Source of the DNA: Haloarcula laminariae
Lineage (GTDB): Archaea; Halobacteriota; Halobacteria; Halobacteriales; Haloarculaceae
Direction: 5' to 3'
DNA length: 64,000 bases
Assembly: GCF_025457605.1 (NCBI RefSeq)
Contig: NZ_JAMZFY010000001.1
Span: forward strand, 1,798,001 to 1,862,000
The number at the start of each line of letters is the position of its first letter. Within the stretch, counting starts at the first letter, position 1. Under the pieces are notes generated by a model that ran no database searches, was not told where the DNA came from, and saw nothing but the letters and a program-made list of their open reading frames with translations. Position numbers and translations under genes: made by a program. Of this stretch, positions 1 to 64,000 are shown in pieces.

Positions 1-554
1 AGCGGGCGGTTGCCCTGCGGGTCCCGCACGCCGAGGACGGTCTCGTCGTGCATGATGGTAAGCGAGTACGAGCCGTGGATGCGCTCCATGGTCCGCTTGA
101 CCGCGCGGACGAGGTCCTCCTCAAGCAGGTTCCGGGCGAGGTCGTGAGCGATGACCTCGGTGTCGCCGTCGGAGGTGAAAGCGTGCCCCAGGTCCGCTAT
201 CTCGTCGCGAATCTCGTCCGCGTTGACGAGGTTTCCGTTGTGAGACAGCCCCAGCGACCCGGACTTGAACGACACCGAGAACGGCTGGGCACAGCAGGAG
301 TTGACGCTGCCTGCGGTGGGGTAGCGGACGTGGCCGATGCCGTTCGACCCCGTCAGCGATTCGAGGTCGCCGGGGCCGAAGGCGTCGCCGACCAGCCCCA
401 TCTCGACGTGGCTGTGCTGCTGGAAGCCGTCATGGGTGACGATGCCCGCGGACTCCTGTCCGCGATGCTGGAGGGCGTACAGAGAGTAGTAGAGCGGGCG
501 GGCGGCGTCTCGGTCTTCGAGAGCGATACCAACAACGCCGCACTTCTCGTGCAT
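1..554 (-). CDS. purF: Amidophosphoribosyltransferase PurF, N-terminal part (cut by window edge)
   Basis: First committed enzyme of de novo purine synthesis; it makes phosphoribosylamine from PRPP and glutamine in the cytoplasm. About 184 N-terminal residues are visible, covering most of the class II glutamine amidotransferase domain. The protein opens MHEKCGVVGIALED, so the nucleophile Cys is residue 5 and a four-residue propeptide would have to be removed. Further family signatures are LQHRGQESAGI, GHVRYPTAG and SHNGNLVN. The gene runs off the left edge, so the PRTase domain is not visible. It follows rpl37e by 9 bp and is probably cotranscribed with lsm and rpl37e. Identification is firm from the family signatures. 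Confidence 0.97.
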   Translation of the reverse strand, partial: MHEKCGVVGIALEDRDAARPLYYSLYALQHRGQESAGIVTHDGFQQHSHVEMGLVGDAFGPGDLESLTGSNGIGHVRYPTAGSVNSCCAQPFSVSFKSGSLGLSHNGNLVNADEIRDEIADLGHAFTSDGDTEVIAHDLARNLLEEDLVRAVKRTMERIHGSYSLTIMHDETVLGVRDPQGNRP

Positions 555-563
555 GATGGTAAG

Positions 564-737
564 TTACTCGCCGGCTTTCGACTGCCACTCGTAGTCACGT
601 CGTTTCGCCGATTTGCCGAAGCCGCACGACGAGCAGACCTTCTTTTTCGTATGATACGATTTGTTCCCACACCGTCGACATTTCGTGTGTGTCGTGGTGT
701 TCTTCTTGCCCTGGCTCGGGGTTCCTGCACCAGTCAT
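564..737 (-). CDS. rpl37e: Large ribosomal subunit protein eL37 (L37e)
   Basis: A 57-residue zinc-ribbon protein of the large ribosomal subunit, shared by archaea and eukaryotes. Four cysteines (20, 23, 35, 38) form two CxxC knuckles of the zinc site, and the chain is rich in Lys and Arg as expected for an rRNA binder. The start ATG overlaps the stop of lsm (ATGA), which argues for translational coupling, and purF begins 9 bp downstream. The lsm-rpl37e pairing is common in archaea. Length and cysteine spacing fit the family. Confidence 0.97.
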
Positions 738-916
738 GGGTTGATAGATACGACGTTATCGCCGCGTATAATCGTTGTGTCTTCGTCCTCAATTACCAGG
801 TTCATATGCTGGTCGTAGCCGGTCAGCTCGCCCTCGAATATTTCGCCGCCTTTCAACTGTACGGTGACGGCCTCGCCGAGCGACGCTTCGAGCACGTCCA
901 GCGGTCGTCCACTCAT
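734..916 (-). CDS. lsm: LSm (Sm-like archaeal) RNA-binding protein
   Basis: A 60-residue Sm-like protein expected to form a heptameric ring that binds U-rich RNA and takes part in RNA processing. The Sm1 motif is visible around residues 18-43 ([21 protein letters not shown]) and the Sm2 motif is the [10 protein letters not shown] segment near the C-terminus. It is compact, without extensions, typical of haloarchaea. The start was chosen because a TATA-like box lies 28 bp upstream, giving a leaderless transcript. It leads a probable lsm-rpl37e-purF operon. Confidence 0.96.
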
Positions 917-940
917 GTAGGGTTCCCATCGTGACGGGCG

Positions 941-946
941 CTTAAA
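941..946 (-). promoter_or_regulatory. TATA-like box of the lsm-rpl37e-purF operon
   Basis: The minus strand reads TTTAAG centred about 28 bp upstream of the lsm start codon. That is the spacing of haloarchaeal leaderless promoters. Inferred from position and sequence only. Confidence 0.6.
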
Positions 947-993
947 CGTACCGCTTGGCGGTCGGTATTGGTCACTCGCCGAACAGCACCCGG

Positions 994-2136
994 TCACGCC
1001 GACCCGCTGCCGACGCCGTCGTCCGAATCGTCCTCGCCGGAGTCTGCGCGCTTCTCCAGGTCGCGCTCGGTCCCCGCCGGTATCGCCTCGACGCCGTCGC
1101 CGTCGATGAGCACCGGGAGGACCAGCCGCGCAAAGTGATAGACGACGACGAGCAAGAGCGGCCCCAGGAAGAGGCCGTACCACCCGAACAACAGGGGACC
1201 GATGACGTAGGCGATCATCACGAGGCCGACGTGGAGGTTCCGCCCGGAGACGTACGGCCGGAGGACGAGGTCGGGGATGAAGTCCACGAAGACGACCGTC
1301 GCGACGACGAAGGCGGCGGGGAACCACAGCGGGTCCCCGCCCAGAATCGCTCGCGCGAACAGCCCGATGGACAGCGGGACGTAGACGAGCTTCATCCCGA
1401 CGACGGGGATGAGGCTCGCGGCGCCGGCCAGGACGGCCATCAGCGCGGGGTAGGGGATGCCGTCGGCCGGCGCGAAGGCGTTCAGGGCGATGTAGACGAA
1501 CGCGGCGACGATGACGATGGCGAACGCGTTCAGGATGTTGCCGAAGTAGACGCTCCCGAGGTCCTCGTCGACCTCCGTCAGATAGACGCTCAGGAACTCC
1601 TCCTGGTCGCTGAACGTCTCCCGGACCCAGCGCCCCAGCCTCGGCCCGTCGCGGAGCAGGTAGAACGCCACGGCGAGGGCCAGGAAGACGTTGATGAGCG
1701 CGGTGCCGACGATGGGGACGTACCCCAGCGCGCCCTCCGCGACGAGTTGGCCCGCGTTGACGATGTCGGGGTTCTGGAGCAGCATCTGCGGGTCCTGAAC
1801 GATGTCGGAGACGTCCAGATAGGGCTCCAACTGGTCGGTCAGCGGGCCGAGGTCGACAGACTGCTGGAGGCGCGCGAGCTCCTGGGCCGCGATGGCGAGG
1901 GTGTACCCCACGAGCAGCACCACCGGGACGGCGAGCGCCAGCAGGGCCGTCGCGGCCGCGATGCTCGGCCGGAGCTTCGCTCTGAACCGTCGGTAGGCCG
2001 GCCGAGCCACGTAGTAGAGGAACAGCCCCAGCACGAACGTCCCGACGTACGTGAACAGAATCCAGGCGGTGATGGCGCCGAGTACGGCGGCCACGACCCA
2101 CCAGGCGACGCGGCTTCTGGACTCGGGCCACTCCAT
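994..2136 (-). CDS. AI-2E/PerM family membrane permease
   Basis: A 380-residue polytopic membrane protein of the AI-2 exporter (PerM/YdiK) superfamily; members export small solutes or act as Na+/H+ antiporters, and the substrate here is unknown. About eight hydrophobic segments are arranged as in the family: two near the N-terminus, a long soluble segment (about residues 80-140), then a bundle with conserved stretches such as FYLLRDGPRLG, YFGNILNA and YPALMAVLAGAASLIPVVG. The C-terminal 30 residues are acidic and cytoplasmic. A clear paralog lies at 47918-49165. The start at MEWPES was chosen because it directly precedes the first membrane segment. Confidence 0.88.
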   Translation of the reverse strand: MEWPESRSRVAWWVVAAVLGAITAWILFTYVGTFVLGLFLYYVARPAYRRFRAKLRPSIAAATALLALAVPVVLLVGYTLAIAAQELARLQQSVDLGPLTDQLEPYLDVSDIVQDPQMLLQNPDIVNAGQLVAEGALGYVPIVGTALINVFLALAVAFYLLRDGPRLGRWVRETFSDQEEFLSVYLTEVDEDLGSVYFGNILNAFAIVIVAAFVYIALNAFAPADGIPYPALMAVLAGAASLIPVVGMKLVYVPLSIGLFARAILGGDPLWFPAAFVVATVVFVDFIPDLVLRPYVSGRNLHVGLVMIAYVIGPLLFGWYGLFLGPLLLVVVYHFARLVLPVLIDGDGVEAIPAGTERDLEKRADSGEDDSDDGVGSGSA

Positions 2137-2269
2137 GCTGTCAGCGATACCCCCGTTGGGACGGGTCCCCACCCACAATCGACGGACCGTGCGGGGCCAT
2201 ACGCTACCTATCGGCCCCGACCGGTTGGTTAGGCGGGGGCTATCGGCGGCCGGCCGCAGTAAGGTCGTG

Positions 2270-3328
2270 CTATACGTCCACGGCGAACGGGGCGTACTCG
2301 TCGGCCCGCACCGCAAAGCCCGCGAGCAGGTCGGCCATGGCGTCGAGGTCGCTCTGGTCGATGACCTCGACCGGTGTGTGCATGTACCGGTTCGGGAGCC
2401 CCACGTTGACCGACGGGATGCCGCCGGCCGAGGTGTAGAACGCGTCGGCGTCGGTGCCGGTCCGGATGCCGGTCGCCTGCAGCTGCACGTCGATGTCCTC
2501 GTCCTCGCCGGTCGCCCGCAGCGCGTCGACGACGACCGGGTGGTTGGTGCTGCCCCGGGCGACGACTGGGCCACCGCCGAGTTCGACGCCGGTCGAGCGT
2601 TTGCCCGGGGAGTCAGGCGCGTCCGTCGCGTGAGTCACGTCCGCGGCGATGGCCACGTCCGGGTCGAGGTCGAACCCAACCATCTTCGCCCCCTGGAGCC
2701 CGACCTCCTCCTGGACGGTAGAGACGGCGTGAACCGTAGCTTCGACGTCGTTTTCGGCCGCTCGGCGCAGCCCCTCCGCCGCCGCCCAGACGCCGATGCG
2801 GTTGTCCATCCCCCGGGCCGAGAGCCGCCCGTTCGCCAGTTCGGTGACGGTCTGCTGGAAGGTGATGGGGTCGCCGCGGTCGACCAGCTCGCCGAGTTCG
2901 TCGCCGTCGGTCGCGCCCACGTCGACGTGCTGTTCGGCCACGTCGGGGACGCTGTTGTCGTCGCCCTCGCGCAGGTGAATCGCGGTCTGGCCCACCACCC
3001 CGTCGACCGGGCCGTCCGCGGTGTGAATCGTGACGTGCTGGCCCCGCGAGACGGTCTTGTCCGAGCCGCCGATGCGGCCCATCCGGACGTGCCCGTCGTC
3101 TGTCAGCTCCCGGACAATGAACCCTATCTCGTCGCCGTGGCCGGCCAGTGCGACCTCGGTGTCGCCCCCGGAAAGCGTCGCAACGGCGTTGCCGTAGTCG
3201 TCGGTGCGGACCTCGTCGGCGAACTCACTCACGTAGTCGACCCACACGCGCTGGCTGTCGGCTTCGAAGCCCGACGGCCCGGGCGTCGAGAGCAGTTCCT
3301 CGAGCAGCTGTCGTCGTCGCTCGTCCAT
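2270..3328 (-). CDS. M42 family metallopeptidase (glutamyl aminopeptidase/TET type)
   Basis: A 352-residue cytosolic dinuclear metallo-aminopeptidase; family members form dodecameric TET particles that trim peptides after proteasomal cleavage. The expected ligands are visible: His64 (AGHGDEIGF), Asp175 (RGMDNRIG), the Glu207-Glu208 pair (VQEEVG), Asp230 and His317 (RYMHTPVE). The start MDERRRQLL was chosen because the reading frame upstream is not protein-like and the family begins with this helix. The sequence separates endoglucanase-type misannotations from true peptidases poorly, so substrate specificity is inferred. Confidence 0.92.
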   Translation of the reverse strand: MDERRRQLLEELLSTPGPSGFEADSQRVWVDYVSEFADEVRTDDYGNAVATLSGGDTEVALAGHGDEIGFIVRELTDDGHVRMGRIGGSDKTVSRGQHVTIHTADGPVDGVVGQTAIHLREGDDNSVPDVAEQHVDVGATDGDELGELVDRGDPITFQQTVTELANGRLSARGMDNRIGVWAAAEGLRRAAENDVEATVHAVSTVQEEVGLQGAKMVGFDLDPDVAIAADVTHATDAPDSPGKRSTGVELGGGPVVARGSTNHPVVVDALRATGEDEDIDVQLQATGIRTGTDADAFYTSAGGIPSVNVGLPNRYMHTPVEVIDQSDLDAMADLLAGFAVRADEYAPFAVDV

Positions 3329-3377
3329 ACCCGGCCTTTGCCGTCGTCGGTCATGAATAGCCGGGGTAGCACAACCA

Positions 3378-3384
3378 CTAAAAG
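3378..3384 (+). promoter_or_regulatory. TATA-like box upstream of the 75-residue membrane protein gene
   Basis: An A/T-rich CTAAAAG run lies about 25 bp before the ATG at 3406 in an otherwise GC-rich spacer, fitting a leaderless promoter. Confidence 0.45.
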
Positions 3385-3405
3385 TCAAGAGCGTGATGTA
3401 TTACT

Positions 3406-3633
3406 ATGGTCGACATCACGCTTTTCGAACTGCATCTCGACGGCTCGGAGTTCACCGCCAACGCGCCCGGGGTCGGCGGGAACGACGACGAAGCGGCGGA
3501 CGAAAGCGACTCGGGCGGGGCCCCGCTGGGGCTTGTCGCCGTCCTGGCGCTGGTCGCTCTCGTGGTCGTGACGGTCGCCGCCAAGAAGCTAACCGGGGGC
3601 GACGAGGAACCCCCGCTCGGCGAGATGGAGTAA
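3406..3633 (+). CDS. Small single-span membrane protein, haloarchaeal type
   Basis: A 75-residue protein of unknown function. Residues 1-12 can form a short beta-like stretch, residues 20-38 are an acidic Gly/Asp/Ser-rich linker, residues 41-59 are one hydrophobic span (LGLVAVLALVALVVVTVAA), and the tail is charged and acidic after KK. The arrangement suggests an anchor with the N-terminal part outside or a small accessory subunit. It has its own promoter-like box and is divergent from the M42 peptidase gene. No family recognised. Confidence 0.72.
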   Translation: MVDITLFELHLDGSEFTANAPGVGGNDDEAADESDSGGAPLGLVAVLALVALVVVTVAAKKLTGGDEEPPLGEME

Positions 3634-3676
3634 CCGCCGGGAGAAGGCCTATGGCGCCCCGAACCGTTGCTGGGGT

Positions 3677-4627
3677 ATGGGAATATATCACAGCGTCCGC
3701 GCCGTCGCCGGCGCGACCGGTGACGGGCCGATAGACTGGACGGCGGTCGCCGAGGCCGCCAAGGAGTCGACGGACCCCGGCGACCTCGCGCTCTCCGCGG
3801 CGGAGACGGAGGGGTACACCACGGACGTCCGCGACGCCCGGGACCGGGTACGGGCGGTCTCCGGGCTCGACTTCGACCTCCCGGAGACCGTCGAGATTCA
3901 GAACCGCCACCACTGGATCGACGCCAACGTCGCGACCTTCGAACGGGTGATGGCGCCCATCGAACAGCAGGCCGAGTACATCCCGGGCGTCGCCCGCGCC
4001 GTCAACACCGGCTCGATGGCCTTCGCGCTCTCATTCCTGGGGAACAACGTTCTCGGGCAGTACGACCCCCTTCTGCTCGCCGACAACGACGACCACGCGC
4101 TGTACTTCGTCCGGCCGAACATCCAGCGCGTCGCCGGCCAGCTCGGCGTCGACGGCGACCGCTTCCGCCGCTGGATAGCGTTCCACGAGGTGACCCATGC
4201 CGCCGAATTCGGGGCCGCGCCGTGGCTCTCCGACCACATGGAGGAGACGATGGAGGAGACCATCGAGAAGCTCTCCAGCGGCGAACTCGACCGGTCCTCG
4301 CTGGGCGAACTGGACACGACAATGACCGCCGTGGAGGGGTACGCCGAACTGCTGATGGACCGCGCCTTCGACGACGAGTACGACGACCTCCGCCGGAAGG
4401 TCGACGAGCGCCGACAGGGTCGGGGCCCCGTCGCCACGCTGGTCCGGCGGTTCCTCGGCCTCGGGATGAAACGCCAGCAGTACGAGCGCGGCAAGGCCTT
4501 CTTCGAGACGGTGGCCGACGCCCGCGGCGTCGCCGCGGCGGGCCGGGTCTGGGAGTCGCCGGAGACGCTGCCGACGGACGAGGAGATAGAGACGCCGCGG
4601 CTGTGGGTCGAGCGCGTGCTGGACTGA
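3677..4627 (+). CDS. DUF2342 zinc-dependent metalloprotease-like protein
   Basis: A 316-residue protein of the zincin-like DUF2342 family, found in actinobacteria and haloarchaea and sometimes named as F420-biosynthesis associated. The zinc-site motif HEVTH is at residues 170-174 inside a helix (IAFHEVTHAAEF), and a downstream EGYAE segment near residue 238 is a candidate third-ligand region. No signal peptide or membrane span is seen, so a cytoplasmic location is likely. It stands alone, 43 bp after the small membrane protein gene on the same strand. Protease activity is inferred from the motif; the physiological role is unknown. Confidence 0.85.
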   Translation: MGIYHSVRAVAGATGDGPIDWTAVAEAAKESTDPGDLALSAAETEGYTTDVRDARDRVRAVSGLDFDLPETVEIQNRHHWIDANVATFERVMAPIEQQAEYIPGVARAVNTGSMAFALSFLGNNVLGQYDPLLLADNDDHALYFVRPNIQRVAGQLGVDGDRFRRWIAFHEVTHAAEFGAAPWLSDHMEETMEETIEKLSSGELDRSSLGELDTTMTAVEGYAELLMDRAFDDEYDDLRRKVDERRQGRGPVATLVRRFLGLGMKRQQYERGKAFFETVADARGVAAAGRVWESPETLPTDEEIETPRLWVERVLD

Positions 4628-4676
4628 CAGCGGCGCGAGATGCGCTGTCGGCGCTCAGCTGGCGGTACAGATGCAA

Positions 4677-5402
4677 TCAGGCGGTTTCGCTTGCGTACTT
4701 CTCGTCGTATGCGTCCACGAGGCTCAGCACGGTCTCGGTGCTCTCGCCGCGGACGATATAGACCTCTTCAGTCGCGTCGCCGCTATCGGTCCCGGTGTGT
4801 GAGCCCGCACCTATCACATATGCGTCGCCAGCGTACACATCGAACGTGACCGCGTTGTCGCCCACCTCGGTCTGGGACTGCCGGGTCGGCTCCTCGACAT
4901 CGACGAAGAACTCTACCATGGAATCTATCAGCGACTCCCCGAATCCGTCCTCGACGACGAACAGTAGCTGGTCCCCGTCCTCCGTATCCGTCGGCCAACC
5001 GATAATCTCCGTCGTCGGCTGGTCGCCGCTGTCCGACGTGACGCTCGTCTGTGAGGACAGGAACGTCGGCGTCACCGAAATCGATTCGGACTGATAGCTT
5101 TGTCTGACCTCCCGTTCGTACTGGAACGGTGACTCGGAGGTGTTCTGCGTCGTCCCCTGTTGGTTCTGGCCGGTTTGCTCCGGAGTCTCGACCGCCCCGT
5201 CATCGATGAGAGAGTAGCCGACCCCGGCGACTGCACCTACCGCGGCCAAACTGCTGAGGAGGGTGCGCCGGGAGACCGTCGCGCCACCGGCGTCGGCGCC
5301 AGATTGGTCCGCGGTGCCGGTACGGTCCCCGGCAGCGTCACGCTGTGACTGGTCGGCAGGCTCGTCTCGGCTCTCGTCGGCTGTATTGGGTCGGTCTGTC
5401 AT
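4677..5402 (-). CDS. Tat-exported protein paired with the LamG protein
   Basis: A 241-residue protein of unknown function. A charged, Ser/Asp-rich 44-residue N-region precedes a twin-arginine signal (VSRRTLLSS, Arg45-Arg46) and a hydrophobic stretch to about residue 64. No lipobox Cys follows, so the span is cleaved or stays as a membrane anchor. A Gln/Thr/Ser-rich linker (about 70-90) leads into a beta-rich domain of about 150 residues. Its ATG overlaps the stop of the double-LamG gene (TAATG), so the two are almost certainly cotranscribed and coupled. GC content is lower than in flanking genes. Confidence 0.75.
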   Translation of the reverse strand: MTDRPNTADESRDEPADQSQRDAAGDRTGTADQSGADAGGATVSRRTLLSSLAAVGAVAGVGYSLIDDGAVETPEQTGQNQQGTTQNTSESPFQYEREVRQSYQSESISVTPTFLSSQTSVTSDSGDQPTTEIIGWPTDTEDGDQLLFVVEDGFGESLIDSMVEFFVDVEEPTRQSQTEVGDNAVTFDVYAGDAYVIGAGSHTGTDSGDATEEVYIVRGESTETVLSLVDAYDEKYASETA

Positions 5403-8356
5403 TAGTAGTCGAACGTTGATTGTGGCCCGTACTCCTCGTAGTTCAGCGAGTCCTGGTAGTTGTCCAGTCCGCGACCAAAGCTTGCGCCGACGGCCGCCGC
5501 GGTGTACTGGCTCAGATTGAGCCACGTGCTCCCGTTGTCTTCCCACTCCTGGGCGTTCGTCTCCGCCCCGAGCGCCGCATCGTAGCCGTCACCCAGCGCT
5601 CCGGAAGAGAGGTCCTCGTACGTCTTGCTGATTCCGTAGCTGGCACTGGCCTCGATCTGGTAGTCGACCTGCCTGAGCGCCAGCATTCTGAGGATTCCCG
5701 ACGGACCGATACTGTAGTTGTTCACGAGCGTTTCCAGCCCGATCAGCTTGTTGAGCAGCGGTTGTTGGGCGCCTGCCGCGGCTTTCCCAATAGCTGCGAT
5801 CTCGGATTGTGCTTCCGCCGCGTTACTGACCCCTTCGACCGCGATAGAGATAGCCGCGGTCGCAAGGACGGTGAAGCCGGTGCTTTTGAGGTCGGTCGAA
5901 CTGCTGATAGAATTCATACCGACGCTCGTGTGGATACTGTCCGCCTGCCGGAACACCTCCACAACCGTCGCTGCGCTCTCGGCGATTGTTTTCACATCAT
6001 CGACACGCTCGTACGCCTGCAAAGTCGATTGGGCGATATCAACCGCCGGGCTACTGATGTTTTCGAGCGATTCGGTGGCCTCCGGGACCTGATTCTCCGC
6101 CCATTCGAGTGAGGCACTCGCGCCGCCGATGTTAGCGAACACTTCGTGGTACGGTCGGTTGAAGTCTTGTTGGCCCCAATCAAACGTGGTAACCGCGAGG
6201 TCGAGGACCTGTACCGCCGAGGCCTTCGTATCGACAGCGCCCAACGCCAGGACGCCGCTTAGCTTCGTAAAGAGGTTCGCGGTCCGCGCCAACTGCTCCG
6301 CGTCCTCCCACTTCTCGTACTCTTTTCTCACGGATTCGAGACGCGCCTGCGAGTCGTAGGGGTATTCTTCGCAGTACCGATAGCTGATTGCAACGCTGGC
6401 AGCCCGCTCGGGTTCCAATAGCTCGTACGACGTCGTGGTAAAGGCGTATCGGTCGTCCGGCTCCTCGGGTATCTGGTCGAGGACGTAATGGTCCTCGCCC
6501 TCCAGAGTGACTGTGGCGAGGCGGTTCGCGTCCCGGAGCCGGTCGCTACTGTCGGTGGCTGTCGCCGGCGTACTGGTGGGCGTCTCGCTGGACTGGAGCG
6601 TGATAGACCGCGTCGCGACGTGGTCATCGGTGACGACACTGATAGTCCGGTCGCCCGTCTCCGAGCTTTCGAGGTTCCATGTCAGGGTAACTGTGTCTGT
6701 CGCGCCTGCCCCGAGGGTGACCTCCGTCTCGTCCAGTTCGGTACCGGACGAGCGCTCCAAGGTGACCAGCTGCGTTCCGTCGGCGTCACCCGTATTCTCC
6801 ACCTCGGCCGTGACGCTGACTTCGGTTCCCGCCGTAACCGGCGCGTTGGTGGAGACGATATCCACGGCGAAGGTCGCACTCGCCTGGGCACTGTTCGTGT
6901 ATATCTCTCTCACCTCGTCGCCCGACAGCTGGCCGTCGTAGATGCGGAGGTCCGAAAGCTTGCCGACCAGCAGATCGTACCAGTCGGGACTGCTTGTTCC
7001 GTACCAGCTTCCTATCGTCTGGTGAGACCAGTAGTTCGTGTTCCGGGGGCTGTACCCGGAGAGGTCGTCGTCGTGAAACGCCTCCGCGCCGTCGATATAA
7101 CAGGTCAGATAGTCGGCCGCGTTGACGACGAGCGCGAGGTGGTGCCACTCTCCCGTCGTGACGTGTAGCTCCGCGTCAGTGGCATCGTCCGTGGTGTAGG
7201 ACTCGCCCTCCCCCAGGGAACTAATACCGAACCGTATCTCGACTGACCCGCTGGTGTCAGCCGCCGGGAGGGCCTCGAGGACGTACTCCGCGTCGTTTCG
7301 CAAGATGTGATGGTCCGCCGGTGAGTTGTTCGGGCTCCCCCCTTCCGTGCTATCGAAATACAGCCAGCCGGTGACGGTGACAGGTCCGTGCTCCCGTTCT
7401 ACGATGCTGAGTTCGGGGTTGTCGCTTCCGGAGCCGACGAGAAGCCCGTCGTCCCCGTCCATCGCGACCCCGGCCCGGCCGTGATATCTCCCGACCGTGG
7501 GGTCGCCCTGGCCGATGGACGCATCGGCGTCGCCGACTGTATCGTCGAACCCGTTCGCAAACGGCCAGCGGGCGACGAGGTCGTCGGCTCTGACGATACC
7601 GCTATCGGCCTTCGGAGCGGTCTCCCGGTAGACCTGCTGAATCTGTGGCTCGTCTATGCCCGGTTGGTACACCCGCAGGTCGGCGAGTTTGCCCCGCATC
7701 AGATGGCCCCACTCCTCGGGATTGCCGCCGTACCAACTGCCAATCGTCACGTCGGTCCAGAAGTCGGAACTGGACTCGTTGTACCCGTCCATCTGGTCGT
7801 CGGTGAACGCCACCTCCCCGTCGACGTATATCTCCAGGCGTTCGCCCGGCGTGACCAGAAACGCGAGGTGATGCCACTCGTCTACCGGGACGGTGACTTC
7901 GTCTTCGTCGGCCATGCTATAGCCGTTGGCGTCTCCATCGCTGTAGGGGCTGATGCTGAGCCGAACGCCGACGCCGGAGCCGGATTCCGCTTCGCGCCCG
8001 ACGATGCGGACTCCGGTGTCGTTCCGGTAGAGACTGTGGCTCGCCGCCGACTCCCCGGACGGGTCGTTCCCGGTTTCGGAGTCGAAATACGCCCACATGG
8101 TGATACAGAACCGGGGTTGGTCCGCGCCACAGAGGTCCAGCTCCCCATGGCCGCCCCTGCTCGCCCGGAGCGCGTCAGTCCCATCGAAGGCCACGCAGTC
8201 GCGACCGCTGTGGCGTTCTATCGACGGTGAGTCTCTGGCTGCTGTCGCGTCGTTACCTCCGGCGACATCGGCGAAACCGTCGCTGAAAGGCCATCTGCTC
8301 ACCAGGTTCTCTTCCCCGACCACCGCTGTCTGCGTCGATGCCGTATCCATGAGCAC
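5402..8356 (-). CDS. Large double-LamG protein with CARDB-like and helical domains
   Basis: A 984-residue protein. Two LamG/concanavalin-type lectin domains lie at about residues 18-225 and 255-490; each has the EWHHLA(F/L)VV motif, a (D/G)(Y/I)xxDG(E/A) strand and an IGSWYG strand. A CARDB-like Ig domain (about 495-590) and a short Thr/Ser/Pro linker follow. The last 370 residues or so are mostly helical with Ala-rich stretches. LamG domains normally bind carbohydrate outside the cell, yet no signal peptide or membrane span is visible at the N-terminus (MLMDTASTQT). The gene is coupled to the Tat-exported protein downstream. GC is lower than in neighbours. Function unknown; adhesion or glycan recognition is inferred. 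An ATG two codons in is also possible. Confidence 0.82.
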   Translation of the reverse strand: MLMDTASTQTAVVGEENLVSRWPFSDGFADVAGGNDATAARDSPSIERHSGRDCVAFDGTDALRASRGGHGELDLCGADQPRFCITMWAYFDSETGNDPSGESAASHSLYRNDTGVRIVGREAESGSGVGVRLSISPYSDGDANGYSMADEDEVTVPVDEWHHLAFLVTPGERLEIYVDGEVAFTDDQMDGYNESSSDFWTDVTIGSWYGGNPEEWGHLMRGKLADLRVYQPGIDEPQIQQVYRETAPKADSGIVRADDLVARWPFANGFDDTVGDADASIGQGDPTVGRYHGRAGVAMDGDDGLLVGSGSDNPELSIVEREHGPVTVTGWLYFDSTEGGSPNNSPADHHILRNDAEYVLEALPAADTSGSVEIRFGISSLGEGESYTTDDATDAELHVTTGEWHHLALVVNAADYLTCYIDGAEAFHDDDLSGYSPRNTNYWSHQTIGSWYGTSSPDWYDLLVGKLSDLRIYDGQLSGDEVREIYTNSAQASATFAVDIVSTNAPVTAGTEVSVTAEVENTGDADGTQLVTLERSSGTELDETEVTLGAGATDTVTLTWNLESSETGDRTISVVTDDHVATRSITLQSSETPTSTPATATDSSDRLRDANRLATVTLEGEDHYVLDQIPEEPDDRYAFTTTSYELLEPERAASVAISYRYCEEYPYDSQARLESVRKEYEKWEDAEQLARTANLFTKLSGVLALGAVDTKASAVQVLDLAVTTFDWGQQDFNRPYHEVFANIGGASASLEWAENQVPEATESLENISSPAVDIAQSTLQAYERVDDVKTIAESAATVVEVFRQADSIHTSVGMNSISSSTDLKSTGFTVLATAAISIAVEGVSNAAEAQSEIAAIGKAAAGAQQPLLNKLIGLETLVNNYSIGPSGILRMLALRQVDYQIEASASYGISKTYEDLSSGALGDGYDAALGAETNAQEWEDNGSTWLNLSQYTAAAVGASFGRGLDNYQDSLNYEEYGPQSTFDY

Positions 8357-8581
8357 GTTGTGAAGTCGTAGTCGGATTCAGCGGCCCCGTCCATATCAGG
8401 GTACAAATTAGCGATTTGAAAAACGTGTTGGTTGAAACAACATACTCCACACGTGTCAGTGGCCGTGAGTTGGGGAGCCACTGGCTATGAAACAGCCAGG
8501 CCGGCGACGGACCCGACGAACGATTGGCGGTCTCAGTTCGGTCGGTACAGAGAGCTCAAATGTCGCTTTAGAAGATTGGAT
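8357..8581. other. AT-richer intergenic spacer upstream of the LamG gene
   Basis: A 225-bp spacer, clearly richer in A/T than its surroundings. It holds a 6-bp inverted repeat (CTGGCT...AGCCAG) around 8480-8505 and an A/T-rich patch at 8400-8415 that may be the LamG promoter on the minus strand. No convincing gene is seen here. Confidence 0.4.
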
Positions 8582-8752
8582 CTATAACGCCTGTTTGAAT
8601 TCCACGAGTGCAAACACAACGGCAATAGCTCCGAATGCTACACCAATCGCACCTAAAAGCTGATTTCGCGGAACAACAGTCGTCTGTGAGACGGTCAGCA
8701 GTGCCAGCAATATAACGTGGAGGGCAAGCAATCGATCTGTCCGGTCAGACAT
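8582..8752 (-). CDS. Very small membrane protein (56 residues)
   Basis: Encodes MSDRTDRLL followed by two hydrophobic segments (about residues 8-22 and 31-50) separated by a short polar turn, with a charged C-terminus. The topology resembles small haloarchaeal two-span proteins of unknown function. Its GC content is close to 50 percent, much lower than the window average, like the adjacent LamG pair. The start was chosen at the ATG that begins the polar N-region, with an AATATT box about 32 bp upstream at 8782-8787. Further upstream in frame the sequence is not protein-like. Confidence 0.6.
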   Translation of the reverse strand: MSDRTDRLLALHVILLALLTVSQTTVVPRNQLLGAIGVAFGAIAVVFALVEFKQAL

Positions 8753-8884
8753 ATGACGAATCCATGGCGATTCAGTAAAGAAATATTCGATTACTACGTA
8801 CTCAAACCACCCAAGCAAGTCAATCGTACCTCGGGGAACGGAGCGATGCCGGACGCCGCTCGACACGGTTCTCGTTTCCGCCGT

Positions 8885-9208
8885 CTACTTTCGACGGTCT
8901 CGATTCGTGGCCCGCTCCTCGGGCTCTTCGGACTCCTCACGGCGCTCCCGAAGCCGCTCCCCGGGTTTCGGTCCGCGGTCCAGGTCGTCCTCGTAGGGCG
9001 TCTCGGCGATGCTGTCGGGGAAGGTGAACTGCGCGAGGAGCCCGCCGACGAGTGCCGCGGCGACGCCGACGGCCAGCGCGGCGACCAGCCCGCCAGACCC
9101 CCACAGCGTCACCAGCGACATCGAGAGACCGACGAGCAGCGCGAAACCGACCTTCAGCCGGACCAGGAACTTCTCGCGGTCTTCCTTGGTCACCGAGGGG
9201 CCGACCAT
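8885..9208 (-). CDS. Conserved haloarchaeal membrane protein, two spans
   Basis: A 107-residue protein of unknown function. After a short charged N-terminus (MVGPSVTKEDREKF) come two hydrophobic segments (about residues 18-35 and 39-62), the second Ala/Gly-rich, then a strongly charged cytoplasmic tail rich in Arg and Glu (LRERREESEEPEERATNRDRR). It lies 13 bp downstream of the 181-residue protein gene on the same strand and is probably cotranscribed with it. The ATG at MVGPSV was preferred over the upstream in-frame ATG because that would overlap the preceding gene. Confidence 0.72.
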   Translation of the reverse strand: MVGPSVTKEDREKFLVRLKVGFALLVGLSMSLVTLWGSGGLVAALAVGVAAALVGGLLAQFTFPDSIAETPYEDDLDRGPKPGERLRERREESEEPEERATNRDRRK

Positions 9209-9221
9209 CACCGGGCACCCA

Positions 9222-9767
9222 TCAGTAGAACCCCCGCTCGACGTCCTCGTCGATGACGTCCTCGAACTCCGCCTCAAGCAGCTGTTCGGCCTCCTCGAAG
9301 GTCTCGGTCAGGTCGTCCATCCGGTCGGGGCGGTCGTACTGGTCGTACTCCATCGGGCCGTAGGCCGGCGAGTCCATCGCGTCGAGCATGTCCTCGACGA
9401 GCGCCCGCGGCGTCGTCGGCGCGTCGGCGTGAGTCTCCAGGACGGTCTCTAAGTTCTGTGCCTTCTCCTTGGCGTCGTCCTCGTCCTCGGGCCCCTGCTG
9501 GACGCCGAAGACGCCGGTCCCCTGCTCGGGAAAGAGCGGGTCGATGTCGTCGTCTATCTTCCGGGCGACCTGCGAGCCGACGCCCTGGACGGCCATCGGG
9601 TTCTTCGCGTAGGTCTTCAGCTGGTACACCCCCGCGGAGGGGTGGCCGATGTACATGTCCTCGCCGATACCGCCCGCGCGGTCGCCCCCGACGGCGCGCC
9701 ACCCGCCGGGGTCGGCGTTGCTGTCCATCACGTCCTCGATGATGTCCTGCCAGTCGCGAACGCGCAT
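9222..9767 (-). CDS. Conserved haloarchaeal soluble acidic protein, unknown function
   Basis: A 181-residue acidic protein without membrane spans. The N-terminal half has a recognisable, gene-like sequence (WQDIIEDVMDSNADPGGWRAVGG, then GEDMYIGHPSAGVYQLKTYAKNP) and a mid-region QGTGVFGVQQGPEDEDDA; the C-terminal half is helical and rich in Glu and Asp. It is divergent from the large DUF4129 gene and precedes the two-span membrane protein. I do not recognise a characterised family; haloarchaeal conservation is my impression, not verified. Confidence 0.72.
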   Translation of the reverse strand: MRVRDWQDIIEDVMDSNADPGGWRAVGGDRAGGIGEDMYIGHPSAGVYQLKTYAKNPMAVQGVGSQVARKIDDDIDPLFPEQGTGVFGVQQGPEDEDDAKEKAQNLETVLETHADAPTTPRALVEDMLDAMDSPAYGPMEYDQYDRPDRMDDLTETFEEAEQLLEAEFEDVIDEDVERGFY

Positions 9768-9873
9768 ACACCGGCGTTGGGTCCGGGTCAGAATGAACCC
9801 ATCGGTCCAGCGGATGCCAGGGATTGATTACCGTCCCGACAACAGCTACACATAACTTCGGTAACTGAATCAG

Positions 9874-11967
9874 GTGCGTCCACGCGTGGGAACTACAGGC
9901 GGCGACGGCGGGGATATCGGCGTCGACAGTCGCCAGCTTCTGCTGGTCGTCGTCTGCCTGTTCGGCCTCGTCGCGGCGGCCTTTCTCGCGCCGGTCGCGG
10001 GCCAGAACGCCCCGTTCGGGGACGGGGCCGGCGACCCGTCTGAACGCGTCCCTGACAACCAGGGCGGGGGAGGCGGTGACAGCGCCGGCGACGGGTTCGA
10101 CGTTCCGGAGTGGCTTCGGGACCTCTTCGGCGGCGGCGATACCGGGGGCGGTGACAGCGGGACCCCGAGCAAGTGCCAGGTCTACGTGGAGAGTACTCCG
10201 AAACCCGGAGCACAGGCGACGGTCTTCGTCACCGTCGACGGTGAACCGAGTAGCGGCGTCCGGGTGTGGTTCAACGGTGACTACGTCGGTCGCACGGACG
10301 GCCGAGGGGTCGTGACCGGCGAGGTCCCCTTCGAGACCGAGCTGAACGTCACGGTCGAGTCGCCCGTCGACGAGCCGTGCGCGTTCTCGCGGACCGCGCC
10401 GGTCGGGCCCTCGGAGTCCGGCGCGGTCGGTTCGGGCGTATCGACGGCGCTCGCGAGTGGGACGAGCGCTATCGGTGTCACACCGGCGTCCCCGAAACTC
10501 GACGCCGGGCCGGTCCGCCAGCAGCGCGGCGGCGCGAACAACACGACGCAGTTCGAGGTGGCCAGCGACGCCAGTATCCGTGTCGAGGGCGACCCGTACC
10601 CGGGGACGACCGTCACGCTCGTCGCGACGGTCCGGGGCGTGCCGATGGCGAACGCCAGCGTCGCCGTCGACGGGGAGACGGTCGGAACGACCGACGAGCG
10701 GGGCCGATACCGGCTCTCCGTCCCCGACCGCGACAGCGTCCGGGTGACCGTCAGCCGCGGCGAGATACGCGGCCGGACCACGGTTTCGGTGTTACAGCTC
10801 GCAGTCGGCTACGAGCCACAGCTTGCGGTCCCGGGCGAAACCGTGACCGTGAACGTGACGCGAAACGGCGAGCCGGTCCGGAACGCGACCGTGGCAGCCG
10901 ACGGGGAGACGCTGGGAACCACCGGTCCCAGCGGCCGGGTGAACTTTACCGCGCCGCTGACGACGGGCGGGACGGTCACGGCCACCACGCCGCTCCAGCG
11001 CGCGACGGTCCCGGTGGTGTACGCGTATCTCTACACCGTCGGCGCGTCGCTCCTGCTGGTCGTTCTCTCGACCGTGACGACCTGGGTGACGGCCCGGCGC
11101 CGCGACCGCGAGACGGCCCGGCGCGTCGCCCGCTGGTGGGGCGCCGTCGGGGTCCTGTTCGCTGGCTACGCCGTCTGGGAACTGCCGGGGCTGGGCGTCG
11201 CCGCTATCTGCGTCCTCGTCGTCGCCCTCTACCGGCACCGGCAAGCGGTCCGAAGCGGTGGGGCGACGGCCGCGGAGCGGGCCGGGGCGTTGCTGGAGCG
11301 ATGTAAACGAGGACTCCTGCGTGTCGTCGAGGGTCTCGAAGCGACCGTCGACTGGCTCCACGCACAGGCCACGCGGTTCGGGGCGTGGCTCCGCTCGCTG
11401 CCCACCTCGCTTTCGGCTCTCGGCGCTCGGTTCTGGGGATGGCTCCGCACGCTGCCCGGACGGCTGCTGGCCGGGCTCCGCGAGTCGCGCCGCGCCGTCG
11501 CCGCCGCGCTCGCCGCCGCCGCGCTCGCCGCCGTCGCCGTCGTCGGGACCGCCACCTACGCGTACGGGGTCCCGGGGTTCCTCCTCTCCGTCAGTCTGGT
11601 CGCTCTCGCGGCGATTGCCTGGTGGCTCCGGCGGCGAGCGGGCGGGGCCGGTACTGCCGCGGCGTCGGCACCGTCGACGGCCGACAGCGCAGCGGCGACC
11701 GAGGACGGCGACGACCCGATGCTGCGCCGACTCTGGCGGCGGCTGGCGAGGTGGGTCCTGCCGGAGACCTGGCGGACGCGAACGCCCGCCGAGGTGTCCC
11801 GGGCGGCGATTGAACGGGGGCTGCCGCGCGGGCCCGTCGAGACGCTGACCGAGGCGTTCCGCGACGCAGAGTACGGCGGTCGGTCGGGCGAGCAACGGCG
11901 TGAACGGGCCAGGGCGGCCTTCGACGAGATTGCCGGCGCGCGGGACGAGGAGGGCGAGGAACGATGA
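9874..11967 (+). CDS. Surface membrane protein with beta-sandwich repeats and C-terminal DUF4129
   Basis: A 697-residue membrane protein. A hydrophobic signal/anchor (about residues 21-39) precedes a Gly/Asp-rich linker, then three repeated Ig-like or carboxypeptidase-regulatory-like beta domains (about 105-165, 225-310, 310-380), each with a G(V/E)P(V/M)xNA(S/T)VxxDGE pattern. Spans near 385-405 and 415-450, an amphipathic Trp/Leu-rich segment and more spans at 540-595 follow. The C-terminal 65 residues are the DUF4129 domain, which in other genomes accompanies MoxR, DUF58 and transglutaminase genes. Translation starts at GTG. It heads a five-gene cluster and overlaps the next gene by ATGA. 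Confidence 0.82.
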   Translation: MRPRVGTTGGDGGDIGVDSRQLLLVVVCLFGLVAAAFLAPVAGQNAPFGDGAGDPSERVPDNQGGGGGDSAGDGFDVPEWLRDLFGGGDTGGGDSGTPSKCQVYVESTPKPGAQATVFVTVDGEPSSGVRVWFNGDYVGRTDGRGVVTGEVPFETELNVTVESPVDEPCAFSRTAPVGPSESGAVGSGVSTALASGTSAIGVTPASPKLDAGPVRQQRGGANNTTQFEVASDASIRVEGDPYPGTTVTLVATVRGVPMANASVAVDGETVGTTDERGRYRLSVPDRDSVRVTVSRGEIRGRTTVSVLQLAVGYEPQLAVPGETVTVNVTRNGEPVRNATVAADGETLGTTGPSGRVNFTAPLTTGGTVTATTPLQRATVPVVYAYLYTVGASLLLVVLSTVTTWVTARRRDRETARRVARWWGAVGVLFAGYAVWELPGLGVAAICVLVVALYRHRQAVRSGGATAAERAGALLERCKRGLLRVVEGLEATVDWLHAQATRFGAWLRSLPTSLSALGARFWGWLRTLPGRLLAGLRESRRAVAAALAAAALAAVAVVGTATYAYGVPGFLLSVSLVALAAIAWWLRRRAGGAGTAAASAPSTADSAAATEDGDDPMLRRLWRRLARWVLPETWRTRTPAEVSRAAIERGLPRGPVETLTEAFRDAEYGGRSGEQRRERARAAFDEIAGARDEEGEER

Positions 11968-12845
11968 GACGGCTCACGACGGTGCTGGCCGGCGTCGGCG
12001 CGCTGCTCGTGGTCCTGGGCGCCGTGTTCGGCCTGTTGGCCGGGAGCCCCGCCGCGCGGGTCCCGTCCCCGGTCGCCCTCTTCGGCGGGGTGCTCGTGGT
12101 CGCCCTGACGCTGTGGAAGCTGGTCCGCTCGCCGGGCGGGGGGTTCGCGCCCGCCCCGTGGGACGAGGACGGGGCTATCGTCGACGAGCCGCCCGAGTCG
12201 ACGGCGCGGACCGACCCCATCTCGGGGACGGCGCTGTCGGGTGTCATCGAGGCGGCCGCGAGCGACGCGCGCGATGAGACCGTCGAGGCGGGGCTGGCGA
12301 CGGTCAGGCCGCCGCTCCGGGAGGCGCTCGTCGCGGCGCTGGAGCGGGGCGGCTGGGACCGTGACCGCATCGAGGCGGCGCTGGCCGACGGCTCCTGGAC
12401 CGACGACCCGGTCGCCGCAGCCGTCCTCGACGAGGGCGTCGTCCCGCCCGAGCGGTCGCTCAGACGCCGGGTCTGGGCCTGGCTCTTCCCCGGGAAAGCC
12501 GTGCGACACCGGACGGCTCGGGCCGTCGGCGCCGTCGCCAGAGCGGCCGATACGGCGCTGCCTCCGGTCGTCGGCCAGCGGGCGCCGCGCCCGGTACCGG
12601 TGGCCGAACCGACCCTCGACGACCTCCAGCGGGCGGCCGACGGCAGTCTCCGCCGGGCCGTCGACGGGTCGGCCTCGGTCGGCGCGGACGAGTACGAGAA
12701 AGACGAGGTCGAGTCGGGTGCAGAGGAGGGGGGCGCTCCGTCGGAGGCACCGGACGGACGCGACGCAACTCCCGAGACACAGCCAGCGTCGGCCGCCGGT
12801 GACGAGTCCGCCGAGTGGCCGGCCGAGGCCGGGGGTGGCGACTGA
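11964..12845 (+). CDS. Two-span membrane protein of the MoxR/DUF58 cluster (DUF7269-like)
   Basis: A 293-residue protein. Two hydrophobic segments lie near residues 6-28 and 33-53; the rest is cytoplasmic. A helical domain (about 85-165) contains LREALVAALERGGWDRDRIEAAL and WTDDPVAAAVLDE, and the C-terminal 90 residues are an acidic low-complexity tail. It starts inside the stop of the DUF4129 gene (ATGA) and its TGA overlaps the ATG of the DUF58 gene, so the three are translationally coupled. From memory, homologs in this position are called DUF7269; not verified. Function unknown. Confidence 0.78.
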   Translation: MRRLTTVLAGVGALLVVLGAVFGLLAGSPAARVPSPVALFGGVLVVALTLWKLVRSPGGGFAPAPWDEDGAIVDEPPESTARTDPISGTALSGVIEAAASDARDETVEAGLATVRPPLREALVAALERGGWDRDRIEAALADGSWTDDPVAAAVLDEGVVPPERSLRRRVWAWLFPGKAVRHRTARAVGAVARAADTALPPVVGQRAPRPVPVAEPTLDDLQRAADGSLRRAVDGSASVGADEYEKDEVESGAEEGGAPSEAPDGRDATPETQPASAAGDESAEWPAEAGGGD

Positions 12846-14152
12846 TGGCCCGGCGGGTCCGCTGGCGCGGGGCGGTAGTCGCGGCCGTATTGCTCGGCTT
12901 CGTCGGCGGTATCCGGGGGAACGGGACCCTGCTGCTCGCCGCGACGATTCCGCTGGCGTACGTGGCCTACGGCTCCGTCTCGACGGCGGCCGTCCCCGAG
13001 CGCCTCACCGTCACACGACGGGTCGACCCGCGGGTCGCGCCGCCGGGGCGGCCGGTGACGGTCACGCTGACGGTCCGAAACGACGGCGACAGGACGCTGT
13101 CGGACCTGCGCGTCGTCGACCCGGTCCCGTCGGCGCTTGTGGTCCTGCGGGGCACGCCGAGAGGTGGGGGGACCCTCGAACCGGGGGAGTCGGTGACGGT
13201 GACCTACACCGTCGTTGCGCGCCGCGGCGAGTTCGACTTCCCGCCGGCCCGCGTGCGGGTTCGCGGGGCCGGCGCGGGGGCGGTGGCGACGGCGGACAGA
13301 CAGCCGTCGGGCGACACGCGGCTCATCTGTCGGCTGGACGCCGACGCGCCGCCGCTCTCGGATATCGGCGACGCCCGCGTGGGCCGGCTCACGACGGACG
13401 CGCCCGGGGAGGGGGTCACGTTCCACTCGACGCGGGAGTACCGCCACGGCGACCCCGCCGGTCGCATCGACTGGCGCGGCTACGCCAAGCAGGGGGAGCT
13501 CTCCACCGTCAACTACGACCGGCAGGTCTCGGCGACGGTGGTGTTCGTCCTGGACGCCCGGGCAGCGTCGCGGGTGGCCGCCGGGCCGGGCCGCCCGACG
13601 GCGGTCGAACTCGGGGCCTACGCGGCGACCCGGGCGCTCAACACCCTGCTCGGGGCCGGTCACGACGTCGCCGTCGCCGTCGTCGGCGTCGAGGGCGACG
13701 GGCCGGGCGGGCTGGCGTGGCTGCCCCCGGGCGGCGGGAGCGAGCAGCGCTCGCGGGCCATCGCCGTGCTGGGCGAGGCCATCGACGCGGCGCCGGCGGC
13801 CGACTGTGACCCCACGCAGCAGGCGCGGACGCTGGGCGGCCTGGTCGACAGGCACGCACAGTTCGTGCTCGTCTCGCCGCTGCTCGACGACGCGCCGCTG
13901 TCGATGGTCGAGCAGTGGTCCGCGTTCGGCGGCTCCCGGACCGTGCTGTCGCCCGACATCGTGGCGTCGAACACCGTCAGCGGCCAGTACGAGCAGGTCC
14001 GGCGCCGTACCCGTCTGGCCCGCTGTCAGGCCGGCGGCGCCCGGTCTATCGACTGGCGGCGCGGGACGCCGCTGCCGACGATTCTGGAGGCGACCTTCGC
14101 CGCCGAGGCCCACCGGGCCGGCGGGAGCGTCCGCGCGGGAGGTGGCGGCTGA
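12845..14152 (+). CDS. DUF58 domain protein
   Basis: A 435-residue protein. Two hydrophobic segments at the N-terminus (about residues 10-45) anchor it; a CARDB/DUF11-like beta domain follows (about 55-150: VTLTVRNDGDRTLSDLRVVDPVP). The DUF58 core has the diagnostic REYRHGDPAGRIDWRGYAKQGEL motif near residue 200, then a von Willebrand A-like fold (VVFVLDARAA as a partial MIDAS strand). DUF58 proteins are partners of MoxR ATPases, proposed to work as a chaperone pair maturing or activating other proteins. The ATG overlaps the preceding TGA; the next gene begins directly after its stop. Confidence 0.9.
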   Translation: MARRVRWRGAVVAAVLLGFVGGIRGNGTLLLAATIPLAYVAYGSVSTAAVPERLTVTRRVDPRVAPPGRPVTVTLTVRNDGDRTLSDLRVVDPVPSALVVLRGTPRGGGTLEPGESVTVTYTVVARRGEFDFPPARVRVRGAGAGAVATADRQPSGDTRLICRLDADAPPLSDIGDARVGRLTTDAPGEGVTFHSTREYRHGDPAGRIDWRGYAKQGELSTVNYDRQVSATVVFVLDARAASRVAAGPGRPTAVELGAYAATRALNTLLGAGHDVAVAVVGVEGDGPGGLAWLPPGGGSEQRSRAIAVLGEAIDAAPAADCDPTQQARTLGGLVDRHAQFVLVSPLLDDAPLSMVEQWSAFGGSRTVLSPDIVASNTVSGQYEQVRRRTRLARCQAGGARSIDWRRGTPLPTILEATFAAEAHRAGGSVRAGGGG

Positions 14153-15592
14153 ATGGCCATCGGCGGCACCAGGCTCGACACCCCCTCCGCCGTCGGCGAC
14201 GAGGGGCGACCGCGCGGCGCCAGCCTGACCGTCGTCGCGGTCGTGGTCGTCGCGATACTGGCCGCCGCCGGCTACCTGGTCGGCCGGCCGCTGGCCTTTA
14301 CCACGTTCGGACTGTTCGTCGGGCTCACGTCGGCCGGGATGGCCCTGCTGTCACGCGACCGGTTGCAGCCGAAGGTCCTCGGGCACCTGCTCTTTCTCCC
14401 GGCGGCGGTCGTCCTGGCCGCGCTCGTTGGCGCGAGCGGGCTCGTCGCGTTGGCGAGCCCGGCGGTGGCCACGCTGGTCGCGGGGGCCCTGGTCGCCATG
14501 TTCGGCGTGGCGGCGGGCTGGAACGACGCGTTCGACCGGCCGACGGTCACGACGACGCTCGTCCAGAGCGGGCTCTCGTATCTGTTCTTCCTCGTCTGGC
14601 TAATCGTCCTCGCGTTCGTCGCCGGGCTGGGTCTGCTGGGCTGGGAGCTTGCGGGCTCGCTCGCGCGGGGGGCCGGACCGGTCGCCGCGTTCTTCGGGCT
14701 GTTCGAACTGCTCGGGGTCGCCGCGCCCTGCCTCTACGTCGCCGTCCGGGCGCTCCCGACCGTCGAGTTGGCGCCGGCCCACCGCCGGTCGACGGCGAGG
14801 GCGCGGTACGGGCGACTCAAATCCGCACTGCTCCGGGTGACGCTCGTCGCGTGGGGGGCCGTCATCCTGGGCCTGGTTGGGCTGGCGGCCGGGGTCGGCC
14901 AGGCGCTCCTGTCGCCGGTCGGCGGACCGATAACGCTGCTCGCCCAGGTGACCGCGATTCCCCTGCTGGCGGTCGCGGCCCTGGCCCTGCTCGCGGCGGT
15001 CCTGGCCTGGGCCGTCCGCCGGACGACCGCTGGCTTCGAGAGCCTGTCGACGCGGACGGTCGGCGCGGCCGTCGCGGCCGTCTGTTACTCCCTCGCGCTG
15101 TTCGTCGTCGCCCCGGCCCTCCTCCGACTGGGCTACGTCGGTGCGACAGCCATCCTCGTCGTCCCGGTGCTCCCGCTGCTCGTCTACGTCGGACTCGTCG
15201 CGGTCCTGCTGGGCTTTTACACCGGCGTGCTCCCCGGCCGGGCCGCCACGTCGGCCGTCGTCGCGGCCGGGCTGGTCGCCATGGGACTCGGCGGGGCGTT
15301 GTACGGGTTCCCGTCGCTGTTCGTCTTCGCGGCGGTCGCCGGCGGGCTCGTCGTCTGGGACGTGGGCACGTTCGGACTCGGCGTGACCGCCGAGCTCGGG
15401 CACCTCCCGGAGACGCGCCGGCTGGAGCTGTACCACGGGGTCGTCGCCGTCGGCGTCGGCCTGGTGGGCATCGCCGGCCTGACCGTCCTCGACCTCGCCC
15501 GGCGGTCGGTCGGGTCGGCCGTCGGGTCGCCGACGACGATGGGCATCGCGGTCCTCGGCGTCGTGCTGGTGGCCATCGGGCTGCGGGGCTGA
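14153..15592 (+). CDS. Polytopic membrane protein of the MoxR/DUF58 cluster (DUF7519-like)
   Basis: A 479-residue integral membrane protein with about 12 hydrophobic segments beginning near residue 24 and continuing to the C-terminus (TMGIAVLGVVLVAIGLRG). The N-terminal 23 residues are cytoplasmic and charged. Loops are short, and no catalytic motif or transporter signature is recognisable. Its ATG follows the DUF58 stop with no gap. In haloarchaea a protein of this kind regularly sits between DUF58 and MoxR; the label DUF7519 is from memory. It could form the membrane channel or scaffold of the cluster, which is inference. Confidence 0.8.
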   Translation: MAIGGTRLDTPSAVGDEGRPRGASLTVVAVVVVAILAAAGYLVGRPLAFTTFGLFVGLTSAGMALLSRDRLQPKVLGHLLFLPAAVVLAALVGASGLVALASPAVATLVAGALVAMFGVAAGWNDAFDRPTVTTTLVQSGLSYLFFLVWLIVLAFVAGLGLLGWELAGSLARGAGPVAAFFGLFELLGVAAPCLYVAVRALPTVELAPAHRRSTARARYGRLKSALLRVTLVAWGAVILGLVGLAAGVGQALLSPVGGPITLLAQVTAIPLLAVAALALLAAVLAWAVRRTTAGFESLSTRTVGAAVAAVCYSLALFVVAPALLRLGYVGATAILVVPVLPLLVYVGLVAVLLGFYTGVLPGRAATSAVVAAGLVAMGLGGALYGFPSLFVFAAVAGGLVVWDVGTFGLGVTAELGHLPETRRLELYHGVVAVGVGLVGIAGLTVLDLARRSVGSAVGSPTTMGIAVLGVVLVAIGLRG

Positions 15593-15682
15593 CCAGCGCC
15601 CCGTCACAGCGGGTCGGAGAGATAGGAACCACAGGTCGCCCGGATGGCATAGTTTCATGACAGCGGCGTCTAACGCTTGGAT

Positions 15683-16876
15683 ATGACCGAAGCGAGCCTG
15701 ACGCCCGAGGAGGCCGCCGGGCGCTGTCGGGACATCGTCGACCGGGTCGAGGAGGCCGTCGTCGTCGAGCGGCGGGTGCTGTACGAGACGCTCGCGGCCA
15801 TCATCGCCCGCGGTCACGTGCTCGTCGAGGACGTCCCCGGGACCGGCAAGACCGTCCTGGCCCGCGTTTTCGCGGAGTCGCTCGGGCTCACCTTCACCCG
15901 CATCCAGTTCACGCCGGACCTCCTGCCGGCCGACGTCACCGGCTCGAACATCTACAACGAACACGAGGGCCGGTTCGAGTTCGCGGAGGGCCCCGTCTTC
16001 ACGAACGTCGCGCTGGCCGACGAGATAAACCGCGCCCCGCCGAAGACCCAGGCCGCCCTGCTGGAGTCCATGGAGGAGCGCCAGGTCAGCGTCGACGGGA
16101 CGACCCACGAGCTGCCCGAGCCCTTCGTCGTCATCGCCACGCAGAACCCGGTCGAGCAGGAGGGGACCTTCCGCCTGCCGGAGGCACAGCGGGACCGCTT
16201 TGCGGTCAAAACATCGATGGGGTACCCCGACGTCGAGGGGGAGATGGACCTCCTAGCGATGCGGGACAGCCGGCGGACCCTCGCGCCGAGCGTCGACCCG
16301 GTCGTGACGCCCGAGACGGTACTCGAACTGCAGGAACTGGCCGAGGAGGTCCGCGTCGACGGGAAGGTACGTCGCTACATCGTCGACCTCGCCCGGGCGA
16401 CCCGCGAGGACGAGCGCACGGAAATCGGCGTCTCCCCGCGCGGGGTCCAGCGGGTGTTCGAGGCGGTCCGGGCCAGCGCCGTCATCGACGGCCGCGAGTA
16501 CGCCACGCCGGAGGACGTCAAGCGGATGGCCCGGGCGACGATGAGCCACCGGCTCATCCTGACGACCGAAGCCACCGTCGAGAACGTCGACCCGGACGGG
16601 ATAGTCCGGTCGGTGCTGGACAGCGTGGACGTGCCCGCCGTCTCGCCGGACGCGCCCGAGGCCCCGTCGAACGGCGAGTCCGGTGGGAACAGTGCGGAGG
16701 GACCACCGGACGCGGATTCGAGGGGCGGAGACGCCACCGCCGACCAGTCCGACGCCAGCGACCCCCAGTCGACGCCCGAACGCGCAGACGGCCACAGTGA
16801 GGGGTCGGCTCCGAGCGACGGGGACGCGTCCAGCCGTCGGGACGGGTCGGTCTCCGACCGGGAGAACGAGCCCTAA
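15683..16876 (+). CDS. MoxR family AAA+ ATPase
   Basis: A 397-residue AAA+ ATPase of the MoxR group, cytoplasmic, predicted to remodel or activate client proteins together with DUF58 partners. Walker A is EDVPGTGKT (residues 49-57), Walker B LADEIN (111-116), sensor 1 is the ATQNP segment, and the C-terminal lid runs to about residue 320. The last 75 residues are a disordered acidic Ser/Asp-rich tail. The ATG at 15683 was chosen over a TTG six bases earlier; a weak TATA-like CATAGTTTC lies about 30 bp upstream. The 90-bp gap after the membrane protein suggests it can be transcribed separately. Confidence 0.93.
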   Translation: MTEASLTPEEAAGRCRDIVDRVEEAVVVERRVLYETLAAIIARGHVLVEDVPGTGKTVLARVFAESLGLTFTRIQFTPDLLPADVTGSNIYNEHEGRFEFAEGPVFTNVALADEINRAPPKTQAALLESMEERQVSVDGTTHELPEPFVVIATQNPVEQEGTFRLPEAQRDRFAVKTSMGYPDVEGEMDLLAMRDSRRTLAPSVDPVVTPETVLELQELAEEVRVDGKVRRYIVDLARATREDERTEIGVSPRGVQRVFEAVRASAVIDGREYATPEDVKRMARATMSHRLILTTEATVENVDPDGIVRSVLDSVDVPAVSPDAPEAPSNGESGGNSAEGPPDADSRGGDATADQSDASDPQSTPERADGHSEGSAPSDGDASSRRDGSVSDRENEP

Positions 16877-16907
16877 ACGGTTTCCCGCCGCCGCCCCGGG
16901 ACCAGGT

Positions 16908-17288
16908 ATGGAGAGCGAAGCCAACGTCCTCGGCGGGGAACTCGAAGCCTGTTCGACGGACCCGACGACGGGGTTCATGCGCGACGGCTACTGTTACCCG
17001 CTCCAGCGGGACCCCGGTCGCCACGAGATATGTGCCGTCATGACCGACGAGTTCCTCCAGTACAGCAAAGCCCAGGGCAACGACCTCGTCACGCCACGGC
17101 CGGAGCTTGACTTCCCCGGGCTCGACCCGGGCGACCACTGGTGTGTCTGTGTGCCGCGGTGGATAGAGGCCCACGAGGCGGGGGCGGCGCCACCGGTCGA
17201 TCTGGCGGCGACGAGCGAGGACGTGCTCGACGACGTCGAACTGGAGACGCTCCGGGAGTACGCCCACGACGGGGCGAACGCGGAGTGA
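16908..17288 (+). CDS. DUF2237 family protein
   Basis: A 126-residue soluble protein of the DUF2237 family, widespread in bacteria and haloarchaea and without an assigned reaction. Family hallmarks are visible: NVLGGELEACSTDPTTGFMRDGYC near the N-terminus, HEICAVMTDEFLQYSKAQGNDL in the middle and GDHWCVCVPRW before the C-terminal helices. Four of the five cysteines fall within these conserved blocks. It stands 31 bp after moxR on the same strand; a functional link is not evident. Confidence 0.9.
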   Translation: MESEANVLGGELEACSTDPTTGFMRDGYCYPLQRDPGRHEICAVMTDEFLQYSKAQGNDLVTPRPELDFPGLDPGDHWCVCVPRWIEAHEAGAAPPVDLAATSEDVLDDVELETLREYAHDGANAE

Positions 17289-17372
17289 GCGCGGTGTCAG
17301 CAGCGAAGGTCGGTCCATCGGGGCCTGCGGCGTTCGGTACGCTTTTGCATCGGTCTCACCGACTCCCGGCGT

Positions 17373-18386
17373 GTGAGACAGGCACGTCGGTTCGTCGCCG
17401 GGCTCGGCGTCGGGACGGCCGTGTTCGCGGGCTATCTCTACACGGTCGGTACCGAAACGGTGCTGGCGCGAGCGACGGCCATCGCCCCGTGGGCGTTCGC
17501 TCTCGTCGTCGCCCTGGTGGTACTCGAAGGACTGGCCGACGCCATCGGCATCTGGGCGTCCATCTCGCCGCTGAACGGCGGGCTCTCGGCACCGCAGAGC
17601 GTTCAGTTCGCGATCGCCGGGGGCTTCTTCGACATCCTCAGTCCCGCCGGCCCGGTGAGTTCCGAGCCCATCATGGCCCGGTTCATCGGCGTCGCCACGA
17701 GCACGGGCTACTCGGAGGCGCTGGGCGTCCGCTCGGTCGCCAAATACGTCAAGTCCGGCGGACAGCTGTGTCTCTCGGCCCTGCTCGGTATCTTTGTCCT
17801 CGTGGGCACGCCGGACGCCCGGGGAGTGGTCTCGATTCTCGGGGCGTCGATAGCCGGGATGCTCGTGGCCGGCGGACTGGTACTCGCCTCGCGCCGGTAC
17901 ATCTCGACCGGCCTCGTCGCGGTCCTCACCCCCGTGGTCAGTCGCCTCTCCGGCCTCCTCCGTGACCAGCCCTACGACCGGGCCGTCGTCGCCGGCGCCG
18001 TGACCCGCTACTGGGAGCGCGTGGTCGAGTTCCGGGACGCGTCGGGGCTTGTCTCGCTCATCGTGCTCGGCGGACTCCTCGAACAGGCACTGACTGCGAC
18101 AGCACTGTGGGTTGCGCTGGCCGGCGTCGGCGAATCGGTCGCCCTGCTTCCGATTCTCGTCGTCATCCCGCTTCCCCAGGCCGCGAGCGTCGTCCCGATT
18201 CCAGGGAGCCTCGGCGCCTACGACCTCCTGCTCGGCGGGGCGCTGGTGCTGGTGACCGGGGCGACGGCCGGCAGCGCGACCGCCGCCGTCCTGGTCGTCC
18301 GGACCGTTTCGCTCCCGTTCGGTGCGCTCGCTGGCGGCCTCTGCGTGGCGTATCTGCGCGGCTGGCGGCCCGGCCCCGACGGGTGA
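17373..18386 (+). CDS. UPF0104/YbhN-type (lysylphosphatidylglycerol synthase-like) membrane protein
   Basis: A 337-residue protein with about eight membrane segments, resembling the integral membrane domain of lysylphosphatidylglycerol synthase/flippase (UPF0104). The PxPGSLGAYD element (PIPGSLGAYDLLLGGALV, about residues 273-290) is the best family landmark, where the family often has G-x-x-G-x-x-E. No C-terminal synthase domain is present, so a flippase-like or unknown lipid-related role is more likely than lipid aminoacylation. Translation begins at GTG, immediately before the first span. The next gene begins 39 bp downstream. Confidence 0.8.
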   Translation: MRQARRFVAGLGVGTAVFAGYLYTVGTETVLARATAIAPWAFALVVALVVLEGLADAIGIWASISPLNGGLSAPQSVQFAIAGGFFDILSPAGPVSSEPIMARFIGVATSTGYSEALGVRSVAKYVKSGGQLCLSALLGIFVLVGTPDARGVVSILGASIAGMLVAGGLVLASRRYISTGLVAVLTPVVSRLSGLLRDQPYDRAVVAGAVTRYWERVVEFRDASGLVSLIVLGGLLEQALTATALWVALAGVGESVALLPILVVIPLPQAASVVPIPGSLGAYDLLLGGALVLVTGATAGSATAAVLVVRTVSLPFGALAGGLCVAYLRGWRPGPDG

Positions 18387-18424
18387 CCGACAGCGTTTTT
18401 CCGGCGCCACCCGTTGCGTTGCCC

Positions 18425-21145
18425 GTGCAATTACGCGGCGTCGTCGTGGATGTGAGCGACCCCAAAACCGTCGATACGCAGCACGGCGAGTCCGAGCTGT
18501 GTGAGGTGACGCTGCGGCCCGAGCGGGGCGCCGGCGAGCCGACGACCGTGACGCTGTGGGGGAAGTGGACCGAGACGGCCGACTACCTCGACCCCGGGAT
18601 GGAGCTTGCCGTCTACGAGCCCGACGAGCGCCAGTACCGGGGGGAGACGCAGTACTCCGTCGGCGGCGACGCGACCGTCGTCGTCGAGCCCGACTTCCTC
18701 GTCGACGTGACCGACATCCGGGCGTGGGTGCAGTGTCCCCGGATGTACTACCTGCGGAAGCTCGACGGCGCGGAGCTGGCCTACCCGCTCGTGAAGGGGA
18801 CCGTCGTCCACGAGGTGTTCGGGGACCTCCTGCGCGGGCGTGACGTGGAGGCCGCCATCGACGAGGAGGTCCGGGAGGCGGGGCTGGACATCGGCCTGCT
18901 GGGTCGCACTGCCGAGGGCGTCGCCGGCGACGTGCGCGACCACGCCAAAGCCATCGAGGGGTGGCTGAATCAGGGGACGCTGACGGAGACCGACGAGTGG
19001 CGCTCCGAGATGACGCTCATCTCAGAGCGCTACGGGATGAAGGGGCGGGCCGACGCCGTCCGCCGCGGAATGCCGGTCGAGCTGAAGACCGGCAAGAACA
19101 CGAAACGCGAGCCCCGTTTCCAGGACAAGATTCAGGCGACGGCGTACGCGCTGATGCTGGGCGAGCGGGAAGCGAACTCCCTCGACGCCAGCGCGGTGAT
19201 GGCCGGCGACGGCGGCACGAGACGGACGCCCATCGACGCGGCCCCCGACACCGGCACGCTCCTCTATACGAAGAACGCCGCCGTCGACCGCAACGAGGAG
19301 AGCGGCGACCTCTCGCCGGCCAAGGAGTTCTCCATCGGCGCCGGCCTGCTGAAATACGTCGTCCGGACCCGCAACGCCATCGCGGCGATGGAACACGACA
19401 CCGGGGTCCCGACTGGGTACGAGGCGAGCGCCAAGTGCGAGTACTGCTTCGAGCAGGACACCTGTATGGCCGTCTCGGGCCGCCTGGACCAGGAGTCCAA
19501 GGCCGGCCAGGTCGGCGTCGCCATCCCCGACGAGGAACGCGAGTACTTCGAGCGGTTCTACCGGGCCATCGAGGCCGAGCGGCGCGCGGTCCACCGCGAG
19601 TACGCCAAGCTCTGGGAGCAGTCCCCCGAGGAGCGGGCCGACGACGACCGGGCGCTGGTGAATCTCGAACCGCTCGGACGGACGGAACTCGACGGCGGCC
19701 GCTGGGAGCTCCGGGCGAGGGGCACCGGCGCCGTCTCGAAGATTCGCGAGGGCGACTACGTGATGGCCAGTGACGGCGACCCCGTCACCGGCGACGCCGA
19801 ACTAGGGCGGGTGCAACGCTTGACCGACGGCGAAATCGTCGTCACGACGGACGAACCCCTCGACCTGCGGCGGCTCGACGTCTACCCCTCCGAGATAACC
19901 ACCGACCGGCTCCAGAACGCGCTCCACGACGCGCTGCTCACCCAGCCGCCCGAGCGCAAGGACGTGCTGTTCGGCCGGCGTGAGCCCGGCTTCGACCCCG
20001 TCGAGGAGACGTTCATCGACAACAACGACGCCCAGAACGAGGCCTGCCGGCTGGCCGTCGGTGCCGAGGACTTCGCCCTCGTTCACGGCCCGCCGGGGAC
20101 CGGCAAGACCTACACGCTGGCCCGGATGGTCCGGGCGCTCGTGGAGCAAGGCGAGAGAGTCCTCCTGTCGGCCTTCACGAACCGCGCCGTCGACAACGCC
20201 ATCGAGGCGCTGGAGGACCAGGGCTTCACCGACATCGTCCGCGTCGGGACCGAGAGCGGCGTCCGGGAAGACATGCAGAAATACAGGTTAGAACAGTCCG
20301 GCGACCCCGAGGAGTGTGCGGGCACGCTGGGGAACGCGCAGGTGGTCGCCGCGACGACGGCGACCTGTGGCGGGACCGCCATGCAGTCCCAGTCCTTCGA
20401 CGCCGCCGTCGTCGACGAGGCCGGACAGCTGACCGAACCAGGGACGCTCGCGGCGACGACGCTTTCCGACCGGTTCGTCCTCGTGGGCGACCACCAGCAG
20501 CTCCCCCCAGTGGTCCAGAGCGACGACGAGACCCTCACCACATCGCTGTTCGAGCGGCTCATCGAGGAGTTCCCCGATGCGGGCGTGATGCTCGACCGCC
20601 AGTACCGGATGGCCCAGCGCATCCAGGCCTTCGCCTCCCGGGAGTTCTACGACGGGCAGTTGCGGCCGGCGACCGGCGCCGTGGCCGCCCAGCGAATCGA
20701 CGACCTCGACGGGGTGTCGATGGATGCGCTGCCGTCACACCTGCGGGACGGCGTGGCCTTCGTCGACCCCGACGGGTCCCAGACCGGCAACACCAACCCC
20801 GCCGAGGCCGACGCCGTGGCCGAGGTGGTCGCGGCCTACCGCGAGGCGGGCGCCCCCGCCGACGACATCGGCGTCATCGCGCCGTTCCGAGCACAGGTAG
20901 CCGAACTGAACCGGCGCCTGCTCGACGTGGCCGTCGACACCGTCGACCGGTTCCAGGGGTCGAGCAAGGAGGTCATCGTCGTCTCCTTCGTCGCGACCGG
21001 CGCCCTGGAGGGCCCCATCTTCGAGGACTACCGGCGAATCAACGTCGCGCTGACGCGTGCGAAGAAGGCGCTGGTACTCGTCGGCGACGCCGACGCGCTC
21101 GGGACCGACCCCGTCTACGGCCGGATGGTCGAGTGGGCGCGGTAG
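18425..21145 (+). CDS. dna2: Dna2-like nuclease-helicase (OB fold, Cas4/RecB nuclease, SF1 helicase)
   Basis: A 906-residue DNA repair or replication enzyme. An OB-like domain (about 1-95) is followed by a Cas4/Dna2-type PD-(D/E)xK nuclease: Cys104 (VQCPRMYYL), His129, Asp210 (GRAD), Glu219-x-Lys221 (VELKTGK), then Cys338, Cys341 and Cys347, which complete an Fe-S cluster site with Cys104. After a linker domain comes an SF1 Upf1-like helicase with Walker A GPPGTGKT (555-562), DEAG (664-667) and RVNVALTRAKK-type motif VI at the end. The domain order matches eukaryotic Dna2, which processes flaps and DNA ends. GTG start chosen because the OB strand begins there and the upstream frame overlaps the preceding gene. 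Confidence 0.88.
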   Translation: MQLRGVVVDVSDPKTVDTQHGESELCEVTLRPERGAGEPTTVTLWGKWTETADYLDPGMELAVYEPDERQYRGETQYSVGGDATVVVEPDFLVDVTDIRAWVQCPRMYYLRKLDGAELAYPLVKGTVVHEVFGDLLRGRDVEAAIDEEVREAGLDIGLLGRTAEGVAGDVRDHAKAIEGWLNQGTLTETDEWRSEMTLISERYGMKGRADAVRRGMPVELKTGKNTKREPRFQDKIQATAYALMLGEREANSLDASAVMAGDGGTRRTPIDAAPDTGTLLYTKNAAVDRNEESGDLSPAKEFSIGAGLLKYVVRTRNAIAAMEHDTGVPTGYEASAKCEYCFEQDTCMAVSGRLDQESKAGQVGVAIPDEEREYFERFYRAIEAERRAVHREYAKLWEQSPEERADDDRALVNLEPLGRTELDGGRWELRARGTGAVSKIREGDYVMASDGDPVTGDAELGRVQRLTDGEIVVTTDEPLDLRRLDVYPSEITTDRLQNALHDALLTQPPERKDVLFGRREPGFDPVEETFIDNNDAQNEACRLAVGAEDFALVHGPPGTGKTYTLARMVRALVEQGERVLLSAFTNRAVDNAIEALEDQGFTDIVRVGTESGVREDMQKYRLEQSGDPEECAGTLGNAQVVAATTATCGGTAMQSQSFDAAVVDEAGQLTEPGTLAATTLSDRFVLVGDHQQLPPVVQSDDETLTTSLFERLIEEFPDAGVMLDRQYRMAQRIQAFASREFYDGQLRPATGAVAAQRIDDLDGVSMDALPSHLRDGVAFVDPDGSQTGNTNPAEADAVAEVVAAYREAGAPADDIGVIAPFRAQVAELNRRLLDVAVDTVDRFQGSSKEVIVVSFVATGALEGPIFEDYRRINVALTRAKKALVLVGDADALGTDPVYGRMVEWAR

Positions 21146-21149
21146 CCGG

Positions 21150-22733
21150 TCACGCGTCGCGGTCGGCCTTTCTCGCGAGCAGGTCGGTGTAGAGGCGCTC
21201 CCGGAGCGTGTCCCGGAGCTGTGCGGCCCGCTCGTCGTCCACGTCGTAGGCCCTGGCAGAGCCGCCGAGGATGCTGCTCGTCGACGCCGTGTCGGCCGTC
21301 ACCGTCGCGAGGTCGCGCCGCCGCTGGAACGGCGACCGGCCGACGAACACCGTCTGGACGCGGTAGTAGGGGACGATGCGGGTCGTCTGGCGCCAAAAGC
21401 CCGTCCGCGTCGCCAGCACGTCGTCGTCCAGCGCGACGCCGCGGTGTCGCCACCGGAGGTGGGCCGCGGGCGGCACCAGGACGAACAGGCCGAGCAACAG
21501 CCACCAGAGGCCGCTCCCCAGCAGGAACGTGTCGACGGCGTAGCCGACGGCAGTCACGACGCCGGCGACGATAGCGAAGCGGGCGGCGTATCGACGACGG
21601 GCACGCGTCGGGGCCCGCTCGAACGCCAGGTCGCCGAAGGGTTCGATGTCGCTGGCCAGGTCGTAGACGACCGGCCGCGGGGCCATCGGGATGGCCACGC
21701 CCTGTCCCGACTCCTGGCTCCCGCCGCTGTAGCCCGCGGTCTCGACCACGAGGGTCGCGAAGCCAAAGCGGCGCATGGCCGCGTTCTCACGGATGGAGAC
21801 GGTCTGGACCTTGGACAGCGGGATGGTGCCGCTGTACCGGCGGAGCAGTCCGCGCTCGTAGCGCAGGTCGTCGCCCTCGCGGACGAGCCGGAAGTCGTAG
21901 TACTCGACGACGGTCAACGCGACGCTCAGGACGAGGGCGGCCACGAGGAACTGCAATCCCACGAGGACCACCAGCGCGACCAGCTGCGGCGGGCCGAAGG
22001 CCTCCAGCACCGCGAGCGAGAGCGAGGACCCGCCGCCCACGAGCCCCAGGTTGAAGCGGAGGACGCCGGTCAGGATGTCGATGCCCAGCGGGAGCCCGAC
22101 GAGCAGGAGGACCGGCGCGGCCGGTCGCACGGAGACGACGGCGTAGGTGAGGAGGTCCCGGAGCGTGAACTCGAACAGCTCCTCGGTTCGGTGGCCGGCG
22201 GCCGCCGGCTGGGCCGGCGCGTCCGGCCCCGGGTCAGCCGATTTCTCCGACTCGGTGTCGACATCCGTTTCGGCAGCCGCTGTCGGCGCCGTCGCCGTCT
22301 CCCCGTGGCGCTGGACGAGGGTGCGAAGCCGCTCGGCCTCAGCCTGGTCGACGGCGTCGAGGGTCGCCTCCGTGGCGGCCCCGCCGGCTGTCTCGAAGGC
22401 GACGACGCTGAGCCCGAGCAGCCGGTTCAGAATCCCCTGTCTGCTGTCGACGTTCTGGACGCGTCCAAGCGGTATCTCCCGGGACTGGCGGGCGAGGACG
22501 CCCGACTCGACCCGCAGCGTGTCGCCCTCGATCTCGTAGGTGAACCGGTAGTACCGCGCCAGCGCGAACCCGCCCACGAGCAGGGCCAGCGCCGGAATCA
22601 TCAGCGGCACCGCCGCGGCCGGCAGGCCGAGAACCCCGGCCAGCGTGGTCCCGGCGATGACGCCGAAGAACGCCCCCTGGACCAGCCCGCGACCGACGCT
22701 CACCGCGCCACTGAGCGGGTGGAGCCGTCTCAT
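21150..22733 (-). CDS. bPH2 (DUF304/YdbT-like) membrane protein
   Basis: A 527-residue membrane protein with repeated hairpin membrane segments and three bacterial-PH (DUF304) domains. Each bPH unit carries an IPLxRVQ(N/T)V signature: IPLGRVQNVD near residue 90, IPLSKVQTVS near 310 and a third, VPYYRVQTVF, near 460. A charged Asp/Glu-rich linker (about residues 145-185) separates the first from the second unit. Such pairs (YdbS-YdbT in Bacillus) confer resistance to some membrane-active agents; a haloarchaeal role is unknown. The start overlaps the end of the short partner gene (ATGA), so the two are coupled. Confidence 0.87.
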   Translation of the reverse strand: MRRLHPLSGAVSVGRGLVQGAFFGVIAGTTLAGVLGLPAAAVPLMIPALALLVGGFALARYYRFTYEIEGDTLRVESGVLARQSREIPLGRVQNVDSRQGILNRLLGLSVVAFETAGGAATEATLDAVDQAEAERLRTLVQRHGETATAPTAAAETDVDTESEKSADPGPDAPAQPAAAGHRTEELFEFTLRDLLTYAVVSVRPAAPVLLLVGLPLGIDILTGVLRFNLGLVGGGSSLSLAVLEAFGPPQLVALVVLVGLQFLVAALVLSVALTVVEYYDFRLVREGDDLRYERGLLRRYSGTIPLSKVQTVSIRENAAMRRFGFATLVVETAGYSGGSQESGQGVAIPMAPRPVVYDLASDIEPFGDLAFERAPTRARRRYAARFAIVAGVVTAVGYAVDTFLLGSGLWWLLLGLFVLVPPAAHLRWRHRGVALDDDVLATRTGFWRQTTRIVPYYRVQTVFVGRSPFQRRRDLATVTADTASTSSILGGSARAYDVDDERAAQLRDTLRERLYTDLLARKADRDA

Positions 22734-23191
22734 ACCGCGTCTGTGGCCTCGCTCTCGCCGGCGAGGTCACGCAGGCGCTCGCGCAGTTCGGTCGCCCGCT
22801 CGGGCCGCAGCCCCGGTATCGTGATGTCGGCGCCGCGCGACCCGGCGGTGTACACCACTACGCTGGCGAGCCCGGCGGTCCGTTCGACGGGGCCGCGCGT
22901 GGTGTCGACGTGCTGGACTCTGACGTAGGGGACGGAGGTGTCGGTTCGCGTCACCACACCGCGGACGAGAAAGAGCGCGTCGTCCTGGAGCTCGAACCGC
23001 CAGATTCGCTGGGCCAGCACGGCGTGTACGGCGCCCAGAGCGACGAGGACGGCCCAGCCGACGGCGGCGAGTTCGACCGGGACCGGAACGAACAGCCTAT
23101 CAGCGACGACGACCAGACCGACGAGAACCAGGCCGACGATGGCCGTGCGACCGGCCCACAGCAGCCTGACCCGCGGGTGCAGCGACTCCAT
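22730..23191 (-). CDS. bPH2 (DUF304/YdbS-like) small membrane protein
   Basis: A 153-residue protein with two hydrophobic segments (about residues 15-32 and 38-60) followed by a single bacterial-PH domain containing VPYVRVQHVDTTRGPVERTAGL. This is the one-domain partner that usually precedes the larger three-domain protein. It is the first gene of a two-gene operon with the 527-residue protein downstream. The C-terminal helix ends in a charged stretch. The role of the pair is unknown in archaea. Confidence 0.88.
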   Translation of the reverse strand: MESLHPRVRLLWAGRTAIVGLVLVGLVVVADRLFVPVPVELAAVGWAVLVALGAVHAVLAQRIWRFELQDDALFLVRGVVTRTDTSVPYVRVQHVDTTRGPVERTAGLASVVVYTAGSRGADITIPGLRPERATELRERLRDLAGESEATDAV

Positions 23192-23342
23192 ACCGGGTTG
23201 TGGGCCGAGGGCCGGATTAATCGTTTGGACCGCAGTCGCACGCCGGACACAGATTCCGAAGGGAGTCCGGGGGGATTTGGAACGGAGTCGTCCCCAATGT
23301 TGAAAAATGCCTATTCAGGCCCCCTCCGTCGCCTCAGTCGCA

Positions 23343-24236
23343 ATGTCAGACAGTTCGACTCGACGGCAGTTCATCGCCGCGACGGGGAGCGCGGCCGCGC
23401 TCGCCCTCGCCGGCTGTAGCGGGGACAGCGGGAGCGGCTCGCCGACCGACACGGCGGAGAACATGACCGAAGCGGGGACGATGAGCGGGCAGATGACTGA
23501 GAGCGGCTCGATGGCGTCGACGAACGTCACCGTCCGCATCGAGAACGTCGCGCCGTCGGACTTCTACGGTGCCGACAGCCACACCGGCGGGGGAATCTGG
23601 ATTACGCCGGGGGCGTACGCGGTCCACTCGGGGGACAACCCAATCTACACCGAAGGCGAACCCGCCTCTATCGGGCTCGAGGCACTGGCCGAGGCCGGGC
23701 CACCGACCGGGTTCGAGGGCAAGCCGGGACTCGTGGACGAGCTGAGTGAGATTGGCGGCGTCGCCCACTCGGGCGCTTACACGCCGGCAGACACTGTCGC
23801 CGACCCGAACGACCCGATGGGCGAGGTGCCCGGCGCGCCGCCCATCGCTCCGGGCGGCGCCTTCGAGTTCGACATCGGGGCCGCCCCGGGCCAGAAGCTG
23901 TCCTTTGCGAGCATGTTCGTCCCGTCCAACGACGTCTTCTTCGCGCCGGACACCGACGGCATCGCGCTCTGGCCCGAGAGCGGTGAGCCGGTCGACGCCG
24001 ACGTGACCGACAGCGTGGCCCTCTGGGACGCCGGGACGGAGCCCAGCGGCCAGCCCGGCCGGGGCCCGGACCAGGCGCCCGCACAGGACAGCGCGACCCA
24101 GGGCGGCGACCAGGGCGGCGTCGTCCGTCGACTCGGCGCGGTCGGGGACGGCTACAGCTACCCCGACGTTCGAAACGCCATTCGTGTGACGCTGACGCCC
24201 CAGGGGTCGATGAGCGACAGCGACGGAATGAACTGA
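23343..24236 (+). CDS. Spondin-domain Tat lipoprotein
   Basis: A 297-residue exported lipoprotein. The N-terminus has a twin-arginine signal (TRRQF, Arg7-Arg8) and a lipobox ending LAGC (Cys25). A Ser/Thr/Met-rich linker follows, then a spondin-type domain: VTVRIENV, GIWITPGAYAVH and the FASMFVPSNDVFFAP signature. Spondin-N domains occur in secreted proteins of bacteria and haloarchaea, sometimes linked to metal or matrix binding; the ligand here is unknown. The C-terminal part has a Gln/Pro/Gly-rich linker and a final beta segment. The internal ATG was chosen because it places the Tat motif near the N-terminus. Confidence 0.88.
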   Translation: MSDSSTRRQFIAATGSAAALALAGCSGDSGSGSPTDTAENMTEAGTMSGQMTESGSMASTNVTVRIENVAPSDFYGADSHTGGGIWITPGAYAVHSGDNPIYTEGEPASIGLEALAEAGPPTGFEGKPGLVDELSEIGGVAHSGAYTPADTVADPNDPMGEVPGAPPIAPGGAFEFDIGAAPGQKLSFASMFVPSNDVFFAPDTDGIALWPESGEPVDADVTDSVALWDAGTEPSGQPGRGPDQAPAQDSATQGGDQGGVVRRLGAVGDGYSYPDVRNAIRVTLTPQGSMSDSDGMN

Positions 24237-24266
24237 GGATACCTCAACCGCTATCGCCCGGACTCG

Positions 24267-24890
24267 TTACACGCGTTCGCTTATCTCCTCGCCGATGTGC
24301 TCACCGGGCCGGCGCAGGTGCCCGCTCTCGACCTCGTAGACGTAGCCGGTGACCGGCACGTCGGGAATCAGCGGGTGGTTCTCCAGATACGACACCTGCG
24401 CCGCACAGGCCTCGTCGATGTTGTCGGTCATGCGGACCCACTCGGCGATGGACGCGTCGCCGATGTTCAGCTCCGGGAGCGCCGGGTCGAGGTCGACGTC
24501 GTCGATGTCACCCTCGACCGCCGCTTCCAGGCCCCCGACGATGTCCTCGTCGGCGGCGCTCATCATCCCGCAGTCGGTGTGATTGACGACGATTATCTCC
24601 TCGGTGTCGAAGAACTGCAACGTCAGTGCCGCCGAGCGAATGACGTCGTCGGTGACTTTTCCCCCGGCGTTCCGGAAGATGTGCGCGTCACCGAGTTCCA
24701 GGCCCAGTACTTCCTCTATCGGTATCCGCTCGTCCATGCAGGCGAGGACGAACAGCTGCTTGTCGTTCGGGATGTCCTTGCGTCGCCGCCGCGCCCAGTC
24801 GTCGCGCGCGTCGACGCTGTCGTCGACCCACTCGTGGACGTGGCCGGCCTCGGGCGGCTCGGAGTTGTGCTCGTGTGTGTGATGTGCCAT
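24267..24890 (-). CDS. Beta-carbonic anhydrase
   Basis: A 207-residue zinc enzyme interconverting CO2 and bicarbonate, cytoplasmic. Zinc ligands and neighbours are visible: Cys51 with Asp53 and Arg55 (ACMDERI), then His104 and Cys107 (NHTDCGMM). The N-terminus is His-rich (MAHHTHEHNS), perhaps an extra metal-binding tail. The length fits compact beta-class enzymes of archaea. The start was chosen at the first ATG before this tail. It lies 56 bp downstream of the lhr-like gene on the same strand. Confidence 0.93.
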   Translation of the reverse strand: MAHHTHEHNSEPPEAGHVHEWVDDSVDARDDWARRRRKDIPNDKQLFVLACMDERIPIEEVLGLELGDAHIFRNAGGKVTDDVIRSAALTLQFFDTEEIIVVNHTDCGMMSAADEDIVGGLEAAVEGDIDDVDLDPALPELNIGDASIAEWVRMTDNIDEACAAQVSYLENHPLIPDVPVTGYVYEVESGHLRRPGEHIGEEISERV

Positions 24891-24946
24891 CGCCTACCGG
24901 TTCGCCCGTGAGCCAAATCACTCTTGTCCCGAACGACCACGAACCG

Positions 24947-27685
24947 TCAGTCGTCCACTGCCACGGCGTCCTCGCCCTCTATCTCGTCCAACACGCGGCG
25001 GTGAAACTCCGCCAGCACCGCGGACTCGTCCTCGGCGAGCACCACGTCGCTGGCGAGCAGCGTCGCCAGCCCGAACGCCCGCGGGGACGGGGAATCGACG
25101 CGAACCGTCGTCACGTCGAGCGCTTCCCGCTCGATGTCGGTCAGCACGTCCTCGATGGCGTCGACGTTGAGCTTGTCCTGCAGTATCTCGCGGTAGGTCT
25201 CCTCGACGACGGCGAACTCGCCGAGGTCCTCGGCGAAGCCCAGCAGCATCTCCGCCGAGACCTGCTGTTCGCTTGCCGACTTCTCGTAGCCCTTGTACCG
25301 TTTGAGTATCATCAGCGAGCGCGTCGCGTTGATGCGGAAGTACCGCTGGAGGAGGTCCGTCCCGTCGAGCGCCGCCCGCAGGTCCCCGCGGACGTCGCCG
25401 GGGTCGATGTCGCGGACGATGCGCTCGATGTCGACCTTCCGGTTGAGCGGCATCGAGAGGGTGAAGCCGTTGTCGGCCACGGCGACCTGCACGTTCGCGC
25501 TCGCGGCCTGGGCGACCCGGTATGCCAGCAGCCGGGAGAACCCGTCGTTGAACCGCCGGCCGTAGCCCGAGTGGACGTAGTAGTGGCGCTCGTACTCGTC
25601 GTGGTCCATCGCCTCCTCGATAACCAGCCGCTCGTCCGTCGCGACGCTCTCGCTGCCGGCGTAGGCCACCTGCTCGCGGAACATCCGCGCGATTGCGCGG
25701 ACGGAGTTCTCGTCGAGCGGGAAGGTCCGGAGCCAGTTGCGGACCTCGGAGAGGCCGCCGGCTTCGAGCTTTTCGAGGAGCGTGCGCTGGAAGGCCAGTA
25801 TCTCCCGACCGAGGTCGTACGAGAGCGGCAGGCGCTCCGAGAACCACGATGGGACGGTCGGACGGGCCGCCGTCGGGTCGACGTACACCTTCGACCCGCG
25901 GCGGTAGCGGTACTCGAAGTTCGACCCGCCCAGGACGAACACGTCGCCTTTCTCCAGGGTATCGAGATAGGACTCGTCGAGCTGTCCCACCCACTCGTCG
26001 CCGCTGCGCGTTATCACGTCACAGGTGAACGAATCCGGGATGGTCCCGATGTTGGTCATGTAGATGACCCGGGCCAGCCGCCCGCGCTTGCCGACGAGCG
26101 GCTCGCCCACGTCGTACTCCTCGTAGTGGTACTCGCCGTCGGGCGGGTCGTTGGCGTCGCGCCATATCTTCGCGTAGACGTTCTTCTCCTCCATGCCGGG
26201 GTAGTCGGCGGTGAGATACCGACAGAGCCGCTCCCAGTCGTCGTCGGAGTAGTTCCGGTAGGGGTAGGCCCGTTCGAGGATGCCCCGGACCTCGGACTCG
26301 GGCCGGACCCGATTGATAGCCATCCCGTAGACGTGCTGTGTCGCCACGTCCTGGGCGTTCTCGGGGATGAACACGCGGTCGACGAAGCCGTCGGTGGCCT
26401 TCCCGAGCATCACCGCACACTCGACGAGCTCGTCGCGGTCCAGTGCGATGACTCGCCCCTCGACGGTCTCGCCGAGCTGGTGACCGGCCCGACCGACCCG
26501 CTGGAGCAGAGCGGCGACGGATTTGGGGGAGCCGACCTGCACGACGAGGTCGATGTAAGGCATGTCGATGCCCAGTTCGAGGCTCGTCGATGTCGTCACG
26601 ACGTCGAGCGCCCCCTCCTTGAGCTTCCCCTCTATCTCGTGGCGCTTGTCCTTCGACAGCGAACCGTGGTGACAGCCCGAGTTCCCCTCGTCGTACTCGT
26701 CGTACCGTTCCCGCAGCGTCTGGAGGACGCGCTCGGCCCCGGAACGGGTGTTAGTGAACACGAGCGTGTTCGTGTGGTCCTGGACGTGCTCGTGCAGTTG
26801 GCGGTAGAAGCGGTCGGTGACGACATTGCTCGGCGTCCCGATGAGGTCGTCGGTCGGACAGGTCAGCTCGACGTCGAGGTCCCGGACGAAGCGGGTGTCG
26901 ACGAGTTCGTACGGCCGGGGCTCGCCGCCGGGTTCCTCGCGACCGACCAGGAACTCGGCGACCGTCTCCAGGGGTTCGACCGTCGCCGAACAGCCGATTC
27001 GCGTGGGCGACCCCTCGGCCATCGCCTCCAGGCGCTCCAGCGACACCGAGAGGTGCGTGCCGCGCTTGTTCTCCGCCAGGCTGTGTATCTCGTCGACGAC
27101 GACGTACTCCACCGTTTCGAGCTTCTCCTGGAACTTCGGGGAGTTCAGCAGTATCGCCAGCGTCTCCGGCGTGGTGTTGAGGATGTGGGGCGTGGTCTCC
27201 AGCATCGCCTGCCGGTCGGCACTGCTCGTGTCGCCGTGGCGGATGGCGTGGCGTATCTCGACGTCCTCCCCGCGCTCGTCGAGCTTCCCGGTGATGCCGT
27301 CGAGTGGAACGGTCAGGTTCCGGTGGATGTCGTTGGCCAGCGACTTCAGCGGCGAGACGTAGAGGCAGTAGACGCTGTTGTCGAGGCTGTCCTCGCGGGC
27401 CTTGGCGAACAGCTCGTTGATGATGGCGGTGAAGGAGGCGAGCGTCTTCCCAGAGCCGGTCGGCGCACAGACCAGTGCGTTCTCGCCCTCGTGGATGAGC
27501 GGAATCGCCTCCTTCTGTGGCGGCGTGAAGAAGCCGCCGTTCCCGGGGACGAACTCGCCGAACTCCTCGACCCACCACTGGGCGACAACCGGTGTGAGCC
27601 GTTCGAGTACGTCCGCGTCGTCGATGTCGACCGACGCCGCGTCGAAGTCGGGGTCGGTGGCGGCGAGTCGCTCGCGCGGGTCCAT
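24947..27685 (-). CDS. lhr: Lhr-type ATP-dependent DNA helicase
   Basis: A 912-residue superfamily 2 helicase (Lhr core). Walker A APTGSGKT is at residues 74-81 after a Q-motif-like TPPQKEAIP; the Walker B box is VVVDEIH; motif III-like GCSATV and motif VI LLQRVGRAGHQ follow. The remainder contains the winged-helix and beta-barrel Lhr-specific regions (YRYRRGSKVYVDP, HYYVHSGYGRRFNDGFSRLLAYR). Lhr proteins unwind DNA and RNA-DNA hybrids in repair. The ATG at MDPRERL was chosen because the frame upstream is low-complexity and unlike the family. Length matches the Lhr core without the extra C-terminal domain of long bacterial forms. Confidence 0.92.
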   Translation of the reverse strand: MDPRERLAATDPDFDAASVDIDDADVLERLTPVVAQWWVEEFGEFVPGNGGFFTPPQKEAIPLIHEGENALVCAPTGSGKTLASFTAIINELFAKAREDSLDNSVYCLYVSPLKSLANDIHRNLTVPLDGITGKLDERGEDVEIRHAIRHGDTSSADRQAMLETTPHILNTTPETLAILLNSPKFQEKLETVEYVVVDEIHSLAENKRGTHLSVSLERLEAMAEGSPTRIGCSATVEPLETVAEFLVGREEPGGEPRPYELVDTRFVRDLDVELTCPTDDLIGTPSNVVTDRFYRQLHEHVQDHTNTLVFTNTRSGAERVLQTLRERYDEYDEGNSGCHHGSLSKDKRHEIEGKLKEGALDVVTTSTSLELGIDMPYIDLVVQVGSPKSVAALLQRVGRAGHQLGETVEGRVIALDRDELVECAVMLGKATDGFVDRVFIPENAQDVATQHVYGMAINRVRPESEVRGILERAYPYRNYSDDDWERLCRYLTADYPGMEEKNVYAKIWRDANDPPDGEYHYEEYDVGEPLVGKRGRLARVIYMTNIGTIPDSFTCDVITRSGDEWVGQLDESYLDTLEKGDVFVLGGSNFEYRYRRGSKVYVDPTAARPTVPSWFSERLPLSYDLGREILAFQRTLLEKLEAGGLSEVRNWLRTFPLDENSVRAIARMFREQVAYAGSESVATDERLVIEEAMDHDEYERHYYVHSGYGRRFNDGFSRLLAYRVAQAASANVQVAVADNGFTLSMPLNRKVDIERIVRDIDPGDVRGDLRAALDGTDLLQRYFRINATRSLMILKRYKGYEKSASEQQVSAEMLLGFAEDLGEFAVVEETYREILQDKLNVDAIEDVLTDIEREALDVTTVRVDSPSPRAFGLATLLASDVVLAEDESAVLAEFHRRVLDEIEGEDAVAVDD

Positions 27686-27923
27686 CGTCTGGGTAGAGGT
27701 TGGCCCCGACGGACAAGTGGGTTCCGCACGGTGGCACGGTCCGCGTCCGCCGCCGACACCGGGAACGGGGCCGGGCAGGTTACTCATCGCCCCCTCCGTC
27801 GTCGCTCCCGTCGTCCTCGGTCGCATCGGACCCCCAGTCGCCATCCGGCGGCCGGGAGCGATAGCGAGGCGACCTTAGTCAGTCTCCGCGAGATTCATTA
27901 TGCTGGCCGTCCCTGACTGCGAC

Positions 27924-28697
27924 ATGTCCCTGCTGCCCTCCCGCGGCCCCGACGCCAGTAGCTCGCAAGACGGCGAGCTACAGGTGGTCGGAGTCGACGA
28001 AGACGTCGCGTCCGTCCTCGATGCGCTCTCCTCGGAGACGGCTCGTGACATTCTCAATGCGGTGTACGAAGACCCCGGAACGCCTTCCGACCTGGCCGAC
28101 CGCCTCGGCATGTCCATCCAGAAGGTCTCCTACCACCTGGAGAAGCTGGACGAGGAGGACCTCATCGCCGTCGCCGGCACCCAGTACTCCGAGAAGGGCC
28201 AGGAGATGACGGTGTACGAACCGCCGGATGACCCGCTCGTCGTCTTCGTCGGGACGCCCGACCGGAAGCGGACGCTGCGCTCGCTGGTCGAGCGGCTCGT
28301 CCCCGCTGTCGGCCTGCTCACGGCGGCCAGCGTCATGGTCCAGGCCGTCTTCGGGACGATACCGGGCCTGCTCGGCTCGCCGGAGAGCGCGGACGGGGCC
28401 GGTCCGGGCGCCGGCGCGGCCAGCGGAACGCCCGAGCCGACGCCCACGCCCGAACCGACGCCTACACCCACGCCGACCGACGGCGGTGATATCGGTATCA
28501 TGGAGACGACCAACCACACGCCCACGCCCACACCCGAGTCGACCCCGACCCCCGTCGAAGTCGCACAGGAGGCGACGGAGACGGCCGCGGCCGCCGCGAG
28601 CGGCGGCGGAATCGACCTCGAACCGGGCGTCGCGTTCTTTCTCGGGGGGCTCCTCGTCCTGACGGCCGTCGGGCTGACCTTGGCCTACACCAGATAG
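27924..28697 (+). CDS. Membrane-anchored winged-helix (ArsR-like) regulator
   Basis: A 257-residue protein. Residues 25-105 form a winged-helix HTH (VLDALSSETARDILNAVYE... IQKVSYHLEKLDEEDLI) like haloarchaeal ArsR-type regulators. A hydrophobic span lies around 125-147, followed by a Pro-Thr-rich stretch of about 50 residues (repeated TPTP) and a second span at about 228-253. This puts the DNA-binding domain and both termini inside and the Pro-Thr loop outside, a layout suggesting a membrane-tethered sensor. The start MSLLPSRGP was preferred over an ATG 24 bases earlier. It is divergent from lhr. Confidence 0.82.
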   Translation: MSLLPSRGPDASSSQDGELQVVGVDEDVASVLDALSSETARDILNAVYEDPGTPSDLADRLGMSIQKVSYHLEKLDEEDLIAVAGTQYSEKGQEMTVYEPPDDPLVVFVGTPDRKRTLRSLVERLVPAVGLLTAASVMVQAVFGTIPGLLGSPESADGAGPGAGAASGTPEPTPTPEPTPTPTPTDGGDIGIMETTNHTPTPTPESTPTPVEVAQEATETAAAAASGGGIDLEPGVAFFLGGLLVLTAVGLTLAYTR

Positions 28698-28870
28698 CTC
28701 AAACGCGATTTTGACCATCGGATGGCCTTTTTACGTATCCCTCAGTAGCCAGATACAGGCCGTCACCCGACACGTCTGCCCGCGTGTCAGTCCCCTCAAC
28801 GGCGGCCTTCCCCTCGCTCCGCCCCGCTGTCGCACCAACCCCTTTGGCCCTCCCCCCACAACCGCGGGAC

Positions 28871-29632
28871 ATGCGACTCACCTTTCTCGGAACCGGTAGC
28901 GCGATGCCCACCGGGCGACGGGCGCAGTCGGGTGCGCTGCTCGAAACCGACGAGGGGGCCCTGCTCGTCGACTGCGGCAGCGGCGTCCTCGACGCGCTCG
29001 CACGGACCGATACGGGCTACGAGGGCGTCGACGCCGTCCTGTTGACCCACCACCACCTCGACCATGTCTCGGACATCGACGTGCTGTTGAAAGCCCGCTG
29101 GCTGGCCGGTGAGACGGAACTGACGATTGCCGGGCCGCCCGGGACCGCCGACCTCGTCACTGACCTGCTTTCGGTCCACGAGTACATGCAAGACCGCATG
29201 GACCTCCGGCTGGTCGACATCGAGGAGCCGACGTTCTCGCTGGCTGGTCTCGACGGCGAGCGGACCGAGACACGCCACTCGATGCAGTGTTTCGCCTATC
29301 GGCTGACGCCGTCGGGGGGCGGGCCGACGGTCGCGTTCAGCGGCGACTCGGAGGCGTTCCCCGAACTCGTCGCCTTCGCCGACGGGGCCGCCGTCTTCGT
29401 CCACGACTGCTCGTTTCCCGACGACGTCGACGTCTCGAACCACCCCACACCGTCGAGTCTCGGAACCGCACTCGCCGAGGCCGACGCCGACCTGGGCCGT
29501 GTCTACCTGACTCACCTGTACCCACACACCGAGGGGCGACACGAGGAGATGTTAGCGTCGCTGGGCGAGGCCTACGACGGTGACGTTCGCTTTGCGGAGG
29601 ACGGGCTCGCTATCACGCTCGACGCGATATGA
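28871..29632 (+). CDS. MBL-fold metal-dependent hydrolase (RNase Z-like)
   Basis: A 253-residue metallo-beta-lactamase fold protein. The metal-binding motif is THHHLDHVSD (about residues 58-67), preceded by the MRLTFLGTGSAMP entry strand that is typical of RNase Z/arylsulfatase-like members; later ligands fit HDCSFPDD and HLYPH. The exosite insertion of true tRNase Z is not obvious, so the substrate is open. It begins with the ATG directly before the first beta strand. The histidine kinase gene lies convergent, 13 bp away. Confidence 0.88.
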   Translation: MRLTFLGTGSAMPTGRRAQSGALLETDEGALLVDCGSGVLDALARTDTGYEGVDAVLLTHHHLDHVSDIDVLLKARWLAGETELTIAGPPGTADLVTDLLSVHEYMQDRMDLRLVDIEEPTFSLAGLDGERTETRHSMQCFAYRLTPSGGGPTVAFSGDSEAFPELVAFADGAAVFVHDCSFPDDVDVSNHPTPSSLGTALAEADADLGRVYLTHLYPHTEGRHEEMLASLGEAYDGDVRFAEDGLAITLDAI

Positions 29633-29645
29633 AACCGCCGGGCTC

Positions 29646-30803
29646 TCAGGCCCGCTGGAGCGTCACGCGAAACTCCGCGCCGCCCATGTCGCTCTCGCCC
29701 ACCGTGACGTCGCCGCCGTAGGACTCCGTGAGCGCGCGGACGAAGCCGAGCCCGAACCCGGTCCCCGAGCTGTCGGGCCCTTTCGCACCCATCTCGAATA
29801 TCTCCGAGCGGATATCCTCGGGGACGCCGCTGCCGTCGTCGGCGAACGCGATGACGACGGTGCCGCTCCCCGCCTCCGCTACCGAGATGTCCATGTGGAC
29901 GGGCCCGTCGTTGTGGACGGCCGCGTTCGAGACGAGGTTCGTAAACACTGAGTCGAGCAGGTCGCCGCTGTAGACGCGGTAGTCGGCCGTTTCGGGGTCG
30001 AAATCGACGGTCAGCTCCGGGTAGTTCGCTTCGACCTCGGCGGCGGTGTCCTCCAGAATCACCCGTAGGTCCTGGGGTTCGGGCTCGTCTTGCTCCTCCA
30101 GCGTGCTCACGAGGTTCCCGACCCGTTCGATGAGGTCGGCGGAGCTCTCGGCGGCCCGCTGTATCTTGCCCACGTATTCGGCGGTCTGACCCTCGACCTC
30201 GCTCGCGACGACGTCTGCGAAGCCGGCGATAATCTGGAGGTCGTTCCCCAGGTCGTGGCGCAGGAGCCGGTCGTACATCTCTATCATCTCCTTGCGCGTC
30301 TCCAGGTCCTGGCGGGCCCGTTCGAGCCGCTCGCGCGAGCGGATGTTGCTGATGGCCGTCGCCGCGTGGGAGGCCAGAATCTCCAGCGGGCGGCTGTACT
30401 CCTCGCCGAACGTGTCGACGGAGGTCGAGCGGGTGACCAGAATAGCGGTCACCTCGCCGCCGACTTGTGCCGGGACCGCGAGCGTCGCGGTCACGTCCGA
30501 GTCCCCGTCCAGGCCGGCCTCGTCCCCGATCGTGACGACTGTCTCGGCCGCCTCGAAGGCCTGCTGGGCGACGGGGCCGGGCTTGCCGCCCTGGGTCAGC
30601 CGCGGGTTCGTGCTGTGGACCACTTCGAGTTCGCCATCGCGCACCTCGATGAACGTGGAGTAAGAGAACTGGAACAGCAGCGACATCGCCTCGAGTGTCA
30701 GCGATACGACCTCCTCGACGGACTCACACCGGTTGAGCGCTTGCCCGTACTTGTTGAGGTCCGCGACCTGCCTCGCGAAATCCTGCTGTTCTTCGAATGA
30801 CAT
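29646..30803 (-). CDS. GAF-domain sensor histidine kinase
   Basis: A 385-residue cytoplasmic histidine kinase. Residues 15-155 form a GAF-like sensor, 156-175 a coiled linker, and RLLRHDLGNDLQ carries the phospho-acceptor His183. The HATPase domain has an N box (FTNLVSNAAVHN), G1 (FADDGSGVP) and G2 (GTGFGLGF). No membrane span is seen, so an internal or diffusible signal is probable. No response regulator gene lies next to it, so its partner is unknown. It is transcribed towards the MBL hydrolase gene. Confidence 0.92.
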   Translation of the reverse strand: MSFEEQQDFARQVADLNKYGQALNRCESVEEVVSLTLEAMSLLFQFSYSTFIEVRDGELEVVHSTNPRLTQGGKPGPVAQQAFEAAETVVTIGDEAGLDGDSDVTATLAVPAQVGGEVTAILVTRSTSVDTFGEEYSRPLEILASHAATAISNIRSRERLERARQDLETRKEMIEMYDRLLRHDLGNDLQIIAGFADVVASEVEGQTAEYVGKIQRAAESSADLIERVGNLVSTLEEQDEPEPQDLRVILEDTAAEVEANYPELTVDFDPETADYRVYSGDLLDSVFTNLVSNAAVHNDGPVHMDISVAEAGSGTVVIAFADDGSGVPEDIRSEIFEMGAKGPDSSGTGFGLGFVRALTESYGGDVTVGESDMGGAEFRVTLQRA

Positions 30804-30970
30804 CCCTTCGTGTCTCCGGAGTTGCGTATGCGTAGTTGGTACCAGTATAAAAATGCCACACCAACGAGTACCAGAATCGATACTGGCGGACGGTGGAGTC
30901 GCCGGAACGGGCCCGAACGGTCCGCCAACGACCGCGGCGGACCTACCGGGAACGGGGCCGACCGCCGGCG

Positions 30971-32038
30971 CTATTCGAGCCGGTAGCGAAGGAGGGCGGC
31001 GATGCCGCCGAGGTTCGCGAGCTGCTGGCCCGGCGCGAACTCGGCCGAGAACACCGTCACGTCGCCGCCTTTCTGCTCGGTCGTCTCGATGATGTCGTCG
31101 GCGTCGATGTCCCAGTCGCCCTCGCCGGCCCGCTCCTTCCGGAGCCGCTCGTCGAGGACGAGCAGCGTCTCGATGGCGCCGAAGTCGGCGGCTTTGGCGA
31201 CCTCCTCGGGGCCGTAGGCGACCTCGCTCCCCTCGCCGATGCGGGCCATCAGCTCGTCGATGTGGTCGGCCTCCTCGGCGATGCGGGTCCGTTGCTGGAC
31301 GTCCTCGACGGCGCCGCGTTTCAACACCTCGTGGACGCCGCGGTCGCCGACGGCCGCGGTGTCGACCGTGGTTATCTGCTCGGCGATGTCCGGAATCGCG
31401 TCCTCGAAGTAGTCCAGCGCGTCCTGCTTGGTGAAGCCCGGACCGGCGAGGATGTAGGTGTCGACGTCCTGGCGCTTCAGCACGTCGGCGAGTTCGGAGA
31501 ACAGCTCGTCGCGGGGGCGGGCGTAGTCGCCTTTCCCCGTCGTGGACGTGATGGTCGCACGCTCCTCGGTCCCGTACTGGGCGACGGTGTGGACGTGGGC
31601 CTCCCCCTCCTCGACCGTGGCGATGGCCACGTCGGGGTTCTCGGTGGACTCGACGGCCTCCTCCAGCCGGTCGTTCTGGTCGGGTTTCCACCGCTTCTCG
31701 ACGGTGAGTTCGGTGTGTTCCTCGACGTTGAGCGTGTGGTGAAAGCCCAGCTGGTCCTCCCGCGAGCAGTCGACGATTTCCCCGCCGACGCGAAGGCGGT
31801 TGGCGAACTTCGCGAACTCCACGTCGGAGACCTCGATTTGCAGCCACATCGGCTCGCGCTCGCCGCCCTTGTCCCGGAGGTTGTCGTCGTTGCGCTGGAT
31901 GCGCCGTGTGGTGTCGCCGGAGACGTGGTCGCCGGGCTCGATGACGTAGGAGAGGTGCCAGAGGTCGTCGAGGGTCTCGGGGACCAGCTCGACGCGCTCG
32001 CGCCCCTCGCCGGTGGCCTGCCGGCTCTGTATCTGCAT
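30971..32038 (-). CDS. pelA: Pelota (aPelota, mRNA surveillance and ribosome rescue factor)
   Basis: A 355-residue relative of eRF1 that recognises stalled ribosomes with an empty A site and, with aEF1-alpha and ABCE1, splits them. The N-terminal Sm-like domain ([22 protein letters not shown]) is diagnostic. The central domain has the [19 protein letters not shown] block and the C-terminal domain the [14 protein letters not shown] segment. It lacks the GGQ motif of release factor 1, as expected for Pelota. The start is the ATG directly ahead of the Sm-like domain. It shares strand and neighbourhood with rqcH, a second ribosome-rescue factor. Confidence 0.96.
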
Positions 32039-32145
32039 ACCCGAACTGCGCCGGCCGGTCACAAGTGCCCTGCTATTCGCACTGGTGCCGCGGGCCGGGC
32101 GGTGTGTCCTCCCCCCGGGACGCGCCCGCCCTCTGATAGGTCGCG

Positions 32146-32862
32146 TCAGTACGTCGGCTGGTTTGCGTCGGGCTCCGGCTCGTCGGCACACAGCGGCGTA
32201 TCGGCCACGCCGGCCCCGATGGCGTACGCGCTGGCGACGTTCCCGTAGAAGGTGATAAACGGTATCAGGACGATACCGACGATGGTGAACACGACCACGT
32301 TGCCCGCGAGCTGAGCGAGGAAGTTGATGGCGACGGCGATGACGACCCCCGTCAGGTAGGCCTTGTCGACGCCCACGGAGCGTATCGTCGACGGCGAGAA
32401 GGCCGAGCCGACCTCACCGGTCACCGCGTAGGCGGCGACTGCGGCCGGGAGGAGATAGAGGGCGGCGAGCCCCACCAGGAACGCGACCAGCATGAACGCG
32501 AGCACCGCGACGACGCCGAGTACGGCGAAGACGTCGCCGGCACTGCCGCCGACGCCGGACCCCGCGACTGGGATGAAAATCGCGAACCACGACACGAGAA
32601 AGAGCACGAGCGGGACGAGCATGTAGGCGAACCCGATCAGCAGGGTGACCAGCCCGTCGACGAGCAGGTCGCCCCAGTCGTCGAACACCGGCGGCGCCTC
32701 GGTCTCGCCGGCGCTCACCCGCCTGATAACTCTGACGTGGTAGCCGTTGACGAACAGGACCGGAATGAAGAGTATCCCGAGCAGGGTCAACACGCCGCCG
32801 ATGACGATTGTCTCTACGTGCTGTTCGCCCCGCCACGGATACTCGATTGCGTCCTCGAACAT
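32146..32862 (-). CDS. DUF4013 integral membrane protein
   Basis: A 238-residue membrane protein of the DUF4013 family, common in haloarchaea and methanogens. It has about five hydrophobic segments. The opening block [22 protein letters not shown] and the following [15 protein letters not shown] with [15 protein letters not shown] are family hallmarks. No catalytic motif is visible and the function is unknown. It sits between rqcH and pelA on the same strand, with gaps of about 110-140 bp to either, so a shared transcript is possible but not required. Confidence 0.88.
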
Positions 32863-33000
32863 GGGTAGTCACCGCGCGCCCCGCACACCGAGCGGCGGGG
32901 CCGGGAGTTCGGATTCGGGTTTTCCTATCAGCCACATAAACGTTTACAATGACCCGTCTTCAGGTCGCCGGCAGTGGCCCAGCAGTCACCGACAGGTGGG

Positions 33001-35139
33001 TCACTCGTCGACCATCCGGCTCCCGCCCGGGGGCAGGAACTCCTGAATCAGGTCGGGGCTGGCGACCTTGCGGACGAACGACTCGTCGGTGAACCGGTCC
33101 TTGAACTCCCGGTAGAGCCGCTTGGCGATGTCGTTCTGGGCGTACTGGCCCGGCTCGACCTCGATGCTGGTCGCAACGTCGCCCTCGACGGCCGCCGGCG
33201 GCCCGCCGACGACCTGCGTCCGGTCCTCGCAGGTGATGCCGACGGCGACGCCGACGGGGGTGTCCTCGAAGTAGGTCCGGTCGCCTCTGACCGCGAAGCC
33301 GCCCTTCTCCAGGTACTCCCCGCTCTCGGGGGTCTTCGAGACCTGGTCGGGGTCGACCATGTACACGTCGCCGGCGAACTTCCCGTCCTTCCAGACGGAG
33401 CTGTAGGAGACGGCGAACTGCGCGGCCTGGTCGAGCGACGACTGCGGGAAGTCGACCTCCCTCGACGATTCGCTCGGTCCGGTGGCCTTGAGAACCGTGA
33501 CCGGGCCGCCGTGAGCCTGCGCGTGGAAGAACTTGTCACCGCCCTCCAGGTACTTCTGGACGAGCTGTTCGTTGTCGTCGGCGTCGCGGCCGCCGATGAC
33601 GAGATAGCCGTCGGAGGTGCGAAACCAGCGGAACTGCTCGTACCACTGCTCGTTGTGGCGGACGGGAATCGACGGCTCGGCGAGCCAGTCCGTGGGTTCG
33701 TCGTCGGCGTCGCTCTCCTCGTCGGTGTCGTCCCCGTCGTCTTCCTCCCACTCGTCACGGCGCCGCTTGACCGCTTCGAGGTCCTCGCGGGTGTCCTCGA
33801 TGGCCGCCTGGGCGCCCTCCTTCTTGCCCTCGATTCGCTTTGCCTCCTTGTACAGCTCGTCGGCGTTCTTCTCGACGCCGGTGTCGGCGTCGACCGTGAT
33901 TCGGGTGCCGTCGATGTCGAGGGTGACGGTGCCCTCGCTGCCGTCGAGGCCGGCCACGGCCTCGGCGGCCGGGATGCCCTGCTCCGCGCCCTCCCGGAAC
34001 TTCGCCTCGATGTCGTCCCACGGGACGTCGTCGCTGCGGGCGCCCTGTACCGTCGAGAGCACGTCGTCGACGAGGTCGTAGCGGGCATACAGCAACTCGG
34101 CCTTCTCGCGTTCGGCCTGCGCGTCGGCCTCGAAGTCCTCGATGGCCTCCTGTTGCTGTCGGATGATGTGTTCGTACTTCGATATCTCGCCCTCGAAGTC
34201 GGGGCGTTTGGTCTCCCCGCCTTCGACCTCCTCCTCGCGCTGGAAGTTGTAGAAGTAGTCGTCTAGGGCGTCGTTGAACGTCTCGAAGCGCTCGCTGTAC
34301 AGGTGCTCGTACTCCGTCAGCGCGACCGGCGTCGCGTCGACGCGGCGGCGCTCGGGCTCGCCGCCCTCGTCGGTCTCGCCGTCCACGTCCTCGTAGTACA
34401 CCCGCGGGTCCAGCGTCCCCTCGCGGAGGGTGGTCGCGAACTCGGAGACCACCTCGTAGAGGCGTTCGAGCTGGTCCTCGGTGAGGTCCTCGACGGCCTC
34501 GTGGTAGTCGATGCCGGCCCGCGTACACAGCTCCTCGCCGTAGAGCCCGCCGAAGTTCAGCTGGGTCGCCAGGGTGCGGACGAGGTCGGCGTCGGACTCC
34601 CGTATCCGGGCGACGAAGCCGTCGTAGCCCACCGTCAGCGGGTTGAACCGGGCGGAGGGGAACTCGTAGGGCGTCCCCGGCGCCACGGTCCGTGACTTCA
34701 GGCGGACCGTTTCGAGACAGTCGATGACCTCGCCGTGGCCGTCGAGCACCGCGAGGTTGCCGTCGCCGAACAGCTCCGCGACGACCGTCGTCGAGCCGTC
34801 ACCGCGGGAGAACTCAAGCTCCAGAATGCGGTCGAACTCGAACTGTTCCACCCGCACGAGGTCCGCCCCCGAGAGGCGGTTCCGGAGCATCATCGCGAAG
34901 TCGGGCGGGCGGCCCGGGGCGTCCGGGACGTGGTCCGCCGAGGCGACGTAGGCGCCTTTCACGTCGCCGAGTTCGATGATGAACTCGACGCGGCCGCGGT
35001 CGAAGTCCCGCAGCTTCAGGCGCACGAGGTCGTCCTCGGCGTACAGGTAGGCCTTGTCGAGTTTCGCACCGGTGTACTCGGCGAGCTCGGCCTCTAAGGC
35101 GGCGAGGTCGACGCTCGTCAGCTCCCGCTTGTGGTCCAT
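33001..35139 (-). CDS. rqcH: RqcH/NEMF (Rqc2, NFACT) ribosome quality-control factor
   Basis: A 712-residue archaeal RqcH homolog. The NFACT-N domain (about 1-200) contains the Asp103-Arg104 pair (FDRILELEF) that matches the conserved DR motif; a helix-hairpin-helix region (about 215-300) follows, then a long coiled-coil (about 315-480, IEDFEADAQAEREKAELLYARYD and later charged helices), and an NFACT-R RNA-binding domain at about 500-630 (WFRTSDGYLVIGGRDADDN). The protein binds large subunits with stalled peptidyl-tRNA and recruits tRNA to add C-terminal tails. The product of the tailing step in archaea is inferred from bacterial and eukaryotic relatives. It lies near pelA. Confidence 0.94.
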   Translation of the reverse strand: MDHKRELTSVDLAALEAELAEYTGAKLDKAYLYAEDDLVRLKLRDFDRGRVEFIIELGDVKGAYVASADHVPDAPGRPPDFAMMLRNRLSGADLVRVEQFEFDRILELEFSRGDGSTTVVAELFGDGNLAVLDGHGEVIDCLETVRLKSRTVAPGTPYEFPSARFNPLTVGYDGFVARIRESDADLVRTLATQLNFGGLYGEELCTRAGIDYHEAVEDLTEDQLERLYEVVSEFATTLREGTLDPRVYYEDVDGETDEGGEPERRRVDATPVALTEYEHLYSERFETFNDALDDYFYNFQREEEVEGGETKRPDFEGEISKYEHIIRQQQEAIEDFEADAQAEREKAELLYARYDLVDDVLSTVQGARSDDVPWDDIEAKFREGAEQGIPAAEAVAGLDGSEGTVTLDIDGTRITVDADTGVEKNADELYKEAKRIEGKKEGAQAAIEDTREDLEAVKRRRDEWEEDDGDDTDEESDADDEPTDWLAEPSIPVRHNEQWYEQFRWFRTSDGYLVIGGRDADDNEQLVQKYLEGGDKFFHAQAHGGPVTVLKATGPSESSREVDFPQSSLDQAAQFAVSYSSVWKDGKFAGDVYMVDPDQVSKTPESGEYLEKGGFAVRGDRTYFEDTPVGVAVGITCEDRTQVVGGPPAAVEGDVATSIEVEPGQYAQNDIAKRLYREFKDRFTDESFVRKVASPDLIQEFLPPGGSRMVDE

Positions 35140-35238
35140 GTCGATGGCTGTCGTCGGCCGCCCAAATGCCTATCGGGACGGCGAGGGCGACACCGGCGAG
35201 TAGGTACTTTTTAGGGCGGAAGCGAGGAAGCCCCGAAT

Positions 35239-35616
35239 ATGGCGCAGGACACGCTGTACGAGCGGCTGGGCGGTCAGGACGGTATCCGAGCGGTCGTCGA
35301 CGACTTCTACGACAGGCTGGTGGCCGACGACTCGCTGGGCCCGTTCTTCGAGGACGCGGACGTGTCGAAGCTGCGACGGACCCAGACGGACTTCCTCTGT
35401 GAGGCGGCCGGCGGCCCCGAGACGTACGACGCGACGCCGGTCCGCGAGGCCCACATCGACGTCCCGTTTACCCCGGAACACATCGAGCGGGCCGTCGAAC
35501 TGCTGTACCGGAGCCTCGACGAGTTCGACGTGCCCGACGAGGACGCCGACGCCGTCGTGGAAGCGGTCGCGGCCTTCGAGGAGGAGCTGTTGGCGACCCC
35601 GGACGGGGACGACTGA
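35239..35616 (+). CDS. Group I truncated haemoglobin
   Basis: A 125-residue 2-on-2 globin. The N-terminal LYERLGGQDGIRAVVDDFYDRL is the family signature, with Phe23-Tyr24 at the B9/B10 positions; Tyr24 would face bound O2. His72 (REAHIDVPFTPEHIERA) fits the proximal haem ligand. Members bind O2 or NO and may protect from nitrosative stress. No export signal is present. The gene stands alone between rqcH and an FAD oxidoreductase convergent to it. Confidence 0.9.
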   Translation: MAQDTLYERLGGQDGIRAVVDDFYDRLVADDSLGPFFEDADVSKLRRTQTDFLCEAAGGPETYDATPVREAHIDVPFTPEHIERAVELLYRSLDEFDVPDEDADAVVEAVAAFEEELLATPDGDD

Positions 35617-35631
35617 GCGGTACGAGCGGTT

Positions 35632-36666
35632 TCAGAGCCGTTCGGCGACCGTCTCGCCGACCTCCAGCCCGTTGCGGACGGCGGCGTGCAGGCGTGGCTC
35701 CTCGGCCACCCAGTCGCCGGCGAAGTAGAGGTCGTGGTCGGCCGCGGGGGCGAGGGCGTCCCGGTCGACCGTCTCCTCGGGCTGGGCGTAGCGCCAGTGC
35801 TGGTGGTCCGTCCAGTCCGGGTCGGTCAGGCGGTCGTCGTCCAGCAGGTGTGCCGTCCGCTGGGCCATCTCCTCCAGTAGCCGGTCGGGGTGGGCGTCGT
35901 AGTTGGCGACCGACCAGCCCTCGTTCATCTGGACCAGCAGGAGCGACTCCCCGTCGGGGACGTGGCCCGCCTTGCACTCCTCGCGGGCGAGCCAGCCGAT
36001 GTCGTGGGCCTTGTCGGCGTTGACGGCGGCGTACCAGGGCACGTCGAGTTCGAAGGGGTAGTGGAACATCCCGGCGACGACGGTCCGATAGGGGACCGAG
36101 GCGACCGTCCGGCGGAGGTCCCGACAGTCGTCGTGGTCCCAGTCCGCCTCGCCGAGCAGGTCGGCGGTCTGGGGCGCCGGCGGCGTGAGCAGGAGCGCGT
36201 CGTAGCGGCCGTGGTCGGTTCCGTCGGCGGCGTGGACGCGCCAGCCGTCGGTCTCGCGGTCCAGCGTCTCCACGCGGACGCCGTTGTGGACCGTCGCGTC
36301 GGTTTCCGCGAACAGCCGCTTCGCCAGCTGTGTGATGCCAGCCTCGTAGGTCCACTTGTGGTCGTCGCTGTCACGGCCCTCATCGATGTCGCCGTCGCGC
36401 TCGAAGGCGTATATCGGCTCGTCGACGTCGACGAGCCCCTCGGTCGGCAGCGTCTCGGTGACCAGCTCGGTCACCCGCTCGTCGTCGGCCTTGAGGTAGT
36501 TCGCACCGTACTCGTAGGTGCAGTCGTCCTTGCGTCGCGTGGCCGCGCGGCCACAGACGCCGCGGCTCTTCTCGAAGACCGTGACATCGACGGCCGTATC
36601 CCGGAGCGCGTACGCCGCTGCGGCGCCCGCCGCGCCGGCGCCGACGACAGCAAGGTTCGGTGTCAT
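35632..36666 (-). CDS. FAD-dependent oxidoreductase (renalase/amine oxidase-like)
   Basis: A 344-residue flavoprotein. The dinucleotide-binding motif GAGAAGAAAAY is at residues 8-18 and is followed by VTVFEKSRGVCGRAATRR, the arrangement of renalase-type NAD(P)/FAD oxidases. The C-terminal FAGDWVAEEPRLHAAVRNGLEVGE is the matching second FAD-contact block. Substrate cannot be told from sequence; related proteins act on amines or on dihydro-NAD isomers. The stop lies 15 bp from the convergent globin gene. Confidence 0.87.
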   Translation of the reverse strand: MTPNLAVVGAGAAGAAAAYALRDTAVDVTVFEKSRGVCGRAATRRKDDCTYEYGANYLKADDERVTELVTETLPTEGLVDVDEPIYAFERDGDIDEGRDSDDHKWTYEAGITQLAKRLFAETDATVHNGVRVETLDRETDGWRVHAADGTDHGRYDALLLTPPAPQTADLLGEADWDHDDCRDLRRTVASVPYRTVVAGMFHYPFELDVPWYAAVNADKAHDIGWLAREECKAGHVPDGESLLLVQMNEGWSVANYDAHPDRLLEEMAQRTAHLLDDDRLTDPDWTDHQHWRYAQPEETVDRDALAPAADHDLYFAGDWVAEEPRLHAAVRNGLEVGETVAERL

Positions 36667-36796
36667 GACTGGAATATGGGGCGGCGGGAGTAAATAACCA
36701 AGTCAAACCCGGCCGCGGTCGAGAGCCAATCTATCTCCTCTCCGGCGGTTGTCCCGACGAGGCGGAGCCGCTACCCGGTCGACTGTGAAGCGTCGT

Positions 36797-36804
36797 CTTT
36801 TTAC
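36797..36804 (+). promoter_or_regulatory. TATA-like box of the NTF2-like lipoprotein gene
   Basis: A TTTTTA run is centred about 27 bp before the ATG at 36828, fitting a leaderless haloarchaeal promoter. Confidence 0.55.
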
Positions 36805-36827
36805 CGTCCCACAGACGCCCGCCTGAT

Positions 36828-37391
36828 ATGCGAGGCACAGATGACCCGTTGTCGATGAATCGACGTTCAGTTGTCGCGGCCGTCGGCTTTGCGGCTATCA
36901 CCGGAATCTCTGGCTGTCTCGGCAGTGACGACTCCGGCGAGGGCGAAACCGCGGTACCGGACACGAGTACGGAAACTGAAACCGCCGGGGCTACACCGAC
37001 AGAGCCCGCTACTGCTGGCTCCACGCCGACCGAGTCCGCGACCGACGCCACACAGACCGAGGTGACGACGGCGTCTCCCGGCGAAAGCGGGATAGTCGCT
37101 GTCGTCGATAACTACCTTCAGGCGTTCGATGCCGGGGACTACGACGGAATACTTGCGCTCACCCATTCGGAGGGGCCGGAAGAGGAATCAGTTCGGGAGG
37201 TCGGCGAGTCGAGTATCCAATCTCTCGGTGACCAGTACACGTTCGAACTGGTCGAGGCGACTGTGGTCTCGAACAGTGCCGGCGAGGCGACTGTCGACGT
37301 CACCTACACCAGAAGCGACGAAACAGTTGAGCGAGATGTGGAACTCCGAACAGAATCGGGCGTATGGAAAATCTGGGAGGACGACGCCTGA
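36828..37391 (+). CDS. Tat lipoprotein with small NTF2-like domain
   Basis: A 187-residue exported lipoprotein. Twin arginines (NRRSVVAAV, Arg12-Arg13) and a lipobox ending ISGC (Cys30) are followed by a Thr/Glu/Pro-rich linker of about 55 residues (repeated TPTE/TPTES). The C-terminal 95 residues (VVDNYLQAFDAGDYDGILAL through TVERDVELRTESGVWKIWED) look like an NTF2/DUF4878-type cone. Such domains occur in periplasm-facing lipoproteins of unknown ligand. The leaderless promoter supports the ATG at 36828 rather than the later ATG at MNRRS. Its GC content is lower than that of its neighbours. Confidence 0.78.
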   Translation: MRGTDDPLSMNRRSVVAAVGFAAITGISGCLGSDDSGEGETAVPDTSTETETAGATPTEPATAGSTPTESATDATQTEVTTASPGESGIVAVVDNYLQAFDAGDYDGILALTHSEGPEEESVREVGESSIQSLGDQYTFELVEATVVSNSAGEATVDVTYTRSDETVERDVELRTESGVWKIWEDDA

Positions 37392-37474
37392 GAGCGGAAG
37401 GGCACACCATCGCTTACGCTGGGCCGATGTCGAGACAGGCCCTATATCAGAGTGAGCGAGGGAGGGAAGGCGGA

Positions 37475-38188
37475 TTACACCTGTTCAGCCAGGGCCCGCA
37501 ACGCGTCGCTCCCCCCGGTCAACAGCGGGTCGCCGTGCCCCATCGCGGCCACGTCGAAGGCCGGAATCCGGTCGGCGAGGGCACCGATGTTCGTTCGGAG
37601 CTCGTCCATGTCGTAGGAGTCGCCCCAGAACGGCGTCGTCAGGCCGCCGTCGTCGCCCGCCCACACCAGGTCGCCGAGAAACGCCGCCGAGGCGTCCGCG
37701 TGGTGGTAGACCACGTGGCCCGGGTTGTGCCCCGGCGTGTGGTAGGCGGTGAAACCGCCGACGGTGTCGCCGTCGTCCAGCGGTTCGAGTGTGAGCTCCG
37801 GCAGCGGAAAGAGCCGGCGGCTCGCCCGGTGAAAGAGCCCCTTGTGGTGGAGCAGTGCCGGTTCGGCACGCCCCGCCAGCAGGTCGAGGTCGTCACGACC
37901 CACGGAGACCGGACCGTCGAACGCCGGGACGAGCCGGTTCAGCCCGCCGACGTGGTCGAGGTCGTAGTGGGTGAGCAGCACGCGGTCGAGGTCGGTCGGG
38001 CCGTACCCCACAGCATCGAGTTCGTCGCCGATAGTGGGTCTGTTCCACCACAGGCCGGTGTCGACGAGCGTGAGCGCGTCGCCGTCGCCCCCGACCGCCC
38101 GCTCGTCGACGAGGTAGGCGTTCGAGGCCAGCGGCGGGAACAGGCCGAGCTCCAGTAGCCACACGCCCGGCCTGAGTTCCCTGACCAT
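37475..38188 (-). CDS. MBL-fold hydrolase (glyoxalase II-like)
   Basis: A 237-residue metallo-beta-lactamase fold protein. The binding motif THYDLDHVGGLN (about residues 71-82) is HxxxDH; later ligand segments are YHTPGHNPGHVVYH and FLGDLVW. The overall layout matches the glyoxalase II-like/hydrolase group, but the reaction is not determined by sequence. The start was chosen at MVRELRPG, just ahead of the first strand. It is in a run of minus-strand genes with the SRPBCC and Elp3 genes upstream. Confidence 0.87.
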   Translation of the reverse strand: MVRELRPGVWLLELGLFPPLASNAYLVDERAVGGDGDALTLVDTGLWWNRPTIGDELDAVGYGPTDLDRVLLTHYDLDHVGGLNRLVPAFDGPVSVGRDDLDLLAGRAEPALLHHKGLFHRASRRLFPLPELTLEPLDDGDTVGGFTAYHTPGHNPGHVVYHHADASAAFLGDLVWAGDDGGLTTPFWGDSYDMDELRTNIGALADRIPAFDVAAMGHGDPLLTGGSDALRALAEQV

Positions 38189-38241
38189 GCGGACAGGAGG
38201 TGGGCCGCGATGAAAACGGCACCGTATCGTGGGAACAGTTC

Positions 38242-38703
38242 TCAGTCGTCGAGGAACTGGTCCCACTCGTCGCCTTCGGCCAGTTCCCGCAACGCGTCCG
38301 CGTGGTAGTCGACGAGCCCCCGGAGCCGCCGTCGGGCGACCGGCTCGCCGAGCCGCCCTACCGGGCCGAACGGCATCGTGAACTGCACGGTATCGCGCAT
38401 CACGGTTCCCGTACCGTCCTCCTCGAAGGTGTGCTCGTGGACGAGCGAACCGAAGACGCCCGATAGCTGCTCGTCGACGAAGCGACGCGAGCGGTCCATG
38501 TCGGTGACCTCGGCGGTGAGTTCGAACGGGACGCCGAACTGTCGTTGCTTGAACGTGACGCGGTCGCCCAGTTCCAGCAGTCCGGTCGCGCCCTCGGCGC
38601 GCTCCTCGGGCATCGTCGCGACGTGGGCCTCGACGTGGCGAGCGAGGTCGAAGACGCGGTCGCGGGGCGCGGCTATCCGGGTCTCCCGAACGATTGCGCC
38701 CAC
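38242..38703 (-). CDS. SRPBCC/START-like protein
   Basis: A 153-residue protein with the START-like ligand-binding fold: an N-terminal strand and helix (VRETRIAAPRDRVFDLARHVEAH), a beta sheet (LGDRVTFKQRQFGVPFELTAEVTDMDRSRRF) and a long C-terminal helix. Relatives bind hydrophobic small molecules; some act as ligand carriers or cyclases. No export signal. It lies 6 bp downstream of elp3 and is likely cotranscribed with it. Confidence 0.85.
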   Translation of the reverse strand: MGAIVRETRIAAPRDRVFDLARHVEAHVATMPEERAEGATGLLELGDRVTFKQRQFGVPFELTAEVTDMDRSRRFVDEQLSGVFGSLVHEHTFEEDGTGTVMRDTVQFTMPFGPVGRLGEPVARRRLRGLVDYHADALRELAEGDEWDQFLDD

Positions 38704-38709
38704 GGGGAG

Positions 38710-40410
38710 TCACTCCAGCCGTTTGCTGACGTAGGGGCCGTCCTGCTTGTAGCCGAGCTTCTCGCGGTAGTACTGCCGGACGCCGATACCCGAGATGACG
38801 GAAATCTTCGAGAAGCCGGCGTCGCGGGCCAGTTCCTCGGCTCTGGCGAGCAGACGCTTGCCGAACCCCTTGTGCTGGTGGTCGTCGTCACCGGCCGACT
38901 GGCCGACGCCCACCGAGTTCCCGTAGACGTGGAGCTCCCGAACCAGCGCCGCGTCTTCGAGTTCCCGCCTGACGGGGTCCGCTGCCGCGGACGGCCCCGT
39001 TCCGCCGTCCGCGTGGGATGGGAACCGGAGCCGGCAAAAGCCCACCAGCACGTCGGTCTCGAAGTCCTCGAAGGAGATGAAGTGCTCCGTGCCGCCACAG
39101 GCCTCGTAGGTCATCACGTTCAGCTCGATGTCCTCCGCGACCTCGTCCTTGTGGCCGGCCTCGCGACAGCGGATGCAGTCACAGGACCAGCCGTGTTTCT
39201 CCATCTCTTTCCAGGCGAGCTGTCTGAGGTTGGACTTCCAGACGCCGCCCTCGATGAAGTCGGCCGGGATGTCCCGCTGGACGCGCTGGAGGCGGGTGTA
39301 GCGGGGAATCATGTCCTTGATTTCGGCGACGAGCTCGGCGGCCTCCTCGTTGTTCAGCGGGTCGAAGTCGTTCTTCTGCCACCAGTCGTAGGTGACGGTG
39401 CCCGGGACGACGAGCGTCGGGTATATCTTGAGGTAGTCGGGCTTCCAGCGCGATTCCGAGAAGATGCGCCGGAAGTCCTCCAGACACATCTCCTTGGACA
39501 TCCCGGGCTGGCCCGGCATCATGTGGAAGCCGACCTTGAACGCCGAGTCCCTGAGCCGGCGGTTGGCGTCGATGCTGGCCTGGACGCCGTGGCCGCGGTG
39601 CATCTCGCGGTTGATGCGCTCGAAGGTCGTCTGGACGCCGACCTCGACTTTCGTCCCGCCCAGGTTCAGCATCCGGTCTATCTGCTCGGGGTCACACCAG
39701 TCCGGCTTGGTCTCGAAGGTCGTCGCGACGTTTCGCACGTCGGCGGTCTCGTTCTCCGCGATGACGTCCTCCAGATACCGGAACTCGTACTCGTCGGGGT
39801 CCTGTGCGAAGCTCTCGCCCTCCTTCGGGCTGGGGTCGGCCTCCGGGTCGAAGTCGTTCATCGCCTCGATGGCCCGCTTGACGAACCACTCTTGGTAGTC
39901 ATGAGAGCGGGCAGTCATCGTCCCGCCCATGACGATGAGTTCGGCCTTGTCGACCGGGTGGCCGATCTCCCGGAGCTGATTGAGCCGCAGCGTGACCTGG
40001 CCATACGGGTCGTAGTCGTTTTGCTCGCCGCGGGCCGCGGCGGGCTCGTGGCCGGTGTAGGACTGGGCCGAGGAGAACTCCGAGTCCGGGCCGCCGGGGC
40101 AGTAGAGGCACTTCCCGTGGGGACACCGGTGTGGCGAGGTCATTATCGCTATCGGCGAGACGCCCGAGGCGGTGCGGACCGGTTTTCGCTGGAGGACCTC
40201 CTCCAGGACCTCGCGGTGTTCCTGTGGGGCGTAGTCGAGCAGTTCGGAGTTCTGTGGGACCTTCGGGGCCGAGTACTCCCGGCAGACGTCAATCTTGGCG
40301 CTCTCGACGTCGTCGCGTTCGACCTCGCCGGCGAGGATGCGGTCGACCAGCTCCGCACACACCTGCTGGAAGGCCTCGGTCTCCTCGGGCTCCGTCGTCT
40401 CCGTGCTCAT
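38710..40410 (-). CDS. elp3: Elp3, tRNA U34 carboxymethyl-forming radical SAM/GNAT enzyme
   Basis: A 566-residue archaeal Elp3. It modifies wobble uridine (cm5U34) in tRNA and in archaea acts without the other Elongator subunits. The radical SAM site is C96PHGKC101LYC104 (CxxxxCxxC). A Cys-rich segment around residues 410-420 (GWSCDCIRC) likely binds zinc. The C-terminal 140 residues are the GNAT domain, with QHKGFGKRLLARAEELA as the acetyl-CoA binding loop. Length and domain order fit archaeal Elp3. The SRPBCC gene lies 6 bp downstream. Confidence 0.95.
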   Translation of the reverse strand: MSTETTEPEETEAFQQVCAELVDRILAGEVERDDVESAKIDVCREYSAPKVPQNSELLDYAPQEHREVLEEVLQRKPVRTASGVSPIAIMTSPHRCPHGKCLYCPGGPDSEFSSAQSYTGHEPAAARGEQNDYDPYGQVTLRLNQLREIGHPVDKAELIVMGGTMTARSHDYQEWFVKRAIEAMNDFDPEADPSPKEGESFAQDPDEYEFRYLEDVIAENETADVRNVATTFETKPDWCDPEQIDRMLNLGGTKVEVGVQTTFERINREMHRGHGVQASIDANRRLRDSAFKVGFHMMPGQPGMSKEMCLEDFRRIFSESRWKPDYLKIYPTLVVPGTVTYDWWQKNDFDPLNNEEAAELVAEIKDMIPRYTRLQRVQRDIPADFIEGGVWKSNLRQLAWKEMEKHGWSCDCIRCREAGHKDEVAEDIELNVMTYEACGGTEHFISFEDFETDVLVGFCRLRFPSHADGGTGPSAAADPVRRELEDAALVRELHVYGNSVGVGQSAGDDDHQHKGFGKRLLARAEELARDAGFSKISVISGIGVRQYYREKLGYKQDGPYVSKRLE

Positions 40411-40517
40411 CGCTTACCCGAACTGGTCGACACGGCCGAATAAGCGTGTCGCTCGGGCGTGAGTGGCGGCCGCACACGCCCGCAGGCTTGAAGTCGCGAG
40501 TGACCGTCTACCCGTGT

Positions 40518-40655
40518 ATGAGCGCCGATGGTACCGACGACACGTCAGACCGCCCCGAGTTCCGCGGCTGCCTCTTCTGCTACGCGGGCGAGTGGGCCTA
40601 CTACGGCGCGAAGACGGCCGTCGGCAAAGTTTCGGACAGTCAGTCCTCCCAGTAG
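40518..40655 (+). CDS. Tiny 45-residue protein with CLFCYAGEW block
   Basis: A very short protein. Between an acidic start (MSADGTDDTSDRPEF) and a Ser/Gln tail lies the compact block RGCLFCYAGEWAYYGAKTAVGKV with a CxxC pair and a run of aromatic residues. One CxxC could bind metal only as a dimer or with an outside ligand. Its last 16 bp overlap the end of the convergent cupin gene. GC3 pattern and the aromatic/cysteine block look gene-like, but length alone gives limited support. Function unknown. Confidence 0.55.
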   Translation: MSADGTDDTSDRPEFRGCLFCYAGEWAYYGAKTAVGKVSDSQSSQ

Positions 40656-41128
40656 TCCAGTTCGGCGTGTAAGTCGAGATACGTCGACAGCGACCGCGCC
40701 TCGCTGTCGCCGCCGGGGGCGCTCCCGGCGTAGAGGCCCACCATGTCCCGGTCCGGGTAGACGGTGATGTCGGGCTCCTCCATCGTTCCGCTCATCAGCA
40801 GCCGGAGCCCCGCCTCGCCGGCCTCGATGTCGTGGGCGCTCTCTTCCCCGGCCGGGAGGGCGACGTAGTCCCCGGCTTCGAGGTCGTGTTCGGTCTCGTC
40901 CGGTCCCAGAAACAGCGTCCCTTCGCCGTCGAGGACGAAGATTGACTCCTCGTTGCCCTCGTGGTAGTGGCGGACCCAGAGGCGCTTGCCCGCGGGGACC
41001 TCGTAGAGGCTGGTCCCCAGCTTCTCGCCGCCGGCGGCGTCGGCGAGTTGCTTCCGTTTGAACTGGCGGTCGCCGTGGTCGTGTTCGGTCCAGTCGAGTT
41101 CGGCTGCGTTGACGGGGCCGTCGCTCAT
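40640..41128 (-). CDS. Cupin domain protein
   Basis: A 162-residue single cupin. The first motif is RHYHEGNEESIFVLDGEGTLFLG and the second GDYVALPAGEESAHDIEAGEAGLRLL, which together hold a metal site with two His, a Glu and a later His. Function among cupins is very broad and cannot be assigned; sugar-nucleotide or small-molecule enzymes and binding proteins are all possible. The N-terminus (TEHDHGDRQFKRKQL) is typical of small haloarchaeal cupins. It overlaps the tiny convergent gene by 16 bp. Confidence 0.88.
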   Translation of the reverse strand: MSDGPVNAAELDWTEHDHGDRQFKRKQLADAAGGEKLGTSLYEVPAGKRLWVRHYHEGNEESIFVLDGEGTLFLGPDETEHDLEAGDYVALPAGEESAHDIEAGEAGLRLLMSGTMEEPDITVYPDRDMVGLYAGSAPGGDSEARSLSTYLDLHAELDYWED

Positions 41129-41167
41129 ACCGATGCGACAGCGACCGGGGAGAAAAGCCCTGTGTCG

Positions 41168-43405
41168 CTACAGGTCGTCGGCGAGGCGTGCGAGCGTCGC
41201 GTCCAGCACGGCGTCGCGCTCGCCGGCGAGATAGCGGACGGAGCCGTCGCGCACGCTCCGGGTGGTGACGCCGCCCTCAGGCACGGTCTCGTCGACGTCG
41301 GCGACCAGCTCGTGCAGGTCGAGGTCGGCGTCGGTGCGGACGTACAGCGTGTCCGTGTCGACGCCGACGACGGCGTCGACCTCGCCGCGGACCGAGCGGT
41401 AGAGCTCGTCCAGCAGGAGCGTCTCCGGCGGGAACTCGTACTGGTGGGAGTAGGCGTCCGTGTCGAGGACACCGATGTCGGCCCCCTCGACCGTGTGGTA
41501 CTCCAGGTTGGCCACGGCGGTGTCCACCTCGTCGTCGACCTTCTCGCGGAACTGCTCGGCGACGTGACCGGCCAGCCCGCCGACGTCGCTCTCGTCGTCG
41601 CCGAAGACGAGGTCGGTGATGAGCTCGCGCTTGTCCTCGTAGGACTGGTAGTGCGCTTCGAGCGCGACGGCCTCCCGAAGCTGGGTGACCGCCTCGGCGT
41701 CGTAGCCGGCCTCGCTCGCGAGGTCGACGTAGGCCGCCGGGGCGTCCTCCCAGAAGCTCACGGCGGGGAGGTGCCGGAGGTCGTCGCGCACGTCGTCGTT
41801 GACGTGGGCGGCGACGTTGGCCGCGAGCGTCGTCGCGGTGGTCTCCGGGGCGTCGGCCAGGCTCGGCGAGACGACCGCGTCGACCGCGTCGGTGACGGCG
41901 CCGTCGACCGCGATGTCGTCGACGACCACGGTCGGCGCGCCGTAGACGTTCAGCAGGTCGAAGCCGTCGAGGCTCTCGCGGGTGCCGCCGGCGGCGACGA
42001 AGACAAACAGCGGGAGCGTCTCGTCGTGGCGTTCGCGGTTGTCCAGCATCTGCGAGGCGTCCTTGGTGGCGTCGTCCATGTCGTAGACGCCGCCCTCCAG
42101 GGGCCGGCGGTCGAAGTAGTGGTACTGGGCGTCGGACCGCCGGTGCTGGTCGGTGACCAGCGGGAGCGTCGCGCGTTCCAGGGCGCTGCCCGCGAGGTAG
42201 CCGTCGGCGGTGTTGGTGTGGCGGACGATGACCGGGCGCTCGGTGAGGACCGCCTTGCGGATTTCGGTGGCCGCCTCGACCAGGTCGGTCGAGAGGGCCT
42301 CGACGGTGTCGTCCTCGGCCAGGGGCTCGGCGGCGTCCGGTCGGGCCTCGTCGTCGAGGGCGTCGGCGAGCCGTTGCTCGACTGCCTCGCGGTCCTCGCC
42401 GTCGAGGACCGTCAGGTCCGCCGTCTCGACCTGCAGCTCGCCCCGTCGCTCGCGCGCCTCGCCGTCGAGTCGGACGAACGCGCCCTCGTCGACGTCGGGG
42501 TACGCGCGGACGCCGGCTTCGACGAACGCGGCGCAGTCGACGGTGCCGCTCTCGTCCTGCAGTTCGAAGACCGTCGGGCCGGAGGTCTGTCGGATACCGA
42601 CGACCTCGCCTTCGAGTCGGACATCGTCGCCGACGTGGTCTTCGAGGGCCCCGATGGAGACGGTCTCCGGTTCGGCCTCGGACTCGACGACTGCCGTCCC
42701 GGCGCTTCCGGCGTCCGTTTCAGCCGGCTCGTCGACGACCTCGTCGTCGCTGTTCGAACCGACCGTGCCGCCGGCCTCGGCCACGCGGTCGTCGCCGTCC
42801 GCCCGGCTCACTGCGCCCGCTTCCGGCTCGGGGGAAGCGCCCGCAGTCTCCGTGGTCGACTCGGACGCTTCCTCGGCCGCGTCGTCGGAGTCAGTGTCGT
42901 CCGACGCTTCTTCGGCAGCGTCGTCTTCGGAATCGGTGTCGTCCGACGCGTCGTCGGCCGTGTCGGGGGACCGAGCGGTCGCTCCGTCCCCGTCAGCGTT
43001 TCCCGATTCGTCTTCGTCCTCGTCCAGCAGCGTCGAGTGGCCCACGTCGGGGTCGTCCACCAGGACGCCGCGGAACTCCCGCTCGGCCTGTCGGATGGAC
43101 CAGCCGAGGTCCACGTTGCCGTTGTCGCGGACGTTCTTGACCTGGACGTACACCTCGTCGCCGGCGTCCCAGTCCAGCGAGTCGAGACGCTGGTCCAGTT
43201 CGCTGCGGTGGAGCAGCCCGGTGACGCTGTCGCCGATGTCGACGAAGACGCCGAACTCGGCGAAGCCGTCCACGTTGCCGCGGTAGTATCGACCAACGTT
43301 GAGCTGGTCGGCGCTATTCCCTCGGAACTCGAACAACGCGTCCTCCTCGTGGAGGTCGCAGATGTGTCCGTCGACGGATGTGCCGCAGATGATACACGAA
43401 CCCAT
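41168..43405 (-). CDS. RecJ-like DHH family protein with zinc-finger, S1 and OB domains
   Basis: A 745-residue archaeal RecJ-like protein (COG1107 type). An N-terminal zinc knuckle (Cys4, Cys7, Cys16, His19) is followed by an S1 domain (about 38-105), a 110-residue acidic Asp/Ser/Glu linker, an OB fold (about 250-345) and a DHH-type phosphoesterase region. There, motif I reads IVRHTNTADGYLAG and the motif III position reads TVVVDDIAVDG, where active RecJ-like enzymes have DHH. The change suggests altered or lost nuclease activity, in the manner of Cdc45-like scaffolds, but no structure confirms this. ATG at MGSCIICG chosen since it starts the zinc knuckle. Confidence 0.85.
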   Translation of the reverse strand: MGSCIICGTSVDGHICDLHEEDALFEFRGNSADQLNVGRYYRGNVDGFAEFGVFVDIGDSVTGLLHRSELDQRLDSLDWDAGDEVYVQVKNVRDNGNVDLGWSIRQAEREFRGVLVDDPDVGHSTLLDEDEDESGNADGDGATARSPDTADDASDDTDSEDDAAEEASDDTDSDDAAEEASESTTETAGASPEPEAGAVSRADGDDRVAEAGGTVGSNSDDEVVDEPAETDAGSAGTAVVESEAEPETVSIGALEDHVGDDVRLEGEVVGIRQTSGPTVFELQDESGTVDCAAFVEAGVRAYPDVDEGAFVRLDGEARERRGELQVETADLTVLDGEDREAVEQRLADALDDEARPDAAEPLAEDDTVEALSTDLVEAATEIRKAVLTERPVIVRHTNTADGYLAGSALERATLPLVTDQHRRSDAQYHYFDRRPLEGGVYDMDDATKDASQMLDNRERHDETLPLFVFVAAGGTRESLDGFDLLNVYGAPTVVVDDIAVDGAVTDAVDAVVSPSLADAPETTATTLAANVAAHVNDDVRDDLRHLPAVSFWEDAPAAYVDLASEAGYDAEAVTQLREAVALEAHYQSYEDKRELITDLVFGDDESDVGGLAGHVAEQFREKVDDEVDTAVANLEYHTVEGADIGVLDTDAYSHQYEFPPETLLLDELYRSVRGEVDAVVGVDTDTLYVRTDADLDLHELVADVDETVPEGGVTTRSVRDGSVRYLAGERDAVLDATLARLADDL

Positions 43406-43468
43406 TGCCCGATGCAAGCAGGTGGGGCCTAAAACTGTTGTCGAATTCGCCGCGTCGGCAAGCCGGGC

Positions 43469-43732
43469 TTACTCGAAGGCCTCTCCCTCCGATTCGAGCA
43501 GCTCCAGCCCCTCTCTGAGGGCGCTGGCCTGTTCCGGGAACAGCGCGACCTCTACCTCGCTGCCCTGTTCGTCCTCGAAGGTGAGCTTCACGCGCTTGTC
43601 CCCGTACTCGCGGGCGTCGACCCCCTCGACGTCGTAGAGCTTGACCGTCGCCCGCTTGTTCGACGGGCCGACGTGCTTGAACGCGCCGTCCTTGAGTTCG
43701 AGCATGAAGTCGTCGATGTCCAGCGTGAGCAT
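43469..43732 (-). CDS. Small conserved haloarchaeal beta protein, unknown function
   Basis: An 87-residue soluble protein. It begins MLTLDIDDFMLELKDGAFKHVGPSNKRATVKLYD and continues with alternating strands, then a C-terminal helix (FPEQASALREGLELLESE). The pattern suggests a small beta sandwich or PH-like fold; no motif points to an activity. It stands 63 bp upstream of the RecJ-like gene on the same strand. I do not recognise a characterised family. Confidence 0.72.
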   Translation of the reverse strand: MLTLDIDDFMLELKDGAFKHVGPSNKRATVKLYDVEGVDAREYGDKRVKLTFEDEQGSEVEVALFPEQASALREGLELLESEGEAFE

Positions 43733-43753
43733 ATCCGACCTACGCGCCCGCGG

Positions 43754-44386
43754 TTAAAGTCCGCTCGCACTCGCGAGCGCCGTCAGGGCGTCGAAGCCCC
43801 GGAAGCCGTAGCCAAAGAGGACGGCGGCGGGGAGGGCGCCGACCACGGCGGCTTTCGGCAGGCTGAGTTCGTGGACGACGGCCGTCCCGACGATGTACAG
43901 CGCCGCGCCCCAGAGCGTGACGGCGACCCGCAGGGCCGGGAACGGGAGCCCCGCGACGACGCAGGGCGCCATCGCGTAGCACATCACCTGGACGGTCTCG
44001 CTGATGCCGCCCCGGTCCGGCGAACTGGGAACGAGCAGGAGCGTCTGTAACGCCGCGGTCAGGTGGACCGTAATCGGCGCGACGAAGACGATGATACCCA
44101 GGAGGGCGAGGACGGCGACGCCCGGCGAGAACCCGCTGATAGCGGGATAGGGGAACGGGCCGGTCGAGACGAGACCGCGGGCGGCGAGTTCGACCACGAG
44201 AAAGCGGCCCAGCTCCTCGACGAGGACGACCAGCGACGCGAAGACGAGCCCCGGCGCCTGGTCGCCCGGGGCGATACCGGTCCGGAAGAACCGGCGCGGC
44301 CGCCGGAGGACCTCCGCCCAGGCGCGCACGATGGCTACGGGCCCGCGGTCCCGTCCCGTGTCGGTGGTCTCGACCCACTGTGTCAC
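43754..44386 (-). CDS. YIP1 family membrane protein
   Basis: A 210-residue membrane protein with five hydrophobic segments of the YIP1 domain. The opening VRAWAEVLRRPRRFFRTGIAPGDQAPGLVFA is the typical entry of archaeal YIP1 proteins, and SETVQVMCYAMAPCVVAGLPFPAL is the conserved core loop. Function in archaea is unknown; eukaryotic YIP1 proteins act in membrane traffic, which is not implied here. It is in line with the small beta protein gene, 21 bp upstream of it. Confidence 0.87.
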   Translation of the reverse strand: MTQWVETTDTGRDRGPVAIVRAWAEVLRRPRRFFRTGIAPGDQAPGLVFASLVVLVEELGRFLVVELAARGLVSTGPFPYPAISGFSPGVAVLALLGIIVFVAPITVHLTAALQTLLLVPSSPDRGGISETVQVMCYAMAPCVVAGLPFPALRVAVTLWGAALYIVGTAVVHELSLPKAAVVGALPAAVLFGYGFRGFDALTALASASGL

Positions 44387-44467
44387 GACCGTGCGTGAGG
44401 GCTCGGCCAGTAAGAGAATTCCGAGTCGCGGTCGGCCGCACCACCGGCGGGCGAGCGCCCCGCCCGG

Positions 44468-45046
44468 TCAGTCGTCCGCGCCGACGTTCTCCACGCTCTC
44501 CAGACACGGCGGGTCGGGTTCGATGTTCGCGTACTGGACCGTCTCCTCGCCGAGCCTGGCGACGCGTTCCTCGATGCCCGCGTCGGTTATCTCACCGTTC
44601 TCGATGGCAGTGCGCGCCTTCGGGATGGCCGCCTGGTGGGGGATGACCCAGCAGTTGAGCGAGCGACAGACCGACCGGAGGTGGTCGAGCGCGGTGACGG
44701 GGAACCCCCCGCCGGCGACGGTGAGCAGGGCGACGGTCTTGTTCTCGAACTCGTCGAACCCGCAGTAGTCGAGCGCGTTCTTCAGGGGCGCGGAGTACGA
44801 CCCGTGGTAGACGGGGGTCCCGAGCAGAATCGAGTCGGCCGCGCGCACGGTCGCCTTCAGTTCGGGCGCGTCGCCGGCGTCGCGGGCGTCCGCGTCGAAG
44901 ACGGGCAGGTCGTACTCGCGGAGGTCGAACAGTTCGGTCGTCCCGCCGGCGTCCTCGGCCGCGTCGAGGGCCCGCGACACGGCGACGCGAGTGTAGCTCG
45001 TGTCGCGCAGACTGCCCACGACGCCGACCACGTGTGGTGGTGACAT
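44468..45046 (-). CDS. NADPH-dependent FMN reductase/flavodoxin-like
   Basis: A 192-residue flavodoxin-fold oxidoreductase. The phosphate-binding loop is VGVVGSLRDTSYTRVAV near the N-terminus and the flavin-contact block is GTPVYHGSYSAPLKNALDYCG. These fit NADPH:FMN reductases (SsuE/ArsH-like). Without a neighbouring monooxygenase the acceptor cannot be named. It starts at MSPPHVVGVVG, just before the first strand, and lies in line with mutY, which is upstream. Confidence 0.88.
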   Translation of the reverse strand: MSPPHVVGVVGSLRDTSYTRVAVSRALDAAEDAGGTTELFDLREYDLPVFDADARDAGDAPELKATVRAADSILLGTPVYHGSYSAPLKNALDYCGFDEFENKTVALLTVAGGGFPVTALDHLRSVCRSLNCWVIPHQAAIPKARTAIENGEITDAGIEERVARLGEETVQYANIEPDPPCLESVENVGADD

Positions 45047-45126
45047 GAGTGAAAGCAGACGGCGGCGGCCCAAAGTGGTAGCGGTCGGGCACACGGACCA
45101 GGCGCCATGGCCGGACGAGCGGGCGC

Positions 45127-46053
45127 TCAGCTCCGGAGGCTGGCGACGGGCTCGCCGCCGTCGTCGGTGACCGCGACGAGTTCGTCGTCCGCGAGGTCCG
45201 AGAGCAGGCCGCGCAGCCACTCGCGGCCGTACTCGCCGTCGGGCGCGTAGTCGACCCGGACGCGGGGGCCGAGTTCGTCCAGCGCGAGCTCGTCGTACTC
45301 GTTGAGGACGCTGATGACGCGTCCCCGGAACTGCCGGCGCGACCCCTCGAACTCGGGCTGGGTCGGTACGTCCGGCGCGGTGAAATCGCCCGACTGGTAG
45401 GCCGAACACCACTCGCGCCAGGGGCACTGGGCGCCGTCGCAGTCGGGCGTCTTCTCGCAGGCGACCCCGCCGAGTTCCATGATAGCGTTGTTCCAGACCT
45501 CGGACCGGCCAGCGGGCATGAGCCGTTGGGCCGTCGCCTCGAAATCGTCGTCGTCATCGGGCACGTCGAACGCGCGGTAGAGGACGCGCTTGACGTTCGT
45601 GTCCACCACGGCGTTCCCGTTGTTGAACGCGAAGGAGGCGACGGCGTTGGCGGTGTAGGGCCCGACGCCCATCAGCTCCGAGAGGCCGTCGGGGTCGGTC
45701 GGCCACTGCCCGTCGCGGTCTTCAGTCACCTGCCGGGCCGCCTCGTGGAGGTACTTCGCGCGGTTGTTGTACCCCAGCGAGTGGTCGGTCCAGAACCCCA
45801 CCACCTCGCCCCGCTCGGCGGCCGCGAGGTCCTCGACTGCGGGCCACCGCTCCAGGAAGTCCTCCCAGGCCGACACGACGCGGTCCAGTTGTGTCTGCTG
45901 GCTCATCACCTCCGAGACGAGTATCTCGTAGGGGTCGTCGATCCGGCGCCACGGGTAGTCGCGGTGGTCGGCCTCGTACCACTCGACGAGGGCGTCCTGT
46001 ACTGCCTCCAGGTCGTCCGGGAGGAAGTCGTCGTCTCCCGCCTGCTCACTCAT
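45127..46053 (-). CDS. mutY: A/G-specific adenine DNA glycosylase MutY
   Basis: A 308-residue base-excision repair enzyme that removes adenine opposite 8-oxoguanine. Catalytic Glu48 lies in LVSEVMSQQTQLDRV, the helix-hairpin-helix is LMGVGPYTANA (128-136) and the catalytic Asp151 is in VVDTNVKRV. The Fe-S cluster cysteines are Cys199, Cys205, Cys210 and Cys216. A short winged C-terminal domain replaces the bacterial NUDIX-like domain, as in other haloarchaea. The start matches the acidic N-tail (MSEQAGDDDFL). Confidence 0.95.
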   Translation of the reverse strand: MSEQAGDDDFLPDDLEAVQDALVEWYEADHRDYPWRRIDDPYEILVSEVMSQQTQLDRVVSAWEDFLERWPAVEDLAAAERGEVVGFWTDHSLGYNNRAKYLHEAARQVTEDRDGQWPTDPDGLSELMGVGPYTANAVASFAFNNGNAVVDTNVKRVLYRAFDVPDDDDDFEATAQRLMPAGRSEVWNNAIMELGGVACEKTPDCDGAQCPWREWCSAYQSGDFTAPDVPTQPEFEGSRRQFRGRVISVLNEYDELALDELGPRVRVDYAPDGEYGREWLRGLLSDLADDELVAVTDDGGEPVASLRS

Positions 46054-46170
46054 TGGCGGCCCTTTGCCCCTCGCTGATTTGTGTGTGGTGGTTGTGAGCG
46101 AAAACGGGTCCCCCGAGATTACACCCGCCCAGTCGCAAGGCGTTTTTGTGGGCTGGCCCTCCGAACGGGT

Positions 46171-46500
46171 ATGACCCTGGACGAGCTACAGGACGAGGTA
46201 CAGGACCGGTACACCGAACTCGACGAGGACCTGTCGGTGTCGCTGGACCGCGAGACGCGCAACGAACTGTCGATGCTTTCGGTCGCGCTGGACCCGGAGG
46301 ACACGGACGAACTCGTCCGGCGAGCGGTTCACATGCTGTTCCAGTCGACGGTCGAGCGCGGGACACTCGATTTCCACCTCCGGTCGGGCTTTGACTGCAC
46401 GTACGACGAGTACCTCTCGGGGATGACGTTCGACGAGATGGCCGGTGGCAACCAGTTCCCGCAGGCCCAGGACAAGGACGACCGGCGCTACCAGTTCTAG
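46171..46500 (+). CDS. Conserved haloarchaeal small helical protein
   Basis: A 109-residue soluble protein of unknown function. Residues 1-75 are mostly helical (LDELQDEVQDRYTELDEDLSVSL then ELSMLSVALDPEDTDELVRRAVHMLFQSTVERGTLD); the C-terminal part has FDCTYDEYLSGMTFDEMAGG and a polar tail. The fold is not recognisable, but the sequence is strongly gene-like. The ATG was chosen where the acidic helix begins. Its stop codon shares the CTAG tetranucleotide with the convergent MgtC-like gene. Confidence 0.75.
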   Translation: MTLDELQDEVQDRYTELDEDLSVSLDRETRNELSMLSVALDPEDTDELVRRAVHMLFQSTVERGTLDFHLRSGFDCTYDEYLSGMTFDEMAGGNQFPQAQDKDDRRYQF

Positions 46501-47765
46501 ACGAGCAATGCGACCGCGAGCAGGCTCGCGCCGCCGAGGACGACGGTGCTCCAGATGGCGACACGGCCCGCGAACCCGCGGTTCGGCCCCGGCGCGGTCA
46601 TGGCCGCCTTGACGGCGATGCTGGCCGCGGTCGCGAGGAGGATGGCGACCATCGCCGTCGTCTCACCGATGGCGCCGCCGCGGTAGAGGAGGACGGCCGA
46701 GGTGGTCGCGCCGGCGCTGGAGACCAGCCCGCTCAGCGCCGAGGTGGCGTACAGCCCGGCGGTGCCAAAGCGAGCGCTGGCGACACCGCCGACGACGACG
46801 ACGAGCAGGAAGACGCCGCCGAACGCGAGCACGTTCGCCAGCGAGAACGGGCTGACGAGCTCCATCTCGACTTCCTCCGACCAGTCTGCGGTGTAGGCCG
46901 CGACGGCGACGCTCCCGAGGATGACCGCCGCGAGCGGGAGCAGCGGCGACACGAGGAGGCCGCTCTCGACGGTGAAGACAACCGTAATCAGGAGGTTCCG
47001 AAGCGCCATCGCCGCGTCGGCCAGCAGGATAGCCGCGACGGCGTAGGACGTGGCGGCGGGCTCCTGGCGGACGTGGTCTATCATCGTCCCGACGACGGCC
47101 GTCGAGGAGGCCAGCCCGCCGAAAAAGCCGGTGACGGCGATGCCGCGTCCGCCGTAGGTCTGGACGACGGCGTAGTTGACGAAGCCGATACCGGCGACGA
47201 AGACGACCATGAGCCAGACGACGCGCAGTTCGATGGTCACGCTGAGGATGTCGCCGGGGAGCCGCACGGGGTCGGCCGGCAACAGCGGGTAGATGACGAA
47301 GGCGAGGATGGCGAACTCCGTCCCCGACCGCAACTCCTGCTTGCTCAGCCCCCAGGCGAAGCTGTGGAGCTCCCGCTTCAGGACGAGCAACAGCGACGAG
47401 AAGACGGCGACGGTCACGCCCTCGAGGATGTACCCCGCGGCGACGACCGCCCCGACGCCGTAGGCCACGAGCAGTGAGACGGACGTGGTCAGCGACAGCG
47501 TCGGTTCCTCCTCCCTGAGCCCCTGGACGGCGAGCAGTATCCCCTGGACGATGACCAACACCCCGCCCAGCGTGAGCAGGGTGTCACGCCCGGTGACGGT
47601 GAAGACCGCGGCCAGGAGGCTCACCAGTGCGAACGTCCGGATGCCCGCGGACTTCTGGGACCACTCCCGTTCGAGGCCGAGGAACATCCCCAGCGCGCCC
47701 GCGAGCAGGATACGCAGGACGCCCGCGTCTATCCCGAGGGCCGCCAGCTGTATCGGAGTCGCCAC
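46497..47765 (-). CDS. MgtC/SapB-DUF4010 integral membrane protein
   Basis: A 422-residue membrane protein: an MgtC-like N-terminal part (ALGMFLGLEREWSQKSAGIRTFALVSLLA, the conserved ER-x-K...RT block) fused to a DUF4010 C-terminal region with many spans. MgtC proteins modulate membrane potential or Mg2+-related physiology in bacteria; the role in archaea is not known. Translation starts at GTG (VATPIQL...) at 47765, chosen because the frame upstream is not protein-like and a TATA-like box lies 28 bp upstream. It is divergent from the second AI-2E permease gene. Confidence 0.87.
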   Translation of the reverse strand: MATPIQLAALGIDAGVLRILLAGALGMFLGLEREWSQKSAGIRTFALVSLLAAVFTVTGRDTLLTLGGVLVIVQGILLAVQGLREEEPTLSLTTSVSLLVAYGVGAVVAAGYILEGVTVAVFSSLLLVLKRELHSFAWGLSKQELRSGTEFAILAFVIYPLLPADPVRLPGDILSVTIELRVVWLMVVFVAGIGFVNYAVVQTYGGRGIAVTGFFGGLASSTAVVGTMIDHVRQEPAATSYAVAAILLADAAMALRNLLITVVFTVESGLLVSPLLPLAAVILGSVAVAAYTADWSEEVEMELVSPFSLANVLAFGGVFLLVVVVGGVASARFGTAGLYATSALSGLVSSAGATTSAVLLYRGGAIGETTAMVAILLATAASIAVKAAMTAPGPNRGFAGRVAIWSTVVLGGASLLAVALLV

Positions 47766-47788
47766 ACGGGCACTACGACGCGAGGGGA

Positions 47789-47796
47789 CTAATACT
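47789..47796 (-). promoter_or_regulatory. TATA-like box of the MgtC/DUF4010 gene
   Basis: The minus strand reads AGTATTAG centred 28 bp before the GTG start, the spacing of a leaderless transcript, and it supports the GTG choice. Confidence 0.5.
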
Positions 47797-47819
47797 GGTG
47801 GCTGTAAATTCGTCAAGAT

Positions 47820-47835
47820 ATTCGCGGTAGCGAAT
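47820..47835. repeat. Inverted repeat in the divergent promoter region
   Basis: ATTCGC and GCGAAT separated by GGTA form a perfect 6-bp inverted repeat in the 152-bp space between two divergent membrane-protein genes. It could be a regulator site; no regulator is identified. Confidence 0.35.
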
Positions 47836-47917
47836 TCCTTCAGTGTGGTACAGCCGCCAGTAGACCACCCTCCGGCCGACAGGGTATCTTTTTCTTTCCC
47901 CAGTCGAACCCCGTAAC

Positions 47918-49165
47918 ATGGCTGAGTACGACGTGGATATCGACTGGCCACGTGCGTTCTGGATTGGCTTTGGCGTCGTGCTGGCTGCCGTGATGCTGTT
48001 CGTTACGTACTCGTTCATCGGCACGTTCGTCTTCGGCGTCTTCATCTACTACGCGACGCGGCCGCTGTACCGCCGGGTCCAGCGCCGGGTGAGACAGCGG
48101 ACGGTGTCGGCGCTGCTCTCGCTGTTCCTGCTCGCGCTCCCGGTGCTCGCACTGCTGTACTACACCATCGCCATCGCCGTCCAGGAGTTCACCCGGTTCG
48201 CCCAGACGACGGACGTCGGGCCCTACGCCGACGCCGTCGAGCCGTATATCAACGTCTCCGAGGTCGTCCAGAACCCCCAGGCCCTCCTCTCGGACGCCGC
48301 CGGCCCCGGAACGATCGTCGACACGCTGGGGCAGTTCGTCGGCTACCTCGGCGTCGTCGGCACGGGGCTGGTCCACGCGTTCGTGATGTTCGCGCTCGCG
48401 TTCTACCTGCTCCGGGACGGCCCGCGGCTCGCCGAGTGGGGCAAGCGGTTTCTCGACCGCCGCGGGGTGCTCGACCGGTACTTCCACGAGGTCGACCGGA
48501 GCTTCCACAAGGTGTTCTACGGGAACATCCTGAACGCCATCGTCACCGGCGCCATCGGGGCTATCGCGTTCAGCCTCGTCGACTTCGCCGCACCGGCCGG
48601 CTTCGCGGTGCCGTACCCGGCCCTGACGGGACTGCTCGCGGGCGCGGCGAGTCTCATCCCCATCATCGGGATGAAGATAGTCTACGTGCCGATGGCGCTG
48701 TATCTCGCCGTCGACGCGGGCCTCGACGGCGGGGAGTGGGGGTTCGTCGCGCTGTTCGTCGGCGTCGCGTTCGTCGTCGTGGACACGATACCGGACCTCG
48801 TCGTCCGGCCGTACGTCTCGGGCGGGGGCTCGCTCCCGCTGGGCCCGTTCGGGCGGCGCGAGCCGGCGCCGGAGCGCGACTCGAACCCCGGGCTCCACAC
48901 GGGGACGCTGATGTTCGCCTACGTCCTGGGGCCGTTCCTCTTTGGCTGGTACGGGCTCTTTCTCGCGCCGATGATTCTGGTGCTGGTCGCTCACTTCGCC
49001 AGAACCGTCCTCCCGGTCATCGTCGAGGGGGAGGCTCCGCCCACCGGCATCGACCCGACGAACCTGGTAGGCGAGGAAGTGGGTGACCCGGAGGTGGACA
49101 ACGTGACAGACACGAAGCGGAGCGACGACGCGGCGCCTACGTCGGGTACCGAGGAGCTTTCCTAG
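47918..49165 (+). CDS. AI-2E/PerM family membrane permease (second copy)
   Basis: A 415-residue paralog of the protein at 994-2136, with the same arrangement: two spans, the soluble region (GPYADAVEPYINVSEVVQNPQALLSD), and the bundle with FYLLRDGPRLAEW, FYGNILNAI and YPALTGLLAGAASLIPIIGMK. Unlike its relative it has a 25-residue Pro/Gly/Arg insert before the last spans (GGGSLPLGPFGRREPAPERDS) and a 50-residue acidic tail. The substrate is unknown. A T-rich box (TATCTTTTTC) lies about 26-30 bp upstream of the ATG. Its TAG shares CTAG with the convergent padR gene. Confidence 0.88.
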   Translation: MAEYDVDIDWPRAFWIGFGVVLAAVMLFVTYSFIGTFVFGVFIYYATRPLYRRVQRRVRQRTVSALLSLFLLALPVLALLYYTIAIAVQEFTRFAQTTDVGPYADAVEPYINVSEVVQNPQALLSDAAGPGTIVDTLGQFVGYLGVVGTGLVHAFVMFALAFYLLRDGPRLAEWGKRFLDRRGVLDRYFHEVDRSFHKVFYGNILNAIVTGAIGAIAFSLVDFAAPAGFAVPYPALTGLLAGAASLIPIIGMKIVYVPMALYLAVDAGLDGGEWGFVALFVGVAFVVVDTIPDLVVRPYVSGGGSLPLGPFGRREPAPERDSNPGLHTGTLMFAYVLGPFLFGWYGLFLAPMILVLVAHFARTVLPVIVEGEAPPTGIDPTNLVGEEVGDPEVDNVTDTKRSDDAAPTSGTEELS

Positions 49166-49449
49166 GCGTCCGCCTCGGTGTTGACGTACTGGTTCTCCCA
49201 GTCGCGGCGGGCGTCGAGTTCACGGCGGCCCCGGCGGGTCAGTGTGTAGAAGTTGGTCCGGCGGTCGCGCTGGCCCTTCTCGACGAGCCCCTTATCGACA
49301 AGGGTGTCGAGGTTGGGGTAGAGACGGCCGTGGTGAATCTCCTTCTCGTAGTACATCTCCAGCTCCTCCTTGATAGCGAGCCCGTGTGGCTCCTCGTGGC
49401 CGGAGATGACGTAGAGGAGATCGCGCTGAAAGCCGGTCAAGTCGTGCAT
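49162..49449 (-). CDS. PadR family transcriptional regulator (RosR-like)
   Basis: A 95-residue winged-helix regulator. LTGFQRDLLYVISGHEEPHGLAIKEELEMYY is the HTH start and HHGRLYPNLDTLVDKGLVEKGQ the recognition helix and wing of PadR proteins. It strongly resembles my recollection of RosR, the oxidative-stress PadR regulator of Halobacterium, but I cannot align it here. The ATG MHDLTGF was chosen over an upstream one because the latter precedes non-conserved residues. A perfect palindrome sits next to its TATA-like box, suggesting autoregulation. Its stop overlaps that of the convergent permease. Confidence 0.88.
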   Translation of the reverse strand: MHDLTGFQRDLLYVISGHEEPHGLAIKEELEMYYEKEIHHGRLYPNLDTLVDKGLVEKGQRDRRTNFYTLTRRGRRELDARRDWENQYVNTEADA

Positions 49450-49473
49450 CGTCTGCTCTCGTTCACATATCAG

Positions 49474-49493
49474 GGTTCGAACCATTTAAATAT
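49474..49493 (-). promoter_or_regulatory. Promoter of the PadR gene with a perfect 10-bp palindrome
   Basis: GGTTCGAACC (49474-49483) is a perfect palindrome directly adjoining an A/T-rich TATA-like ATTTAAATA (49484-49492), about 35-40 bp upstream of the chosen ATG. An operator that blocks RNA polymerase or TBP access is the natural reading; the binding protein is unproven. Confidence 0.5.
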
Positions 49494-49659
49494 GTCGGAT
49501 TGTCGAGCTTCGGACAGCGGTGGCTGAGCGAGACAGTCCGCAGTGCCCTCGGAGCGACAGAAGGCATATATCGACCGATTCGGCGGACCGGTCAGTTTTC
49601 GTTCACGAGATGCGCCGAACCGTCGGTGGTGTTATCTACCGGCGAAACCATTTATCGAT

Positions 49660-49935
49660 ATGACAGAAAAGACGCTGTTCGAAAGCGAACAGCTGATGGG
49701 ACGGGACGCCGTCGCGGACTACCTCCGGACGCTCGCGGACTCGCTGGAGTCCGGTTCCGACGTGACGCTGCGGGCGGGCGAGCAGTCCGTGACCATGCAT
49801 CCGCCGAGCGAGGTCGAGTTCGAGGTCACGGCCGAGCGCGAGGGACCGACGGACGGGGACGGCGAACTCAGCATCGAGGTCGAACTGGAGTGGCCCGAGA
49901 ACGCGAGTCAGGGCGGCGGCCTCTCCATCGAGTAG
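49660..49935 (+). CDS. Amphi-Trp domain protein
   Basis: A 91-residue acidic protein of the amphi-Trp family (named for its short Trp-containing ending). The layout is as expected: an N-terminal helix containing SEQLMGRDAVADYLRTLADSLES, then strands (VTLRAGEQSVTMHPP, EFEVTAERE) and the end ELSIEVELEWPENA. The family is frequent in haloarchaea, of unknown function, and often stands alone. The ATG at 49660 was chosen as the start of the typical N-terminal helix. The next coding sequence is 393 bp away. Confidence 0.82.
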   Translation: MTEKTLFESEQLMGRDAVADYLRTLADSLESGSDVTLRAGEQSVTMHPPSEVEFEVTAEREGPTDGDGELSIEVELEWPENASQGGGLSIE

Positions 49936-50072
49936 TCCACGCGGCGATTCCAGGCCGCAAACTGGCTGCGGCGAACAGCCGGACGAACGGACAGCGTGCC
50001 TCTCGTCGTGAGTCCAGACGAGCCACGGATGCGGCTGCGAAGCTATTTGAGTGTTTCAGCGAAGTAAGTGGA

Positions 50073-50099
50073 AAGCGGCCGCCGAAAATGCGGCCGCTT
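50073..50099. repeat. Perfect 10-bp hairpin with 7-nt loop
   Basis: AAGCGGCCGC (50073-50082) pairs exactly with GCGGCCGCTT (50090-50099) across loop 50083-50089. The stem is highly stable and self-complementary in its core, so it could also be a protein-binding palindrome. Confidence 0.6.
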
Positions 50100-50121
50100 G
50101 CCGCCCTGAATTGGTCCCCGC

Positions 50122-50151
50122 TGACGCTTCGGCCCTCCAAGCGAAGCGTCA
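50122..50151. repeat. Perfect 10-bp hairpin with 10-nt loop
   Basis: TGACGCTTCG (50122-50131) pairs exactly with CGAAGCGTCA (50142-50151) across a 10-nt pyrimidine/purine loop (50132-50141). Confidence 0.6.
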
Positions 50152-50245
50152 TCAGGAGAGTAGAGAGTGAGTGACTTAAAAGTACCGGCCCGCGTTCGAT
50201 GTGGCACATATCTGAAACGTTTATGGCTCGTATCGAGCGACCGGA

Positions 50246-50328
50246 ACGAGGTGAGGACGGGGGTGGTCCCAGCTCTAGCAGTAGCTCCTCGTACGGCTAC
50301 TCCGCGAAACCGGGGCGGAGTCCGACCC
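50246..50328 (+). ncRNA. Candidate small RNA with its own promoter
   Basis: A TATA-like TTTATG (50220-50225) preceded by a GAAAC element predicts a transcript starting near 50246-50250 in a place without coding capacity. The predicted RNA can fold: GGAC/GTCC (50255-50269), AGTAGC/GCTACT (50280-50301) and ACTCCGC/GCGGAGT (50299-50321), the last two overlapping by three bases and so mutually exclusive. I could not match it to SRP, RNase P or C/D or H/ACA families. It ends against the convergent chorismate mutase gene. Confidence 0.35.
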
Positions 50329-50616
50329 TCAACGGCTCTCGCGCTGTTCGACCTTGTTCAGCTCGATGAGCAGGCGAAAAGTCGCCTTCACCAGGTTCGC
50401 GTCGACGTCGAACTGCTCCGCGTTCTCGCCGGCGCGGTCCATCACGGCCTGTTCCTGTGACTCGTCGGTCGTCGGCAACCCCTGCTCCGCCTTGACCTGC
50501 GCGATGGTGTCGGCCACGTAGGTCCGCTGGGCTATCTTCTCGACGATTTCGCGGTCGATAGTGCGTATCTCTTCTCGCAGTTCGTCCAGTGACATCTCCT
50601 CGGGGTTCGAGCTCAT
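50329..50616 (-). CDS. Chorismate mutase (AroH/AroQ type)
   Basis: A 95-residue all-helical AroQ-type enzyme converting chorismate to prephenate, in the phenylalanine and tyrosine pathway. The first helix (LDELREEIRTIDREIVEKIAQRTYVADTIAQVKAEQG) carries the active-site Arg and Lys; ESQEQAVMDRAGENAEQF and LVKATFRLLIELNKVEQR complete the fold. Its ATG overlaps the stop of the upstream shikimate kinase gene (ATGA), so they are an operon and act in the same pathway. Confidence 0.93.
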   Translation of the reverse strand: MSSNPEEMSLDELREEIRTIDREIVEKIAQRTYVADTIAQVKAEQGLPTTDESQEQAVMDRAGENAEQFDVDANLVKATFRLLIELNKVEQRESR

Positions 50617-51485
50617 ACTGTCTGTGTTCCCTCAGTTTGCGTGGTCGTCAACAAGGTTCTACCGGGCCGATCGTCCCAGTACTCCCTGACCTGTTCGAGC
50701 GCCTCGCGCTCGCCGACGGCGGTGAACGACGGGCCGGTGCCCGAGAGCGAGACGCCCTCGACCTGTGCGATGCCCTCGACGATGGGCTCGCTGTCGAACC
50801 CAAGCGCCGCACAGAAGGCCAGCCCGTTGACCGTCATCGCCCGCCGGTAGTCCCCGTCGAGCGCGAGCTCCTCGACCAGCCGGGCCATCGGAGCTATCTG
50901 CCGGCAGCGCTCGACGTCCGCGTCCGCCGAGAATGACTGCTCGGGCGGCGTCCAGACCAGCACGTCCCAGTCGACGGCCTCGCGGGCGAGCAGGTCGTCG
51001 GCGTCGTTGTCCGTGACGGTGACGCCGCCCAGCATCGACGCCGAGGCGTCGTCGAAGGCACCGGTTATCGTGACGCCCACGTCGCGGGCGGCCATCACGC
51101 CCAGCCGCGCCATGTCCTCGCGGGTCATCCGGTCGATGGCGTCGAGGGCGTCGAGCGTCGCCATCACGGTGGCGTTGGCCGCCGCGCTCGAACTCTTGAG
51201 CCCGGAGGCCATCGGCACCTCGCTCTCGGTGCGAACCGTCCCGCCCGACACCGCCGGCATCCCCACCGCGCCGCCGTGGGCGTCGATGACGTACTCGACG
51301 CAGCGCTCGACCAGCCGCGTGTCCGCGTCGGGCGCGTCAGCGACCTCGCCGGTCACGTCCTCCCGGTCCGTGAACAGCGTCACGGTCGCGGTGGTGTACT
51401 CGTCGATGGCGAACGCCGCCCCCCGCCCCGTCGCCAGCGCGTTCAGGACCGTCCCGGCAGCCGGCGCTCGTGCTGTACCTTCCAT
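50613..51485 (-). CDS. aroK: Archaeal shikimate kinase (GHMP family)
   Basis: A 290-residue GHMP-fold kinase that phosphorylates shikimate, the archaeal replacement of bacterial AroK. The ATP-binding motif VPMASGLKSSSAAANA lies at residues 90-105, and the C-terminal LSGTGPSFTAVG is the third GHMP motif. The gene precedes chorismate mutase with an overlapping start/stop. Distinguished from homoserine kinase by gene order and by the N-terminal GTVLNALATGRGAAFAID block. The substrate assignment relies on family knowledge. Confidence 0.92.
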   Translation of the reverse strand: MEGTARAPAAGTVLNALATGRGAAFAIDEYTTATVTLFTDREDVTGEVADAPDADTRLVERCVEYVIDAHGGAVGMPAVSGGTVRTESEVPMASGLKSSSAAANATVMATLDALDAIDRMTREDMARLGVMAARDVGVTITGAFDDASASMLGGVTVTDNDADDLLAREAVDWDVLVWTPPEQSFSADADVERCRQIAPMARLVEELALDGDYRRAMTVNGLAFCAALGFDSEPIVEGIAQVEGVSLSGTGPSFTAVGEREALEQVREYWDDRPGRTLLTTTQTEGTQTV

Positions 51486-51622
51486 CGCTCCACTCTCCCG
51501 GCCGCCGGTATTTACTATCTGCGAAAGCGGATACGGGCGAGCCGGCCTGCCGCCGCTTGCGTACGACCAACAAACCGGACGGTCATCGGTACACTCACGT
51601 CGCCGTCTGGTAACCGTCTGGT

Positions 51623-52045
51623 ATGAGCGAGCCGTTTCTGGAAGCGACGATAAGCATACGCGGCGTCATCCGCCGCCCCGACGGCGCGGTCCTGCTGGTG
51701 CGGGAGGCGGACACCGGCAACTGGGAGCTGCCGGGCGGGCGCATCCGGCCCGACGAGGAGGTGCGGAACTGCCTCCGACGGGAGATTCGGGAGGAGACCG
51801 GGCTCTCCGTGCGCGTCCACCTGCCGGTCAAGACCTACTCGTGGCAGAACGGGTCCGGGGAGGGTCGGTTCGCGGTCTACTACCGCTGTACGGCCGACGA
51901 CGATGGCGTGACACTGAGCTCCGAACACACCGAGGCGACGTGGGCCGACGACGAGACCGCCTCGGCGCGGCTGAGCGAACCTCAGTGGGCGGCGGTCGAG
52001 CTATCGGAGTCGCCCCGGAACGGCGACTGCAACGGGGGCCACTGA
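51623..52045 (+). CDS. NUDIX hydrolase
   Basis: A 140-residue NUDIX-fold hydrolase. The NUDIX box is G(G)RIRPDEEVRNCLRREIREETGL with Arg-Glu-x-x-Glu-Glu in place (about residues 40-61). A beta strand (LEATISIRGVIRRPDGAVLLVRE) precedes it as usual. The substrate (a nucleotide diphosphate derivative) cannot be named. The ATG is the first in frame and gives the standard N-terminal strand. It opens a region of cell-surface and sugar-related genes. Confidence 0.9.
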   Translation: MSEPFLEATISIRGVIRRPDGAVLLVREADTGNWELPGGRIRPDEEVRNCLRREIREETGLSVRVHLPVKTYSWQNGSGEGRFAVYYRCTADDDGVTLSSEHTEATWADDETASARLSEPQWAAVELSESPRNGDCNGGH

Positions 52046-52077
52046 GGCCCACCCCGACGGCGTAGTCGGCGCTGAGT

Positions 52078-53133
52078 TCAGCTGGGACGGGAGCGTCGCG
52101 GGCCGAAGAGCCGGCCGACGACCCGCTCGCTGCCCAGCAGATACAGCAGCCGCCCGAGACGGGAGCCGATTCGCTCCCACCGGAGCGTGGGGCGGGCGCG
52201 ACCCCCGAACTCGGTTTTGAACGCGAACGTGCCGTCCGCGAAGTCGGGCGTCGTCTCGCCGAAGTCACAGGTGCCGTAGCCGGCGTCGATACCCCACCGG
52301 ATGGCGCTGCGGTAGAGGACCTCGGAGGGGAACTGCGAGAAATTGTCGGTGTCGTAGGCCGGCAGGAGGAGGACGAGGCGGTCCCGTTCGTCGTCCAGCA
52401 CGGCCAGCAGTTCGCCCGCCGGCTCGCCGTCGACCGTCGCGCGGAACAGCTTCAACCGGTCCCCGAGATGTCGGAACAGCGCCCGGAGCAGCGGCGCCGA
52501 CGCGCCGTCGCCGTCGAGCCGTGCCACGTGTTCGGCGTGGTTGGCCGCGAACGTCTCGATGGCATCGGCCGTCACCGGCACGTCGGTCGCGGTGACGCCG
52601 CGCTCGTCCGCCTTCCGGAGGTTCCTGCGCTTTTTCTGCGAGAGGTCGGCGGCGACGGCGTCCCACGGCCGGTCGGTCGCCACGACGAACCGGCAATCCC
52701 GAACGGACGGGTAGTACCCCCGCTCCCGGAGGCGTGCGGCGTATCGGACCGAGCGGTCGCCGGCCGGCCGCAGCACGTGGCCGATGGTCCGGCCGCCGGT
52801 CAGCGACGCCAGTTCACCGACCATCGCCTCGAAGACGGCGGCCTCGTCGGTGGCGACCATCGCGCCGTTGGTGCCTGGTTTGGCCGGCCCGAGAAACCGG
52901 AACGGCGTACCGGGCAGCGGGCGGAGGAACGCCGGGTGGACGCCGACGAGCGTCCCGCCCTTGCGGACCTGGACGTGCCGGCCGTCGGCGCCCGTCGCGT
53001 CCTCGTAGGCCCGGAGCCACTCGTAGCGCTCGAAGACGCTGCCGGTGGCGGACTGCTGGGCGACGATAGCGTTCCACTCGCCCTGTTTGACCTCGGTGAT
53101 AGAGCGGTGGACCGAGGTCGTGACGTCTGTCAT
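52078..53133 (-). CDS. GNAT/FemAB-like acyltransferase
   Basis: A 351-residue protein with two GNAT-like halves, resembling FemAB peptidyltransferases and the BioF2-like acetyltransferase group. Key blocks are WNAIVAQQSATGSVFERYEWLRAYED in the first half and the LSQKKRRNLRKADERGV motif, where FemAB-like proteins contact the acyl donor, plus GEPAGELLAVLDD and FPSEVLYRSAIRWGIDAGYGTCDFG in the second. Haloarchaea lack peptidoglycan, so a role in modifying polysaccharides or other surface molecules is inferred. It is convergent to the NUDIX gene with a 32-bp gap. Confidence 0.83.
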   Translation of the reverse strand: MTDVTTSVHRSITEVKQGEWNAIVAQQSATGSVFERYEWLRAYEDATGADGRHVQVRKGGTLVGVHPAFLRPLPGTPFRFLGPAKPGTNGAMVATDEAAVFEAMVGELASLTGGRTIGHVLRPAGDRSVRYAARLRERGYYPSVRDCRFVVATDRPWDAVAADLSQKKRRNLRKADERGVTATDVPVTADAIETFAANHAEHVARLDGDGASAPLLRALFRHLGDRLKLFRATVDGEPAGELLAVLDDERDRLVLLLPAYDTDNFSQFPSEVLYRSAIRWGIDAGYGTCDFGETTPDFADGTFAFKTEFGGRARPTLRWERIGSRLGRLLYLLGSERVVGRLFGPRRSRPS

Positions 53134-53227
53134 CGTCCCGGTGTTCAGCGGGGGGCGACCTAACTGTGCGTATTGTGGCAGCCTCGGCTCAGGTGGCTTT
53201 ATCTCCCTGAAAGGTGAGGGGTGGGGT

Positions 53228-54238
53228 ATGACCGAACTGGCCGTCGGCGTCGTCGGCGCCGGCTGGATGGCGACCGACTACCACATACCGGCCTTTACCA
53301 GCCACCCGCGGACGCGCGCGGTCGCCGTCGCCGAGCGGGACGACGACCGCCGGGGGGCCGTCGAGCGCGAGCTGTCGCTCCCCGGTTACGCAGACGTCGC
53401 CGCGATGCTTTCGGCCCACGACCTCGATGTCGTCAGCATCTGCACGCCGCCGAGCACGCACGAGGAGATATTTCTGGCCGCCGTGGAGGCGGGCTGTCAC
53501 GTCCTTTGTGAGAAACCGCTGGCGCTGACGGCCGAGAGCGCCCGGCGGATGGCGGACGCCGCCGAGGAGCGCGGCGTCGTCACGCAGGTGGGCTATCTCC
53601 ACCGGTACTACCGGAACTACGAGCGCGCGATGGAGCTGCTCGCGAACGACCTCCTCGGCGACATCGTCGAGGTGACTGTCGCCCACCACTCGGCGCCGCC
53701 GTCCGTCGGGTGGTATTACAACCCGGCGCTGTCGGGCGGTGGCGTCGCCCGCGACCTGTTCCCTCACACGCTCGACGTCCTCTTCGAACTGTTCGACGAC
53801 GCCCCCGAGGTGACCGACGCGAGCGTCCGGTATCTCCGGGACCGACCGGTCGAGGACGCCGCCCGCGCCTCGCTCGACTTCGACGGCGTCCCGGTCGACA
53901 TCTCGACGACGTGGACACAGAGCGAGGGCGTCAGTCGCGTCCTCGTGGTCGGCACCGAGGGGTGGCTGGAGTTCGATTCGATGGAGCTTGAGGGGGATGT
54001 CCACGGCCGACCGTTCGAGTTCCGGCAGGGCGAGTCCTCGCTGGTCGATATCGGCGTCGCCACGCTCTTTCCGGCCAGCGACGAGGACGCCCACACCGCA
54101 CGCATCCACGACTTCGCCGACCACGCGGCCGACGGCGACACGGCGACGGTCGCGCCGGCGCGTCGCGGCGTGGCCGTCGCTGAGGTCATCGATACGGTGT
54201 ACGACCGCTGTGGCGTCGACTGGGAGGGCGAGCGATGA
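53228..54238 (+). CDS. Gfo/Idh/MocA family sugar dehydrogenase
   Basis: A 336-residue NAD(P)-dependent oxidoreductase. The Rossmann motif is VGVVGAGWMATDYHIPAF (residues 6-23); the family signature CEKPLA and the downstream GYLHRYYRNYERAMELL with GGGVARDLFPHTLDVL are all visible. Such enzymes oxidise sugars, sugar nucleotides or inositols. The start codon is the ATG immediately before the first strand. Its last bases overlap the SDR gene (ATGA), so the two products probably act in the same sugar pathway. Confidence 0.92.
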   Translation: MTELAVGVVGAGWMATDYHIPAFTSHPRTRAVAVAERDDDRRGAVERELSLPGYADVAAMLSAHDLDVVSICTPPSTHEEIFLAAVEAGCHVLCEKPLALTAESARRMADAAEERGVVTQVGYLHRYYRNYERAMELLANDLLGDIVEVTVAHHSAPPSVGWYYNPALSGGGVARDLFPHTLDVLFELFDDAPEVTDASVRYLRDRPVEDAARASLDFDGVPVDISTTWTQSEGVSRVLVVGTEGWLEFDSMELEGDVHGRPFEFRQGESSLVDIGVATLFPASDEDAHTARIHDFADHAADGDTATVAPARRGVAVAEVIDTVYDRCGVDWEGER

Positions 54239-55146
54239 CGGTCCTCGTCACCGGCGCGACCGGCTTCATCGGGCTGAACCTGCTCCACTCGCTGGACCGG
54301 GACGCCGTGGCGATGGTGCGGCCGGCGTCGTCGACGCGGCGGCTGCCCGAGGGCGTCGACACCGTCGAGGCCGACCTCTCGGACCCGGCGTCGCTGTCGT
54401 CGGCGCTGGAGGGCGTCGACAGCGTCGTCCACCTCGCCGCGGCCGTCTACGACACTGCGCGGATGTCCGACACGAACGTCGCGGGGACCGAACGGCTCGT
54501 CGATGCGGCGGCCGACGCCGGCGTCGAGCGGTTCGTGTTCGCGAGCACCATCGGCGCACACCCGGAGGTGCCCGCGGCCGGCGACTCCGCCTACCAGCAG
54601 TCGAAGGTCGCCTCCGAGGAGCTCCTCTTCGGCCGTGACCACCCCTTCGAGGTGGCGGCCATCTACCCGACCTACATCTTCGGCCCGCGCGACTACCGGC
54701 TGACGCGCTACGAACACGTCCGCCCGATAGCGACGAACCGGCTGCTGGTCCCGCCGCTGTACACCGTCGACGAGTACAACATCGTCCACGTCGCTGACGT
54801 GGTCGGCGCCATCGACCACGTGCTGGACGGCGCGGCCGGCCGCCACCTGGTCACCGGCCCGAACCTCTCGAACAAGCAGGTCCTGGGTGCGCTGGCCCGG
54901 TACACGCCGGGCAAGTGCACCGTGGTCAACGTCCCCTACGGCGCGATTCGGTGGGGCGTCAAGCCGGCGATGGACCTGCTGTACCGGGTCGGCGTCTCGC
55001 CCGTGCCCGGCGAGGGGTTCGTCAAACGCGGCGACTACGGCACCGTCCGCGAGGGACTGACCGAACAAGCGCCGGTCCCGCAGCGACCCTGGGAGGCGGC
55101 GGTCCGGGACACAGTCGAGTGGTACGACTCGGTGGGTCTGCTGTAG
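54235..55146 (+). CDS. NAD-dependent epimerase/dehydratase (extended SDR)
   Basis: A 303-residue extended SDR. The nucleotide-binding motif is VTGATGFIGLNLL (residues 5-17), the active-site Tyr-x3-Lys is YQQSK, preceded by FASTIGAHP as the Ser/Thr site. The C-terminal part resembles haloarchaeal sugar-nucleotide epimerases. The exact substrate is unclear. It is translationally coupled to the Gfo/Idh gene. Confidence 0.9.
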   Translation: MTVLVTGATGFIGLNLLHSLDRDAVAMVRPASSTRRLPEGVDTVEADLSDPASLSSALEGVDSVVHLAAAVYDTARMSDTNVAGTERLVDAAADAGVERFVFASTIGAHPEVPAAGDSAYQQSKVASEELLFGRDHPFEVAAIYPTYIFGPRDYRLTRYEHVRPIATNRLLVPPLYTVDEYNIVHVADVVGAIDHVLDGAAGRHLVTGPNLSNKQVLGALARYTPGKCTVVNVPYGAIRWGVKPAMDLLYRVGVSPVPGEGFVKRGDYGTVREGLTEQAPVPQRPWEAAVRDTVEWYDSVGLL

Positions 55147-55147
55147 C

Positions 55148-55335
55148 ATGCGCGGACGTGACCCCGGGGAACGCTTGCGCCGCCGCTTCGCCGGAATCTA
55201 AACCTCGCGCTGGCGAGCTCGCTCGGGCGGCTCACCACGGTCCGGTTCCCCGTCCGGGACGTGGGCTGGACTGTGCTGGCCGCCCCGCCGCTGCGCGTGA
55301 AAGTCATCGAGAACGTCCGCGAGCTCCGGGGGTAG
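55148..55335 (+). pseudogene. Frameshifted remnant of a small protein gene
   Basis: An ATG right after the SDR stop opens MRGRDPGERLRRRFAGI, then hits TAA at 55199-55201. Reading on in another frame from 55201 gives a continuous, protein-like tail NLALASSLGRLTTVRFPVRD... ending KVIENVRELRG at TAG 55333-55335, directly against the convergent sugar dehydrogenase gene. A one- or two-base shift near 55199-55200 joins the parts into a protein of about 61 residues. This suggests a recent frameshift or a sequencing error in a small gene cotranscribed with the SDR. Function unknown. Confidence 0.5.
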
Positions 55336-56724
55336 TCAGGCGGTGAGCCGGTAGACGACGCCCTCGTCCCGGCTGAGCGGGTCCGACGCGAGCGGGGCCC
55401 GGGTCCCCAGCACGTAGCTGTCCGAGCCGTCCTGTCCCAGCGAGAGCACCTGTATGTCCAGCCCGCCCTCGACCTGTAGCTCCCGGACCGGCCACGTGCC
55501 CGACTCCTGTGGCGTCGCCGCCAGCAGTCGGCCCGAGGCCGCTGTGAACGAACTGGTGAAGACGCCACAGAGGTACTCGTCTCCGAGCGCGTCGACGCCG
55601 CCGGTGTGGACGTGGCCGCCGATGACCGCGAAGCCGACGGCGTCGCCCTCCTCGTCGAAGTGCGGGAACTCCAGGACGGGGTCGACCAGCGGCTCGCCCC
55701 GGTCCGACTCGACCAGACATTGCTCCTCGGAGCTGGTCCCCAGTTGCGGGTCGTGGCAGTGGGTGCCCTCCTTCAGCGGCCAGCCGTAGTTGGTGCCGGC
55801 CTCGACGACGTTGACCTCCTCCCACGTGGCCTGGCCCACGTCGCCGGCGATGAGGCGGTCGCCGCTGAAGGCCATCTTCCACGGGTTCCGAAGCCCCCAG
55901 GCGTACAGTTCGTCACGACCGTCCTCCCCCACCAGCGGGTTGTCTTCGGGAACGGCGTAGGGCAGGTCGCCGGTCCGGCCGTCGACGTCGATTCTGAAGA
56001 TGCCGCCCTTGAGCGTGTCGAGGTCCTGGGCGTTGTAGGGGTTCAGCCCGTCGCCGAGCGCGCCGTAGAGATAGCCGTCGGGGCCGAACTCCACCGTGCC
56101 GGCCTGGTGGATGGGGCGCTCCCACGGCAGTTCGAACAGCACCCGCTCGCTGTCGGGGTCGGCCCGCGTCCCGTCCGCGGAGACGCTGAACTCCGAGAGC
56201 CGCTCGACGTGGTCCAGCGCCGAATCGTCGCTGGGGGCGCTGTAGCGGACGTAGAACAGGTCGTTATCCGCGAACTCGGGGTGGAACGCGAGCCCGAGCA
56301 GCCCGCGCTCGTCGTAGGCAATCCAGTTCGGCAGCCCCTCGCCGAGCGCGACTAGTCGGTCGGAGAGGTCCAGAAACGGCGTCGACTGGAGCCCCTCGGC
56401 GTCGTGGACGTACACCTGCCCGGCCTGGTCGAGGATGAACCGCCGGTCGGCGTCCTCTTCGGCGGTGACGAGGGCACTCGGGGAGGTCAGTCCCGTCGCC
56501 ACTTCCTCCAGCCGGACCGTCGGCCCCTGGTCGAAGTACGTCCTCGAGACGCCGTCCGGGCCGCCGCTTCTCGGCGTTTTGGTGCCGGTGTTCGAGGGGG
56601 TCCCGTCGGCGGCGTCCCGTTCGTCCGTCGAGCAACCGGCGAGCAGCCCGGCCGCCCCCACGGTACCGAGCGTTCCCAGCAGCGACCGGCGTGAGACCGC
56701 ACGGTCAGATGAAGAATCGTTCAT
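55336..56724 (-). CDS. PQQ-type sugar dehydrogenase (YliI/GSDH-like) Tat lipoprotein
   Basis: A 462-residue exported lipoprotein. A twin-arginine signal (SRRSLL, Arg12-Arg13) and lipobox LAGC (Cys31) lead to a soluble-type aldose sugar dehydrogenase beta-propeller. Signatures: RGLLGLAFHPEFADNDLFYVRYS, GTVEFGPDGYLYGALGDG and YAWGLRNPWKMAFSGDRL, which in relatives surround PQQ and the catalytic His. Oxidises aldoses at the cell surface in family terms; whether the organism makes PQQ is not visible. The ATG at 56724 fits the TATA-like box near 56750 better than one two codons upstream. Confidence 0.88.
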   Translation of the reverse strand: MNDSSSDRAVSRRSLLGTLGTVGAAGLLAGCSTDERDAADGTPSNTGTKTPRSGGPDGVSRTYFDQGPTVRLEEVATGLTSPSALVTAEEDADRRFILDQAGQVYVHDAEGLQSTPFLDLSDRLVALGEGLPNWIAYDERGLLGLAFHPEFADNDLFYVRYSAPSDDSALDHVERLSEFSVSADGTRADPDSERVLFELPWERPIHQAGTVEFGPDGYLYGALGDGLNPYNAQDLDTLKGGIFRIDVDGRTGDLPYAVPEDNPLVGEDGRDELYAWGLRNPWKMAFSGDRLIAGDVGQATWEEVNVVEAGTNYGWPLKEGTHCHDPQLGTSSEEQCLVESDRGEPLVDPVLEFPHFDEEGDAVGFAVIGGHVHTGGVDALGDEYLCGVFTSSFTAASGRLLAATPQESGTWPVRELQVEGGLDIQVLSLGQDGSDSYVLGTRAPLASDPLSRDEGVVYRLTA

Positions 56725-56956
56725 ACGCATCCGATGCAGTATGAGTATTTAATCCTTGATGAGCAGTATGTGAGCGAACGTCTACTGAGTGGTGGCTAGT
56801 TCGCCGGCAGTCGAATCCTCCCTGACGCGGTGCAGGGCGTCCTCGACGCCGCCGACCGGTCGTCTAGGCCGGACCGGGGGCTGACGCCATCACGCTTCGC
56901 GCTGTCGAATCCGAGGGGAATACGGTCAATAATTCGACAATCGCAGTAGAAAATGG

Positions 56957-56963
56957 TATATTT
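56957..56963 (+). promoter_or_regulatory. TATA-like box of the LamG lipoprotein gene
   Basis: TATATTT is centred about 27 bp upstream of the ATG at 56986 and supports that start with a leaderless transcript. The rest of the 261-bp gap at 56725-56985 carries no convincing gene. Confidence 0.6.
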
Positions 56964-56985
56964 GCTGGTAACCTACTGACTTAAA

Positions 56986-58812
56986 ATGGAAACAGACCCG
57001 CCACCAACCGATATCGACGGCACGATGTCCCGACGGACGATGCTGAAACTCGCCGGCATCGCCGCCGCAACGACCGGGACGGCCGGCTGTCTCTGGCAGT
57101 CGGACTCGTCGGCGGACCGGCTCGGCTACGGCGGCGTCCCGTGGCGACTCGACGGCGGGGTGCCGGCGGCGTTGCTCGCCACGAACGCGCTCTCGCTCGT
57201 CGGCCCCACCGGCGGGCTGGTCGGCCACTGGCCCCTCGACGGGAGCGGCGACACCGCCGCCGACGTGGCCGGCGGCAACGACGGCGCCGTCCGCGGGACC
57301 CCTGAACAGGGGGTGGCGGGCGTCTACGATACGACTGGGTACGCGTTCGGCAGCGGTGCCGACGACTTCGTCGAGGTCGCGGACGCGGGGGCGTTGACGC
57401 CGACGGCGGCGCTGTCCTTCGGCGGATGGTTCCGGACAACGAGCGGCGCGAACGAGCAGACGGTGCTCCAGAAGGCCGACGCCCGCTACGGCGAGACGGG
57501 CTACGCCGTCGACGTGCAGACGCCCAACAGCCTCCGGGCCCACGTCGGCGTCGAGAGCGGACGGGCGTCGGCCAACGCCTTCGGCCTCGACACGCACGAC
57601 GGCGAGTGGCACCACGTCTGCTGTACGTGGGTCGGGTCGCGGCTGGTCATGTATCTCGACGGCGAGGAGGTCGACCGCGACAGCTCGCAGTCGGGCGATG
57701 TCGTCCACAGCGACAGACCGCTGTACATCGGTTACGGCGACAACGGCTACACCAGCTACTACGCGATGGACGGCGCCATCGACGACGTGCGGGTCTACGA
57801 CCGCGCGCTCGATAGCGGCGACGTCGCGGACCTCTACGGGGGCGTCGAGACTACCACACCGACGCCGACCGGGACCGCTACGCCCACGCCGACACCGACC
57901 GAGACGGCCACACCGACGCCAACTCCCACACCGACCCAGACCGCTACACCCACGCCCACGCCAACGGCAACACCTACGCCGACACCGACTCCAACACCCA
58001 CGCCGACACCGACGCCAACGCCCACACCGACGGAGCCGTCGACGCGGCCCACTCCGGTGGCCCGCTGGGCGTTCGCGGAGACCGGCGGGACGACGGTGGC
58101 CGACAGCGCCGGGAGCAACGACGGCTTCGTCCGCGGTTCGCCGACACTGGACACCGCGGGGGTGTTCGACACTTCGGGCATCGCCGTCGGCCCCGAGGAC
58201 TACGTCGAGATACCTGACGCGGGGGCGCTGACGCCGACGGCGGCACTGTCTTTCGGCGGGTGGTACCGAACTACGAGCGGCGCAAACGAGCAGACGGTGC
58301 TCCAGAAGGCCGACGCCCGCTACGGCGAGGCGGGCTACGCTGTCGACGTGCAGACGCCCAACAGCCTCCGGGCCCACGTCGGCGTCGAGAGCGGGCGGGC
58401 GAGCGTGAACCCGAGCGTCGCGACCCACGACGGCGAGTGGCACCACGTCTGCTGTACGTGGGACGGCGCGGCGCTGGTCATGTATCTCGACGGCGAGGAA
58501 GTCGACCGCGACGGCTCGCAGTCCGGCACCGTGGTTCCCAGCGGGCGCTCGCTGTACGTCGGCTACGGCGACAACGGCTACACCAGCTACTACCCGATGG
58601 ACGGCGCCATCGACGACGTGCGCGTCTACGACGTGGCGCTGACCGCCGACCAGGTGGGCGCGCTGGTCGCGGACATCACGACCGAGGACCCGACGCCCAC
58701 GCCGACGGAGACCGACACGGCGACCGCGACGCCGATTCCGAGCGCCGAGTTCGGCGAGCGCGGCTACGGGAGCTACGGCTACGGCGGCGCGACGGACGGA
58801 GACACCCAATGA
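56986..58812 (+). CDS. Double-LamG Tat lipoprotein
   Basis: A 608-residue exported lipoprotein. The Tat motif MSRRTML (Arg16-Arg17) is followed by lipobox TAGC (Cys35). LamG domain 1 spans about 78-285 and domain 2 about 355-560, both with FGGW(F/Y)RTTSGANEQTVLQKADARYGE and CTWxGxxLVMYLDGEEVDRD. They are joined by a Pro-Thr linker of about 60 residues (repeated TPTP) and followed by a second short Pro-Thr tail and a Tyr/Gly-rich end. The domains are nearly identical at DNA level, so they arose by recent duplication. It probably binds glycans outside the cell. It overlaps the beta-helix gene by ATGA. Confidence 0.85.
   Translation: METDPPPTDIDGTMSRRTMLKLAGIAAATTGTAGCLWQSDSSADRLGYGGVPWRLDGGVPAALLATNALSLVGPTGGLVGHWPLDGSGDTAADVAGGNDGAVRGTPEQGVAGVYDTTGYAFGSGADDFVEVADAGALTPTAALSFGGWFRTTSGANEQTVLQKADARYGETGYAVDVQTPNSLRAHVGVESGRASANAFGLDTHDGEWHHVCCTWVGSRLVMYLDGEEVDRDSSQSGDVVHSDRPLYIGYGDNGYTSYYAMDGAIDDVRVYDRALDSGDVADLYGGVETTTPTPTGTATPTPTPTETATPTPTPTPTQTATPTPTPTATPTPTPTPTPTPTPTPTPTPTEPSTRPTPVARWAFAETGGTTVADSAGSNDGFVRGSPTLDTAGVFDTSGIAVGPEDYVEIPDAGALTPTAALSFGGWYRTTSGANEQTVLQKADARYGEAGYAVDVQTPNSLRAHVGVESGRASVNPSVATHDGEWHHVCCTWDGAALVMYLDGEEVDRDGSQSGTVVPSGRSLYVGYGDNGYTSYYPMDGAIDDVRVYDVALTADQVGALVADITTEDPTPTPTETDTATATPIPSAEFGERGYGSYGYGGATDGDTQ
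57845..58045 (+). repeat. Pro-Thr coding microsatellite
   Basis: Short degenerate units of ACNCCNACN repeat through about 190 bp between the two LamG domains, encoding alternating Thr-Pro. Such tracts are prone to length change by slippage. Confidence 0.65.
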
Positions 58813-60134
58813 CAGATAATCACCAATACGAGACCCCGGCCGCTGGAACGCTGGACTGGGACGAACCGCTGAACCGCAACTTCGAACGCATCGACACGGA
58901 CGTGGAGCTCAGGGACGCCGACGCCAATCGGTCGAACTACGTCGCCAAGGCCGGCGCGAAGTTCCTCGCGACCGACACCGGGAACGTCTATCTCGGCGAC
59001 GGCGGGTCGTGGGTCCAGCTGGGCACCATCGGCGCGGGCGGCGGTAGCGGCGACGGGAGCGGCGTCACCGCACTGCTCCTCGACGGCCACGTCGTCGCGC
59101 TGGGCCGGAACAACTCCGCGCCCCAGTCCGTCGACCCGGCGACGACGGCGACGCCGATTCAGGACGCCCTCGACATCGTCGACGCGGCCGGCGGCGGCGA
59201 GGTTCGGCTCCCGGCCGGCGTCGTCGAGGAGACGGGCCCGATTCGCCCCTACGAGGAGACCCAGCTCCTCGGCCTCGGGGCCGATATCTCGAAGATAGCT
59301 ATCACCGACCGGAGCGCCGACGGAATCCTGTTCGACCGCGAGTCGGGCGTGAGCCGGGTCAAACTGGACGGCTTCGCGCTGAACGGCCCCGCCGGCGACC
59401 AGCCGACGGGGGTGGCAATCCACCACACAAACCGCGACACCCAGGACCTCTTCGTGGGCCGGCTGGTCCTCTGGGGCTGGAACAACAGCGTCTACCGCGT
59501 CGACGAGGGCGTAGGGCCGTTCCAGTGTCGCCACGAGCAGCTCACCATCTACGAGTGCGACGCCGGCGACCAGGACGGCCTCTTCGAGTTCCGCTCGTGG
59601 TACGGCCCGGCGAACTGGTTTGGCACCATCGCCGCCTACCCCAGCGCGACCGTCAGCGGGCAGAACACGACGGTGTTCTTCTCCCGCGGCGGCACCCAGA
59701 CCGTCGACTTCCTCACGATGGGCGGGTCGTCCGGCGTCGCCGTCGACCAGACGTGGGACAGCCACCTCCACTTCGGCAACGTCCACTGGGAGCCAACGAC
59801 GAACCCGTCCGACCCGCCGGCTATCGTCCGCCTGCGCGGCCACGGCATCGCGGTCATCGGCTCCGTGAAACACGTCACCGGCGTCGCCGACTACGTCTAC
59901 GAACTGGGCTACGACAGCTACAACGGCCGCGGACCGAACCGGAAGATACTGGGGCCCTACATCGAACTGGGCGCGGAGGCCGACATCGCGAACACGTTCG
60001 TCAACCTCGCCTACCCGGTCGACCCGGCCGAGCCGTCGCTGTACCAGGGGTCGCCCGACGACGTGACAGTCACTCACAGCGAGGAGGCGACCGGCGGCTT
60101 CCGGGCGCTCGGGACGGCGGGCACCGGGTTCTAG
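58809..60134 (+). CDS. Parallel beta-helix protein with virion-protein-like N-terminus
   Basis: A 441-residue protein. The N-terminal module (about 1-70) contains ETPAAGTLDWDEPLNRNFERID and FLATDTGNVYLGDGGSWVQLG, a combination I know from tail-fibre/tailspike and haloarchaeal beta-helix proteins. After a Gly/Ser hinge comes a right-handed beta-helix, starting TPIQDALDIVDAAGGGEVRLPAG. No signal peptide is seen although its partner is exported. It overlaps the LamG lipoprotein gene (ATGA), and its helix is homologous to the protein at 62354-63532, sharing VGPFQCRH, DAGDxDxL and GPANxFGTI blocks. Glycan-lyase or scaffold activity is inferred. Confidence 0.83.
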   Translation: MTDNHQYETPAAGTLDWDEPLNRNFERIDTDVELRDADANRSNYVAKAGAKFLATDTGNVYLGDGGSWVQLGTIGAGGGSGDGSGVTALLLDGHVVALGRNNSAPQSVDPATTATPIQDALDIVDAAGGGEVRLPAGVVEETGPIRPYEETQLLGLGADISKIAITDRSADGILFDRESGVSRVKLDGFALNGPAGDQPTGVAIHHTNRDTQDLFVGRLVLWGWNNSVYRVDEGVGPFQCRHEQLTIYECDAGDQDGLFEFRSWYGPANWFGTIAAYPSATVSGQNTTVFFSRGGTQTVDFLTMGGSSGVAVDQTWDSHLHFGNVHWEPTTNPSDPPAIVRLRGHGIAVIGSVKHVTGVADYVYELGYDSYNGRGPNRKILGPYIELGAEADIANTFVNLAYPVDPAEPSLYQGSPDDVTVTHSEEATGGFRALGTAGTGF

Positions 60135-60188
60135 CGCCGCTTCCGTATCCCGTTAAGTACCCCCGGCTCACAGTGGTAGACATCCCTC

Positions 60189-61304
60189 ATGTCCGATGAC
60201 GCGTCGCGCGACGACCTGCTCGCACACGCCCGCTATCGTTACGATTCGGGGGTGAGCACGATTCGCAGTGTGCTCGCCCGTTCGACGGCCGTCGAACGGA
60301 CGGCGTGGCACACGGGCGAGTGGCTCCACATGCGGACGCCGACGTCCAGGCACCCGCCAGACCCGGCGGATATGCGCGGCCGCTACGACGGCGAGGCGGT
60401 GCCGACCTACCCGGTCGAGGCCCATCGGGAGCCGTCGGTGTTCACCCCGGCGGGCGACATCAACCCCGTCCTGACCGCGGCCGACGTGACCGACTTCGGG
60501 CGCACCGACTGCGTGGCCGACCCGTTCCTGTTCGTCACCGCCGAGGGCGACTGGCACATGTTCTTCGAGATTTACACGCAGAACCGGGAGCCGACGGCCG
60601 TCATCGGACACGCCGAGAGCGCGGACGGCTACGACTGGACGTACGACCGCGTCGTCCTGGAGACGGACGAACACCTCTCCTACCCCTACGTCTTCCGGTG
60701 GGAGGGCGAGTACTACATGGTGCCCGACCGCTGGGCGAAAGCGCGGGGCCCCGCCGGCGTCACCCTCTATCGGGCCGAGTCGTTCCCCCACGAGTGGGAA
60801 CCGGTCGCGGACCCGCTCCAGCCCGAGACGCCGCGGCACGACTTCAGCCCCTTCCGCTGGGGCGGTCGGTGGTGGGCGCTCATCGGCGACGGGACCGACC
60901 TCTATGCCTACTACAGCGACGACCTCGAAGCGTCCGACTGGACGCCCCACGAGGGAAACCCCGTCGTCCGGGACCGGCCCAGAGCGGCCCGACCCGGCGG
61001 CCGCCCGCTGGTGTTCGACGACCACGTGCTGGCGTTCTACCAGGACTGTGCGGGCCGCTACGGCCGGCGCGTCCACGCCTACGAGATAAGCGAACTCACG
61101 CCCGAACGCTACGAGGACGCCGAACGGGCCGAGTCGCCCGTCCTCGACCCGCCCGGCGGACTCGGGTGGAACACCGGCGCGATGCACCAGGTCGACCCGT
61201 GGTACGACGGCGACGGCTGGCACTGTGCCGTCGACGGCAACCTGGGGCTGGGGTATCAGGTTCTCGGCGAGCACCACTGGGCCATCGGTATCTACCGGGC
61301 CTAG
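60189..61304 (+). CDS. GH43-like five-bladed propeller protein (GINT1_N type)
   Basis: A 371-residue soluble protein. From about residue 78 it has the beta-propeller pattern seen in glucosamine inositolphosphorylceramide transferase N-terminal and GH43/GH62-like domains: NPVLTAADVTDF..ADPFLFVTAEGDWHMFFE, YPYVFRWEGEYYMVPD, HDFSPFRWGGRWWALIG. The first 75 residues are helical and charged. There is no export signal. It lies among glycosyltransferase and surface genes and shares its stop tetranucleotide with the convergent GT2 gene. A role as a sugar-transfer or sugar-binding enzyme is inferred; none of the active-site residues can be proven. Confidence 0.82.
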   Translation: MSDDASRDDLLAHARYRYDSGVSTIRSVLARSTAVERTAWHTGEWLHMRTPTSRHPPDPADMRGRYDGEAVPTYPVEAHREPSVFTPAGDINPVLTAADVTDFGRTDCVADPFLFVTAEGDWHMFFEIYTQNREPTAVIGHAESADGYDWTYDRVVLETDEHLSYPYVFRWEGEYYMVPDRWAKARGPAGVTLYRAESFPHEWEPVADPLQPETPRHDFSPFRWGGRWWALIGDGTDLYAYYSDDLEASDWTPHEGNPVVRDRPRAARPGGRPLVFDDHVLAFYQDCAGRYGRRVHAYEISELTPERYEDAERAESPVLDPPGGLGWNTGAMHQVDPWYDGDGWHCAVDGNLGLGYQVLGEHHWAIGIYRA

Positions 61305-62311
61305 GGGAGCGTCTGCGGGACCGGGTCGGGCGCGGTCAGCCCTTCGAGGAAGCCGATGCCGTAGTAGGCGTACTGCGCGGCGAGCATGACCGGCACGAAC
61401 AGCGCCAGCGGGCTCCGGCGGTCGCGGTAGACCTGCGCGGTCGCGTAGCCGCTGACCAGCAGATACGCGAACAGGAGTAGCGGGACGTAGCGGGCCCGTC
61501 GGTTCGAGAGGTCCGAGAGCGCCGCGAGCGTCCCGCCGCCGAGGGCCAGCGAGGGCAGCGCCGAGTACCAGCGGACGACGGTCCCGTGGCGACGCTGGAT
61601 GCGCGCCATCGCGTAGCCGTACGAGCGGGCCTTCCTCGTGAAGGCCCCGAAGTCGGCCGAGAGGTGATGGGAGACGGCGATGGCGGGGTCGAAGACGAAC
61701 CGATAGCCGGCCTCGCTCAGGCGGAAGTGAAACTCCGCGTCCTCGCCGACGTTGATGTCGGCGTCGAAGCGGTGGTCCTCGAACACGTCCGCGTCGTAGA
61801 TGACGTTGCAACACGCCACCGAGCGGACCTCCCGAACCCGGTCGATGGCGTGGGACTGGGGCGACCCGCCGGAGCCGAACACCGTCCCCTGCAGACTGCC
61901 GACCAGTTTCGCGAAGGGCGGGTCGTCGGGGAACGGCCGGTTCGGGCCGCCGACGCCGGCGACGTGGTCGTCCGCGGCCGCGATGCGGTCGACGTGTGAG
62001 CGCAGCCACGTCGCCGGCACCGCACAGTCCGAGTCGGTGAAGGCGACGTACTCGCCCTCGGCGGCGTCGATACCGCGGTTCCGGCACGCGCCGATGGTCC
62101 CGCCGTCGACGACGTGGACCGCCGCGCCGTGCTCCGCGGCGATAGCTCGGGTGTCGTCGGTGCTGCCGCCGTCGACGACGATGAGTTCGTACTCGGGATA
62201 GGTCTGGTCGGCCAGCGACGACAGGGTCTCACCGACGGTTCGTTCGGAGTTGTAGGTGACGACGACCACCGACACTAGCGGGTCGGTCGCGCCGCGTGGC
62301 TCGCTGGACAC
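61301..62311 (-). CDS. GT2 family glycosyltransferase with C-terminal membrane anchors
   Basis: A 336-residue glycosyltransferase. The GT-A core starts VSVVVVTYNSERTVGETLSSLADQTYPEYELIVVDGGSTDDT; ACRNRGIDAAEGEYVAFTDSDC carries the metal-binding DxD (Asp-Ser-Asp); NVGEDAEFHFRL is the acceptor-side block. The last 100 residues contain two or three hydrophobic segments, so the enzyme faces the cytoplasm on the membrane. The donor and acceptor are unknown; context suggests polysaccharide or glycolipid building. Confidence 0.9.
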   Translation of the reverse strand: MSSEPRGATDPLVSVVVVTYNSERTVGETLSSLADQTYPEYELIVVDGGSTDDTRAIAAEHGAAVHVVDGGTIGACRNRGIDAAEGEYVAFTDSDCAVPATWLRSHVDRIAAADDHVAGVGGPNRPFPDDPPFAKLVGSLQGTVFGSGGSPQSHAIDRVREVRSVACCNVIYDADVFEDHRFDADINVGEDAEFHFRLSEAGYRFVFDPAIAVSHHLSADFGAFTRKARSYGYAMARIQRRHGTVVRWYSALPSLALGGGTLAALSDLSNRRARYVPLLLFAYLLVSGYATAQVYRDRRSPLALFVPVMLAAQYAYYGIGFLEGLTAPDPVPQTLP

Positions 62312-62353
62312 GGGGTAGCAGTCGACGGGCCGTCGAATAACGCTATCGGTGCC

Positions 62354-63532
62354 CTACCCCATGCCGCGGCCGGCGGTGCCCATGACCCGCAGCCCGCCAG
62401 TGGCCGACGTTCCGGTCACGTCCACCTCGGCGGGTCGGCCGAAGTAAAACGAGGGGCGGCCGCCGTCCAGTCTGCCGGCGACGTTGACGACGGCGTCCCT
62501 GACGGTGCCGCGGCCGCCCGGCGGCCCGAACCGGGCGTTGCCGGCCCCCTTCGAGAGTTCGTACACGTAGTCGACGGCCCCCGAATCGACCACCACGTCG
62601 TCGAAGCGGGTCGCGCCGTCGGGGCCGATGCGGACGAGCGACGCGGGTGTAGCTCGCTGGTCTTCCGGTTCGTAGTGGAGTCGACCGACGTGGAGCCGGC
62701 CGTTCCGCGTGTCGACGAGGCGCCCGGCCGAGCCGCCGACAGTTACGTCGTCGACGGCGAGTTCGCCGCCGCGCTGCGAGAGGAGGGCGCTGTTGGCCCC
62801 GCTTCGGTCGGCGGACGGGTAGGCGACGATGGTGCCGAAGCTGTTGGCCGGGCCGTAGGAGGAGCGCCACTCGATGAGCGCGTCCCGGTCGCCGGCGTCG
62901 CAGTCGTCCATCCGGAGGAAGTCGTGGCGACACTGGAACGGGCCCACGCCCCTGTCGACGCGGTAGACGCTGTCGTTCCACGCCCAGCAGTAGAGCCGGC
63001 CGATGTAGAAGTCCGCGGGGTCGGAGACCGGGGTCGCGCCGTTGTCGAGGAAATGTATCGCCACGCCGCTGTCGGTGTCCGGCCCCGGACCGCGGAGTTC
63101 GAAACCGTCCAGCTGGACCCGACTGGCCCGCGGCTTGCGGTCGAACCGGATACCGTCGGTGTTCGAGTCGACGATGTGTAACACGGAGGCGTTCATCCCG
63201 AACCCGTAGATGCCGGTGTTGGGGTGGGGACGGACGGGTCCCCGCTCGGTGATGCGCCCCGGCGGGAGGTAGACGCGGCCCCCGCTCCCGGCAATCGCGT
63301 CCAGCGCGTCCTGGACTGGCGTCTCGGTGTCGTCGGCCTCGATGGTCGTCTGTTCGAGGTTCTGCCCGACGGCCACGACGTGGCCGGCGGCGAGGTCCGT
63401 GACGGCCGTCGGCGTGGTTACCGTCTCGGTCGGCACGCCGTCACCACCCCAGAGCGAACAGCCGGCGGTCGTCGAGGCGAGCAACAGCGCGAGATACGAG
63501 CGGCGGGCGAGCGGTGGCGTCACCGGACCCAC
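62354..63532 (-). CDS. Parallel beta-helix Tat lipoprotein
   Basis: A 392-residue exported lipoprotein. Tat-like ARRSYLALL (Arg10-Arg11) and lipobox TAGC (Cys25) precede a right-handed beta-helix beginning ETPVQDALDAIAGSGGRVYLPPG. It is a paralog of the 58809-60134 protein: both have the ASRV(Q/K)LDGF, (D/E)RGVGPFQCRH, CDAGDxD and SSYGPANSFGTIVAYPSA-type blocks, but this one carries its own signal and lacks the virion-like N-terminal module. The likely role is binding or cleavage of surface polysaccharide. It lies 42 bp upstream of the GT2 gene on the same strand. Confidence 0.85.
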   Translation of the reverse strand: MGPVTPPLARRSYLALLLASTTAGCSLWGGDGVPTETVTTPTAVTDLAAGHVVAVGQNLEQTTIEADDTETPVQDALDAIAGSGGRVYLPPGRITERGPVRPHPNTGIYGFGMNASVLHIVDSNTDGIRFDRKPRASRVQLDGFELRGPGPDTDSGVAIHFLDNGATPVSDPADFYIGRLYCWAWNDSVYRVDRGVGPFQCRHDFLRMDDCDAGDRDALIEWRSSYGPANSFGTIVAYPSADRSGANSALLSQRGGELAVDDVTVGGSAGRLVDTRNGRLHVGRLHYEPEDQRATPASLVRIGPDGATRFDDVVVDSGAVDYVYELSKGAGNARFGPPGGRGTVRDAVVNVAGRLDGGRPSFYFGRPAEVDVTGTSATGGLRVMGTAGRGMG

Positions 63533-63749
63533 CTACAGAGGGGACGAGCGAGGGACACACGTTTCCGGGTACTCACCGCCGATAAAAAGCGTTATCGGCA
63601 CCTGGACGGGCCTTACCCGGCGGGCCGGCTGCGGGCGCTCCGACGGTCGGACGTGTGGAACGGCGTCCCGCACGGCCCGGAAAGCATAACATCGGACTCG
63701 GTGTAGAGTAAGCCGAACCTATCCCACAGCCGCGTGGCGACTATCTCTC
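63533..63749. other. Spacer between two divergent surface genes
   Basis: A 217-bp spacer with an A/T-richer patch near 63575-63600 (TAAAAAGCGTTATC) that may serve either gene as promoter. No gene of its own is seen. Confidence 0.4.
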
Positions 63750-64000
63750 ATGTCAGACGACCGCCCCTCACAGACCGCCGCAAGCGAGCCAGGCCCATCC
63801 TACAGCGTGCTCGGGTGCGCGACGGAGCATCCGACCCACCTCTTCCCCGTCCGGACGCCGTTCAACCACCGCTCGTTCGACGCGCTCAACGCCACCGCGG
63901 CCGACCTCGACGTGGTCTCGCCGACGCCCTTCGCCCCGCCGGTCGGCCCTTACTCCGAGTACCGTCACGTGCCCAAGACCGAGCGGTGGGGGTCGTATCA
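63750..64000 (+). CDS. Glycosyltransferase family 4-like protein, N-terminal part (cut by window edge)
   Basis: The first 83 residues of a protein running off the right edge. VLGCATEHPTHLFPVRTPFNHRSFDALNA looks like the first strand and helix of the N-terminal Rossmann domain of GT4 enzymes, and VVSPTPFAPPVGPYSEYRHVPKTERWGSY is typical of the loop and helix that follow. The ATG at 63750 is preceded by an A/T-poor spacer. No membrane segment is seen in the visible part. The assignment is a pattern match only, since the catalytic half is missing. Confidence 0.6.
   Translation, partial: MSDDRPSQTAASEPGPSYSVLGCATEHPTHLFPVRTPFNHRSFDALNATAADLDVVSPTPFAPPVGPYSEYRHVPKTERWGSY

Follow-up and report, generated by a model that had tools for sequence, protein, structure and literature searches.

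A LamG protein without an export signal and its twin-arginine partner: a candidate Tat hitchhiker pair in Haloarcula laminariae

Two overlapping genes, A and B, found in a 64,000-nucleotide stretch of the Haloarcula laminariae genome (the window), belong to a rare haloarchaeal family in which, judging from the comparison of eight loci, the conserved unit is the helical C-terminal end of A together with B, and the N-terminal head of A, formed here by LamG domains, is the exchangeable part. The best explanation, to which we give about an even chance of being correct, is that A, a surface-recognition protein of exchangeable type, leaves the cell as a hitchhiker on its Tat partner B. The insertion of the pair, its coupling, the distribution of signals, the modularity of A and the operon link were all directly observed. 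The family defined by the helical end and B, its exchangeable heads and its link to an operon encoding a tubulin-like protein and a membrane P-loop NTPase are new here and lay beyond the reach of the sequence-only reading.

The gene pair and its insertion

The features of the locus, in window coordinates, are the following:

4628 to 8884, no strand: inserted block of about 4.25 kb, between a zincin gene (ends at 4627) and a DUF7269-like gene (ends at 8885)
4677 to 5402, minus strand: gene B, 241 amino acids, with an n-region of about 44 residues, a twin arginine plus hydrophobic stretch, and a mixed strand/helix domain (low-confidence model)
5265 to 5270, minus strand: twin arginine of B (residues 45-46), invariant in the comparison of eight B proteins
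5400 to 5404, minus strand: TAATG, the stop of A overlapping the start of B
5402 to 8356, minus strand: gene A, a LamG-LamG-CARDB-helical protein without export signal (984 amino acids from GTG 8356, 982 from ATG 8350)
5405 to 6580, minus strand: helical C-terminal region of A including a linker, conserved and family-defining, with no notable Pfam, PHROG or PDB relative
6620 to 6865, minus strand: CARDB domain of A (residues 496-577, Pfam), followed by a Ser/Thr-rich linker
6911 to 7393, minus strand: LamG domain 2 of A (Laminin_G_3, domain score 55.2 bits)
7640 to 8113, minus strand: LamG domain 1 of A (Laminin_G_3, domain score 43.0 bits)
8378 to 8380, minus strand: TGA stop in the frame of A, seven codons upstream of GTG 8356
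8582 to 8752, minus strand: 56-amino-acid open reading frame within the insert

The double LamG and CARDB-like architecture proposed for A by the sequence-only reading was recovered by Pfam above cut-off, with 82.4 bits for the two units of Laminin_G_3 (PF13385; cut-off 27.6) and 29.1 bits for CARDB (PF07705; cut-off 22.7), and no Pfam match was obtained over the C-terminal part. The absence of an export signal, claimed in the same reading, also held: residues 1-60 contain no twin arginine and reach a maximal 17-residue hydropathy of 0.27, and the TGA at 8380-8378 closes the frame, so that a missed upstream in-frame start, which would have overturned the claim, is impossible. An upstream reading frame (8450-8253) encodes a short hydrophobic stretch with no twin arginine; being out of frame, it could be joined to A by a frameshift only. 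When the 42 window proteins were ranked by exported-type composition, A came fifth, the remaining four of the top five scoring as Tat-positive.

The partner had been described as a Tat-signal protein joined to A by TAATG. The overlap and the twin-arginine/hydrophobic anchor, with an uncharged run of 20 residues after RR45-46, are indeed present, although B scored only 16.2 bits with the Pfam TAT_signal model, whose cut-off is 22.7. An n-region of 44 residues ahead of the twin arginine is longer than usual.

Horizontal acquisition of the pair as a two-gene cassette, anticipated from its base composition, is strongly supported by sequence comparisons. The site is empty in five close relatives, where no more than about 30 nt separate the same flanking genes (the insert boundaries are accurate to some tens of bases), and the pair was found in only one of 32 genus members. 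The GC content is 0.627 for A and 0.635 for B, with GC3 values of 0.784 and 0.777, respectively, compared with a mean GC3 of 0.892 (sd 0.050) for the 40 other window genes. None of 1520 overlapping A-sized blocks drawn from those 40 genes had a GC3 of 0.784 or less, and 48 of 1594 B-sized blocks reached that of B or lower. No target-site duplications, terminal repeats or tRNA were evident at the insert ends.

A two-gene family with exchangeable heads

The search for the pair in other haloarchaea and plasmids brought the number of pair-bearing haloarchaeal genomes, with the window's own, to eight (7/391 of the main sample), including plasmid loci. The stop of A overlaps the start of B by 1, 4 or 8 nt at all eight loci. 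Every B carries a twin arginine followed by an uncharged hydrophobic run of 14-24 residues, with a sequence identity to the window's B of merely 18-26%; TAT_signal was reported by Pfam for just two of the eight at E <= 0.1. About 40 residues precede the twin arginine in B of the window, SHR40 and G348, and 2-4 residues in the other five.

Seven of the eight A proteins lack a Tat-like N-terminus; one of these seven, that of G348, has a weak N-terminal stretch, which leaves six without any export signal. Start codons are uncertain in A of G165 and G418, where the open frame reaches 66 and 22 codons further upstream, respectively, and no signal was found in either of these stretches. The eighth A (SHR40/CCL63) has its own Tat-like N-terminus, which places that A outside the cell and indicates that hitchhiking, if it occurs, is not universal. 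Enrichment of N-glycosylation sequons was tried as a sign of export and failed, since A proteins are not enriched overall: seven sequons were observed in the window's A versus 6.1 after shuffling, and numbers below the shuffled ones in A of G348, G165, G124, G121 and G418.

The heads of the eight A proteins contain LamG, GLUG, DUF6923/DUF4394, a PQQ propeller or nothing recognised, and their pairwise comparison gave a single weak match (E 0.067), the heads being otherwise unrelated. Distances among A and among B proteins are correlated over the eight loci (r 0.46, permutation P 0.02). The helical end spans about 380 residues, mostly helix according to the secondary structure of a low-confidence model; the AlphaFold models, each built on three aligned sequences, had mean pLDDT values of 34 and 38 and were too poor for use. 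Neither the helical end nor B was assigned to a family in Pfam, NCBIfam, PHROGs or PADLOC, phage and viral collections gave no match, and PDB profile searches were unconvincing (best E 0.75 for the end of A and 0.06 for B). One of the eight members matched a PHROG of no assigned function (E 0.0019). A single-sequence search with B gave matches in 14/391 genomes; besides the window, A/B loci account only for those in G268 and G348, and the other 11, weak matches (E 1e-5 to 1e-3) away from such loci, were set aside.

Association with tubulin-like operons

The order tubulin-like protein, P-loop protein, surface protein, A, B was found in SHR40, in two CCL63 plasmid copies and in G121. These represent two operons whose tubulin-like proteins are 30% identical, suggesting that the link has been long kept or was formed twice. 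A tubulin-like protein is encoded in six of the eight pair-bearing genomes, compared with 30 of 232 sampled genomes (6/8 vs 28/228, Fisher P 1.3e-4, kinship ignored); within the 232-genome sample, in which G124 is counted as a member, the figures are 2/4 vs 28/228 (P 0.08). No tubulin-like protein was detected in the window's genome (E <= 1e-10) or in G124, and A/B was beside the core at none of 20 further core loci. Halorubrum vacuolatum DSM 8800 carries both the pair and the core. The gene order of the core itself is fixed in haloarchaeal tubulin-like/P-loop/surface operons, and no functional study of them was among the results listed by literature searches.

The core beside A/B at two loci encodes a tubulin-like protein that includes a coiled coil, a P-loop NTPase with multiple TM segments, and a one-pass protein bearing CARDB or Ig-like repeats. 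It resembles the GTPase-centric conflict systems built on DO-GTPase/GAP1, tubulin and FNIII, as these are described in the consulted parts of PMC7159879, where genes like A/B are not mentioned. It differs from them in that the DO-GTPase2 model (PF19993) stayed below its cut-off of 27 bits, with 14-17 bits in four of nine P-loop proteins scanned and no match in five, and in that the window's genome has no core. For four scanned proteins encoded by the third gene, the Pfam matches (E <= 0.05) included no GAP1 model. It is conceivable, if rather doubtful, that A/B is the exported, head-swapping sensor arm of a hitherto undescribed archaeal surface machine, taken out in folded form by the Tat partner and signalling across the membrane, through the one-pass protein, to the P-loop NTPase and the tubulin-like polymer. 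Copies that stand alone, as in the window, would then be mobile arms with no core or with an unrecognised one.

Hitchhiker export and competing readings

In the preferred explanation, A would combine the conserved helical domain with an exchangeable head for recognition, which in the window's A comprises two LamG domains and CARDB as a spacer. B, translated from the overlapping stop codon of A, would be a small protein whose twin-arginine signal stays uncleaved and anchors it to the membrane, the globular domain facing outwards. The helical domain would most likely attach to B before export, in the cytoplasm; the complex, already folded, would then pass the Tat pore using only the signal of B, and A would end up exposed at the surface of the cell to bind or sense. 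The pair may, in some genomes, work for a membrane machine made of the tubulin-like protein, the membrane P-loop NTPase and the one-pass surface protein; in that of the window, which lacks this core, it would stand alone. The hitchhiker export suggested by the sequence-only reading gains support from the comparison (coupling and twin arginine at all eight loci, no signal in six A, composition of A), whereas we infer the complex, the export route, the uncleaved anchor and the surface role.

A could instead stay in the cytoplasm, as the sequence-only reading also allowed, docked on the inner face of the B anchor or on its n-region, and bind intracellular ligands through its heads. We consider this rather unlikely: the six A without signal would fit, as would the long n-regions of three B proteins, which would stay inside, but the other five B offer just 2-4 residues ahead of the twin arginine, one A bears a Tat-like signal and the composition of the window's A is of the exported type. 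Moreover, Ser/Thr/Pro linkers, like heads of the LamG, GLUG and PQQ types, are usually features of exported proteins, and two other LamG proteins are Tat lipoproteins, namely that of a second double-LamG gene of this genome (56986-58812) and the nearest LamG relative, on plasmid pNYT2 of Haloarcula taiwanensis. Both share Laminin_G_3 with A (the LamG part of the pNYT2 protein is about 40% identical) and differ from it by having their own Tat-lipobox signal and neither helical end nor partner. That A is a pseudogene-like remnant, its signal lost by decay or mis-annotation, is highly improbable. Its recent insertion and the hydrophobic stretch in the frame at 8450-8253 point that way; nevertheless, this reading, like that of a missed start, was rejected, as the frame of 982 codons is intact, its GC3 is well over GC1 and GC2, and the upstream frames read contain no twin arginine, a signal being likewise absent at five other loci.

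A toxin-like A, in which a variable head binds receptors and the helical domain acts on membranes, paired with a membrane-anchored immunity protein B, would explain the variable head on a conserved end, the moderately hydrophobic helices (maximal 19-residue hydropathy of 1.1-1.9 over whole A), the adjacent gene for a small membrane partner and the scattered distribution. However, A and B match none of the toxin, immunity or defence models of Pfam, NCBIfam and PADLOC, most A have no secretion signal of their own, and co-export accounts equally well for the gene order and the invariant twin arginine, making such antagonism improbable. There is a real, though lesser than even, possibility that A/B forms an orphan surface adhesin untied to the tubulin-like operon, the adjacency at two loci and the co-occurrence arising from shared mobile elements. 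It overlaps with hitchhiker export, which stands without the operon link, and is favoured by the two genomes with no tubulin-like protein, the 20 core loci devoid of A/B and the plasmid setting; the identical five-gene order around such divergent tubulin-like proteins and the co-occurrence itself argue against it.

Tat hitchhikers are known among Ni-Fe hydrogenases and formate dehydrogenases, which, as portrayed in PMC10924467, are like A/B in having the signal on one co-encoded partner only and a membrane anchor in the complex, here a predicted one. Unlike them, A/B is no cofactor enzyme, its putative passenger being a modular recognition protein and its putative carrier a small protein of no known family. 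If the preferred explanation is true, the use of Tat hitchhiking would extend beyond cofactor enzymes to archaeal recognition proteins of modular build, signal-less proteins would join predicted haloarchaeal surface proteomes wherever a coupled Tat partner follows, and a handle on the tubulin-like/P-loop/surface operons would be gained.

Copies of the pair occur in a plasmid setting and are scattered in distribution. The small open reading frame of the insert, whose GC content had been put at about half and was measured at 0.497, is conserved on other haloarchaeal plasmids: DNA matches of 74-78% on three of them fit its limits to within a few bases, and since they are confined to this frame, it looks like a real gene.

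The inserted pocket

Between a zincin gene on the left and a DUF7269-like gene on the right (the latter assigned by a match under the Pfam cut-off), a pocket holds gene A, encoding a double-LamG/CARDB protein with a helical C-terminal part, its small coupled partner gene B, and a short ORF:

8356 (GTG) or 8350 (ATG) down to 5402, minus strand: gene A, 984 or 982 residues
8752-8582, minus strand: 56-aa ORF, GC 0.497

The zincin gene was found in 32/32 genomes of the genus, and 30 of these loci were examined, the other two having come without DNA. In five of them (L050, L052-L055) the DUF7269-like gene lies within about 30 nt after the zincin gene and, because the two adjoin there, the comparison indicates that about 4.25 kb (about 4628-8884) is an insertion between two convergent genes. 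The remaining loci comprised L051, near a contig end, 20 without a DUF7269-like neighbour within 1.5 kb, the window's own, and three from other species of the genus (L056, L057, L062) in which a different gene of ~1.1 kb occupies the spot; the site may thus be one of repeated insertion. Neither terminal repeats nor a tRNA marked the ends of the insert.

GC3 averaged 0.892 (sd 0.050) in the 40 other window genes, compared with 0.784 in A and 0.777 in B. None of 1520 overlapping A-sized blocks of these genes was as low as A (minimum 0.813), and no gene longer than 283 codons surpassed A's synonymous codon divergence (0.106), but B's level was reached in 48 of 1594 B-sized blocks. The horizontal acquisition that the sequence-only reading proposed is strongly supported by the insert, set against the five loci with adjoining flanks, together with A's low GC3. 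A second low-GC3 pocket (0.66 and 0.74), which opens with the gene of a Tat-lipobox protein, was seen at 36828-38158.

The tiny gene is indeed at about half GC. Plasmid matches to it (74-78% DNA identity, 73-87% protein identity) keep to the ORF bounds within a few bases, suggesting that it is probably a real gene. It is kept on Halorhabdus, Haloterrigena, Natrinema and Natronorubrum plasmids, with no annotated feature beneath the match.

Signals and domains of the A-B pair

As had been noticed, A has no export signal: its N-terminus has neither a twin arginine nor a hydrophobic stretch, and an in-frame TGA at 8380-8378 closes its frame upstream, so that an overlooked in-frame start cannot supply a signal. 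An out-of-frame ORF (8450-8253) encodes a short hydrophobic stretch without RR, joinable to A by a frameshift only. Pfam recovered the expected two Laminin_G_3 units and one CARDB above cut-offs, and no match in the last ~380 residues. On a composition scale (Ser/Thr/Asn/Gln/Gly minus Glu/Lys/Arg), A ranked 5th of 42 window proteins, the other four at the top, B included, being Tat-positive by a simple rule; sequon counts were uninformative on export.

The start of B lies within the stop codon of A (TAATG), as previously read, and the stop of A overlaps the start of B in 8/8 loci. In the window's B, RR at residues 45-46 is followed by 20 uncharged, mildly hydrophobic residues; the sequence shows neither a lipobox nor a clear cleavage site, and Pfam TAT_signal scored 16.2 bits, under the cut-off of 22.7. 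Its identity to the other B proteins is only 18-26%; both arginines are invariant across the eight, along with P137, D144 and R218, and an uncharged stretch of 14-24 residues follows RR in every one.

The proposed search of other haloarchaea was performed with the C-terminal part of A. It matched 7/391 class genomes, one copy each (a profile search returned the same 7), 4/146 at family level, adding G418, and 6/392 at order level, all already known; samples overlap and the first search stage was loose, so that these counts are lower bounds. In total, at least eight genomes, the window's included, encode the family, each A with a B. The pair also occurs in two copies on a plasmid of Natrialbaceae archaeon CCL63, where the A-B part is 99.9-100% DNA-identical to that of Halobacteriaceae archaeon SHR40, which points to recent exchange. 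The CCL63 plasmid (L004, L093, L083) carries a five-gene set twice, the first A-B copy DNA-identical to that of SHR40, with frame breaks at different places, perhaps sequencing errors: in the P-loop gene of one copy, and in the tubulin-like, surface-protein and A genes of the other.

Heads (N-terminal parts of A) differ among genomes: LamG-LamG-CARDB in the window, GLUG repeats in SHR40, DUF6923/DUF4394 in G165, a PQQ propeller in G418, a sub-threshold lectin match only in Halorubrum vacuolatum DSM 8800 (G348), and no Pfam match in G336, G124 and G121. Head-against-head BLAST among the eight yielded one weak match (E 0.067). A Haloarcula taiwanensis pNYT2 protein resembles the LamG part of A (40%) but, unlike A, has its own Tat-lipobox signal and lacks the helical end. 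The sole other LamG gene found in the window's genome (56986-58812) encodes a Tat lipoprotein.

Read stop to stop, A lacked an export signal in the window, G165, G336, G124, G121 and G418 (starts are uncertain in G165 and G418, where the extra open codons add none). The G348 protein carries a weak stretch at its N-terminus, with one arginine, and that of SHR40/CCL63 is Tat-like there, with RRDLLK ahead of a short uncharged stretch. Such a spread would be expected if either partner can bear the signal. Most haloarchaeal secreted proteins go through Tat. Co-translation, the invariant Tat motif on B and its absence from A, together with extracellular-type heads and composition and the homologue with its own Tat-like signal, favour hitchhiker export of an A-B complex, in which the signal of B would double as an anchor. 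Among hydrogenases and formate dehydrogenases, hitchhiking is an established export route (PMC10924467). The domains suggest that A binds or senses at the surface through its swappable head. Structure models of B and of A's end were poor, and the A-B distance correlation was weak (r 0.46, P 0.02, eight loci).

A tubulin-like neighbourhood

In SHR40/CCL63 and G121, three genes lie ahead of A-B. The first encodes a tubulin-like protein that includes a coiled coil (Tubulin_2, E 3e-13 and 2e-13), the second a multi-TM P-loop protein, and the third a one-pass protein whose N-terminal domain is cytosolic (in SHR40, CARDB). Twenty further loci of this core came from 19 other genomes (L153 and L092 apparently being one plasmid); the first two genes were together in 20/20 and the third adjoined in 17/20, and A or B was found at 0/20. 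All three also occur on a Methanohalobium plasmid. Across haloarchaea the set is colinear, in fixed order (L137-L153, L131-L133, L135, L090, L092), its third gene encoding a one-pass surface protein with a variable extracellular part.

A tubulin-like protein is encoded by 6/8 pair genomes, adjoining the pair in two, and by 30/232 sampled genomes. The association (6/8 vs 28/228, Fisher P 1.3e-4) includes four pair genomes from outside the sample and ignores kinship; inside the sample alone, a small one, it was 2/4 (P 0.08). None was found in the window's genome, and the pair there would thus work alone or with something else.

PMC7159879 describes membrane systems of bacteria that combine tubulin-coiled-coil proteins, TM GTPases and FNIII repeats. 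Compared with these, the core gave a negative result in the defining test for DO-GTPases, and no GAP1 was found among the proteins scanned; a tie to conflict systems is a lead. The literature search returned no paper on the A-B pair or the haloarchaeal core, PMC6708511 being matched by a reference entry only. On Halorubrum sp. BOL3-1 p117 (L092 14-3101), the tubulin-like operon has Hsp70 and VWA genes nearby, which recalls bacterial GTPase-centric systems.
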